Positions 1-41,242 of a stretch of DNA of 41,242 nt are shown here, piece after piece (position 1 is the first letter of the stretch; each line of letters starts with the position of its first letter). The notes under the pieces are model-generated. The model had not been told where the DNA came from and did no database searches. It saw only the letters and a program-made list of their open reading frames with translations. The stretch is taken from contig JAQIDC010000032.1 of the NCBI GenBank assembly GCA_027858235.1, positions 1 through 41,242 of the forward strand, in the 5' to 3' direction. Both the position numbers and the translations under genes were made by a program. This DNA is from Patescibacteria group bacterium (GTDB taxonomy: Bacteria > Patescibacteriota > Patescibacteriia > Patescibacteriales > BM507).

Positions 1-1044
1 TGTGCTAGTCCACCTCATATTGGAAACCATATTATTATTTAGCAAGTAATCCACAGGAGACATTAAGTTAAGGCTCCAGTGGTATCTCTTGGTGTTGTAC
101 CACAATATCCATTCTAACATTTTTTCATTGAATTCAGCCACATCATCAAACCAAATTTCATTTTGATCTATGAACTCTTCCTGGATAGTTCTATTAAACT
201 TTTCAACATGTCCGTTTCTGTATGGCTGTCCTTTGTAGTTCCAGTAGTGAATTATCTTTTGTTCTTCCAAATATTGCATAAAATATTTATGAAATTCACT
301 TCCGTTATCCGTTTGGATTGCTTTGATTTTGTATGGGAATACTTTTTCTAGTTTTTGGATAAAATCCCTGGCTGAGATACTATCATGTTTGGTATAACAA
401 AGAGCAAATGAGTATCTAGAATGAACATCAACAGCAGTTACAATATATCTCTTCATTAATCCAATAAACCTAACCACTACATCTACTTCAACTAAATCAC
501 CTGGATTAGTAATAGCTAAATCAGCTGGTTTCCTTAGTTTTTTGTTCTTTTTTAGAGCTTTAGTTCTACCATTGTGATAAACCTTTTGTCGGTGGTGATA
601 TATTTTCTTTTCCTTAATTATTCTTCCTATCTTAGATTCAGAATAGATTTCTAGATTATTCTCTCTACAGAATATATCTAAATTCTTTTTCACTTTAGCT
701 TTGCCCATATTGGGACATTCAACTAGTCTTAACCTTTTTAACTCTATTAATATCAGCGGATGTATTTCTCTCTTATTATTATTCTTTCTCTTCTGTTTCC
801 CCGGTTCTAGACTAACTAACCTATATTCACTTTTTTTGTAGATACTCCACCAGAGATAGAGAGTTGATTGTTTGACGTCGTAAGCATCAGTTGTCGCCTG
901 GAGACCATATTTCTTCCAGAACTTTAGTATTTTGAGCCTTTCTTCGGCTTCCTTAGTAATCATATTATTAGGATAATGTCTTAATCCATAATTATATAAC
1001 TTTGAGAAACCTTTGCAATGCCCAAATTTGAACCCTTGTTGCAT
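1..1044 (-). CDS. IS481-like DDE transposase (3' end beyond the window)
   Basis: It catalyses cut or joining of the element ends. Reading from the ATG at 1044 gives 348 codons open to the window edge with no stop. The N-terminal half has a helix-turn-helix-like region (about residues 35-70) and a basic linker rich in Lys and Asn. The integrase core follows: D188 in VEVDVVV, D246 in QTDNGSEF and E281 in GHVEKFNRT, 34 residues between the last two, which is the D,D-35-E spacing of retroviral-integrase-like transposases. An in-frame TAG twelve bases upstream of the ATG fixes the start region. The last codons run through the left terminal repeat, so the stop lies at or beyond the element boundary. 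The catalytic triad is intact; activity is not proven. Confidence 0.85.
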   Translation of the reverse strand, partial: MQQGFKFGHCKGFSKLYNYGLRHYPNNMITKEAEERLKILKFWKKYGLQATTDAYDVKQSTLYLWWSIYKKSEYRLVSLEPGKQKRKNNNKREIHPLILIELKRLRLVECPNMGKAKVKKNLDIFCRENNLEIYSESKIGRIIKEKKIYHHRQKVYHNGRTKALKKNKKLRKPADLAITNPGDLVEVDVVVRFIGLMKRYIVTAVDVHSRYSFALCYTKHDSISARDFIQKLEKVFPYKIKAIQTDNGSEFHKYFMQYLEEQKIIHYWNYKGQPYRNGHVEKFNRTIQEEFIDQNEIWFDDVAEFNEKMLEWILWYNTKRYHWSLNLMSPVDYLLNNNMVSNMRWTST

Positions 1045-1088
1045 ATATTTAGCCTATTTGGATTCCAATATGTAAGTGAACTTAGACA
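1..1088 (-). mobile_element. IS481-like insertion sequence, one end at the window edge
   Basis: One DDE transposase gene lies between imperfect terminal inverted repeats. The right end, read inward on the minus strand from 1088, starts TGTCTAAGTTCAC and continues to CATATTGGAA. The left end, read from base 1, starts TGTGCTAGTCCAC and reaches the same CATATTGGAA. The first 15 positions match at 10, the next 10 are identical, and CCA follows in both, with a one-base gap. TGT ends are usual for IS481-type elements. No target duplication can be checked because the left flank is missing. Confidence 0.75.
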
Positions 1089-1148
1089 AATTATTTTGTT
1101 ATTGCGAGAGCCAGAACTGTCGAGAAAACAACAATGCGTCAATAAGAA

Positions 1149-2012
1149 CTAATTAAACTCTTTCAACAAATCCTTCCAATCCTCCACCGATAACTCTTGT
1201 GCTCTGATTTTTGCACTAAAGCCTGCCTTCACTATTTTTTCTTCAGCTTCTTTTTGGTCAATGCTGTAGCCAACTGATAAATTATTCTTAAGCATTTTTC
1301 TTTTGGCAGAAAAGCCAAATTTCACTAGTCTGAAAAAATCTTTTTCATTTATCCCCAGATTCTCCTCTCTTAGATTTAATTGTATTACCGCACTCTCTAC
1401 ATCAGGGGCTGGCCAAAAATCATCCCCTGGAACATTTGTAATAATTTTGGCATCTGCATAAAGCTGAACAGACACTGCGAGAAGACTCATCTTCCCAGCC
1501 TTTGCCACTATCCTTTCAGCTACTTCTTTTTGCAACATCAGAGTCAATGATTTTGGTTTATTTTTTAATCCAAAAACTGTTCGCAGAAATATTGAACTAA
1601 TGTTATATGGCAGATTTGCGACTATTTTATATTCATCTAAGCGACTTAGAGGTCCGACCTCTAAGGCCTTAGAGGTCGGACCTCTAAAATTTCCTGATAA
1701 AACCTCTATAATGTCTTGATTTATTATTTCTACATTTTTTATTTTGTCAGTCAATAATCTTGTTTTTAGCAATTCTGCCAATTTATCATCTAGTTCAACT
1801 GCCAAAACATTTTTTACTTTGTTAGCTAATCTTTCAGTCAAGAAACCAAGTCCTGGACCTACCTCCAGAACAATATCATTTTTATCCAAGTCGGCACTTT
1901 CAATAATTTTATCGTAAACATCCTCATTAACCAAAAAATTCTGCCCCTTTGACCGGGCAGGATTTATATCGTACAATTTACAAATTTTTCTAGTCTCCTC
2001 TAACAATTCCAC
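1149..2012 (-). CDS. rsmA: 16S rRNA dimethyladenosine transferase RsmA (KsgA)
   Basis: It dimethylates two adjacent adenines in the helix 45 loop of 16S rRNA during 30S assembly, using S-adenosylmethionine. The SAM-binding motif EVGPGLGFLT, the acidic AVELD strand and the catalytic NLPYNIS motif are present, with the C-terminal RNA-binding helices; length is normal. There is no ATG. The frame is open to a TTG at 2036, which would overlap the upstream gene, but homologue N-termini fit a GTG at 2012 (MELLEETRKICKLYD), chosen here. Between about residues 108 and 122 a 42-nt palindrome encodes an extra RGPTSKALEVGPL just before the strand leading to NLPYNIS, presumably a surface loop. The upstream Cys-rich gene ends a few bases away, so the two are probably cotranscribed. 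Confidence 0.93.
   Translation of the reverse strand: MELLEETRKICKLYDINPARSKGQNFLVNEDVYDKIIESADLDKNDIVLEVGPGLGFLTERLANKVKNVLAVELDDKLAELLKTRLLTDKIKNVEIINQDIIEVLSGNFRGPTSKALEVGPLSRLDEYKIVANLPYNISSIFLRTVFGLKNKPKSLTLMLQKEVAERIVAKAGKMSLLAVSVQLYADAKIITNVPGDDFWPAPDVESAVIQLNLREENLGINEKDFFRLVKFGFSAKRKMLKNNLSVGYSIDQKEAEEKIVKAGFSAKIRAQELSVEDWKDLLKEFN
1646..1687. repeat. 42-nt double palindrome inserted in frame in rsmA
   Basis: A perfect 42-nt palindrome made of two 19-nt near-palindromes (TTAGAGGTCCGACCTCTAA type) joined through a central AAGGCCTT. It has the design of the copies at 37777 and 39662, with paired substitutions: where those have GACGTC this has GAGGTC or GACCTC, so the stem is kept while the sequence changes. 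Only one of its three frames lacks a stop, and rsmA reads that one. Confidence 0.9.
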
Positions 2013-2016
2013 AAAA

Positions 2017-2532
2017 TTAATCTTTAAAACTGGCAATGCCGTATTTTATTATTTCATAATATTTTTGGAAAATGTTTTTGTTGTTAATCGTAATACAACC
2101 TGCCCCGACACAACCACCCTGGCCCGCTAAAGGACCTTGATCCATTTGTGTTGGTGTATTACCGGCAGCAATTAATTGCCCCCCCGAGGCAACTCCAGCA
2201 GCAGCCATATTTGATTTTGTTAATAAAATATTACTAGCCGTTCCACCAGATGGAGCACCTGAAACATCTGAGTATAAAGGACAAGAAGGCAATTCTGGGG
2301 TTTTTACCGTGCAGAGAGTCCCACCAGCACAACAAGTTGGCCCAGAGGGTGTTGGGCAAGAAAGGAAGCAATCTATTGTGGCTATTCCTGTCAATCCAAC
2401 CTGTGTAGGAAAACCTCCGCCAGCAACTACTTCCTTCGCTAATTCAAATCTAGCCTTTGGCCAAAAAACAAAATAAACAGCAACAATTATTACAACTAAA
2501 AATACAGACAAAGCTAATGATATTTTTTTCAT
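2017..2532 (-). CDS. Cys-rich secreted or membrane-anchored protein, function unknown
   Basis: I do not recognise this 171-residue protein. It begins MKKISLALSVFLVVIIVAVYF, a positive N-terminus and one hydrophobic segment acting as signal peptide or anchor, so most of it should be outside the membrane. The body is rich in Gly, Pro, Ser, Thr and Cys, with clusters at DCFLSC, TCCAGGTLC and GGCVGAGC, which suggests disulfides rather than catalysis. The start is a clear ATG just 33 bases from the divergently read gene at 2584, with an AT-rich promoter-like gap between. The stop lies next to the rsmA start. The DsbA-like protein at 9717 is a plausible disulfide donor, by inference only. Confidence 0.55.
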   Translation of the reverse strand: MKKISLALSVFLVVIIVAVYFVFWPKARFELAKEVVAGGGFPTQVGLTGIATIDCFLSCPTPSGPTCCAGGTLCTVKTPELPSCPLYSDVSGAPSGGTASNILLTKSNMAAAGVASGGQLIAAGNTPTQMDQGPLAGQGGCVGAGCITINNKNIFQKYYEIIKYGIASFKD

Positions 2533-2583
2533 AAAATTTATATTTATATTATAATTATAACAGATATGCTAAAATATATAAAT

Positions 2584-3549
2584 ATGAAGAAAACTTTAAT
2601 CTATTTTTCACTATTCTTACTATTCGCTAGCCCCACTTTCGCTCAAATTTATTTAGGAGAGAAATTAAAAGGAAGAATTCTTTTGAGTGTGGAAGAAAAT
2701 GGTGAAGCTTGGTATATTCCCCCATCTAATTTTAATAGGTATTTTTTAGGAAGACCTACTGACGCTTTTAATATTCTAAAAAATCTAGGAGTTGGCATTA
2801 CAAATACTGATTTAGAAAAAATCCCCACAGGGATTATTAAAAGTAATGAACTAGACTCTGACGGGGATGGTCTTTCTGATAATTTAGAAATAGCCATTGG
2901 AACAGATATTCATAATAGAGATTCGGATAACGATGGTCACTGGGATGAGACAGAAATCATTGCCTTATTTAATCCAATGGGAACAGATCCTCTAAATATT
3001 GATTTAGAATTCACTAAAAATAATCTAGGTAAAATATTTATCCAAACTGAGAAAAATGGCGAGGCTTGGTATGTTGACCCAGTAAGTCAAAAAAAATATT
3101 ACCTTTCTCGTCCAAAAATAGCTTTTGAAATAATGCGCCAATTTGGGCTTGGCATAACGATTCGAGATTTAGAAAAAATAAATATTGGACAAATTCCTGA
3201 AACAATAGTACTGGAGATTAACCCCCCTGTTATTTCCCCACCCATAAAAAAAACAAACGGGAGAAATGTAATAGATGATATTGCAAATGCAATTCGAGCA
3301 AAAAATGTTTCAAAAACCAAATCACTATTTATTCCAGAAATGAGCATGTCTCTAGAATATTCTCTAAACAATATGCCCGATGAAAGTATTTTACTTCTTG
3401 GGAATCTTCTCTCTGGCGCATCTCTTGACTCCTCGTCTAGCACCAAACTAACATACAAAAATACCGTTTATTTCAATGGCGAAAATCATGATGTTTATTT
3501 TAATGTTGAGAAACAGGAAGACGGAGAATGGTTAATGACAAACCTTTAG
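2584..3549 (+). CDS. Exported protein with thrombospondin type-3 calcium-binding repeats and two GEAWY domains
   Basis: The protein begins with a signal peptide, MKKTLIYFSLFLLFASPTFA, with probable cleavage before QIYLG. An ATG at 2566 is also in frame, but the signal peptide argues for 2584. After the signal are two copies of a roughly 55-residue domain (GKIFIQTEKNGEAWYVDP...YYLSRPKIAFEIMRQFGLGIT and its first version GRILLSVEENGEAWYIPP). Between them lie Asp-rich calcium-binding repeats, DSDGDGLSDNLE and DSDNDGHWDETE. The C-terminal third, predicted globular, is unfamiliar. This architecture fits a surface protein of CPR type; its ligand is unknown. The TAG stop is the first three bases of the inverted repeat that follows. 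Confidence 0.7.
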   Translation: MKKTLIYFSLFLLFASPTFAQIYLGEKLKGRILLSVEENGEAWYIPPSNFNRYFLGRPTDAFNILKNLGVGITNTDLEKIPTGIIKSNELDSDGDGLSDNLEIAIGTDIHNRDSDNDGHWDETEIIALFNPMGTDPLNIDLEFTKNNLGKIFIQTEKNGEAWYVDPVSQKKYYLSRPKIAFEIMRQFGLGITIRDLEKINIGQIPETIVLEINPPVISPPIKKTNGRNVIDDIANAIRAKNVSKTKSLFIPEMSMSLEYSLNNMPDESILLLGNLLSGASLDSSSSTKLTYKNTVYFNGENHDVYFNVEKQEDGEWLMTNL

Positions 3550-3826
3550 CCTACGAATTACGAATAATTACAAATATACGAATAAAAAAAGTCACTCTGG
3601 TTTTATCCTGAATCTTCTGCTTATTAAAATAATAAGTACTAAGGTTTAAATCAAACTTTAAAAAAACACTGAAAATATTTTTTAGCGTTTTTTCTTGTCT
3701 GTCATTCTGAGTGAGCTTAAGCGATCGTGAGAATCTCACTCCACGAACGAGATTCTCACGTCACTTCGTTCCTTAGAATGACATTACTTATTTGTATATT
3801 TGTAATTATTCGTAATTCGTAGGCTA
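3547..3826. repeat. 280-bp MITE-like element with 39-bp terminal inverted repeats
   Basis: The ends 3547-3585 and 3788-3826 are inverted copies of each other with one visible mismatch; both begin TAGCCTACGAATTACG. The TAG of the left copy is the stop of the exported-protein gene, and the TAG of the right copy is the stop of the convergent MFS gene. Inside lies an 84-bp second element (next entry). The short ORF predicted here on the minus strand is made of repeat and is not a gene. Confidence 0.85.
3700..3783. repeat. Nested TGTCATTCTGAG-type inverted-repeat element
   Basis: The ends TGTCATTCT and AGAATGACA are complementary, and an inner pair GTGAGAATCTC/GAGATTCTCAC forms a second stem. It resembles the copies at 14984 and 15376 and half-copies near 17100 and 35101. 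Its position inside a larger inverted repeat suggests one element inserted into another. Confidence 0.75.
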
Positions 3827-4978
3827 CAAAACATTTATAAACAAACTAGCCATAGCCGCCAAAGCAAAAGTCCAATTTAGTCCAAAATTAAGAGCGACTA
3901 TTATTGCGAAAAGTAGTATCAGAATTTTTCCTGCTTGGATTGCTATTTCTTTTACAACTGTATACTCATCAACATAATGTCCATGATCAGCCAATACTTC
4001 ATAGTTAAGAGCATTAAAAGGAGTATCTTTAAAAATTTGAGCTAAGCTGTGATAAGTTCCAACTACAAAAATTTGACCAGCCGTTAAAACAAAAATTTTC
4101 GCTATCCACCCTGTGGCGTAAAAGATTGAACCAAATTTTAACATTTTTCTTTTATTAAAAAGATCTGTATATTTACCAACAGTTAATTGCAATATAACTG
4201 TTACAAAAACTATAAGAGATGAAATAATCCCAACCTTTAAAAAGTCTCCACTAAGAAGCTGGAAAATAAATATTGGCCAGATTATTGCGCCGACTCCCCC
4301 TTCTGCGCCATTAGCCATATTGGCAATAAATAATTTTCTGGTTTCTGGAGCAAAACATTTTTTAAAGGTTTGCCAATACCCCCAAGAATAACTTTCCTCT
4401 ACTTTAGGTAATTTAATATATGGAATAAGAGCCAAAGAATAAATAATAATTGCTAAAATAAATACATGATTAAAAGAAAATTTTATTAATAAAAATCCTG
4501 CAACAACTGGCATAATAACTCCCAAAACAGTCCTCGCCCCCCACAGGATGCTTATTTCTTTCCCTCTTTCTTTTTTATGTGTAAATTCTGCAATATCAAC
4601 GCTATAAGGAACCCAAAATAATATTTTTAGAATAGTTAAAATAATTAGTGACAGAGAGAGATAAAGGAAAATATTATTATCAATGAAGTAGAGAGATATA
4701 TAATAGAAAGCCCAAAAAACTATACTTATTCTTAGCGAATTATTAAGACCAATCTTATTTAAATACTGAACTCCAAAAGGAAGTAGAATAAAATAGGCAA
4801 TAGCGCTAATCAAATAATAAAGAAATACAAGTTCAATCCTGTAATTTAATTTCTCCAAAAAAAATATTGGCAAGAATAATCCAAGAAGACCATTCGCCAC
4901 AAATTGAATAAGTCTACCAGAAAAAAGTGCTAGAAATCCTGGCGAGAGTCTTTGATGAAGATAATTTGTTTTAAACAT
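3824..4978 (-). CDS. Major facilitator superfamily transporter
   Basis: A 384-residue protein with about twelve hydrophobic segments, beginning MFKTNYLHQRLSPGFLALFSG. A charged loop after the fourth segment (FTHKKERGKEIS) and a basic loop in the second half (DLFNKRKMLKFG) resemble the cytoplasmic 2-3 and 8-9 loops of MFS carriers. The substrate cannot be read from sequence. A TTG two codons upstream is in frame, but the ATG at 4978 is the better start. The C-terminus ends just after the last hydrophobic segment, at a TAG contributed by the flanking repeat, so slight shortening by the repeat is possible. Upstream is a four-helix-bundle cassette. Confidence 0.8.
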   Translation of the reverse strand: MFKTNYLHQRLSPGFLALFSGRLIQFVANGLLGLFLPIFFLEKLNYRIELVFLYYLISAIAYFILLPFGVQYLNKIGLNNSLRISIVFWAFYYISLYFIDNNIFLYLSLSLIILTILKILFWVPYSVDIAEFTHKKERGKEISILWGARTVLGVIMPVVAGFLLIKFSFNHVFILAIIIYSLALIPYIKLPKVEESYSWGYWQTFKKCFAPETRKLFIANMANGAEGGVGAIIWPIFIFQLLSGDFLKVGIISSLIVFVTVILQLTVGKYTDLFNKRKMLKFGSIFYATGWIAKIFVLTAGQIFVVGTYHSLAQIFKDTPFNALNYEVLADHGHYVDEYTVVKEIAIQAGKILILLFAIIVALNFGLNWTFALAAMASLFINVL

Positions 4979-5002
4979 TATCAAAGAGAATTTTTAAATT
5001 TT

Positions 5003-5448
5003 ATAATTTTTAATTTTTGAAATAATTTTTCAATTTCTAATTTTTAAAAAAATAACTAACTACTACTTTTTGATATTTTTGCAAATATTAACGTCAATTC
5101 ATGCGCTTCTTGCCAATGCTTTCTGCAAATCTCTTTAGCTTCTGGAACAGCTACTGATATCATTCTTATCCAATGTTTTGATTCATTAGATTCTTTTTGA
5201 CTTATTTTAATCTTGTTTCTAAAATCTTTTTTTGAGCTAGCTTGATTCGCCTCCATGTAGTTGGCGCCAACGCTAGTCGCAAACCTTACCAACTGATTAA
5301 TTAAAGGTCTGACAATATCGTCTCTTTTTAAATTTCTACAAAATAAAATAATTTCTTCTCCAAACTTAGCTGCCCTTTCCTCTAAATCATAGTTCATACT
5401 AGTTTACACATTAATAAATTAAAAATTATTTCAAAAATTAAAAATTAT
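5003..5448 (-). mobile_element. Four-helix-bundle gene cassette between perfect 28-bp inverted repeats
   Basis: The sequences 5003-5030 and 5421-5448 are exact inverted copies (ATAATTTTTAATTTTTGAAA and on). They enclose a single gene of the 23S rRNA intervening-sequence-protein family. The right copy contains the stop codon of leuS; the left ends just upstream of the MFS start. The arrangement suggests insertion of the whole unit at the 3' end of leuS. No transposase is present, so any mobility would depend on something else. Confidence 0.6.
5056..5397 (-). CDS. Four-helix-bundle protein (23S rRNA intervening-sequence family)
   Basis: A 113-residue all-helical protein of the S23/four-helix-bundle family, first described as an ORF within intervening sequences of 23S rRNA genes and now common as a free-standing gene in CPR genomes; its role is unknown. 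Typical features are the mid-protein RFATSVGANYMEAN segment, corresponding to the family's conserved Ser-Ile-x-x-Asn-x-x-Glu helix, followed by KKDFRNKIKISQKESNE. It differs clearly from the second family member in this window. It lies in the same direction as leuS and the MFS gene and inside inverted repeats. Confidence 0.85.
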   Translation of the reverse strand: MNYDLEERAAKFGEEIILFCRNLKRDDIVRPLINQLVRFATSVGANYMEANQASSKKDFRNKIKISQKESNESKHWIRMISVAVPEAKEICRKHWQEAHELTLIFAKISKSSS

Positions 5449-8186
5449 TTTACAACCATATTCACCAATTTCCCCTTAACAAAAATAACTTTTACAACTT
5501 CCTTATCCGCTATCCACTTCAAAACCTTCTCATTTTCTCTAGCTAATTTCTTGGCTTCCTCTTCTGAAATATCAGCATCCACTTCAATCATATCACGAAC
5601 TTTGCCGTTCACCTGTAGAACTAAATTAAACTTTTTATCTATTATTAATTCTGGATTATATTTTGGCCACTTTTGTTCAATAACAAAGCTATTAATTTTA
5701 TCAGATTTATCGTCCGAAGCTTCAGCGAAGGAGGACCAAATTTCCTCGGCTAGATGAGGGGCAAATGGAGCTAAAATCTTTACAATGCTTTTCATATGTT
5801 CTTCTTGAAAAAAAGTAAAACCCACTGACGTATAATCAACCTCTCTTCTGAGTTCATTCAATAAGATCATCATTTGAGCTATTGCCGTATTAAATTTAAA
5901 ATTTTCAACATCCTCTTCTACTTTTTTTATGGTTTTATGAAGTAAGGCTAATCTCTTGTTGTAAGCCAAAGCTTTTTTAATGCTTTCACTTGATAACAAT
6001 TCTTCAGTCTCTTTCTTGTGTTCAAAATATACATTAAAATAATCTACAACTTTTTCCAAAAACTTTCTAGCACCAACAAGGCCATTTGTACTCCAAGCCA
6101 CTGCCTGCGAAAATGGGCCCATAAACATCTCATAAACTCGTAACGAGTCTGCTCCATATTTATCAACTATTTCATCTGGGTTAATAACATTTCCCCATCT
6201 TTTACTCATCTTTCTATTGTCTTCACCCTGAATAAGGCCAACATATTGCAATCTTTTAAAAGGTTCATCATACCCAACCGCACCAATATCAAACAAAAAC
6301 TTATGCCAAAAACGGGCATAAATTAAATGCCTCGTGGCATGTTCCGCCCCTCCAACATAAAAATCAACTGGAGACCAATAAGCCTCTTTGTCTTTGTCTA
6401 CAAGTGCTTCACTATTTTTTGGATCAATATAACGTAAATAATACCAACTAGAACCCGCCCATTGAGGCATGGTGTTAGTTTCTCGTTTTGCCTTGCCTGC
6501 GCACTTTGGACAAGTCGTATTTACCCAATCATCAATCCCAGCCAATGGAGATTCCCCAGTTCCAGTTGGCTCATAATTTTCTACATCAGGCAACAATACT
6601 GGCAAGTCTTTTTCGGGAACCGGTACCACTCCACATTTTTCGCAATGAACCAAAGGAATAGGTTCACCCCAATATCTTTGTCTTGAAAATACCCAATCAA
6701 CTAATTTATAATTAATAGACTTTTCTCCAATATTTTTTTCTTCGAGCCAAGTAATCATTTTTGATTTCGCCGCATCAGTTTCAAGACCATTAAGAAAATA
6801 GGAATTTACACTTTTACCTTTTTTAGTCCAAGGTAAATAATATCCACCCATACCATCTAGTTCTTCAAAGACACTATCGCATTCAAAATTTGTAATATTC
6901 AACTTCTCTTTAAACTCATCGAATTTTTCAATACTATTTCCTCTAATTTCTATTTCATCGTTTTCAATGTTTACCTTGAATGATTCCTTTAAATAATTGA
7001 TATCACTTTCACTAATTAGAGCTTGCGGATATTTTAATTTAACCAAAAATTCTGGCTCTACAACCTCAATTATTTCAAGCCCATATTTCTTCGCAAACTC
7101 CCAATCACGCTCGTCATGAGCAGGAACTGCCATAATAGCTCCAGTTCCATAACCAGCCAAAACATAATCAGCTACAAAAACAGGAATTTCAGCTCCATTT
7201 ACAGGATTAACAGCAGTAAGTCCTTCAATTTTCACTCCTGTCTTTTCTTTTTGCAATTCCCCTCTTTCAAGTTCTGATTTATTCAAAGCCTTTTTAATAT
7301 AATCAGCTATCTCATCATAGTTCTCAATAATTTCTTTATTTTTTTCAATCAAAGAATGTTCAGGTGCCACAACCATATAGGTTGCACCAAAAAGAGTGTC
7401 TGGCCTAGTTGTAAAAACCTTTAATGAAGAGACCTCCGAGGTCCCCAAAGGACCTTGGAGGTCTTTAGGTGACTTTATTCGAAATTCCACTTCAGCTCCC
7501 TCGGAGCGACCAATCCAATTTCTTTGTTGCTCTTTTATAGACTCATCCCAATCTTCAAGTTTATCAATATCATCAAGCAATCTGTCAGCATAGTCAGTTA
7601 TTTTCAAAACCCATTGCCTCATTGGCTTTCGTTCAATTTCAGACTCGCATCTCTCACAAAGACCATTCTCCAAATCCTCATTGGCAAGCCCGGTTTTACA
7701 ACTTGGACACCAATTAATTGGCTCATGGGACTCATAAGCTAGTCCTTTTTTAAACATTTGCAAAAATATCCACTGAGTCCATTTGTAAAAATCTGGATCA
7801 ATTGTACTAATCTCTCTCTCCCAATCATAAGTTAGCCCAAGCGTCCCGAGCTGTCTTTTGAATGTTTCAATATTTTTCTCCGTAGCAGCTCTTGGATGAA
7901 CTTTATTTTTAATAGCATAATTCTCTGCTGGCAAACCAAAAGCATCCCATCCCATTGGGTGCAATACATTAAATCCTTGCATCATTTTCATCCGAGCAAA
8001 AATGTCAGTCGCAATATATCCCTTCGGATGACCAACATGTAGCCCCTCTCCAGATGGATACGGAAACATATCTAAGATAAAATATTTTGGCTTATCACTT
8101 TCATCACTTACCCTATATACACCTGATTCTTCCCAAATATCCTTCCATTTTTCCTCAATTTTCTTGTGATTATATTCTATTTTCAT
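5445..8186 (-). CDS. leuS: Leucyl-tRNA synthetase
   Basis: It charges tRNA-Leu. The class I catalytic core is shown by HVGH (residues 50-53, the HIGH motif) and KMSKRWGN near residue 660. The editing domain has TTRPDTLFGATY and GTGAIMAVPAHDERD. Zinc-type Cys pairs CPSC...CERC and CEKC...CPKC are present. At 913 residues it is longer than the usual 860 or so. Part of the excess is two palindromic in-frame insertions: KDLQGPLGTSEV just before TTRPDT, and SSFAEASDDKSDK in the anticodon-binding region. A third unusual stretch, about residues 395-460 between the editing and catalytic halves, looks like normal lineage variation. The stop codon lies in the inverted repeat of the cassette that follows. 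Confidence 0.97.
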   Translation of the reverse strand: MKIEYNHKKIEEKWKDIWEESGVYRVSDESDKPKYFILDMFPYPSGEGLHVGHPKGYIATDIFARMKMMQGFNVLHPMGWDAFGLPAENYAIKNKVHPRAATEKNIETFKRQLGTLGLTYDWEREISTIDPDFYKWTQWIFLQMFKKGLAYESHEPINWCPSCKTGLANEDLENGLCERCESEIERKPMRQWVLKITDYADRLLDDIDKLEDWDESIKEQQRNWIGRSEGAEVEFRIKSPKDLQGPLGTSEVSSLKVFTTRPDTLFGATYMVVAPEHSLIEKNKEIIENYDEIADYIKKALNKSELERGELQKEKTGVKIEGLTAVNPVNGAEIPVFVADYVLAGYGTGAIMAVPAHDERDWEFAKKYGLEIIEVVEPEFLVKLKYPQALISESDINYLKESFKVNIENDEIEIRGNSIEKFDEFKEKLNITNFECDSVFEELDGMGGYYLPWTKKGKSVNSYFLNGLETDAAKSKMITWLEEKNIGEKSINYKLVDWVFSRQRYWGEPIPLVHCEKCGVVPVPEKDLPVLLPDVENYEPTGTGESPLAGIDDWVNTTCPKCAGKAKRETNTMPQWAGSSWYYLRYIDPKNSEALVDKDKEAYWSPVDFYVGGAEHATRHLIYARFWHKFLFDIGAVGYDEPFKRLQYVGLIQGEDNRKMSKRWGNVINPDEIVDKYGADSLRVYEMFMGPFSQAVAWSTNGLVGARKFLEKVVDYFNVYFEHKKETEELLSSESIKKALAYNKRLALLHKTIKKVEEDVENFKFNTAIAQMMILLNELRREVDYTSVGFTFFQEEHMKSIVKILAPFAPHLAEEIWSSFAEASDDKSDKINSFVIEQKWPKYNPELIIDKKFNLVLQVNGKVRDMIEVDADISEEEAKKLARENEKVLKWIADKEVVKVIFVKGKLVNMVVK
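5708..5736. repeat. Palindromic in-frame insertion in leuS (SSFAEASDD type)
   Basis: Outer GTCC/GGAC arms enclose a GAAGCTTC core and CTTCAGCGAAG, forming a short GC-rich hairpin in an AT-rich gene. It adds a low-complexity SSFAEASDDK peptide not expected in LeuRS. Confidence 0.6.
7429..7467. repeat. Palindromic in-frame insertion in the leuS editing domain
   Basis: Two near-palindromic halves, each pairing GACCTC with GAGGTC-like arms, read on the coding strand as AAGACCTCCAAGGTCC then GGGACCTCGGAGGTCT. It encodes DLQGPLGTSEV immediately before the conserved TTRPDT. It is related to the intergenic copy at 29946 and more distantly to the 42-nt family in rsmA. Confidence 0.7.
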
Positions 8187-8212
8187 ATTTTTTATTAAAT
8201 AATTCTTTCTTT

Positions 8213-8241
8213 ATATTAGCCCAAATTAGATGATTTTGCAA
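8213..8241 (-). promoter_or_regulatory. Candidate promoter of leuS
   Basis: On the minus strand TTGCAA, a 17-base spacer and TAATAT stand about 27-30 bases before the leuS ATG. Four of six positions match the consensus in each box. No other candidate in this gap is as good. Confidence 0.4.
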
Positions 8242-8378
8242 ATACTAAAAAGCGGTATTTATAAATATGCTGTTTATTTGTATTACAAATTATTAATCTT
8301 GTTTTTATATTTAATTCATGTTAAGTTAGCAATATAAGGCTCTTTATAATAAACAACTACTACAACGAAGGAGAGATT

Positions 8379-8630
8379 ATGGCAGGAAAATGGGTGCAAA
8401 TTAGTATTTATGATGATAATTATCTTGATCCAAAAACAGGAGAAAAATACAGAACGATGTTAGCAGATTATAAATGCTCAGAATGTAGCTCTATCGAGAC
8501 TGGATATCCTGAAAATTTAGAAGGTCCTCCAAAATGTATTTGTGCCAATATGTCTATGCAAGAGATACAAAAAATGAAAAAGAATTTAGTCAAATCAGAA
8601 AAAAGGGTGAGATTAGCAGTAGCTCAATAA
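8379..8630 (+). CDS. Small Cys-containing protein, possibly zinc-binding, function unknown
   Basis: An 83-residue protein with one of the few strong ribosome binding sites in the window (AAGGAGAGATT before the ATG), a TATAAT about 30 bases upstream and a strong terminator after it, so it is a real monocistronic gene. Sequence: MAGKWVQISIYDDNYLDP at the start, then YKCSECSSIETG and PPKCICANMS, giving CxxC and CxC pairs about 25 residues apart, like a minimal zinc ribbon. The C-terminal part is a basic helix (QEIQKMKKNLVKSEKR). Zinc binding and any nucleic-acid role are inferences from the Cys spacing. Confidence 0.7.
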   Translation: MAGKWVQISIYDDNYLDPKTGEKYRTMLADYKCSECSSIETGYPENLEGPPKCICANMSMQEIQKMKKNLVKSEKRVRLAVAQ

Positions 8631-8672
8631 AAAAGCACACGCTAGCTGAGGCTGGTGATTTATGGATTAAAT

Positions 8673-8702
8673 AAAGCCGACTTACATAATAAGTCGGCTT
8701 TT
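8673..8702. terminator. Bidirectional intrinsic terminator
   Basis: A perfect 12-bp stem (AAAGCCGACTTA / TAAGTCGGCTTT) with a five-base loop and T or A runs on both sides. It sits between the convergent small Cys gene and the exonuclease gene and can serve both. Confidence 0.9.
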
Positions 8703-8712
8703 AAAATATAGA

Positions 8713-9477
8713 TTACCTCAATTCAACCCCAACTGGACAATGATCTGAACCCAACACTCTATCAAGAATATAGGCATTCTTTATTTTTGAAATAAAACTT
8801 TTGCTAGCTAAAAAATAATCAATCCTCCAGCCAACATTTCGCATTCTCGCCCCTCCCCTATAACTCCACCATGAATATTGGATTTTATCACCATTGAAAT
8901 ACCTGAATGTATCGACCATGTCTTTTTTTACAAACTGCGTCATCCAATACCGCTCTTCTTCTGTAAAACCTGGACTACCAACATTTTCTTTTGGCCTCGC
9001 TAAATCAATTTCCATATGTGCGACATTATAATCTCCACAAGCTAAAACTGGTTTTTTCTTTTCTAATTTTTTTACAAATTTTATAAACTCCTCATTGAAT
9101 CCCTCTTTATATGGAAGACGAGATAATTCTCCATTGGCATTTGGAAAATAAATATTAAGAAAATAAAATTTTTCAAATTCCAAAACTTGCAAACGACCTT
9201 CACTGTCGAATTCTTTTATTCCCATTCCTCTTTTAACAGAGAGGGGCTTTAAGCCTTCACGAACCAAAGTTGCTGTTCCACTATATCCTGGGCGTTCAGC
9301 TGAGTTCCAATAAACATCATAACCAGGAATGCTAATATTCTCTTTTTCAAGAGCAGACTCAGAAATTTTTATTTCCTGAATACCTAGAACATCTGGTTTT
9401 TCAGAAATTAAGAAAGAATTGAAATTCTTTTTCAATATCGCTCTCACTCCATTTACATTCCAAGAGATTAATTTCAT
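8713..9477 (-). CDS. xth: Exodeoxyribonuclease III (AP endonuclease, Xth family)
   Basis: It cleaves DNA at abasic sites and removes 3' blocking groups in base-excision repair. The EEP-fold catalytic residues are all visible: N7 in SWNVNG, E35 in GIQEIK, Y110 in the IYFPNA motif, D149 and N151 in CGDYNVAH, and D/H in GSDHCPVGVEL at the end. WRIDYFLAS near residue 228 is the typical DNA-contact motif. The length of 254 is normal for the family. It is convergent with the small Cys gene, sharing the terminator. Its upstream region carries an inverted-repeat element. Confidence 0.95.
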   Translation of the reverse strand: MKLISWNVNGVRAILKKNFNSFLISEKPDVLGIQEIKISESALEKENISIPGYDVYWNSAERPGYSGTATLVREGLKPLSVKRGMGIKEFDSEGRLQVLEFEKFYFLNIYFPNANGELSRLPYKEGFNEEFIKFVKKLEKKKPVLACGDYNVAHMEIDLARPKENVGSPGFTEEERYWMTQFVKKDMVDTFRYFNGDKIQYSWWSYRGGARMRNVGWRIDYFLASKSFISKIKNAYILDRVLGSDHCPVGVELR

Positions 9478-9508
9478 ATAATTTAAAAATGATTAATTAA
9501 AAAAACTC

Positions 9509-9628
9509 TAAATTCTAAGCATCAAATCCTAAACAAATTCAAAATTATAATTACCTAAATCGTTTAAAATTTTTATTTTTGAATTTTTTATTTATTTAGA
9601 ATTTTGAGTTTAGTGCTTAGAATTTAAT
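9509..9628. repeat. Inverted-repeat element, TAAATTCTAAGCA family, copy 1
   Basis: The left arm begins TAAATTCTAAGCATCAAATC and the right arm, read inverted, begins TAAATTCTAAGCACTAAACTC. The same right-end sequence (AGTGCTTAGAATTTA) recurs at the end of the element at 11141. It fills the gap between xth and the DsbA gene. Confidence 0.7.
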
Positions 9629-9640
9629 ATTTTTATTTAT

Positions 9641-9669
9641 TTGTTAGTAAGCCAATAAAATGTTATAAT
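9641..9669 (+). promoter_or_regulatory. Candidate promoter of the DsbA-like gene
   Basis: TTGTTA, a 17-base spacer and a perfect TATAAT, 47 bases before the ATG at 9717. Confidence 0.55.
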
Positions 9670-9716
9670 TTAGTTAAATTATAGTATTATAATAAATCAT
9701 ATTGCACTATATATCA

Positions 9717-10454
9717 ATGGAGGAAAAATTCATCTCAAATAATGCTCAAGAGCATAGAGAAATAATAAACCATCATAAAAAATGGTACAAAAAATGGTGG
9801 GGGGTTCTTTTATTATCAATCATTTCGCTGGTTTTTATTTTTTTAGTTGCTTCAAGTATTTTTGTATTCAAACAGGTCGGTATATACCAAGAACAAGGGG
9901 TTCTAGGCGAAAATAGCCAGGATATAAAAATCTATTCACGTGCTGAAATAGAAGGAACAAATTCTTATTCTTTTGGAGCAAATAACCCAAAAATTACTAT
10001 GGTAGAATTTTCTGATTATGCCTGTCCTAACTGCAAAAGTTTCTTTGAAAAAACAAGAAAAATTCGAATGAAATATTATAGTGATTTAAAGATTGTTCAC
10101 CGAGACTTCCCTGTTATTGCTGAATATTCATCAGACTTGGCTCAAGCTGCTCGATGCGCAGGCGAACAAGGACTTTTTTGGAAAGCCCATGACTCCCTTT
10201 ACGAGAACCAAGGAGTTTCTACAAAACCAGAAATTTTTTCCCTCATGATAGACATTGGAGCAAACAGTGACAAGCTCTCTGAGTGCCTTGAAGCAAATAG
10301 ATATTTAGGTCCAATTCAGAATGATTTTAATGATGGATTAAACCTAGGTATCAAAGGAACCCCGACTTGGTTTATAAACGGTTATAGAGCAGATGGAGAC
10401 ATGCCCGAAGATATGTTAAACGATATTATTGAAAATATATTATTAAATAATTGA
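9717..10454 (+). CDS. Membrane-anchored DsbA-family thiol:disulfide oxidoreductase
   Basis: It probably makes or rearranges disulfides in exported proteins. A cytoplasmic tail rich in His and Lys is followed by one transmembrane segment (about residues 31-53: WGVLLLSIISLVFIFLVASS), then an extracellular thioredoxin fold. The active site is CPNC at residues 103-106 in FSDYACPNCKSFFE. The helical insertion contains AARCAGEQGLFWKAHD, typical of the BdbD/DsbA group, and the cis-proline loop is GTPTWFINGY. A TTG five codons upstream is in frame, but this ATG follows a good promoter and is preferred. It precedes porG on the same strand. Cys-rich exported proteins and pilins nearby are possible substrates. 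Confidence 0.88.
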   Translation: MEEKFISNNAQEHREIINHHKKWYKKWWGVLLLSIISLVFIFLVASSIFVFKQVGIYQEQGVLGENSQDIKIYSRAEIEGTNSYSFGANNPKITMVEFSDYACPNCKSFFEKTRKIRMKYYSDLKIVHRDFPVIAEYSSDLAQAARCAGEQGLFWKAHDSLYENQGVSTKPEIFSLMIDIGANSDKLSECLEANRYLGPIQNDFNDGLNLGIKGTPTWFINGYRADGDMPEDMLNDIIENILLNN

Positions 10455-10456
10455 CT

Positions 10457-10558
10457 AGAATTATGAAGCATGAATAATGAATTATGAAGGGAAATTAAAA
10501 CACAATTTTCTCAATAAAAAATTCATAATTCCTGATTCATTATTCAAGATTCAAAATT
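10457..10558. repeat. Empty inverted-repeat element sharing both ends with the 11557 cassette
   Basis: The left arm AGAATTATGAAGCATGAATA pairs with the right arm. Its left end matches the inverted right end of the four-helix-bundle cassette (about 28 of 32 bases), and its right end, inverted, TTTTGAATCTTGAATAATGA, matches the cassette's left end (20 of 21). It begins a few bases after the DsbA-gene stop. Confidence 0.7.
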
Positions 10559-10591
10559 TTCACAAAATTAAATACTATTAAAATTTATCTT

Positions 10592-11134
10592 ATGAAACAA
10601 ATACGAATACATGGTCGCGGAGGACAAGGTGTTGTTACTGCTGCTGAATTAATAGCAATTTCTGCTTTTTATGAAGGAAAAGAATCTCAAGCATTCCCCT
10701 CTTTCGGAGTTGAACGAACTGGAGCTCCAATTGAATCTTACGTCAGGATAGATAAACATCCAATCAGAACCAGAGAGCAAGTTTACGGCCCAGATATTTT
10801 AATTATCCAAGATGCCACCCTTCTAGACACAACAAATGTCACAAAAGGATGTGACAAAAACACCATTGCAATCATTAATTCCGCAAAAAATAAAAGTGAA
10901 ATAGACATTGATTTACCTGATGAAAATGTTTTTGTTATTAACGCGACTAAAATTGCCCTTGATATAATTGGCAAGAATATTGTTAATACAGTTATCCTTG
11001 GAAGTATTGCAAAAGACACTGGTCTTTTTTCCTTAGCTTCAGCAAAAAAAGCCATTAAACAAAAGTTTGAAGGGAAAGATAAATCACTAGTTGAAAAAAA
11101 TATTAAAGCAGTGGAAGTAGCGTTTAAAAACTAA
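10592..11134 (+). CDS. porG: Pyruvate/2-oxoacid:ferredoxin oxidoreductase, gamma subunit
   Basis: The gamma subunit of the four-subunit enzyme that interconverts 2-oxoacid plus CoA with acyl-CoA, CO2 and reduced ferredoxin. The start MKQIRIHGRGGQGVVTAAEL carries the hallmark GRGGQG motif, and SFGVERTGAPIESYVRI is the conserved second motif. At 180 residues it has the usual length of a free-standing gamma subunit. It heads the set porG-porD-porA-porB in the standard order of the split enzyme. There is no Shine-Dalgarno sequence before the ATG. Substrate preference (pyruvate or another 2-oxoacid) cannot be settled from this subunit alone. Confidence 0.92.
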   Translation: MKQIRIHGRGGQGVVTAAELIAISAFYEGKESQAFPSFGVERTGAPIESYVRIDKHPIRTREQVYGPDILIIQDATLLDTTNVTKGCDKNTIAIINSAKNKSEIDIDLPDENVFVINATKIALDIIGKNIVNTVILGSIAKDTGLFSLASAKKAIKQKFEGKDKSLVEKNIKAVEVAFKN

Positions 11135-11140
11135 TTTTAA

Positions 11141-11273
11141 AAAATCTAAATCCTAAATAACAAATACTAAACAAATTCAAATATTCAAAATTAAAAATAC
11201 AAAAAAATCTAGTTTTGAATTTTGTATTTAATGTTTGTTTAGAGTTTAGAACTTAGTGCTTAGAATTTAAAAA
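11141..11273. repeat. Inverted-repeat element, TAAATTCTAAGCA family, copy 2
   Basis: The left arm (ATCTAAATCCTAAATAACAA) and right arm (ending AGTGCTTAGAATTTA) are imperfectly complementary. The right end is the same as that of the 9509 element. It separates porG from porD, ending four bases before the porD ATG. Confidence 0.65.
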
Positions 11274-11277
11274 TATT

Positions 11278-11541
11278 ATGAAACATAAAATAAGCGTAGA
11301 CCCAGGATCTACCAAAAAAAACAAAACTGGTGGCTGGAGAACCTATGTCCCAACAACTGATTATGACAAATGTATAGGTTGCGGTAATTGTTCAAGAGTT
11401 TGTCCAGAATATTGCGTCAAAATGACTGACGTTAATGGGAAAAAAAAGCCTGTAACTGATTATGATTATTGCAAAGGTTGCGGAATTTGTGCCGAAGAAT
11501 GTCCAGTTAAAGCTATTAGTATGGGACTAGATAAGAAATAA
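11278..11541 (+). CDS. porD: Pyruvate/2-oxoacid:ferredoxin oxidoreductase, delta subunit (2x[4Fe-4S] ferredoxin)
   Basis: An 87-residue ferredoxin-like subunit that carries electrons out of the POR core. Two clusters are shown by CIGCGNCSRVCPEYC and CKGCGICAEECPVKA, each with the CxxCxxCxxxC pattern plus the partner Cys. The N-terminal GGWRTYVPTTDYDKCIGC is typical of PorD. It lies between gamma and alpha genes on the same strand, as in split POR operons. The gap before porA is occupied by the second four-helix-bundle cassette. Confidence 0.93.
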   Translation: MKHKISVDPGSTKKNKTGGWRTYVPTTDYDKCIGCGNCSRVCPEYCVKMTDVNGKKKPVTDYDYCKGCGICAEECPVKAISMGLDKK

Positions 11542-11556
11542 CAGGCATATCCTGTT

Positions 11557-11977
11557 TGAATAATGAATTTTGAATCATGAATAATGAAACCAAAATAAAA
11601 TCATTTACTGATTTAAATTCATGGAAAAAATCTCACGAATTAGTTTTAGAAATTTATAAAATTACAAAAAAATTTCCGAAAGAAGAATTGTTCGGATTAA
11701 CATCGCAAATTAGAAGAGCCGCTATTTCTATAACTTCAAATATTGCAGAGGGATTTAGTAGGAGCTCTTATAAAGATAAAACAAAATTTTACTATATTTC
11801 GCAGGGATCCTTAACTGAAGTACAAAATCAGTTAATTATAGCCAGGGATGTCGAATATATTACAAATGATTTATTCCAAAGCATAGCGAACAAAACAATA
11901 ATTTCACATAAACTAATAAACGGATTAATAAAAAAATCAAAAGAAATTCATGATTCATAATTCATGATTCATAATTC
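11557..11977 (+). mobile_element. Four-helix-bundle cassette inside the POR operon
   Basis: The left end, GAATAATGAATTTTGAATCA and on, and the right end, inverted AGAATTATGAATCATGAATT, are related imperfect inverted repeats. Both match the ends of the empty element at 10457. The left repeat contains the start codon and the right repeat the stop codon of the enclosed gene. The unit splits porD from porA. Confidence 0.6.
11577..11960 (+). CDS. Four-helix-bundle protein (23S rRNA intervening-sequence family), second member
   Basis: A 127-residue S23-type protein. It follows the family pattern closely: FTDLNSWKKSHELVLEIYKI, then FPKEELFGLTSQIRRAA, SITSNIAEGFSR and the FYYISQGSLTEVQNQL helix. The SNIAEG motif and GSLxE helix are the best-known family signatures. 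It is only distantly similar to the member at 5056, so the two units were not made by a recent duplication. It sits in the POR operon on the same strand but has no evident link to that enzyme. Confidence 0.92.
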   Translation: MNNETKIKSFTDLNSWKKSHELVLEIYKITKKFPKEELFGLTSQIRRAAISITSNIAEGFSRSSYKDKTKFYYISQGSLTEVQNQLIIARDVEYITNDLFQSIANKTIISHKLINGLIKKSKEIHDS

Positions 11978-11987
11978 TAGCCAATAT

Positions 11988-13175
11988 ATGCAACGAAAAA
12001 TACTAGAGGGTTCACAAGCAGTCTCTCACACAATAAACAACATAAAACCAGCTGTAATTTCAGCCTACCCGATTACCCCTCAAACTCACATTGTTGAAGA
12101 TTTGGCGAAATTAAAGGCAGACGGGAAAGCTACTTATGAATACGTTCGAGCTGAATCAGAGTTCGCCGCTGCCTCAATCGTTACTGGAGCTTCAGCAACA
12201 GGAGTTAGAACATACACAGCAACAAGTTCTCAAGGGATTCTTCTTATGACCGAAGTTCTCTACAATATCGCTGGGATGCGTCTCCCTATCGTTCTCACTT
12301 GTGCTAACCGTGGTGTTTCTGCCCCAATTACTATTTGGAATGATCACCAAGATGCGATGTCTGTTAGAGATTCTGGTTGGATAATGCTTTTTGCTGAAAA
12401 TCACCAAGAAGCGGTCGAACAACACATTATGGCCTACAAAATTGCCGAACAAGTGAAAATACCCGTTATGGTAAATATCGACGGTTTTGTTTTAACTCAT
12501 TCTTATGAACCAGTTGTTATTCCAAGTACAGCCGAAATTAAAAAATACCTACCAGACTATAAGCCAGCCAAGGGAGAACATCTTGATGTCATGAATCCAA
12601 CAACTTTTGGAGCATTCGCTCCCCCACACTCTTACATGGAAATAAGACAAGAGCTATATGATGACTTGCAAAGTTCGCTTACAACTATTAAAAAAGAATA
12701 CGAACTATATAAAAAAGTTTTAGGTGAAGCTTCCAAACAAGATGAACACCAAAGTAAAGTAAACAACGGTCTTATTGAATATTATGGTCCAAAAAATCCA
12801 AAAATACTTTTAGTTGCAATGGGCTCTGTGGTCGGGACAATCAAAGACGTTGTTGATGAAAAAAGTAAAGAATTTTCAATGGCCGGGAATGTTGGTGTCC
12901 TGAAAATAAAAACATTCCGACCATTCCCAGCAGAAGAAGTTCTAAAAATAGTCAAAAAAGTAAAATACGTCGCTGTTTTAGAAAAAGCAGTTTCACTAGG
13001 ATCCGAAGGACCCCTAACCCTCGAAGTAAAATCAGCCGTTCAAAACAAAACAATAGCAAAAGTCCAAAATTTTGTAGTCGGACTTGGCGGAAGAGATATT
13101 ACAAAAGATATGATTAAAAAGATTGTAGCTGATGTAAAAAAGAAAAACAGCAAAATTGAGTTTATTGGTAAATAA
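11988..13175 (+). CDS. porA: Pyruvate/2-oxoacid:ferredoxin oxidoreductase, alpha subunit
   Basis: The alpha subunit (pyrimidine-binding half of the thiamine diphosphate site) of POR. Motifs include AVISAYPITPQT, EYVRAESEFAAASIVTGASATG, TATSSQGILLMTEV, and the C-terminal transketolase-like domain ending with the LGGRDI loop. About 395 residues, normal for the subunit. An ATG at 11964 is in frame but lies in the inverted repeat of the preceding cassette and would add IHNSSQY; the family start is MQRKILEGSQAV at 11988. The first pilin gene begins 10 bases after the stop, so it probably shares the transcript. Confidence 0.94.
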   Translation: MQRKILEGSQAVSHTINNIKPAVISAYPITPQTHIVEDLAKLKADGKATYEYVRAESEFAAASIVTGASATGVRTYTATSSQGILLMTEVLYNIAGMRLPIVLTCANRGVSAPITIWNDHQDAMSVRDSGWIMLFAENHQEAVEQHIMAYKIAEQVKIPVMVNIDGFVLTHSYEPVVIPSTAEIKKYLPDYKPAKGEHLDVMNPTTFGAFAPPHSYMEIRQELYDDLQSSLTTIKKEYELYKKVLGEASKQDEHQSKVNNGLIEYYGPKNPKILLVAMGSVVGTIKDVVDEKSKEFSMAGNVGVLKIKTFRPFPAEEVLKIVKKVKYVAVLEKAVSLGSEGPLTLEVKSAVQNKTIAKVQNFVVGLGGRDITKDMIKKIVADVKKKNSKIEFIGK

Positions 13176-13185
13176 ACAAAATAAT

Positions 13186-13878
13186 ATGCGTTTAAAAAGT
13201 AAAACTATTCTTGCTGCATTATTTTTTGGATTGTTAATTGTATTTTCTGGAACCATTAATACCGCTTTTGCAGAAGTTAAGCCACTTGACCTTCAAGTCT
13301 CGATTCCTGGAGCAACAGGCGCTTCAGTTAGCAATGGCGGAAAGACTATCAAGTTCGACAGGAAGACAACTGCCATTGGAGAATATATTAAAAATATTTA
13401 CAATTATGCCATTAGTATCGTTGGAATCGTCGCTACTATTATGTTACTGTTTGGAGGATTTACTTGGTTAACAGCTGGAGGAAGTGGAGAGAAGGTTGGA
13501 AAAGCGAGAGATATAATATTTGGCTCCCTAACTGGATTAGTTCTTGCTCTAACTTCATATACACTATTAACAATGGTAAATCCTGATTTGGTTAATTTTA
13601 AGATCCAGAAAATAAAGACTCCGGAAGATACTAGTTCTGGGCTTGGTGCATGTGATAGATGCACTGTTCTAGGGAATACCGGGACCTGTGTTACAAGGAG
13701 CTGTGTTATTGTTTTTGAAAAGGAAAACTGCGATGGAACTTACCTTGGAACCAACAAAAGCACAATTATAGCAAACTGCAATGACGGTGAGGTTTTTTAC
13801 AATAACCATGAATATGAGTTAAGTGGTCGCATGGAAGCTGACATGGAAAATAATACTGGTGGAGCGAGTGGTGGATGA
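13186..13878 (+). CDS. TrbC/VirB2-like pilin-type membrane protein, first of a tandem pair
   Basis: A signal peptide (ending NTAFAE) is followed by a core of two transmembrane helices around a glycine-rich turn: YNYAISIVGIVATIMLLFGG, FTWLTAGGSGEKVGKARD and IIFGSLTGLVLALTSYTLLT. This is the VirB2/TrbC-like family that is widespread in CPR genomes. The C-terminal tail of about 75 residues has six Cys (CDRC, GTC, SC, NC, NC) and should be outside. The frame is open upstream to 13156, but the signal peptide starts with MRLKSK at 13186. It lies directly behind porA. Role in a pilus or DNA-uptake system is inferred; no other type IV genes are here. Confidence 0.75.
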   Translation: MRLKSKTILAALFFGLLIVFSGTINTAFAEVKPLDLQVSIPGATGASVSNGGKTIKFDRKTTAIGEYIKNIYNYAISIVGIVATIMLLFGGFTWLTAGGSGEKVGKARDIIFGSLTGLVLALTSYTLLTMVNPDLVNFKIQKIKTPEDTSSGLGACDRCTVLGNTGTCVTRSCVIVFEKENCDGTYLGTNKSTIIANCNDGEVFYNNHEYELSGRMEADMENNTGGASGG

Positions 13879-14005
13879 TAATATTTAAATTAGATCTGTA
13901 TTTTTTCTAAAGTCAAAATATAAAACATTAAAAATAAATAAAGGACCGTAATGACGTTAAAAACCATAAAAAGTAAAAAAATAATTGATTTAAATAGTTC
14001 AACAT

Positions 14006-14695
14006 ATGAAATTAAGAAATAAAATAAAATTAATAATATTCTTATCTAGTTTTTTGCTTTTATTTTTTGTTAATATAAATATTTCATTTGCCTTGGATTT
14101 ACAAGTAGACATTCCTGGTCAAGAAGCTTTGGATTTTAATGGAACAACTAAACCAATTGGACAATATATAAGTAACCTTTACAACTACGCAATAAGCATA
14201 GTTGGAATAGTTGCTACTATAATGTTAATGTTTGGTGGTTTTACTTGGTTAACAGCTGGGGGAAGTGGAGAAAAAGTTGGGAAAGCGAGAGATATGATAT
14301 TTGGCTCTTTAACTGGTCTAGTTCTAGCACTAACTTCCTATACAATATTAACAATGGTAAATCCTGATTTGGTTAATTTCAAGATACAGAAAATACAACC
14401 GCCTGAGGTGAAGTTTACACAACCCGTAGATCCCAATGCCCTAGGCACTCAAAATATTAATGGTTGCTGTCTTAGTGGCAATATAAATTGGACTGGATGC
14501 AAAAATTTGAGTAAATACGATTGTACAGTGGCTGGTCATAGTGGCGCTGTCACACAATTTTTTCAAAATGCAAAATGCATAGAAGACTATATGTCTGGAA
14601 CAACTCAAATATGGGAATGCAAAGCTACTTATGTTTCCCCAGCCGCGGTCAATGTTGATGGATGTATTATCGTCAACCCTGGAGATTGTATGTAA
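14006..14695 (+). CDS. TrbC/VirB2-like pilin-type membrane protein, second of a tandem pair
   Basis: A paralogue of the preceding gene. The two-helix core is nearly identical (YNYAISIVGIVATIMLMFGG, TWLTAGGSGEKVGKARD, SYTILTMVNPDLVNFKIQKI), down to close nucleotide identity. The signal peptide and the tail are different: this tail begins QPPEVKFTQPVDPNALG and has eight Cys, including a CC pair. The pattern, conserved membrane core with divergent Cys-rich exteriors, suggests different partners or surface variation. A 23-codon ORF with a GGA site (13951-14022) overlaps its start and could couple translation; this is speculative. It is not a por gene, though it splits porA from porB. Confidence 0.75.
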   Translation: MKLRNKIKLIIFLSSFLLLFFVNINISFALDLQVDIPGQEALDFNGTTKPIGQYISNLYNYAISIVGIVATIMLMFGGFTWLTAGGSGEKVGKARDMIFGSLTGLVLALTSYTILTMVNPDLVNFKIQKIQPPEVKFTQPVDPNALGTQNINGCCLSGNINWTGCKNLSKYDCTVAGHSGAVTQFFQNAKCIEDYMSGTTQIWECKATYVSPAAVNVDGCIIVNPGDCM

Positions 14696-14765
14696 AAATC
14701 CCTTGATCGCTAACTCTAAGTTGTCCCCAGGGTCAAAATGTAAACTATAATTAATATATAAAAAC

Positions 14766-14978
14766 ATGACTTTCTCAAAATACTCAGAGCAAAAATTTGA
14801 TATTCTAAATAAGTATAAGGTTTTTTATACTCGGGAGGATATTGAGGAAGTTGTTAATAACCCAGAAAGAACTGGGGAAAAAAATGAATTGATTAGTGCT
14901 GAGAAAAATAATATAAAAGTTTTATATAAAATTGAGATGGGTAAAAAAAAGATTGTTACTTTTTATCCTGTTAAATAA
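14766..14978 (+). CDS. DUF4258-like small protein, possible toxin
   Basis: A 70-residue protein (MTFSKYSEQKFDILNKYKVF to KKKIVTFYPVK). The pattern of an N-terminal Ser-x-His-like helix region, a VVNNPERTGE turn and a closing KIVTFYP strand resembles DUF4258/RelE-like small toxins, but the assignment is by eye. It stands next to a DUF2283-like gene; DUF4258 and DUF2283 are often neighbours and have been proposed as a toxin-antitoxin pair. A repeat element separates the two genes here. Not confirmed as active; no catalytic residues could be named. Confidence 0.5.
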   Translation: MTFSKYSEQKFDILNKYKVFYTREDIEEVVNNPERTGEKNELISAEKNNIKVLYKIEMGKKKIVTFYPVK

Positions 14979-14983
14979 AACCA

Positions 14984-15100
14984 TGTCATTCTGGAGCGAA
15001 GCGACAACGAAGCGATAGAATCTCATTCGTGGGGTTAGATTCTATCACCCCAAGAGTACTTTGTCGCTTCGCTCGGGCGCGCTTTCGCTCCAGAATGACA
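14984..15100. repeat. TGTCATTCTGGAGCGAAGC-type inverted-repeat element
   Basis: The two ends TGTCATTCTGGAGCGAA are inverted copies, with inner GCGAAGCGACAA and ATAGAATCT arms on both sides. It lies between the DUF4258 and DUF2283 genes. Confidence 0.8.
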
Positions 15101-15112
15101 ATATTTACAAAT

Positions 15113-15346
15113 ATGATTTACGACGCTGAAACAAATATTGCTTGTATAGAAGTATCAACTGGAACAATTGATCATACTGTTGAGCTTGGAAATTTTATAA
15201 TACATGTTTCTAAAACAAAAATACCAATATTAATAGAAATTTTAGAAGCTAGTAATTTTGTCGGCCAATTCAATAAAAACGAGGCCGAGGCCATGGAGAA
15301 ATTAAAGAAAGTATTGCCGGCCAATCTATTTGAACTAAAAACATAA
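15113..15346 (+). CDS. DUF2283-domain small protein, possible antitoxin
   Basis: A 77-residue protein, MIYDAETNIACIEVSTGTID..., with the alternating strand pattern of DUF2283: YDxExxxxxIEVSTG, HTVELGNFIIHVS, then ILIEILEAS. The frame is open upstream to 15029 and has an ATG at 15095, but that stretch is repeat sequence; 15113 gives the family N-terminus. The C-terminal NEAEAMEKLKKVLP is a helix not present in all members. Its partner is probably the DUF4258-like gene upstream; the antitoxin role is inference. Confidence 0.7.
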   Translation: MIYDAETNIACIEVSTGTIDHTVELGNFIIHVSKTKIPILIEILEASNFVGQFNKNEAEAMEKLKKVLPANLFELKT

Positions 15347-15375
15347 ATTGTACATTATTAAATAACACACTTCCC

Positions 15376-15453
15376 TTGTCATTCTCAACTTGATTGGGAA
15401 TCCAGAATCTTTTAAACTTTTTTCTAGATTCCGGGTCAAGCCCGGAATGACAA
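15376..15453. repeat. Inverted-repeat element, GTCATTCTCAACTTGA type
   Basis: TTGTCATTCT and GGGAATCCAGAATC on the left pair imperfectly with AGATTCCGGGTCAAGCCCGG and AATGACAA on the right. A run of AATTCGAAATT-type self-complementary sequence fills the rest of the gap up to porB. Confidence 0.65.
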
Positions 15454-15510
15454 ATGAGTCTTAAAAATTAATTCGAAATTCGAAATTCAAAAATCGAAAT
15501 TCACCATATT

Positions 15511-16440
15511 ATGTCAAAAACATTAATCAAAAAAACACGACAAAAAGATAATATCGAAATGCTTAATTCAGGTCACCGTGCTTGTGCTGGTTGTGGTCAG
15601 TTAATCGCTGCTAAGGCAGTAGCTGAAACTCTTGGGCCAGATACCATCATCGCGAACGCGACCGGTTGTTTAGAGGTAACTACTACTCCCTACCCACAAA
15701 GCGCTTGGGGAATGCCTTGGATTCATTCAGTGTTTGAAAACGCGGCTGCTGTTGCTTCCGGAGTACAAGCTGCTCTAAAACAACAAGGTAAAACCAAGAA
15801 AGTTAAAGTCGTCGCTCAAGGTGGTGATGGTGGAACTTTTGATATCGGTTTTGGTCTTATTTCAGGAATGTGGGAACGTGGTGAAGACATTCTCTATGTC
15901 GCCTACGACAACGAAGCCTACGCCAATACCGGCATTCAAGCCTCTGGGGCGACCCCGTGGGCGGCAAGCACTACAACCACACCATCCGGCTCAGGCAATA
16001 CCATTGACGCTATTGGCTCCCATCAGCAAAAAAAGGATATGATAGCCATTGCTCTCGGCCATGGCCTAAAATATGTAGCCCAATCAACAGTTGGCTATCT
16101 CGAAGATATCAAAGCGAAAGTTAAAAAGGCCGTTGAAGTAGAGGGACCAGCCTACATCCAAATACTAGTCCCTTGCGTTCCTGGTTGGAAAACAGAACCA
16201 AACCAAACCCTAAAAATAGGGAAACTAGCCGCCCAAACAGGTCTCTATCCCCTGCTTGAATATGAAAATGGTGAACTCACTAAGGCCATGAAAGTCGGAG
16301 ATAAAAATCCAAAAGTAGAAGAATATCTAAAAACCCAAGGAAGATTCGCTCACCTCTTCAAAACAAAACAAGGCAAGGAACAAATTAAATATATTCAAGA
16401 ACTAGCGAATAAAAATATTGAGAAATACGGATTGAAATAA
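15511..16440 (+). CDS. porB: Pyruvate/2-oxoacid:ferredoxin oxidoreductase, beta subunit
   Basis: The beta subunit holds the thiamine diphosphate and the proximal [4Fe-4S] cluster. Cluster ligands are CAGCGQ near residue 25, C53 in NATGCLEV and the distal Cys in LVPCVPGW. The ThDP/Mg motif is GGDGGTFDIGFG followed by DNEAYANTG. At 309 residues it is normal. It closes the POR operon, though separated from porA by the pilins and the DUF pair. It is more GC-rich, in places, than its neighbours (for example around 15940-16010). A strong terminator follows. Confidence 0.95.
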   Translation: MSKTLIKKTRQKDNIEMLNSGHRACAGCGQLIAAKAVAETLGPDTIIANATGCLEVTTTPYPQSAWGMPWIHSVFENAAAVASGVQAALKQQGKTKKVKVVAQGGDGGTFDIGFGLISGMWERGEDILYVAYDNEAYANTGIQASGATPWAASTTTTPSGSGNTIDAIGSHQQKKDMIAIALGHGLKYVAQSTVGYLEDIKAKVKKAVEVEGPAYIQILVPCVPGWKTEPNQTLKIGKLAAQTGLYPLLEYENGELTKAMKVGDKNPKVEEYLKTQGRFAHLFKTKQGKEQIKYIQELANKNIEKYGLK

Positions 16441-16454
16441 TCACACTCAAAAAA

Positions 16455-16492
16455 AAACCGATGAACGTAGATATCTACGTTCATCGGTTTTT
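16455..16492 (+). terminator. Intrinsic terminator of the POR operon
   Basis: A perfect 36-nt palindrome (AAACCGATGAACGTAGAT and its complement) followed by T residues, 15 bases after the porB stop. Confidence 0.93.
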
Positions 16493-17210
16493 AAATTCTG
16501 TTGTTTTGACTTATCTTAGGTTTTACTAATATCAATACATTACTTTTCAATAATTAGTTCTTGCTAATAATTTCTTTAACCTACTTTTTTAAAAAAGTAG
16601 AGCAAAAACGTTCACGGAGAAAATTTTGGACCATTGCGCTATGAAAGCTAACAAAATTCCGAACTCGTCATTTCGTTGTCACTCCATTCCTCAAACAGCG
16701 GATATTTTATGGAGCTTTCTACACTTCATTTTCTTCCAAAATTTCCCAATGTTCACAGGCTTGAATTTAAACAACTTTTATATAATTTCACTTTTGAGAA
16801 CATTGAAAAATTTAGAATAATAAAATTTATTGCGAAATTCGCCAAAAAATGCTCATGTTTGAACCGCCAGCTGGCGGTGAGTTTGAGATTTTTTGTGGTT
16901 GAGGAATTTGTTTTCCCAACCACACCAAAACCCTTCGGCTTCTATAAATGAATTGTCGTAATAAAAATATTCTAAATTTTTTCTGAGAACGATTTCCTGC
17001 CTGCCGGCAGGCAGGTGGTACTTTATATGCCCGATTCGCCAACTGGCGAAGACAAAATGCCCTTGGGGTGAAAAGTACTTATAAAAAAGCTAATAAGGAT
17101 GAGATTCTCACGTCGCTGACGCTCCTCAGAATGACAAATTATTTATAATGAGTATTTTTTTTGATTAACCCAAGGGCACACTGCCCAATCAAGATGGGAA
17201 TCACAATATA
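16493..17210. other. Gene-free region full of palindromes and decayed repeats
   Basis: I see no credible gene; the short ORFs here lack coding character. It holds a 20-nt palindrome CTACTTTTTTAAAAAAGTAG (16581), an inverted repeat around 16640-16715 (GAAAGCT...AGCTTTC arms), GC-rich palindromes CCGCCAGCTGGCGG (16862), CCTGCCTGCCGGCAGGCAGG (16993) and TTCGCCAACTGGCGAA (17034), a half-copy of the TGTCATTCTGAG element near 17100, and an outer GCCCTTGGGGT/ACCCAAGGGC pair (17060/17168). It separates convergent POR and rpo operons. Confidence 0.6.
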
Positions 17211-17350
17211 TAAAAATAAAGTCGTACACCCGCCTGCCTCAATTTTAACTTACTCTTTTTCACTAAAACAGTAATTTTAATAAAAAATTTTATGTTAAAA
17301 CAATTCGTTCACGGCATTTCGGGCAGGTATGTACGACTTTATTTTTTATA
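17211..17350 (-). terminator. Long nested hairpin downstream of rpoC, probable terminator
   Basis: The arms AAATAAAGTCGTACA on both ends are complementary, with CCTGCC/GGCAGG next and TTTTAAC/GTTAAAA further in, forming one extended structure of about 135 nt. On the minus strand the outer stem ends in TTTATTTTTATA, a T-rich tract, starting about 15 bases after the rpoC stop. It is larger than an ordinary terminator and may itself be a repeat element. Confidence 0.6.
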
Positions 17351-17365
17351 TATCTCTAGATTTTC

Positions 17366-20300
17366 TTAATAAACCTTTCTTTCTTCTCTTTTGTGATATC
17401 CTGTTCCTGCTGGAATCAATCTTCCGATAATAATATTTTCTTTAAGTCCTTCAAGATAATCAATCTTTCCACTAACTGCTGCTTCAATCAATACTCTCGC
17501 TGTTTCTTGGAATGAAGCTGCTGAAAGGAATGAGTCTGTAGTCAGTGAAGCTTTTGTAATACCAAGTAACAGTTCATTAACTTTAGCCTGATCTTCTTTC
17601 TTCGCTACTTTTGAATTAGCTCTATTCAATACTGATTTTTCAACGATATCCCCTGGCAATAAATCTGTCTTGTTAGGATCTTTTACAAAACTCCTAGAAA
17701 ACATCTGTCTAACAATAATCTCAACGTGTTTATCATTTAGCGGTTGTCCTTGAGAAGAATAAACTTCTTGAATTTCCTTAATAATATATTTTTGAGTTGC
17801 AAGTCTTCCACTCAAAGTAAAAAGTTGTCTTAAATCAAGACTTCCGTCAGTCAATTGATCACCAATAGTAACTAAATCACCTTCCTTGACCTTGATAGCC
17901 ATCCCTTTCGGAATAATAAACTCTTTTACTTTTTTTGCATCACCACTAATCTTTATATACTTTTCTGCTATTGTAACAATCCCTGCTCCGTCAGCCTTTT
18001 GAATTTTTCTACCAACCTTAAACAAATCTTGACCTTTCTTGGCTTTTTCTCCATCTTCAACAAGAATCTTTGGAGTAGCTTCTTTATTTTTTTCCATTAA
18101 CTCAGAGAAATAAAATTTATCATTTTCTTCTCCTTTGTAGTTAATTTTCAAAATTTTACCTAGTCCACTTGAAACAATTACCTTTCCATTTTCATCTTCA
18201 ATTGTTCTTGAAGCCTCTTCAATAGAAATTGTTCCAGCGACATCGGCAATTAAGGCTTTTCTCTTAGGAGGTCTTGTCTCAAAAATTTCTTCAACACGAG
18301 GTAAACCTTGAGTAATATCATCTGAACCAGCAACACCACCAGTATGGAAAGTTCTCATAGTAAGCTGTGTTCCAGGCTCACCAATAGATTGAGCGGCTAT
18401 TGTTCCAACGGCCACACCAATCTTAACTGGCTTGTTATATCCAAGATCGTAACCATAACATTTAGCACATGCTCCTCTATCAACCTTACAACTTAAAATT
18501 GATCTGACCCTTGCTTCTTGAATATCTTCATCTGCAATAACATCAATAATATCTTCTGTAATAAGTTCATCTTTTTTAACAAGCACCTTGCCCTTAGCAT
18601 TAACCAAATCAGCTGCTAGATAACGACCAACAATTCTTTTCTTTAACTCGTAATTCATTTCATCACTTTCTTTTTTGGTCAATATAACTCCTTCTGTATC
18701 TTTACAATCATCTTCAGAAATAATAACATCTTGAGCTACATCAACTAAACGTCTGGTCAGATAACCAGCGTTAGCAGTACGCAACGCTGTATCTGATAGA
18801 CCTTTACGTACACCATGAGTAGAAATAAAGTATTCCAATACATCAAAACCTCTTTTAAAGTTTCCACGTACTGGCAATTCAATAATATCTCCAGAAGGTG
18901 AAGTCACAAGACCTTTCATTCCTAGAATTTGCGTTAGCTGAGCCCATGAACCACGAGCACCAGATTCAATCATAGAATACACTGGGCCGTCTGTTGGTAA
19001 GTTTCTTTTACAAATAGCTGTAACTTTTTCTTTTGTATTTGTCCAAATCTCAATAACTTTTGAATATCTTTCAGAGTTTGTAAGAAGTCCGTCATCAAAC
19101 TGTTCTTGAATTTTTTCAACTTCTTCTTGAGCATCATTGATAAGATGGTCTTTTTCTTCAAAGTAAGGAAGATCGTCCATCCCCCAAGAAAGTCCACTCT
19201 TTGTAATAATTGCGAAAGCCATATTCTTTAATTCATCAACCAATTTAACAGTTCTTTCTTCTCCGTAAAAACGTAAACAGTTTTTGATAACATCCCTAAG
19301 ACCACCCTTTCCAACAACCTCGTTAACAAAACGTAATCTTTCAGGAAGTATCTCGTTGTACATCACTCTACCAGCTGTAGCAATGATTATTCCCTTATCT
19401 TTTGTTCTTACTTTAATAGGAGCATGCAGGGTAATTTTTCTAGTTTGATAAGCTAGTTTTACTTCAAGTTCATTCGCAAAATATTTGTACTTCTTATCAT
19501 CTCCATCAGTCTCGTCAATTTGAGTTAAGTAAAAAGCTCCCCAAACGATATCTTGACCAGGAGCAACAATAGGGTCACCAGTCGCTGGTTTTAATAAGTT
19601 ATGAGTAGAAAGCATAATGTCACGAGCTTCGTCTTTTGCTTCTTTGGTAAGTGGAACATGAACAGCCATTTGATCGCCATCAAAGTCAGCATTAAATGCT
19701 GCACACACTAGAGGGTGAATCTGAATAGCTTTACCTTCAATCAATGTTGGCTTGAAAGCTTGGATTCCAAGCCTATGCAAGGTGGGAGCACGGTTAAGGA
19801 GAACAAAAGCATCTTTGGTAATGTTTTCCAAAATATCGTAAACCTCATTATGTCCTGCATCAATATATCTAGAAGCTGACCTAACATTGTGAACTATTTC
19901 TTCTTTAATTAATTTTGAAATTACATAAGGCTTAAATAATTCTAGAGCCATTATCTTTGGAAGACCACATTGGTCTAATTTCAATTTAGGATTAACTACA
20001 ATAACAGAACGTCCAGAATAATCAATTCTTTTTCCAAGTAAATTCTGTCTAAACCTACCCTGCTTACCTTTCAATGAGTCTGCTAGAGATTTCAACTGTC
20101 TTTTTTGTCCAGTCGAAGCTGTAACAGTTTTGCTTGCTCTGCTTGAATTATCAATCAAAGCATCAACAGCCTCTTGCAACATCCTTTTTTCGTTTCTACA
20201 AATAACTTCTGGTGCGTTAAGGTCTATCAATTGTTTCAAACGATTGTTTCTATTAATTACCCTTCTATATAAATCATTTAAATCAGATGTAGCAAATCTT

Positions 20301-21295
20301 CCTCCATCAAGAGCAACCATTGGTCTCAAATCTGGTGGAATTACAGGAATCTCTTTCAGAACCATCCATTCTGGCTTCACATTGTTTGCTTCAAGGCTCT
20401 TGATTAATTTCAGTCTTCTCATTAACTTCTCTCTTTTAGAGTCAATGCATATCTCTAATTGATCGGATACTAATTTCCCTGTCTTTTTAAGATCAATTCT
20501 TGATAATAATTCTCTAATCGCTTCCGCGCCAATGCCTGCTTCAAAAATATGACCGTATTTCAAACTTAAGTTTTGATAAGAATTTTCAGAAATTATTAAA
20601 AGAGGTTTTAATTCTTTCAATTCCTTCTGAGCTTGATCAAGAGCATCATTAAGACTCTCCATCTTTTCATCTTTTATTTTGCCCAAAGAAATAATTTCTT
20701 TTTCTATCTCATTCTCTACATCAACCTTCTCAGTTCCTGCTTCCACAAGCTTGGTTTTCTTTCCTTTAATTTCACTAATCTGTTTATTAAACTCACTATC
20801 GATAGATTTCTTCTTTGATTTGAATTCCTGTTTAATCTGATCCAAAGTAGCATTCTTCAAATCTTCATTAACGTCAGTAACTATAAAGCTAGCGAAATAA
20901 ACCACTTTTTCCATGGCTTGCATGGTAAGGTCGAGTATTAAACCAATTTTTGAAGAAATACCACGTAGGAACCAAATATGTGTAGCTGGAGACTGAAGAC
21001 TAATATGTCCCATTCTTTCACGTCTAACAATGCTTCTAGTAACTTCAACACCACACTTATCACATACTATTCCTTTATACCGAATTTTTTTGTACTTTCC
21101 ACAATAACACTCCCAGTCTTTTGAAGGACCGAAAATCTTCTCGCAAAAGAGTCCATCTTTTTCTGGTTTTTGTGTTCTATAATTAATAGTCTCAGGCTTT
21201 GAAATCTGACCGTGAGACCAGTCGAGGATATCCTCAGGTGACGCTAGCTTCAATTTGATAGCATCAAAGTCTGTTGTTTTGATTGGATTTATCAT
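17366..21295 (-). CDS. rpoC: DNA-directed RNA polymerase subunit beta'
   Basis: The beta' subunit of RNA polymerase. The zinc-binding region CYCGKYK...CDKCGV is at the N-terminus, the active-site Mg motif NADFDGDQMAVH near residue 535, the second Cys set CKVDRGACAKCYG, and the bridge-helix/trigger-loop region ending GEPGTQLTMRTFHTGG. A coiled, charged insert (about residues 150-240, rich in Glu and Lys) lies after the zipper region. The frame is open to 21379, but the extra 28 residues come from an RNA hairpin; MINPIKTTDFDAIKLKL at 21295 is the family start. It is read after rpoB with a 126-base gap. Confidence 0.97.
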   Translation of the reverse strand: MINPIKTTDFDAIKLKLASPEDILDWSHGQISKPETINYRTQKPEKDGLFCEKIFGPSKDWECYCGKYKKIRYKGIVCDKCGVEVTRSIVRRERMGHISLQSPATHIWFLRGISSKIGLILDLTMQAMEKVVYFASFIVTDVNEDLKNATLDQIKQEFKSKKKSIDSEFNKQISEIKGKKTKLVEAGTEKVDVENEIEKEIISLGKIKDEKMESLNDALDQAQKELKELKPLLIISENSYQNLSLKYGHIFEAGIGAEAIRELLSRIDLKKTGKLVSDQLEICIDSKREKLMRRLKLIKSLEANNVKPEWMVLKEIPVIPPDLRPMVALDGGRFATSDLNDLYRRVINRNNRLKQLIDLNAPEVICRNEKRMLQEAVDALIDNSSRASKTVTASTGQKRQLKSLADSLKGKQGRFRQNLLGKRIDYSGRSVIVVNPKLKLDQCGLPKIMALELFKPYVISKLIKEEIVHNVRSASRYIDAGHNEVYDILENITKDAFVLLNRAPTLHRLGIQAFKPTLIEGKAIQIHPLVCAAFNADFDGDQMAVHVPLTKEAKDEARDIMLSTHNLLKPATGDPIVAPGQDIVWGAFYLTQIDETDGDDKKYKYFANELEVKLAYQTRKITLHAPIKVRTKDKGIIIATAGRVMYNEILPERLRFVNEVVGKGGLRDVIKNCLRFYGEERTVKLVDELKNMAFAIITKSGLSWGMDDLPYFEEKDHLINDAQEEVEKIQEQFDDGLLTNSERYSKVIEIWTNTKEKVTAICKRNLPTDGPVYSMIESGARGSWAQLTQILGMKGLVTSPSGDIIELPVRGNFKRGFDVLEYFISTHGVRKGLSDTALRTANAGYLTRRLVDVAQDVIISEDDCKDTEGVILTKKESDEMNYELKKRIVGRYLAADLVNAKGKVLVKKDELITEDIIDVIADEDIQEARVRSILSCKVDRGACAKCYGYDLGYNKPVKIGVAVGTIAAQSIGEPGTQLTMRTFHTGGVAGSDDITQGLPRVEEIFETRPPKRKALIADVAGTISIEEASRTIEDENGKVIVSSGLGKILKINYKGEENDKFYFSELMEKNKEATPKILVEDGEKAKKGQDLFKVGRKIQKADGAGIVTIAEKYIKISGDAKKVKEFIIPKGMAIKVKEGDLVTIGDQLTDGSLDLRQLFTLSGRLATQKYIIKEIQEVYSSQGQPLNDKHVEIIVRQMFSRSFVKDPNKTDLLPGDIVEKSVLNRANSKVAKKEDQAKVNELLLGITKASLTTDSFLSAASFQETARVLIEAAVSGKIDYLEGLKENIIIGRLIPAGTGYHKREERKVY

Positions 21296-21304
21296 AATTT
21301 TTTG

Positions 21305-21387
21305 ACTCGCGTGTGAGCGAGGCATCCCGCTAATCACTAAGTGGTGAGCGGGATATTGTCGTATTTGCCCTTTAGTCACACATGAGT
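21305..21387 (-). ncRNA. Structured RNA between rpoB and rpoC
   Basis: On the minus strand an outer stem pairs ACTC-AT-GTGTGA (21376-21387) with TCACAC-GC-GAGT (21305-21316), and an inner stem pairs ATCCCGCT (21347-21354) with AGCGGGAT (21324-21331). It ends ten bases before the rpoC ATG. There is no T tract after it, so it is not a plain terminator; it could be a processing site, a translation control or a palindromic insertion. Folding was done by eye. Confidence 0.5.
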
Positions 21388-21421
21388 ATTTGAATATGTG
21401 AAGTATATTTATTAATTAATA

Positions 21422-24400
21422 TTATTTCTTGATATCTTTTGTTTCTTCTTTATCTTTATTTACAGATATCTCTTCTACTTCGGCCTCCTTCACTTCTGTC
21501 TCCTCTTTCTCTTGTGGTTTCTGATCACTCTCTGGAGTAGAGTTTTCCGAAGTTTCCTCTTCTGGAACTTCACTTCCTCCGAGTAACTCAACATCAAGAG
21601 CAAGCCCTTTAAGTTCTCTTACTAAAACATTGAATGACTCAGGAACATTCATCTTTGTGATTGGTTCCCCTTTAATAATAGACTCATAAGCCTTGGATCT
21701 TCCTGGAACATCATCCGATTTGATTGTTAGAATTTCTTGTAACAAATGAGCTGTCCCGTATGCTTGTAGAGCCCAAACTTCCATTTCTCCGAATCTTTGT
21801 CCACCAAATTGAGCCTTACCACCCAAAGGCTGTTGAGTAATCAAAGAGTAAGGACCAATTGAACGTTGGTGAATCTTGTCCTCAATCATATGATTTAGTT
21901 TAAGCATATATTTGTAACCAACTGTTATCTTATGGTCATAAACCTCTCCGCTCTTTCCATCATACAGAACAGATTTACCATCTTCAGGTAGCCCCGCTTT
22001 TCTTAATTCAGATTTTATATCTTCTTCAGAAATTCCATCAAGCGCTGGTGTAGCTATTTTATAACCAAGCTTGTGAGCTGCAAATCCAAGATGAGTTTCA
22101 AGAATTTGACCAAGGTTCATACGAGAAACAATACCTAGCGGTGACAATATAACATCAACTGGAGTACCATCTTCTAGATAAGGCATGTCTTCGACTGCAA
22201 CAATTTTTGAAATTACACCTTTATTACCATGTCTTCCACTCATCTTATCTCCAACTTGAATCTTTCTTAAATTGGCAACTGAGATTTGTATTGATTTCAA
22301 AACTCCAGCTGACAATCTATCACCATCTTCACGAGAAAATACTTTTATATCAACAACTTTTCCGTGCTCACCATGTTCTAGATACAAGGATGAATCCCTA
22401 ACGTCTTTTGCTTTTTCTCCGAAAATAGCTCTAAGTAATTTTTCTTCAGCTGATAGTTCTGTTTCACCTTTAGGGGTAATTTTACCAACCATAATGTTAC
22501 CGGAAGAAACCTCAGCTCCAACTCTGATAACACCCTCTTCGCTTAGATCTTTAAGTTTTTCTTCAGAAATATTTGGAATATCATTTGTAACAACTTCTGG
22601 ACCTAATTTTGTATCACGAACATCAATAGTATAGTTTTCAATGTGGATAGAAGAATAAGTATCTCTGGAAACCATTTTCTCAGAAAGAATAATAGCATCC
22701 TCATAGTTAAACCCTTCCCATGTCATAAATGCTACAAGAACATTTTTTCCTAGAGCAAGTTCTCCCTTATCAATAGCTGGGCCATCTGACAATGGTTGTC
22801 CTTTAATAACCTTATCGCCTACATTTACTATTGGTCTTTGATTGATACAGGTTGAAGCATTTGAACGAAGGAACTTTGTTAGGTTATGTTTTTCAATCTT
22901 ATCTTTTTTATTTCTTACTTCAATATTTAAACCATCTACTTTTGAAATCTCTCCATCCTCTTTGGCTATTACAATATGGCCAGAATCACGAGCCGCTAGA
23001 GACTCGGCACCCGTTCCAACAAGAGGAGAATCAGCAATAACAAGAGGAACAGCTTGACGTTGCATGTTTGTTCCCATCAAAGCTCTTTGTCCATCGTTAT
23101 GTTCCATAAAAGGGACAAGCGATGTTGCAATTGAAATAATCTGATTAGCGGCAATCCCAACATAATCAATCTTGGTTACGATGCCTGTTCCGGGTTGTCC
23201 AAACTTTCTAACCTCGCATTTTGTAACCAAGAAGTGTCCACCATCATCCACTGGAACTGTTGAAGTAGCTGTAATATATTTTTCTTCTTCAAAGGCATCC
23301 ATAAATACAATCTCATCTGTAACAACTGGCACGATTGAAACTAGCTTATCACCTAATTTACCAACCATTTCATTTGCTTGCTTTGATGTAATGGTATCAC
23401 CTTTCTTTACTATTACTTTTCCTTCCTTACCGTTTCCTTTTATCTCTAAAATATCTTCACGCGCTATTTTTCCTTCAGTAATTTTTGGATCGTTGGCAAT
23501 GTCATGTAAAACTTTTTTAAATGGAGTTTCCAAAAAACCATATTTGTTTAGAATAGCATAGCTAGCAAGATGTCCAACAAGACCAATATTTGGGCCTTCG
23601 GGAGTCGCAATCGGACAAATTCTACCATAATGAGTAGCGTGCACATCACGAACATCAAATCCAGCTCTCTCACGGGTTAAACCTCCAGGACCAAGAGCGG
23701 AAAGCCTTCTTTTGTGCTCAAGTTCAGCTAGCGGATTTGTTTGGTCCATGAACTGAGACAATTGAGAAGACATAAAAAATTCTCTAACCACAGAAATAAG
23801 TGGTCTTGAATTGACTAATTTGCTTGGAGTTAAAGTAGCAATTTCATGAGTGCTCATTCTGTCTTTAATAATTCTTTCCATTCTCGCTAACCCAACTCTA
23901 AATTTATTTTGAATAAGCTCACCAATAGCTCTAACTCTTCTATTGCCAAGGTGATCAATATCATCTTCTTTACCTGTTCCCAAGTTAAGATTAATTACTT
24001 CTTTAATAGTTGCTATCAGATCTTCTCTTCTTAGAATCCTTGTTTCTTTATTGTTTGGAATATCAAACCCAAATTTTCTATTTAGCTTATATCGACCAAC
24101 CCTATCAAAATCATATCTATCAAATCTAAAAAACATAGAGTGAATTAACTGCCTAGCATTGTCAGTTGTCGCTAAATCACCTGGTCTAATTCTTTTATAT
24201 ACTTCTTTTAATCCTTCTGCTTCATTTTTTGAAATATCTTTTGCAATAGTAGCATCGATATGATTAAGCTCTTCTTCTGTTGAAGGCTTATCAACATCCT
24301 TAAACAATTCAATCAATTCTTCGTCACTACCAAATCCAAAAGCTCTAAAAAGGGCAGTTACTGGAACTTTTCTTTTTCTGTCAATTCTAACCCAAATTAC

Positions 24401-24940
24401 TTTATTTATATCCGTTTCAATCTCTAGCCAAGCACCTCTATTTGGAATAACCTTAGCTCCAAAAGTCTTTTTTCCTTTATTGTATTCTGAAGTAAATATA
24501 ACTCCTGAACTTCTAATCAACTGAGACACTACAACTCTTTCAATACCATTAACAATAAAAGTTCCATTCTCTGTCATCAAAGGAAAATCTCCCAAAAATA
24601 TTTCCTGGGTGTTTGACTCATTAGTTCTTTTATTTTCAAGTTTTACTTTTACTCTCAATGGTGCTTCAAAAGTTAAATTTTTAGCACGACATTCTACCTC
24701 GGTAAATTTCGGTTCATCTAGAAAATACTCATTAAATGATAATTCTAAATCTCTACCAATAAAATCTGTAATAGGAGAAACTTCATCAAATAAATCAGCA
24801 AGTCCTTCTTCAATAAACCAATTAAATGAATTTTTTTGAACCTCAATTAAATCAACGTCTTCAATGGGTTTATAATTTTCTTTAAAATACTTTCTGTTCC
24901 CAATGAATGTCTCTTTGCTTGTTTGTACTTGTTTTGACAT
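21422..24940 (-). CDS. rpoB: DNA-directed RNA polymerase subunit beta
   Basis: The beta subunit of RNA polymerase, 1172 residues. The rifampicin region SSQLSQFMDQTNPLAELEHK and SALGPGGLTRERAGF keeps the residues usual in drug-sensitive enzymes (the Asp of FMDQ, the His of EHKRR and the Ser of LSALG). Later motifs GRHGNKGV and the C-terminal QPLGGKAQFGGQRFGEMEVWAL are intact. The last 50 or so residues form an acidic, Glu/Lys-rich tail beyond the normal end, with no similarity I recognise. It heads the rpoBC operon, with a long leader and a strong promoter upstream. Confidence 0.97.
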   Translation of the reverse strand: MSKQVQTSKETFIGNRKYFKENYKPIEDVDLIEVQKNSFNWFIEEGLADLFDEVSPITDFIGRDLELSFNEYFLDEPKFTEVECRAKNLTFEAPLRVKVKLENKRTNESNTQEIFLGDFPLMTENGTFIVNGIERVVVSQLIRSSGVIFTSEYNKGKKTFGAKVIPNRGAWLEIETDINKVIWVRIDRKRKVPVTALFRAFGFGSDEELIELFKDVDKPSTEEELNHIDATIAKDISKNEAEGLKEVYKRIRPGDLATTDNARQLIHSMFFRFDRYDFDRVGRYKLNRKFGFDIPNNKETRILRREDLIATIKEVINLNLGTGKEDDIDHLGNRRVRAIGELIQNKFRVGLARMERIIKDRMSTHEIATLTPSKLVNSRPLISVVREFFMSSQLSQFMDQTNPLAELEHKRRLSALGPGGLTRERAGFDVRDVHATHYGRICPIATPEGPNIGLVGHLASYAILNKYGFLETPFKKVLHDIANDPKITEGKIAREDILEIKGNGKEGKVIVKKGDTITSKQANEMVGKLGDKLVSIVPVVTDEIVFMDAFEEEKYITATSTVPVDDGGHFLVTKCEVRKFGQPGTGIVTKIDYVGIAANQIISIATSLVPFMEHNDGQRALMGTNMQRQAVPLVIADSPLVGTGAESLAARDSGHIVIAKEDGEISKVDGLNIEVRNKKDKIEKHNLTKFLRSNASTCINQRPIVNVGDKVIKGQPLSDGPAIDKGELALGKNVLVAFMTWEGFNYEDAIILSEKMVSRDTYSSIHIENYTIDVRDTKLGPEVVTNDIPNISEEKLKDLSEEGVIRVGAEVSSGNIMVGKITPKGETELSAEEKLLRAIFGEKAKDVRDSSLYLEHGEHGKVVDIKVFSREDGDRLSAGVLKSIQISVANLRKIQVGDKMSGRHGNKGVISKIVAVEDMPYLEDGTPVDVILSPLGIVSRMNLGQILETHLGFAAHKLGYKIATPALDGISEEDIKSELRKAGLPEDGKSVLYDGKSGEVYDHKITVGYKYMLKLNHMIEDKIHQRSIGPYSLITQQPLGGKAQFGGQRFGEMEVWALQAYGTAHLLQEILTIKSDDVPGRSKAYESIIKGEPITKMNVPESFNVLVRELKGLALDVELLGGSEVPEEETSENSTPESDQKPQEKEETEVKEAEVEEISVNKDKEETKDIKK

Positions 24941-25076
24941 AAAAAACTGTTCATAAACTAAAAACTATTTAGTTTCACCACCAAAGTTTTTGCCGGCTTT
25001 TAAGCTTATGAAATATATTAAATTTTCTTTAACAACAAAAAATCTCAATCCTTAAACTGGCTTGAGTTATTTTGTA

Positions 25077-25101
25077 CCGTCAAGATATAAATCTTTGACG
25101 G
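25077..25101 (-). promoter_or_regulatory. Hairpin in the rpoBC leader
   Basis: CCGTC-A-AAGAT and ATCTT-GACGG pair around a four-base loop, within the roughly 320-base 5' leader. No T tract follows, so it is not an obvious terminator. The rest of the 24941-25348 gap is AT-rich leader with no gene that I can support. Confidence 0.4.
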
Positions 25102-25264
25102 GATGAGTACTTTAAATTTTACTAAAAAAACATTTTTTCACGTTTTAGAGGAGTAAAAATGAAACTTTTTTAGAATGCTTGGGGATTTTAAAAAAGAAAA
25201 AAACAAATAAATTGTTTTCATCTTACTGTTTTTGTTTTGAAATATTTTTTTGATTTGTGAATAA

Positions 25265-25293
25265 ATAATAACAAAGATGAGCTTGTATGTCAA
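25265..25293 (-). promoter_or_regulatory. Promoter of the rpoBC operon
   Basis: A perfect TTGACA (25288-25293), a 17-base spacer and TATTAT (25265-25270) on the minus strand, about 325 bases before the rpoB ATG. It is one of the best sigma-70-type promoters in the window. Confidence 0.8.
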
Positions 25294-25348
25294 GTATTTT
25301 TTCAAAAAAGTCAATATCTACTTATTTATTTAATATTAGGTAAAAATA

Positions 25349-26806
25349 CTAATTTTCCAAAAAAGATATCCCATTTTTATCCACAGCGGTTCTTTCTTTA
25401 TTTTCTGACAACATTCCTCTAATTACAGCTCTATCGTCCCAGGGTTCTTTTTCTCCATTTTTTCTTACTATTGCCTGCTCACTTCCCTTCCCTGTTACCA
25501 ATAGAATATCATTTTCTTGAGCTAGTTTTATTGCTTTTTTTATTGCATCTCTTCTATCTAATATCTTAAATAAACTATCATTTTCTAATTTCCCTGCCTT
25601 TTCTGCCCCAACAAAAACCTGGTCTATTATTATTTCAGGGTTATCATCGTAGGGATCTTCATCTGTAACTATTATGATGTCGGCATTTTCTCCAGCAAGC
25701 TTTCCAAGGATGGGTCTACGAGAAACATCTCTCCCGCCCCCAGCTGAACCCAAAACATGTATTATTTTATTGTGAGGGATAAGTTTTACAGTTTCATATA
25801 ATTTTCCAACAGCCCTTGGTTCAAAAGCATAATCAACAATAACTGTAAAATTTTGCCCTTCATCTATTTTCTCAAGCCTCCCAGCTATTCCCTCAATGTC
25901 CGCTAATGATTTTTTTATTTTTTCAATATCTAAATTCAGGGTCTTGGCCAATAGAAAAGCATTAAGAGAGTTTTTTACACTCATTATTCCAAGCAAAGAC
26001 AGGCTAATGCTTTCTTCTTCAACAATATATTTTGTGCCATTTTTATCAATCTCAACATCTCGATATTCAAAAACTTTAATATCTTTTTTTATTTCTTTGC
26101 TGAGTTTTATATTTTCTACATCCCCAGTATACCCACTTTTTTGTTCGGCCCAAAAACTCATGAAATATTCAACGTGTTCATCTTCCAGGTCGGCTAGAAT
26201 TGTTTTTTTAACTTTTTCTAATTCTGTTTTTTTAATACCGCTATCTGTTCTAACTATATCGTAGTTTTCATCCATATACTTAGGTTTGCATGTTTTAAGA
26301 TGGGCAAAAAGTTTTCCTTTCGCTTTTTTGTATTCCTCAAAACTTCCATGAGATTCAATATGCTCGGGATAGAGGCCTGTCACGAGTAAAATATCATAAT
26401 TAATAAACTTATGTCTAAACTGCTTTATTCCCTCAGATGATGTTTCCACTATGGCTACTTTACATTTGTTGGCCACCATTCTCGCTAGCATTCTCTGCGT
26501 AAAGAATCTTCCAAGCATTGTCATCTTTTTATCATTCAACCACTCTTTTTTCCCGTCGTTAAACATAGCTGTAGAAGTGTAGCCAGTTTTTAGACCTGCT
26601 CCCTCCAGAACCTTCGCCATTAAATAAACACTGGAGGTTTTTCCAGTCGTGCCAGTTACACCAACGACAATTAATTTTTCAGATGGTTTCCCATAAACCA
26701 GAGCGGAAACAAAACTAAACAAAAAATGATAGGCTGGTTGGACAGCATTAAAAATAGGTTTTGGTATTAATTTTTTTAGTATATATAATGGGTTAATAGT
26801 TTTCAT
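25349..26806 (-). CDS. murE: MurE-like UDP-N-acetylmuramyl-tripeptide synthetase
   Basis: A Mur ligase that adds the third amino acid to the peptidoglycan stem peptide, using ATP. The P-loop VGVTGTTGKTSS is at residues 48-59; ETSSEG, the LYPEHIESHGSFEEYKKAK region, and HVLGSAGGGRD with the lower C-terminal domain follow. Where Gram-negative-type MurE has the diaminopimelate-binding DNPR, this protein reads EDPY (in TDEDPYDDNP), closer to the DDP of Lys-type enzymes, so the third residue may not be diaminopimelate. A hydrophobic N-terminus (about residues 20-38) replaces the usual UDP-binding start, which is seen in CPR homologues. It is followed on the same strand by the rpoBC promoter region. 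Confidence 0.85.
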   Translation of the reverse strand: MKTINPLYILKKLIPKPIFNAVQPAYHFLFSFVSALVYGKPSEKLIVVGVTGTTGKTSSVYLMAKVLEGAGLKTGYTSTAMFNDGKKEWLNDKKMTMLGRFFTQRMLARMVANKCKVAIVETSSEGIKQFRHKFINYDILLVTGLYPEHIESHGSFEEYKKAKGKLFAHLKTCKPKYMDENYDIVRTDSGIKKTELEKVKKTILADLEDEHVEYFMSFWAEQKSGYTGDVENIKLSKEIKKDIKVFEYRDVEIDKNGTKYIVEEESISLSLLGIMSVKNSLNAFLLAKTLNLDIEKIKKSLADIEGIAGRLEKIDEGQNFTVIVDYAFEPRAVGKLYETVKLIPHNKIIHVLGSAGGGRDVSRRPILGKLAGENADIIIVTDEDPYDDNPEIIIDQVFVGAEKAGKLENDSLFKILDRRDAIKKAIKLAQENDILLVTGKGSEQAIVRKNGEKEPWDDRAVIRGMLSENKERTAVDKNGISFLEN

Positions 26807-26859
26807 TTTATTATTTTAATTAAATTTTATTTAACTTCTAGTGGGTCTATTTAAATAGT

Positions 26860-27000
26860 ATTGTATAATTTTCAATTTCTAATTATTAATTTTCAATAAA
26901 TTTTCAATTTCTTAATATATTTATTAAATTTTTTAGATTCTTGTTTGAAAATTGCTAATTGTAAATTCACTGAAAATTGAAAACTGTAAATTGGAAACTA
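26860..27000. repeat. AT-rich inverted-repeat spacer starting at the femX-like stop
   Basis: ATTTTCAATTTCTAATTATT-type sequence on the left pairs loosely with GAAAATTGCTAATTGTAAAT and AAAATTGAAAACTGTAAATT on the right. The right end begins with the TAG stop of the femX-like gene. Confidence 0.5.
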
Positions 27001-27975
27001 TTTAATTCCCCTTCTCACTTTTCTAGCTATTTGATAAACATTATACCACACCCAATTAAATACCATGTCTAGAGTTCCTGGATAATCTAGTTCAAAACCA
27101 CCAAACCCTTTCTTAAAACGAGTTACTCCAGGCCATTTTTTTTCATCTATCCCATAAAAATCATAATATTTATATCCCTCACCTTTGGCCAACATAGCAG
27201 CCTCCCACTGAAGAAGAAATGGCGCCATCACGTTTCTATGTTCATTCGCAGAAGCACCATGCATATATGTAACTGTGTCTCCAAAAAATGAAAACAAGGC
27301 TGTGGCTACAATTTTATTATTATATTTTGCAAAATATATTTTAACAAAATCAAGATTTAAAAGTTTTCTGTAGTGTTCTTTACCGTGAGTCCTAAAACCA
27401 TCTCTTTCTGAGGTGCTACCCATGAGATTCCAAAAATTATCAAAGTCGTCAACACTCCCCTTAACTATTTCAACTCCCTTTTTTTGAGCAAGGCGAATGT
27501 TGTAGCGAGTTTTTTGATGCATTCCTTTAAGAATGACATCTTCGGACAAAGACAAATCCAACATTAAAGTTTTTTTTGGCTGAAGGTCGATTGACTTGCG
27601 AATGTCTAGGGTTGAATTATTAATATTTATTAAAGGCTCGAGCCGAAGAAATATTGATCCTTCTTTTTTAGCTAAATTTTTTATTTCATTAAATAAAAAC
27701 TCTTCTATTCCATGTTGTGTGTTGTGTGTTGTGTGTTGTGTACTTATGATCGGTCCTCTCGGACAATAAAAATAATTCTTTCCTAGACCAATCGATTTCT
27801 TAATAAGTGTGGCCACAGCGACAAAAACGCCATCAAGCTCTACACCTAATCTAAAAATTTCATTTCCACTATCTTCTTGAAATACTCCCCATTCCCAAGA
27901 TTGCAAAAACTGAGAATGCTTTTCTTTTTCAAGAAGCTTATTTAAATCTTTTTTTTCAATCTTAACTATTTTCAT
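26998..27975 (-). CDS. FemX/FemAB-family peptidoglycan cross-bridge aminoacyltransferase
   Basis: A 325-residue protein of the FemAB family (tandem GNAT folds), which adds amino acids from aminoacyl-tRNA to the peptidoglycan stem peptide. Family signs are FLQSWEWGVFQE, FYCPRGPI, the basic KTRYNIRLAQKKG helix, FWNLMGSTSERDGF, and the closing FYGIDEKKWPGVTRFKKGFG. The added amino acid is not predictable. Near residue 80 the coding strand holds four perfect copies of a 7-base unit (ACACAAC), translated STQHTTHNTQHG. Loss or gain of one unit would shift the frame. It begins four bases after ruvA and lies near murE, both in cell-wall or DNA context by chance or design. Confidence 0.88.
   Translation of the reverse strand: MKIVKIEKKDLNKLLEKEKHSQFLQSWEWGVFQEDSGNEIFRLGVELDGVFVAVATLIKKSIGLGKNYFYCPRGPIISTQHTTHNTQHGIEEFLFNEIKNLAKKEGSIFLRLEPLININNSTLDIRKSIDLQPKKTLMLDLSLSEDVILKGMHQKTRYNIRLAQKKGVEIVKGSVDDFDNFWNLMGSTSERDGFRTHGKEHYRKLLNLDFVKIYFAKYNNKIVATALFSFFGDTVTYMHGASANEHRNVMAPFLLQWEAAMLAKGEGYKYYDFYGIDEKKWPGVTRFKKGFGGFELDYPGTLDMVFNWVWYNVYQIARKVRRGIK
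27714..27741. repeat. Heptanucleotide tandem repeat, four copies
   Basis: Four perfect tandem copies of GTTGTGT (plus strand) within the femX-like gene. A unit length not divisible by three makes it a candidate slippage site. Confidence 0.95.
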
Positions 27976-27979
27976 TGGT

Positions 27980-28558
27980 TTAACCTATTTTCTTTAAAGC
28001 TTCTTTAATTCTTTCTCCACTATCTTTAATATCTTTATCAATACTCCTTAAAGCATCTCTCGCCTGGGTCATGGAGTAGCCGAGACTAATTAAAGCGTCT
28101 ATTTCATCACCACTAGCAAAGCCGCCAGTAGCGTTCTTTGAGTTTGCTGACATTTCTATATGACCAATTTTATTTCTGAGTTCAAGGACTACTCGTTCTG
28201 CAGTTTTTGGACCAATACCAGAAACTTTATTTAATAAGTCGGGCTCACCTCGTGAAATTGAATCTTTAATTTCATAAATACTAGCAGCCGCCAGAACATT
28301 AAGGGCTGTTTTTGGTCCAATACCAGAAACAGATAAAATCATTTCAAAGAATTCCTGTTCTTCTGGATTTTTTAATCCGAAAAGAAGGCTACTTTGTTCG
28401 GTAATGTGGTGGTAAATAAAAAGTTCTGCTTCTTGTCCAATATCAAACTCGGATATCAAGGCTGTGTTTACAAAAACCTTGTAGCCAATGCCACCTGTTT
28501 TAATAATAAGAAAATCCTTTCCTTTGTTTAAAATTTTTCCTTCTAAGTAGGCAATCAT
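27980..28558 (-). CDS. ruvA: Holliday junction DNA helicase subunit RuvA
   Basis: It binds four-way junctions and loads RuvB for branch migration. The N-terminal OB-like domain starts MIAYLEGKI; two helix-hairpin-helix motifs are at about residues 77-86 (VSGIGPKTAL) and 112-121 (VSGIGPKTAE); the C-terminal domain III (LISLGYSMTQARDALRSI) binds RuvB. Length 192 is typical. ruvB and ruvC are not in the window. It is cotranscribed with the femX-like gene, whose start follows the stop by four bases. Confidence 0.95.
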   Translation of the reverse strand: MIAYLEGKILNKGKDFLIIKTGGIGYKVFVNTALISEFDIGQEAELFIYHHITEQSSLLFGLKNPEEQEFFEMILSVSGIGPKTALNVLAAASIYEIKDSISRGEPDLLNKVSGIGPKTAERVVLELRNKIGHIEMSANSKNATGGFASGDEIDALISLGYSMTQARDALRSIDKDIKDSGERIKEALKKIG

Positions 28559-28565
28559 GTGTGAA

Positions 28566-28672
28566 TATTTAATTATTAATTTTGAATTTTGATTGAATAA
28601 CTAATTACTTAATTTTTAAACATTCGAAATTGAATCGAAATTCAAAATTCAAAATTAGAAATTTAATTCAAC
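28566..28672. repeat. AT-rich inverted-repeat spacer starting at the U32-gene stop
   Basis: TAATTTTGAATTTTGA-type arms stand inverted on both sides of the gap. The right arm begins with the TAA stop of the U32-family gene. No gene is present in the gap. Confidence 0.5.
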
Positions 28673-29934
28673 TTCCTTCTCACAACACTTCCTTGTGGAA
28701 TTTTCACTTTTGTTTCAATTATCACCTCTGTCCCCTGTCCACCATGAGCAGATTCAATAAATTCATCTTTTTTAATATCAAACAACTTAGTGATTTTCAT
28801 TTTTACTATTTCATAGGCTGGAGTCAGCATTTCAATAGAATATCCGATTTTCATAGAATTGTGGACCCTAACAACTGTTTCGTACTTTGTTTTATGTTTT
28901 TTGCTGGCGACAACCTCTCCACAAAACTCCCAAGAACCTAAGATATGAGAATTATCTCTATTCTCATCAGCTTTCTCGCCTAATAAAAATCCTGTCGTAT
29001 ATCCTCTGTGAACAAGTTTATCAAAAAGTTCTTTGTATAGTTTATTTATCTCCTTTTTCCCCCGTGCTGCCTGCCCGTCCTCTGGCGTGGAGCTTGTCGA
29101 AGTATTCAGCATATTGATAGCCTTATTATATGCACCAACTACAGTTGCTAGGTAATAAATACTCTTAGCGCGTCCTTCTATTTTGAAACTTTCTACTCCC
29201 GCTTCTTTTAATTTATCCAAATGTTTTATTAAACACAAGTCTTTCGAATTTAGAATATATGTTCCATGCTCTTCTTCCACTATTTCAAGTGGCATCCCTG
29301 GTCGCTTTTCCTCGGAAATAAAAAAGTTCCAACGACAAGGCTGAACACAATCCCCTAGATTGGCGGACTTGTCTACAAAATGTTTTGAAAGAAAGCATCT
29401 CCCAGAATAGGCCATACACATAGCTCCGTGAACAAAATATTCTAACTCAATTTTTGGCACCCTCTTTTTAATTTCTTTAATCTCCTTAAGTGTCACTTCT
29501 CTACCTAATATAACTCTTTTTATTCCTTGGTCATACCAAAATTTAGCTGATTGCCAGTTAGTACAGTTAGCCTGAGTTGATAAATGAATTTCGGCTTTAG
29601 GCCAAACTTTTTTTATAGTAGCTATTACACCTGGGTCCGATGCGATTAGAGCATCAACTCCAATTTTTTTAAGTTCACGAATATATTTTGGAAGTTTTTC
29701 AACATGTTCATTGTGTGCAAAAATATTAACTGTCACATACATTTTCTTTCCCTTGGAATGAGCATATTCAAGTCCCTCTCTAAGAGTATCAAGAGAAAAA
29801 TCATTAATACGAACTCGCAAAGAAAAATCCGGAATTCCAGCATAAACAGCATCTGCTCCAAACAAAAAAGCCGTTTTCATTTTTGTAATATTCCCCGCCG
29901 GCGCGAGTAGCTCAATTTTGTTTATTTTCTTCAT
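28663..29934 (-). CDS. U32-family (TrhP/RlhA-like) protein
   Basis: A peptidase-U32-type protein; characterised members work in tRNA or rRNA hydroxylation (TrhP/YegQ, RlhA) rather than proteolysis. Start MKKINKIELLAPAGN (a TTG two codons earlier is in frame). The family core follows: GADAVYAGIPDFSLRV, the LSTQANCTNW strand, ILGREVTLKEI, and the Cys set HGAMCMAYSGRC...CVQPCRW that binds an Fe-S cluster in this family. A C-terminal domain follows after KIEGRAKSIYYLA. An odd stretch NTSTSSTPEDGQAARGKK near residue 280 is encoded by a GC-rich repeat and is not expected. Exact substrate unknown. Confidence 0.85.
   Translation of the reverse strand: MKKINKIELLAPAGNITKMKTAFLFGADAVYAGIPDFSLRVRINDFSLDTLREGLEYAHSKGKKMYVTVNIFAHNEHVEKLPKYIRELKKIGVDALIASDPGVIATIKKVWPKAEIHLSTQANCTNWQSAKFWYDQGIKRVILGREVTLKEIKEIKKRVPKIELEYFVHGAMCMAYSGRCFLSKHFVDKSANLGDCVQPCRWNFFISEEKRPGMPLEIVEEEHGTYILNSKDLCLIKHLDKLKEAGVESFKIEGRAKSIYYLATVVGAYNKAINMLNTSTSSTPEDGQAARGKKEINKLYKELFDKLVHRGYTTGFLLGEKADENRDNSHILGSWEFCGEVVASKKHKTKYETVVRVHNSMKIGYSIEMLTPAYEIVKMKITKLFDIKKDEFIESAHGGQGTEVIIETKVKIPQGSVVRRKLN
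29061..29104. repeat. GC-rich in-frame repeat insertion in the U32 gene
   Basis: On the coding strand it starts CTTCGACAAGCTCCACGCC and continues with GGGCAGGCAGCACGG, a CTTCGACAAGCTC-type repeat encoding STSSTPEDGQAARG. Related sequence (CTTCGGCAAACTCAGGGC) forms the C-terminus of the small ORF at 30005. Confidence 0.6.
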
Positions 29935-29945
29935 CTGCAATATTC

Positions 29946-29982
29946 TAGACCTCAGATGTCCTTAAAGACATCGGAGGTCTTA
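29946..29982. repeat. Intergenic palindromic element related to the leuS insertion
   Basis: TAGACCTC-GATGTC arms pair with GACATC-GAGGTCTTA. On the minus strand it aligns with the insertion in leuS at 7429, with both-strand changes that keep pairing (GATGTC/GACATC against AAGGTC/GACCTC). It lies directly upstream of the U32 gene. Confidence 0.7.
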
Positions 29983-30004
29983 TAATTCTAACTATTTTTT
30001 ATCA

Positions 30005-30220
30005 CTATTTTTTTCCTTCCGCCTGCCCTGAGTTTGCCGAAGAGTCTTTTTCTTCGATTTGACTTAATCTAGCACTGGCCAATTTACATGATTTTGCGTC
30101 ACTTTTAAGCATCATACCAACAACATCATCAATTGGACTTGATGCAGGATTAGAAAGTCTCTCCCTTAGTCTCGTAGCATCATCATCTGAACTAGATTTC
30201 TCTTTTTTTGTATTATTCAT
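30005..30220 (-). CDS. Small hydrophilic protein, function unknown
   Basis: About 71 residues, starting MNNTKKEKSSSDDDATRLRE (a TTG two codons upstream is in frame). Mostly charged and disordered-looking, with one short helix DDVVGMMLKSDAKSC. The last residues DSSANSGQAEGKK are encoded by a GC-rich repeat (30017-30044), so the C-terminus has been replaced or extended by it. It lies after the 31274 gene on the same strand, with a weak hairpin between. It may be a real short gene or a remnant. Confidence 0.4.
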   Translation of the reverse strand: MNNTKKEKSSSDDDATRLRERLSNPASSPIDDVVGMMLKSDAKSCKLASARLSQIEEKDSSANSGQAEGKK

Positions 30221-30311
30221 ATACAAATACTTTAGCTTTTTTAAGCTAAAAAATCAACTTTTAAACGAATAAAAACAGCATCCAAGAAAGAATCTGCATT
30301 TTAATTTAAAA

Positions 30312-31274
30312 TTATTTTATTCCTAATATTTCCTTTCTGTTTGAAGCTTTACTTTCATATATTTTTGATGCTTCATAATCTTTTTTATTATTGGTGTACT
30401 TGTAACGAAAGTCATAAGCATCTGCCAGCAATTCATAAGATCTAATTTCGGCGTTTGTGTATGCTTGATTTTCAAGAGTCCCAAAAGTGTCCAAACTTGT
30501 CTGAATAACATCTTCCACCAATTTATCTATAACAATCATTTCACTTTGGTCTTTTTTTGATAAATTATTCCAGATATTCTGAGCTTTTTGTAAATTCAAA
30601 TGTGCCAACTCTTGCTTAGCTCGAATAGCATCTTTATTATTACCAGCATCTTCAAGCTCTGGTATTATTTCTTTTTTAAATATTACTGCTTTCTCTGGTA
30701 TCTTTATGGCACTATTAAAAATACGTCCATATTTAGCTTTTGCCTGCAAAGATCTATCATCAGTCTCTTCTCCAACTTCATCATTTAAAGACATTGCTTC
30801 TTTTTTGTTCTGCTCAACTACTCCTTTCCAGGAAGCAAGATGATGTTTAACATAATGCAAAACAGTTTTATCTTCTAGCATATCTTGGTTTTCGAAAACC
30901 ACTCCAACAAGTTTGTAGAAAAGTTTTTCGTCTCGAGCGTGATATGCGATAGAAACCAAGTCAGACAATACTGATTCAGGAATATTCTCCCGATGGATTA
31001 TCTCTAGCAATCTTCGTTCATCAATTGACTCAAGATTTGATCCAGAAGATTCCTCCAAAAAAGAATTAAAAGAATCTAGGAATAAATATTGATTTTTATT
31101 TTTCCTCCCTCTGTCATAAATAAGCCTCTCCCTCGAAAGCGGATCTGAAAGAAATTTTTTTATATCATCAATTTTATTTTCGGCTAAAAAAGACTCTAGA
31201 TTAGTTACAATATCTAAAGCTCCGCCCTCTTTGTTGGTTTTTTTTTCTGAAGAGAAATTTATAATTTCATTCAT
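30312..31274 (-). CDS. Helical protein of unknown function
   Basis: I do not recognise this 320-residue protein. It is acidic and almost wholly helical, without signal peptide or membrane segment. The first 60 residues (after MNEIINFSSEKKTNKEGG) look flexible; the middle (SVLSDLVSIAYHARDEKLFY, HYVKHHLASWKGVVEQNKKE) and the end (QAYTNAEIRSYELLADAYDF) resemble repeat-type helical hairpins such as TPR-like scaffolds, though no repeat is clear. The frame is open to 31346, but the extra 24 residues are translated from the terminator hairpin of the gene upstream, so the ATG at 31274 is chosen. It lies in one direction with the unknown genes on both sides. Confidence 0.65.
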   Translation of the reverse strand: MNEIINFSSEKKTNKEGGALDIVTNLESFLAENKIDDIKKFLSDPLSRERLIYDRGRKNKNQYLFLDSFNSFLEESSGSNLESIDERRLLEIIHRENIPESVLSDLVSIAYHARDEKLFYKLVGVVFENQDMLEDKTVLHYVKHHLASWKGVVEQNKKEAMSLNDEVGEETDDRSLQAKAKYGRIFNSAIKIPEKAVIFKKEIIPELEDAGNNKDAIRAKQELAHLNLQKAQNIWNNLSKKDQSEMIVIDKLVEDVIQTSLDTFGTLENQAYTNAEIRSYELLADAYDFRYKYTNNKKDYEASKIYESKASNRKEILGIK

Positions 31275-31321
31275 ATTTTGTATTCTTATTATATAAATAA
31301 AAAAACTATTAGGCAAGAAAA

Positions 31322-31345
31322 AGGCTGGTACTTGCATACCAGCCA
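31322..31345 (-). terminator. Intrinsic terminator after the 31368 gene
   Basis: The stem GGCTGGTA / TACCAGCC with a six-base loop is followed on the minus strand by TTTTTC. It ends the gene with the structured leader and shows that the upstream ORF extension of the next gene is not coding. Confidence 0.85.
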
Positions 31346-31367
31346 TAAAAAATAGATAAAGGAGCGA

Positions 31368-31922
31368 CTACATAAAACTTGAGAAAATCAAATTTTCCAT
31401 CTCAGCTACTTTCACAACTTCCGGTTTTTTGGGAGTAAAAATTCCCACATAGCCTGAGAGACGATTTTTATCTGGCGAAAAAAGTAAAGACAAAAAGCCC
31501 TTAAACTCACCATTGATCGACAATTCCCCCTCGGAAGAAACTAATACTACCTTTTTTAGCCTTAACATTGCATTGGTGATAGAAAACCTCTCAACCACAT
31601 CACCGGAATCATTAACAACCAGCATCCCGATTAATTTCCCTTCTTCGGAAACACCAATGGTGTCAAGAGGAATCCCTAGATCTGGCTCCTGAAAAACAAT
31701 ACCGGCACCATGTGGATTTTCATGAGTAGAATACTCATAGAATTTTTTTATCCCATTGTCGGCTGGATTGTAATGCAAAAGATCAGCTCCATCAGGAGTT
31801 CCAGTAAGCCTATTAAGCCAACCTCCCCGACCTTTAACCACAATTTCCTGACCAGGATCGAGAACAATCATTCCGTTTTCATCAAGATTGAGCCTTATGT
31901 TTTGCTTTGCGTTCTCACTCAT
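31368..31922 (-). CDS. Protein of unknown function with a structured leader
   Basis: A 184-residue protein I cannot assign. It begins MSENAKQNIRLNLDENGMIV and is rich in beta strands and turns: LDPGQEIVVKGRGGWLNRL, DTIGVSEEGKLIGMLVVNDSGD, LVSSEGELSINGEFKGFLSLL. No signal peptide or Cys. It has one of the few strong ribosome binding sites here (AAAGGAGAAAGAAA before ATG), a long 5' leader with a three-way-junction RNA and its own terminator, so it looks tightly regulated and well expressed. Its neighbour, also unknown, follows on the same strand. Confidence 0.7.
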   Translation of the reverse strand: MSENAKQNIRLNLDENGMIVLDPGQEIVVKGRGGWLNRLTGTPDGADLLHYNPADNGIKKFYEYSTHENPHGAGIVFQEPDLGIPLDTIGVSEEGKLIGMLVVNDSGDVVERFSITNAMLRLKKVVLVSSEGELSINGEFKGFLSLLFSPDKNRLSGYVGIFTPKKPEVVKVAEMENLIFSSFM

Positions 31923-31968
31923 TTTCTTTCTCCTTTCTCACCGCCACCGGCAAGACAAAAGATGTGTT

Positions 31969-32024
31969 AACTTAGCAGTTTTAGAGCCAGTCTAAAACTT
32001 TTTTCGGACCATCCGTGCTAAGTT
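31969..32024 (-). ncRNA. Three-way-junction leader RNA (candidate regulatory RNA)
   Basis: Read on the minus strand: a closing stem AACTTAGCA/TGCTAAGTT (9 bp, 32016-32024 with 31969-31977), then CGGA/TCCG (32012-32015 with 32005-32008, three-base loop), a six-A joint, then GTTTTAGA/TCTAAAAC (31991-31998 with 31978-31985, five-base loop) abutting the closing stem. All 56 bases are accounted for. It begins about 33 bases after the likely transcription start and ends 46 bases before the ATG. I do not know a named riboswitch with this shape. Fold by eye. Confidence 0.6.
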
Positions 32025-32063
32025 TTCACTAATTAAAAGAACCACTATATTTAAATCATTCTC

Positions 32064-32092
32064 TTTTTATCATCTTTTTACGTTATTGTCAA
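32064..32092 (-). promoter_or_regulatory. Candidate promoter of the structured leader and 31368 gene
   Basis: TTGACA (32087-32092), a 17-base spacer and TAAAAA (32064-32069) on the minus strand. The -10 box is imperfect (four of six). Confidence 0.5.
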
Positions 32093-32151
32093 TAATAAGC
32101 TAGATAAAAAATCTAATATTCGCCTTCTTAAAATTAAAATTTCCCCATATA

Positions 32152-32183
32152 AAAAAGGTATAGAATTAATTCTATACCTTTTT
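32152..32183 (-). terminator. Intrinsic terminator of the response regulator operon
   Basis: A perfect 32-nt palindrome (AAAAAGGTATAGAATT and its complement) followed by T residues on the minus strand, about 35 bases after the regulator stop. The bases between carry short TTACATG/TATGTG repeats. Confidence 0.88.
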
Positions 32184-32217
32184 ATGTTACATGTTATGTG
32201 TTACATGCTATGTGAAC

Positions 32218-33066
32218 TTATTTCCCTAAGTGGCTTTTAATCTTTCCAACTATCTCTTCTGTTGTAAAATGGGCTTTGACGAGATAGTCATTAGCTCCCA
32301 TATCCATTGCGCGTTTGATATCATTGTCCTGACCTAGGTTTGAAAGCATAATGATTGGAGTTTTGCTTACTTTTGGATCTGGACTTGCTCTTATTTTCTC
32401 TAAAATTTGAAAACCATCATATATTGGCAAAATTATATCAAGAAGTATTATATCTGGATTTACTTGAGAAGCACCTATTACTGCCTGTTCTCCATCGACT
32501 GCTTCAAAAACAGTGAATCCTTCTTTAGTGAGTTTCCTGCTGGAGATGTCGCGAAGAAAACTGTCATCTTCAACCAATAAAACATTAATACCTAGCTTGT
32601 TGGCATTTGGATCTTCTATTTTTGGTAACTGAATTTCAGGAACTATCTTTTCTGTTTCACTGTCGCCTCCTCCAGTGTTTTGTCCAATCTCTTTATTTCC
32701 ATCAATATATCTTTGAATCATTGTAATAACGTCCGTAGGGTTGAATTGCGTTTTAATAAGATGGTCAATAGCTCCCAATTGCTTTGTTTTTTCAATCTCT
32801 ACTGGTTGGCCAGAATTTGAAATAATAATTACCGGAATTTTTATATTGTTTTCTTTCATTTTTTCAAGCACATCATAACCATCCATTTTAGGCATTACAA
32901 TATCAAGCAAAATCATGTCTGGCATAAATTCAGCTATCATGTCATAACCTTCCTCCCCATCGAATCCAACTTTAACCTCATAGCCCTCTTTATCGAGTTT
33001 TGTACTAAGAACTTCAACCAAGGCTTCTTCATCCTCAATTAGAAGAATTTTAATTTTTTCTGCCAT
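32218..33066 (-). CDS. Response regulator with two receiver domains and no output domain
   Basis: A 282-residue protein made of two CheY-like receivers and a short Asp/Glu/Pro-rich linker (about residues 127-158). Domain 1: acidic pocket E11-D12, phospho-acceptor D55 in MILLDIVMP, Ser in IIISNSG, Lys in HLIKTQ. Domain 2: acidic pair in LLVEDDS, acceptor near D210 in IILLDIILP, Ser in IMLSNLG, Lys in YLVKAH. Both have all active-site residues, so each could be phosphorylated. With no DNA-binding domain it must signal through another protein. It follows the histidine kinase gene by 15 bases, so the kinase is the probable phosphodonor. Confidence 0.93.
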   Translation of the reverse strand: MAEKIKILLIEDEEALVEVLSTKLDKEGYEVKVGFDGEEGYDMIAEFMPDMILLDIVMPKMDGYDVLEKMKENNIKIPVIIISNSGQPVEIEKTKQLGAIDHLIKTQFNPTDVITMIQRYIDGNKEIGQNTGGGDSETEKIVPEIQLPKIEDPNANKLGINVLLVEDDSFLRDISSRKLTKEGFTVFEAVDGEQAVIGASQVNPDIILLDIILPIYDGFQILEKIRASPDPKVSKTPIIMLSNLGQDNDIKRAMDMGANDYLVKAHFTTEEIVGKIKSHLGK

Positions 33067-33081
33067 ATATTTAATTATAAA

Positions 33082-34968
33082 TTAATTATTATCTTTAATT
33101 TCACTAGTTATTGGCAATGTCACAATAAATTCCGTTCCTACCCCTTCTTCTGAATTACAAAGTATTTTACCTCCATGTTTTTCAACTACATTTTTAACGA
33201 TAAATAATCCAAGTCCAGACCCTTCTGTTTGAAGTCTGACAACATTTGAAGCTCTAAAAAATTTAGAAAACAACTTCTCTTGATCGTCCTTTGGAACACC
33301 TACCCCATTGTCTTTTACTTTAATTTTGATAAATTTCTCCTCTACTTCTAATATCAGCGAAAGCTTACCATGAGCCTGGGTGTATTTAACAGCATTTTCT
33401 AAAAGATTTTGAAGAACCATGGTCATCTTTGTTTTGTCCATGTAAATATTTGGAACTTTTTCTGGGATGCTTAAACTAAACTTCAAGTCAGCCTCTTTTA
33501 TTCTTTGGGCTAGATTTGTCGAGACTTGATCAAAGACCTCATAAAAACTAGACATTTCAAATGAATAACCAAATCTACCTTCTTCAATACGAGAAACATT
33601 TAACATGTCGTTGACCAAGATAATTATCCTCTCATTACTTTCATAGCCTTTTGTCAAAATCTCATCTTGTTCCTCATTCAAAGCGCCGGCATCACCATCC
33701 AAAATCATTTTAATTGACCACTTGATAGCAGAAAGTGGCGTACGCAATTGATGGGCAGCAATAGATATAAATTCTGACTTTAATTTATCAATCATCTTCT
33801 CACGCGTCAAGTTATAAAATATCTTCATGGTTCCAAGATTTTCTTTGTTTTTACCTATTACTCCAGAAGTTGTCACCTTATAAGTTTGCTCTCCATCACC
33901 ATTATCAATAACAATTTCTTCTATGGAATCGTCATCAATCTTCAACTCTTCTGCAATCTTTACGCTGTATTCATATTTAATTAACTCTTTAATATTTTTC
34001 ATTGAGTAGTTCCCTTTTTTAGAAACCTTTTTCCCAAATGAATCTTTCGATAAACCAAAAATATTCTCAGCAGATGGGTTAAACAAAACTATTTTATCAT
34101 CAGGATCAAGAACCATAATTGGGTCGACAAAGTTAGAGATAATAGCTTCAATTTTGTCTTTTTCTAGTTGCGTTTTTTTCTCTGCTTCTTTCAAGTCACG
34201 AAATGCCCTGATTTGAGATTTTTGAGCTACTTCAAGTTCTTTTAATTTTTTATCAATTGTATCATTCATTATAATAAGCTCCTTGTCCCTATCCATAAGA
34301 AGGCTTGATGTTTTATCAAAGTCTTGCATTTTATTGGCTCTTAGTTCTATTTCGCTATCAAGCTTTTCTGATTTTTCTGACAATTCTTTTTCTTTTGAAA
34401 AAATAGTTTGAGAACCAAGACCAGCCAAAAAAGAAAACATTAAATAGAAAAATGAAACCAACAGCGTCTTTGAAACGAAGGCATTTAAATCGAATAAATC
34501 TAGGTCTACTTTAGCAGGGATAAAAGAGAGGCTTTGCAAAAAATAAATCATTATAATCAAAAATCCAGAAAAAAGAGAAAAAGCGAGAGAACCAGCAATC
34601 CCAAAGATAAAAGAAGCTGAAAGGATTGAAAAGAAAAATAAAAGGAAAGGAATAAAAACAAAATCACCCATAAGATAGGTGATGTAACCAAAAATTCCAA
34701 CTTCAACTACTAACTGAACTATACTAAGTATGTTTACCTTTATTACTTCTGGTTTTTTTTCAATTCTATTAGCAAACGAAGAAAATATTTTATTTACAAA
34801 AAGTGAGAAGATAAATATTGCTAGTAAAGATAAAATTGAAAAACTACTAACTAGTTTATCATTATTGTAAGCAAAATAAGCAAGCAAAAAAAGGCCAATA
34901 ATATAAAACCACCTGGCTTTTATTATAAACAGGTTAATATCTAATTTTCTCCTTATTTCAACATTCAT
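33082..34968 (-). CDS. Membrane sensor histidine kinase with PAS domain
   Basis: A 628-residue kinase. About six transmembrane segments occupy the first 200 residues, then a coiled-coil linker (about 200-270, rich in Lys and Glu), a PAS domain (VDPIMVLDPDDKIVLFNPSAENIFG), a HisKA domain with the phospho-accepting His near residue 404 in AAHQLRTPLSA, and an HATPase domain with the N box NLLENAVKYTQ, G1 DNGVGVP, F box FSKFFRA and G2 GSGLGLFIV. There are no large extracytoplasmic loops, so the signal may be membrane-borne or intracellular. It is transcribed with the double receiver gene downstream. Confidence 0.94.
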   Translation of the reverse strand: MNVEIRRKLDINLFIIKARWFYIIGLFLLAYFAYNNDKLVSSFSILSLLAIFIFSLFVNKIFSSFANRIEKKPEVIKVNILSIVQLVVEVGIFGYITYLMGDFVFIPFLLFFFSILSASFIFGIAGSLAFSLFSGFLIIMIYFLQSLSFIPAKVDLDLFDLNAFVSKTLLVSFFYLMFSFLAGLGSQTIFSKEKELSEKSEKLDSEIELRANKMQDFDKTSSLLMDRDKELIIMNDTIDKKLKELEVAQKSQIRAFRDLKEAEKKTQLEKDKIEAIISNFVDPIMVLDPDDKIVLFNPSAENIFGLSKDSFGKKVSKKGNYSMKNIKELIKYEYSVKIAEELKIDDDSIEEIVIDNGDGEQTYKVTTSGVIGKNKENLGTMKIFYNLTREKMIDKLKSEFISIAAHQLRTPLSAIKWSIKMILDGDAGALNEEQDEILTKGYESNERIIILVNDMLNVSRIEEGRFGYSFEMSSFYEVFDQVSTNLAQRIKEADLKFSLSIPEKVPNIYMDKTKMTMVLQNLLENAVKYTQAHGKLSLILEVEEKFIKIKVKDNGVGVPKDDQEKLFSKFFRASNVVRLQTEGSGLGLFIVKNVVEKHGGKILCNSEEGVGTEFIVTLPITSEIKDNN

Positions 34969-35009
34969 TATTCTAAGACTGTGTTAAATGTTATATTTTT
35001 TATATCATT

Positions 35010-35038
35010 ATTATACCAAAATTAGGAAATTGTGTAAA
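35010..35038 (-). promoter_or_regulatory. Promoter of the histidine kinase operon
   Basis: TTTACA (35033-35038), a 17-base spacer and a perfect TATAAT (35010-35015) on the minus strand, about 41 bases before the ATG. Confidence 0.75.
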
Positions 35039-35046
35039 AGAAATAA

Positions 35047-35069
35047 GGTAACGTTACAGTAACGTTACC
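35047..35069. promoter_or_regulatory. Two tandem GTAACGTTAC palindromes, operator or terminator
   Basis: GGTAACGTTAC and GTAACGTTACC are separated by one base; each 10-mer is itself a palindrome and the whole is a palindrome with 11-bp arms. It stands nine bases upstream of the -35 box of the kinase promoter. It could be a binding site for a regulator or a weak terminator for the NIF3 gene; the lack of a good T run favours the former. Confidence 0.5.
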
Positions 35070-35100
35070 CTTTTCTATAAGAATTTAATATTTTCTTTTT

Positions 35101-35225
35101 TTGTCATCTTGCCTGTCCCGTCATTTGCGGGAAGCGAATCCGCCAGCTGGCGGAGTAGTCGAATAAACAACCCACATCCTTCCTTTGTCATCTTGAGCGA
35201 AGTGCTAACGAAGTCGAAAGATCAT
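35101..35225. repeat. Cluster of TGTCATCTTG-type repeats downstream of NIF3
   Basis: Two TTTGTCATCTTG starts, a GTCCCGTCATTTGCGGGA stretch, a perfect CCGCCAGCTGGCGG palindrome and a GAGCGAAGTGCTAACGAAG end. They resemble the TGTCATTCTGAG elements elsewhere but are incomplete. No gene. Confidence 0.6.
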
Positions 35226-35247
35226 AAATAAATTTAAAACAAATACT

Positions 35248-36195
35248 CTACTTCCCTCTCTTTACCCGTATCAACCCAGAAGTAGTCACAACCTCAACGC
35301 CCTTTTTCTCTACTTCATCCAAAAACAAATTCATCCCAAGAGAATCAGAGGCCATATGGCCTGCTATTACAACATTCATGTGATATTTTTCTGCTTCTTT
35401 CCTATAGTCTTCTCCCATATGCATCGAAATGATTGTTCCCACACCTGCTTGAGACATTTTTTCATACATTTCTTTTGAACCACTTGTTCCACCAGTAAAT
35501 TCAGTTACAGCAATCTTGCCACATCTATTTTCAGGAGCACCAGTAAAAAGACGAGGTCCAGCATAATGTTTATTTGATTCTTTATATTCTGGAATCTCAT
35601 TTAATAACTTTAATATTTCATCAACATATTCTGGTTTTTTCTTTTCAAAAAGTTTAACCAAAAAATTAGCACCAAGATTGTCAGCAATCGTATGTGTACA
35701 CATATAGTCCATCTTAAGTAACTTCGCTGAGTCCACTGCCCTGTTGTGATTAACTGGAGATATCCCTCGACTAACTTCATTTACTCTTTGCTTCATCAAA
35801 GCCTCGGCTACATTTATCGGCACACCGTAACCCGCTAAAATATCTACTTGCAAATACATCACATCAGACAAATCAGAAAGAGCGACACCCTCTGGATGAT
35901 GTGCAATAACCAAATCGATATCACCTAATTTATCAGCAAGCAAAAGTTCTGGTGTCTCCATGTCAATCCCAACCAAAAGCTTTTTAATTTTCTTTTTTTT
36001 GTGGTCAGCTAAAACACGAGTGTCAGAGTAAGGATTGTTTAATTTTTCCACATCAAAAAACTCTTTTTTCTCCTTGTCCATTTTCTCATATTTCTTTTTC
36101 GTCCTAGCCAATGTTTTATTAACATAAGCCTCTCCTCTTAAATCATTCTCAATGCCCAGCTTCACAGCTAGATTGTAAATTTCTTTTGTTGTCAT
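35248..36195 (-). CDS. NIF3-family (NGG1p-interacting factor 3-like) metal-binding protein
   Basis: A 315-residue protein of the NIF3/DUF34 family, whose members bind two metal ions and whose cellular role is unsettled. The metal motif HHPEG is at residues 99-103; GHMASDSLG near residue 280 is the second conserved site, with TGGTSGSKEMYE between. The N-terminal 70 residues, charged and helical, are longer than in minimal members. The start is ATG at a clear gap; the gene seems monocistronic. It is followed by repeats and then the histidine kinase operon. Confidence 0.88.
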   Translation of the reverse strand: MTTKEIYNLAVKLGIENDLRGEAYVNKTLARTKKKYEKMDKEKKEFFDVEKLNNPYSDTRVLADHKKKKIKKLLVGIDMETPELLLADKLGDIDLVIAHHPEGVALSDLSDVMYLQVDILAGYGVPINVAEALMKQRVNEVSRGISPVNHNRAVDSAKLLKMDYMCTHTIADNLGANFLVKLFEKKKPEYVDEILKLLNEIPEYKESNKHYAGPRLFTGAPENRCGKIAVTEFTGGTSGSKEMYEKMSQAGVGTIISMHMGEDYRKEAEKYHMNVVIAGHMASDSLGMNLFLDEVEKKGVEVVTTSGLIRVKRGK

Positions 36196-36256
36196 ATGTA
36201 TTAGTTAAAAGTTAAAAGTATAAAGTTAAAAGTTTTTTATTTTATTTTTTCTTACT

Positions 36257-36369
36257 GCTGACTCCACGGCTTTGCCTGGAGTTTAAGTGCAGAAGTTAAT
36301 TTACAATTTTAAGTCAATCTTTGTTTTCACAACTTGCATTAGGAACTCCGGGTACAACCCGGAGCCAGC
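36257..36369. repeat. REP-like inverted repeat, copy A (complete)
   Basis: The left arm (GCTGACTCC...GGAGTTTAAGTGCA) and right arm (TGCATTAGGAACTCC...GGAGCCAGC) are imperfect inverted copies, 113 bases apart end to end. The right arm contains a 28-base core (36344-36371) found unchanged twice upstream of the RAYT gene. It fills the gap between NIF3 and the DinD-like gene. Confidence 0.75.
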
Positions 36370-36400
36370 GGAACAGAAAAACCAAAAAATACTTTATAAA

Positions 36401-37219
36401 CTATTTTAATTTTTTATCTTCTTTATTTTCTAAAAAATTATCTTTCTTCACAATCGACCTTCCGAGTCTTTTTTCTAGTTTCTTCCTAGCTGATCCCGCT
36501 ATATCTCCACCAGCCTTGGCATCTGACTTTAATTTACTCACCCCCTTTGAATCTTCATTACGATGAATTTCTGTTGTTGACCTTTCACCAAGCATTGAAA
36601 ATATTAATTCAAAATCATCCATATGGTCACGCAAATTTTCTCTTTTCAAACCCTTGTGTTTCCTGTATTCAGATGGTGTTATTCCAAATGTTGCTTTGGA
36701 TATTTCCGCTGTTAAAATTTCATAATCTTTATTTCTTTCTGCTCCCCTATTTTTCCACTCGTCTGTGAGTTCTTCACGAATTGCAATTCCTCGCATTCTC
36801 TTTTCAATCCAGTCATCAGAATACCCTTTTGCTTTGTATAGAGCTCTAGTTCTTTTAGTGGCCAATTCTGGGTCTTCTATTTCTTTTACTCTTTCGTATC
36901 CAACCCTGGCTAACCATCTTTTAAAAGGTTCTGCTTTTGGAGATGGAATAGATTGGATTATCCGGAAGATTCCTTCAGTATTTGCACAATTCATTTTTTG
37001 TTTACCTCCTTCAGTTTTTACTTCAAGGGTATGTACAATTTGTACCCACCCCTTAGCTAATTCCAAGTCTCTCTGTTTTATTTTTTGTATATACTGCTTA
37101 GGATCTTTTGAATCAATTAATGACAAAACGATATCTTCAACAACAAACCACCATTCATTATTATAAATAATTCTACGAACTTCTTTTCCCTTAAAAATTG
37201 CTATTTTATTTTTATTCAT
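36401..37219 (-). CDS. DinD-like BRO-domain protein
   Basis: A 272-residue protein of the DinD (DNA damage-inducible protein D) group, also related to phage antirepressors. The N-terminal BRO-type domain is seen in GKEVRRIIYNNEWWFVVEDI and the KGWVQIVHTL, EGIFRIIQSIPSPKAEPFKRWLA stretches. The C-terminal part (SKATFGITPSEYRKHKGL, LRDHMDDFELIFSMLGE, TTEIHRNEDSKG) is the DinD signature. Function in repair or regulation is uncertain. It has its own promoter. I see no clear LexA-type box in it. The surroundings (RAYT, toxin-antitoxin, repeats) suggest acquired DNA. Confidence 0.85.
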   Translation of the reverse strand: MNKNKIAIFKGKEVRRIIYNNEWWFVVEDIVLSLIDSKDPKQYIQKIKQRDLELAKGWVQIVHTLEVKTEGGKQKMNCANTEGIFRIIQSIPSPKAEPFKRWLARVGYERVKEIEDPELATKRTRALYKAKGYSDDWIEKRMRGIAIREELTDEWKNRGAERNKDYEILTAEISKATFGITPSEYRKHKGLKRENLRDHMDDFELIFSMLGERSTTEIHRNEDSKGVSKLKSDAKAGGDIAGSARKKLEKRLGRSIVKKDNFLENKEDKKLK

Positions 37220-37254
37220 AGACTATCAAACTAAAAATGTTTCGTTATATTAAC

Positions 37255-37283
37255 ATTATACACGAACAAAAAACGAAAGTAAA
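37255..37283 (-). promoter_or_regulatory. Promoter of the DinD-like gene
   Basis: TTTACT (37278-37283), a 17-base spacer and a perfect TATAAT (37255-37260) on the minus strand, about 36 bases before the ATG. Confidence 0.6.
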
Positions 37284-37293
37284 GTACTAAAAC

Positions 37294-37312
37294 TTAGACG
37301 TCCAACGTCTAA
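37294..37312. repeat. Half-palindrome 3' of the RAYT gene
   Basis: A single 19-nt palindrome TTAGACGTCCAACGTCTAA, equal to one half of the 42-nt element except for one central base, 15 bases beyond the RAYT stop codon. Confidence 0.8.
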
Positions 37313-37327
37313 TAACACCTATTTATT

Positions 37328-38002
37328 TTATTCTAAATAATATTTTTTAACATCATCTTTCCTCTCAGTAGAGCTCCTAACTACATCTTGAACAAATTTT
37401 TCATATTCGTCAATTGATTGAAAGTTTTTTAGGATGGTTTGTTTATTAACTGGAATCTCTAATTCTTTTTCACCTAAATAATAAGAACAAGAACTCCAGC
37501 GATATTTTTCAGCTTTTTCTATTTTATGAATTTCTGAATTGGCATTTATATAAGCTGATAAATATTCTAGATAGTTTTGAGAGTCCACATGAACTGCTTT
37601 GAATTTTCCTTGGAATAATGAACCTGACCTTTCATGTTTACTGTTATAAAATTTGGTATATCCACCACCCATTCTTTTCATAAACTCAGAAATACCTCCA
37701 TCCTCTTTTTGTTTTACAAGTAAGTGGAAGTGGTTAGGTAATAAACTATACGCGATAATCTCAATTAACGGAGTTTTTAGACGTCCGACGTCTAAGGCCT
37801 TAGACGTCGGACGTCTAAAATGCGCGTCTTTCATGTTTTTCAGATATAAACTATATACTGGCTCGACATTATTAAATTCTTTTAAACTCAAAACAAACCT
37901 TTCATAATCATAAACATCTGAAAAAATATCGCGCTTATCAGTTCCGCGATTATAAATATGGTAATATTCTCCCGTTTCAAATTTTATTCTTTTTGATGGC
38001 AT
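37328..38002 (-). CDS. REP-associated tyrosine transposase (RAYT, Y1_Tnp family)
   Basis: A single-strand DNA transposase of the HUH class that in other bacteria is thought to move REP hairpins. It starts MPSKRIKFETGEYYHIYNRG, has the HUH pair H91-H93 in LPNHFHLLV, the nucleophile Tyr in GGGYTKFYN (Y115 or Y119) and the LFQGKFKAVHV motif typical of RAYTs. Residues 62-75 (FRRPTSKALDVGRL) are encoded by the 42-nt palindrome, placed in a loop before the HUH strand. Palindromes related to that element flank the gene on both sides. Full length for the family at 224 residues. Confidence 0.9.
   Translation of the reverse strand: MPSKRIKFETGEYYHIYNRGTDKRDIFSDVYDYERFVLSLKEFNNVEPVYSLYLKNMKDAHFRRPTSKALDVGRLKTPLIEIIAYSLLPNHFHLLVKQKEDGGISEFMKRMGGGYTKFYNSKHERSGSLFQGKFKAVHVDSQNYLEYLSAYINANSEIHKIEKAEKYRWSSCSYYLGEKELEIPVNKQTILKNFQSIDEYEKFVQDVVRSSTERKDDVKKYYLE
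37777..37818. repeat. 42-nt double palindrome inside the RAYT gene
   Basis: A perfect palindrome: two 19-nt halves of TTAGACGTC-C-GACGTCTAA type around AAGGCCTT. It is read in the only open frame on the minus strand. The same peptide appears on the plus strand, since the sequence is its own complement. Confidence 0.95.
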
Positions 38003-38025
38003 TCTTATTTTTTAAATTAACTCTG

Positions 38026-38042
38026 CAGGTGTCGGACACCTG
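38026..38042. repeat. Half-palindrome 5' of the RAYT gene
   Basis: CAGGTGTCGGACACCTG, a perfect 17-nt palindrome with the same GTC-G-GAC centre as the 42-nt element but different outer bases, 23 bases upstream of the RAYT ATG. A decayed version is at 39914-39927, upstream of the second RAYT. Confidence 0.75.
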
Positions 38043-38058
38043 AAAAACAATCAATTAG

Positions 38059-38403
38059 TCATTCCCGCGAAGGCGGGAATCCAGAAATGCTACAATCTTG
38101 TTGTCTTTGTATTTTACCTGGAGTCTAGGTGCAGAGTTTTGTGTATAATATAAATTTAATTCTTATTTTTACGGTTTGCATTACAACTCCGGGTACAACC
38201 CGGAGCCAGCGGGGAAATAATTTTTAATTTCTAATTTTGAATTACTTATTTTTTATTCCCCTCTCGAGAGGGGTGGCGCGATAGCGACGGGGTGTGTTTT
38301 GCGTGTTATTTTAAAAACTCTCATCAATCCTTCACGGAAGTCTCATTGATTGACTGCTTGCATTTAACTCCGGGTACAACCCGGAGCCAGCGGGGAACTT
38401 AAT
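38059..38403. repeat. Gene-free region with REP-like copies B and C
   Basis: It contains a GTCATTCCCGCGAAGGCGGGAA hairpin type (38059 on), copy B of the REP-like repeat (38117-38212), a CCCCTCTCGAGAGGGG palindrome (about 38261) and the right arm of copy C (38357-38393). The 28-base cores at 38185 and 38366 are identical to that of copy A. No gene is seen. Confidence 0.7.
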
Positions 38404-38826
38404 TTAGAGCATCCCTCCAAAATATTTATTAAAAAATTGTTCCGATTTCAAGAACACTTTATCTACAAATTTAAAATATGCTGTCGATTGCTTCTCACTA
38501 ATAATAATTCCGCCGTCATATAACTCTGTATTTCTCGTCTTCCTCATGCTATTTCCATATCCGTCAATATCCTCGTCTTCCAGAATCATGGCTAGATTAT
38601 TTATTATTCTAATATGATGACCCATCCTTGTTTTAATCTTATATCCCTTAACAGCAATCATGGAAATACCAAGCTCTATAAAAGCATTATAGGAAAACTG
38701 AAAAACAACATCGGATTCTTTTGCCTCTCTGGCAATTCTCAAATCTTTATGGCCAGAAGCTAGATATTTCTTGATAGTTTCTTTGGAAAAATCAAATTCT
38801 TGAAAAAATTCACTTGAAAAGTTCAT
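38404..38826 (-). CDS. HEPN-domain protein, probable toxin
   Basis: A 140-residue helical protein with HEPN-like helices (KETIKKYLASGHKDLRIARE, FSYNAFIELGISMIAVKGYK) and the R-N-T-E-L-Y motif at residues 98-103, where many HEPN RNases have R-x4-6-H; the His is Tyr here, so nuclease activity is uncertain. It follows the MNT gene by two bases, the standard order of MNT-HEPN toxin-antitoxin systems, in which the MNT enzyme modifies and silences the HEPN toxin. Confidence 0.78.
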   Translation of the reverse strand: MNFSSEFFQEFDFSKETIKKYLASGHKDLRIAREAKESDVVFQFSYNAFIELGISMIAVKGYKIKTRMGHHIRIINNLAMILEDEDIDGYGNSMRKTRNTELYDGGIIISEKQSTAYFKFVDKVFLKSEQFFNKYFGGML

Positions 38827-38828
38827 GG

Positions 38829-39368
38829 CTATATTAGTTTAATATTTTTTCCTTTAAAAATATTCTTAATTAATTCCCTATCCTTACTTTTTAAAAATTC
38901 TTCTCTTGTCATGTCTATGGTGTTTATTTCTCGATCAAATTGTTTTTGAAGTTTCGAAATAATTTTCTGCGTCTTCAAAAAATCGTGTGAACCTACCAAC
39001 AAAAGATCTAAGTCACTTTCCGGTCCGAAGAACCCCTTGGCATAAGAACCAAAAATAAAAGCTTGTTCTAGCCCTTTAATTTTCAAAAGGGCTTTTTTCA
39101 TTGCATCCTCCACTCCAAAACTTTTTGCAATAATTTTTTTCATCTCACTAAGCATTGGGTAGTTCTGATTTATCTTATATAAACTCAAATTTCCTTTTTT
39201 ATTTTTTACAACAATCCCCAAAGATACCCATTCGGTCAATTTTCTAGAAAGATTTGCTCTATCAACATCAAATTTTCTAGCAATTTCATTTAGATACATC
39301 TCGCTTTTTTCATTCAAGAAGAAATATGCCAATACTTTCCTAGTTATTTTTGAATTAAAATTTATCAT
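38829..39368 (-). CDS. MNT-type nucleotidyltransferase with winged helix, probable antitoxin
   Basis: A 179-residue protein. The N-terminal winged-helix region (about 1-65: YLNEIARKFDVDRANLSRKL, KKGNLSLYKIN) should bind DNA. The nucleotidyltransferase domain has GSYAKG (107-112), metal ligands D119 and D121 in SDLDLL and a third acid at D152. In MNT-HEPN pairs the enzyme adds AMP residues to the HEPN protein. Here the added winged helix and an operator with GTGTAA half-sites suggest it also represses its own operon. Start ATG with promoter upstream. Confidence 0.85.
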   Translation of the reverse strand: MINFNSKITRKVLAYFFLNEKSEMYLNEIARKFDVDRANLSRKLTEWVSLGIVVKNKKGNLSLYKINQNYPMLSEMKKIIAKSFGVEDAMKKALLKIKGLEQAFIFGSYAKGFFGPESDLDLLLVGSHDFLKTQKIISKLQKQFDREINTIDMTREEFLKSKDRELIKNIFKGKNIKLI

Positions 39369-39387
39369 AAATTTGATGATTCATCTA

Positions 39388-39426
39388 TTACACTCTTTAG
39401 TGTAAAATATTACACCAAAATGTCAA
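39388..39426 (-). promoter_or_regulatory. Promoter and operator of the MNT-HEPN operon
   Basis: On the minus strand TTGACA (39421-39426), 16 bases and TACACT (39399-39404). Over the spacer and -10 lie GTGTAA-4-TTACAC (39400-39415) and a further half-site TTACAC/GTGTAA at 39388, so three half-sites cover the promoter, as expected of autorepression. Confidence 0.6.
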
Positions 39427-39473
39427 GTCTAATTAAATTCTTCGCCTGTTAATTCTTTTTTAATTCCAAACAT

Positions 39474-39887
39474 TTAATTCCTCTCAAATGCCCATTTCTG
39501 CCAAGCACCTGACCTTTCATGTTTACTGTTATAAAATTTGGTATATCCACCACCCATTCTTTTCATAAACTCAGAAATACCTCCATCCTCTTTTTGTTTT
39601 ACTAATATGTGAAAATGATTGGGTAATAAACTATACGCGATAATTTCAACTAACGGAGTTTTTAGACGTCCGACGTCTAAGGCCTTAGACGTCGGACGTC
39701 TAAAATGCGCGTCTTTCATGCTTTTAAGATATAAACTATATACTGGCTCGATATTATTAAATTCTTTTAAACTCAAAACAAACCTTTCATAGTCATAAAC
39801 ATCTGAAAAAATATCGCGCTTATCAGTTCCGCGATTATAAATATGAAAGAACTCCCCTGATTCAAATTTAATTCTTTTGGATGGCAT
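39474..39887 (-). pseudogene. Truncated second copy of the RAYT gene
   Basis: The first 126 or so residues are nearly identical to the RAYT at 37328 (MPSKRIKFESGEFFHIYNRG...; HUH as NHFHILV; GGGYTKFYN) and the 42-nt palindrome is at the same place. After KHERSG the sequence departs to AWQKWAFERN and stops, losing about 90 C-terminal residues. A deletion or insertion at about 39507 explains this. It keeps the catalytic His and Tyr, but a shortened protein is unlikely to be functional alone. The upstream palindrome is decayed too. Confidence 0.8.
39662..39703. repeat. 42-nt double palindrome inside the truncated RAYT
   Basis: Identical to the copy at 37777 and at the same codon position. The insertion therefore predates the duplication of the RAYT gene. 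Confidence 0.95.
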
Positions 39888-39991
39888 TTTTATTTTTTAA
39901 ATTAACTATACATCTGTCGGACACCTGCAAAGCTTCCTCTTGTCATCTCGACTGTAGCGCCAGCGGAATGGAGAGATCATAGGGATGAAAG

Positions 39992-40226
39992 CTAGACCTC
40001 GTATGTTAACTTTTAAGTAGATATGTTAATAAAAGTAATATCTTTTTGAGATATAGTAGGAACAGGAGAAGGTGAAGCGCACTAGACCTTGCCGTTTTGA
40101 GGCCCTGGTCAGATTGCTACCTTTTCCTGTTCTCATATCGGTGACCATTCATGTAAATATATTGTCATTTGAGACTAAATTACGAGGCTTGGGCCGACAT
40201 GATTTAATTAATTAATCTCAAAAGGT
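39992..40226 (+). ncRNA. Candidate IS110 bridge RNA region
   Basis: A 13-bp stem pairs GAACAGGAGAAGG (40060-40072) with CCTTTTCCTGTTC (40120-40132), with one G-U, extended by GATAT/ATATC. Its large internal loop contains GACC/GGTC and CTAGACCT (40082-40089), which is also found at the element's left edge (39992-39999), as a guide would be. IS110 transposases are known to use a bridge RNA from this position. Limits are not defined. Confidence 0.5.
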
Positions 40227-41242
40227 ATGCAAAACAAAATTTCAACTCTCTTTGTCGGTGTTGATACCCACAAGGAGACACATACTTTGGTAGGTACCAA
40301 TATTGCTTGCGAAAAGCTATGTGAATTAACTTTTGAAAACAATAATAATGGTTTTCAAAAAGCATTACAAAATATATTGGGAACATCCAAAGCCAACTCT
40401 CTAGAACCAATGGTTGGTTTGGAGGATTCAGGTGGTAATGGCTCTTCCCTCGCTCGTTTCCTGTATAAACAAGGAATCCCAATTAAGACTGTGAACCCCG
40501 TGCTTGTGAAGAGAAACCGTAGATACCAAACGCATCCTGAAAAATCAGATTCCCAGGATGCGATGGAGATAGCAATAGTCTCGGTTCAGAGAACTGACAA
40601 GCTACCTGATTTCACTTTAACCAAAAATACTGAATTTGCCAAGGGAGTGAATGTTCTAGTCCAGGAAAGAGAAGATTTGATATATGAACAAACTAGAGTG
40701 AAAAACAAGCTACATTGGGCATTATATGAAGCCTGGGGACTTAGCTATAAGACAATATATCAAAAAGATGTCTTCGGAAAAAGAACACTTGATTTCTGGA
40801 CCAAGTATCCAAGTATTCGTGATTTTAAAAAAACAACCAGACCAACAATCGAAAAACCCGAATGGTTATTGAAAACATCCATAGATGATTTGCCAAGTGT
40901 TTCAGATATTGAAAAAAAACATATTGAAAGATTAGTCACTAGATTAAAAATGATTTCTACTCAGACAAAAGAGATAGATGAGGAATTAAAAATTATGGCT
41001 AGGGATAATTATCAATATTTAATATCTTGTCCTGGTTGCGGAATTATCACTGCTTCAAAACTGATTGCTTATGTGAAAGATATAGATAGATTTAAGTCAG
41101 AAAGACAACTAGCTAAATATGCCGGTATCGCTCCGAGAAAATATGAATCTGGGAAAACGAAGAGGAATATATCAAGTGTCCGAGGGCACAGTGATCTCAG
41201 AAGAGCTATCAAAACAATTGCCCTGGCTCAAATCGGCAGGAG
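40227..41242 (+). CDS. IS110-family DEDD transposase (3' end beyond the window)
   Basis: An RNA-guided recombinase of the IS110 family. The RuvC-like N-terminal domain has D13 in VGVDTHK, E66 in GLEDSGG, D108 and D111 in KSDSQDAMEIA. After a coiled region the Tnp_20 domain follows: SCPGCGIITASKLIAYVKD, RQLAKYAGIAPRKYESGKTK, and RGHSDLRRAI, with the serine of ESGKTK a candidate for the catalytic Ser. The gene has 338 codons before the edge and no stop; little should be missing. AAAAGG precedes the ATG. A small minus-strand ORF inside is a shadow. Confidence 0.93.
   Translation, partial: MQNKISTLFVGVDTHKETHTLVGTNIACEKLCELTFENNNNGFQKALQNILGTSKANSLEPMVGLEDSGGNGSSLARFLYKQGIPIKTVNPVLVKRNRRYQTHPEKSDSQDAMEIAIVSVQRTDKLPDFTLTKNTEFAKGVNVLVQEREDLIYEQTRVKNKLHWALYEAWGLSYKTIYQKDVFGKRTLDFWTKYPSIRDFKKTTRPTIEKPEWLLKTSIDDLPSVSDIEKKHIERLVTRLKMISTQTKEIDEELKIMARDNYQYLISCPGCGIITASKLIAYVKDIDRFKSERQLAKYAGIAPRKYESGKTKRNISSVRGHSDLRRAIKTIALAQIGR

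Follow-up and report, generated by a model that had tools for sequence, protein, structure and literature searches.

A three-way junction and a Shine-Dalgarno hairpin in the leader of a rare Patescibacteria gene

A gene for a 184-residue protein in a Patescibacteria group bacterium is preceded by a leader in which a compact three-way junction lies directly upstream of a hairpin predicted to sequester the Shine-Dalgarno (SD) sequence. The leader lies in a 41,242-nucleotide stretch of DNA (the window). We read it, with moderate confidence, as a structured 5′ leader that influences translation or the stability of the mRNA, and this is the best of the readings considered. This reading draws on the stability of the leader as a whole, the extensive predicted pairing of the SD, the absence of the combined junction and hairpin from all shuffled sequences, the similar layout before one homologue (L040), and the register in which a second homologous leader (L008) matches at the SD hairpin. 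It is weakened by the frequency of SD hairpins among shuffles and among sampled SD genes, by the modest scores of the L040 match when the search is untargeted or uses sequence similarity alone, and by an alternative L040 fold.

Architecture of the leader

The elements of the leader and its surroundings are listed in Table 1. Folding exactly reproduced the three stems (9, 4 and 8 bp), the two small loops and the A6 joint described in the initial annotation, with 56 of 56 bases used; the loops measure 3 and 5 nt. The minus-strand sequence of the junction, read from 32024 to 31969, is AACUUAGCACGGAUGGUCCGAAAAAAGUUUUAGACUGGCUCUAAAACUGCUAAGUU, and its minimum free energy is -18.5 kcal/mol (z -4.1; 1 of 200 shuffles equally good), reaching -21.2 kcal/mol for the whole element when the extension of P1 is included. 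One A-U pair is ambiguous, and the folding programme places it in P3 rather than P1 (8+9); the bases left unpaired are mostly As. Because the plus strand of the 56-mer folds as well as the minus strand, folding alone cannot assign the strand, and the junction is placed on the minus strand since the gene that follows is on that strand.

Table 1. Positions of the leader elements, genes and neighbouring features in the window
Feature	Position	Strand	Sequence or basis
Three-way junction, 56 nt	31969..32024	-	fold prediction; rare in shuffles and in the genome
P1, 9 bp	32024-32016/31977-31969	-	strands AACUUAGCA/UGCUAAGUU
P2, 4 bp	32015-32012/32008-32005	-	CGGA-UGG-UCCG, UGG loop (3 nt)
A6 joint	32004-31999	-	single joint of the junction
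P3, 8 bp	31998-31991/31985-31978	-	GUUUUAGA-CUGGC-UCUAAAAC, 5-nt loop
Extension of P1	31964..32029	-	GUG/CAC beneath a 2x2 A-A internal loop
SD-sequestering hairpin, 34 nt	31929..31962	-	UCUUUU-G-UCUUGCCG-(GUGG)-CGGUGAGA-A-AGGAGA
Shine-Dalgarno sequence	31929..31936	-	AAAGGAGA; sequence
Promoter-like site, weak, 9/12	32044..32073	-	ATGATA-18-TATAGT; promoter scan
184-aa gene, rare Patescibacteria family	31368..31922	-	ATG at 31922
Intrinsic terminator of the 184-aa gene	31323..31344	-	
Downstream gene, 344 aa as listed (start 31346) but 320 aa when begun at the likely ATG	30312..31274	-	
Island of two genes and leader, ~1.9 kb (approximate)	30258..32140	.	missing at the syntenic position of the genus's only other genome
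Response-regulator terminator, just outside the island	32152-32183		

The SD hairpin is a second element that the initial annotation did not contain, and it emerged when the leader was folded up to the start codon. It is separated from the extension of P1 by a single unpaired base and its outer six pairs include the SD, which is predicted to be about 80-81% paired at 37 C. The leader as a whole (31923-32090) has a z of -5.2, with 0 of 200 shuffles as stable. The earlier proposal that a structured leader precedes the gene is supported; the SD and the ATG, the latter 46 nt from the junction, are both present, as is the gene's own terminator (31344-31323). The promoter candidate noted earlier is likewise present at 32073-32044, but it is weak, and since seven promoter-like sites were found where 4.0 +/- 2.0 were expected, it is weak evidence for a promoter of the leader.

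The junction and the SD hairpin are predicted to fold independently. The two share no bases, no mutually exclusive predicted folds couple the junction to the SD, and the unpaired fraction of the SD is predicted to be 0.19 both with and without the junction; because removal of the junction leaves the SD pairing unchanged, no switch by strand exchange is visible, though a tertiary or loop contact may exist. Inspection by eye showed loop L3 (ACUGGC) to be complementary over 6 bp to GCCGGU of the SD hairpin, and this match was set aside: by our own estimate it has a chance of about 1 in ten of arising at random, and it is without counterpart in L040.

Chance expectation and conservation

Three-way junctions with a P1 of at least 7 bp form in 0.7% of dinucleotide-shuffled 56-mers, none of them as stable, and when the spacer 31923-32140 was shuffled and scanned, 5 of 600 sequences reached -18.5 or lower. 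A scan of 159 kb of strand from this genome met compact three-way junctions at 3 places (about 1 per 50 kb), and the window holds two of these, the second being inside rpoC. One such junction per 41-kb window is therefore about what is expected; its placement in a short leader is not. A junction immediately followed by an SD hairpin appeared in 0 of 1500 shuffles, and the combination is absent from all the others of 27 SD genes from sampled genomes. Sequestration of an SD in a stable upstream hairpin, as predicted here, is by itself common by chance: hairpins of comparable size form in 26% of shuffles, owing to the pyrimidine-rich upstream sequence, so that hairpin counts across the family prove little alone, and the SD is mostly paired in 10 of the 29 SD genes sampled.

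Searches of the class with covariance models gave nothing beyond chance, either for the junction (381 genomes) or for the whole leader (372 genomes). With the window's own genome excluded, the best E values per genome were 0.0077 and 0.032 respectively, which is chance level given the number of genomes searched, and 22 genomes gave the junction model an E of at most 1. This model found no match beyond chance upstream of homologues of the 184-aa gene, the place where the initial annotation had expected conservation; conservation of the junction there is thus mostly lacking, although L040 keeps a similar layout. Against Rfam, the best matches in 31800-32250 fell far below gathering scores, and nowhere in the window did a curated covariance model reach its gathering score, which bears out the earlier remark that no named class is known with this shape.

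L040 is a Moraniibacteriota homologue whose protein is 48% identical to the 184-aa protein. Its leader of about 210 nt (z -6.1) contains a three-way junction (9, 8 and 4 bp) followed by an SD hairpin at its end; this hairpin has an 8-bp inner stem, as in the window, and GUGG in its loop, and the junction differs from that of the window. A model of the window's leader matches L040 from 1897 to 2010 (9.3 bits), so that its end falls no more than one base from the start codon (2010) and in register with it, and the match includes the common CGGA-GG-UCCG hairpin. Its E value is 0.0055 when the search is targeted at the leader alone and 1.3, in seventh place, in an untargeted 35-kb scan; sequence similarity alone between the two leaders gives p 0.064, and in a shortened context L040 favours another fold. 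The L008 leader matches the same model in exact register, mainly via the SD hairpin, with an E of 0.031. Since about ten leaders were tested in this way, both matches are suggestive only, and the L040 leader suggests a similar layout rather than proving covariation. Folds resembling the SD hairpin are also predicted in L006 and L008, and L004 has, right at its predicted 5′ end, an 8-bp hairpin beside a free SD, without a junction.

These figures bear on the view that the element has no function and is a chance or relic inverted repeat in an AT-rich spacer, left for example by template switching or a dead mobile element. We consider this unlikely, though to be taken seriously: compact junctions recur at the rate given above, even inside rpoC, both strands of the DNA fold equally well, and the junction is single copy with no evidence of covariation, but its position directly against the SD hairpin, a combination that no shuffle produced, and the similar layout in L040 both argue against it.

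The gene family and its genomic island

The 184-aa protein matches no Pfam, NCBIfam or PHROGs family. A 10-member profile of the family weakly resembles the Brain tumor NHL domain (E 0.0003, about 80 residues); AlphaFold, given four sequences, produced a poor model (pLDDT 54), and Foldseek returned no match with this low-confidence model. Searches recovered relatives from 8 further genomes of the class, from one more of the phylum and from one Moraniibacteriota MAG, the named carriers being Uhrbacteria, Magasanikbacteria and Moraniibacteriota, all of them Patescibacteria. Protein searches of the genus and order (111 genomes) recovered the gene in the window's own genome only, and no relatives were found in viral contigs. 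Judging from these searches, the family is rare in Patescibacteria.

The 344-aa protein encoded downstream is homologous to a 315-aa protein beside the L040 homologue (E 9e-27, with 31% of about 248 aligned aa identical), and the two genes therefore form a module. The operon proposed in the initial annotation holds loosely: it agrees with this adjacency in the Moraniibacteriota genome, but each gene carries a signal of its own, a terminator for the 184-aa gene and a promoter-like site for the 344-aa gene. The neighbour of the L008 homologue was examined as a possible third instance of the same partner and dropped (E 0.009 and 0.45, TPR matches only). In addition, we note that members of the family adjoin rmlD-like (dTDP-rhamnose) or glycosyltransferase genes in L004, L007, L009, L010, L011 and L040, these names being assigned by eye from translations; such neighbours hint at a surface-polysaccharide role for the family, and the window's 184-aa gene is not beside genes of either kind.

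The genus is represented by one other genome only, and there the response regulator gene directly adjoins a gene of 73/76 aa. In the window about 1.9 kb of extra DNA separates the two, comprising both genes of the module (184 and 344 aa), the leader and the terminator of the 184-aa gene. The 184-aa gene has a GC content of 40%, against 33% in a sample of the genome, and among the window's 31 genes it alone carries a suitably spaced SD-like tetramer; translation in this genome appears to begin mostly without an SD. The sole SD, the GC content and the absence of the island from the other genome together argue that the gene brought its own leader. Horizontal acquisition of gene and leader would be the simplest reading, loss in the other species being a possible alternative.

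A separate difference between the two genomes lies just upstream of the U32 peptidase gene, where a 7+7-bp hairpin (about 29947-29980, starting AGACCTC and ending GAGGTCT) occupies a spacer that is missing in the other genome of the genus, in which both genes overlap.

The junction was also considered as a dispersed palindromic repeat (REP, MITE or other mobile element) and this was rejected, the junction being single copy by DNA, by pattern and by covariance model. Other palindromes do occur in the window. A perfect long palindrome lies inside rsmA (1619-1708; ORF 1149-2036, minus strand), and others lie inside two RAYT-like transposase ORFs (37755-37810 in 37328-38002, and 39641-39696 in 39474-39887). 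The long palindromes have the form TTAGAGGTCCGACCTCTAA-GGCC-TTAGAGGTCGGACCTCTAA, with a GACGTCCGACGTC variant, and are in frame within coding sequence, giving peptides like RGPTSKALEVGPLSR; they look like a dispersed palindromic element that may have inserted in genes, reminiscent of the Rickettsia palindromic elements. A short palindrome, CAGGTGTCCGACACCTG, lies upstream of both RAYT-like ORFs (37990-38050 and 39880-39940), the second copy being degenerate. REP sequences flank RAYT genes elsewhere, and the arrangement here is similar.

Possible roles of the leader

If the leader acts on translation or mRNA stability, as we favour, transcription would start near 32037 and the mRNA would begin with the junction or close to it. 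There the junction may serve as a stable folded cap that protects the message and may let the SD hairpin fold correctly as a domain of its own. That hairpin would then repress translation until a ribosome, a protein (possibly the 184-aa product) or another factor opens it. The leader module was probably acquired together with its gene, transferred horizontally from a relative that uses SDs. The ompA mRNA has a stabilising stem-loop in its 5′-UTR, and the window's leader resembles it in that a stable structure is predicted to stand close to or right at the 5′ end, as does the L004 homologue with its hairpin beside the SD; it differs in having a three-way junction instead of a simple hairpin and in having a 5′ end that is predicted only.

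A more specific proposal, which we find quite unlikely, is autoregulation, in which translation would be repressed, as in ribosomal-protein leaders, when a protein (the 184-aa product or a different one) binds to the junction or to the SD hairpin. The window shares with those autogenous leaders a structured 5′ UTR with the SD buried in a hairpin before the gene of a small protein, folds like the SD hairpin recur in L006 and L008, and the profile similarity of the family to Brain tumor NHL is to an RNA-binding domain; yet that match covers only some 80 residues and may reflect composition, Foldseek found nothing with the low-confidence model, and the homologues have no common binding-site sequence. 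Unlike the ribosomal-protein leaders, moreover, the window's leader has no known binding motif or Rfam match, and its protein is neither a ribosomal protein nor a known RNA binder.

A bolder extension, which we regard as decidedly doubtful, is that the junction and SD hairpin constitute a new class of leader RNA, spread by horizontal transfer with the Patescibacteria-specific module of the 184-aa and 344-aa genes and controlling this module by attaching to its protein or to a small molecule, with the L040 leader as a second, strongly diverged member. A new class cannot be claimed without covariation, and there is no good evidence for a new riboswitch.

The initial annotation had offered a regulatory RNA or riboswitch, and of these the structured leader stands, while the riboswitch is unsupported by conservation or by a coupled fold, which weakens the idea without killing it. 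As a ligand sensor the junction would be the aptamer and the SD hairpin the expression platform, and we judge this very improbable. A compact junction abutting an SD hairpin is the layout of translational riboswitches, and a similar layout is seen in L040, but there is no conserved core beyond chance level among the 381 genomes or upstream of homologues, no Rfam match and no sharing of bases between the two elements, the SD being equally unpaired with and without the junction, and the unpaired residues are mostly As. Purine-class riboswitches are small three-way junctions of three helices closed by P1, and the window's junction is like them in these respects; it differs in lacking a conserved core, visible complementarity of its hairpin loops, overlap with a platform and an Rfam match. 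An RNA thermometer acting on the SD hairpin is extremely improbable, since the SD does sit in an interrupted hairpin but its predicted opening is almost flat, from 0.18 to 0.23 unpaired between 10 and 45 C.

In part of a recent review (PMC11665869), translation regulation is expected to be key in Patescibacteria, and riboswitches are mentioned in that part only as tools to be introduced. Translation control in this group is little known, and the window's sole SD, predicted to be buried in a structured leader, would be a natural test case for SD-dependent initiation in an SD-poor genome.
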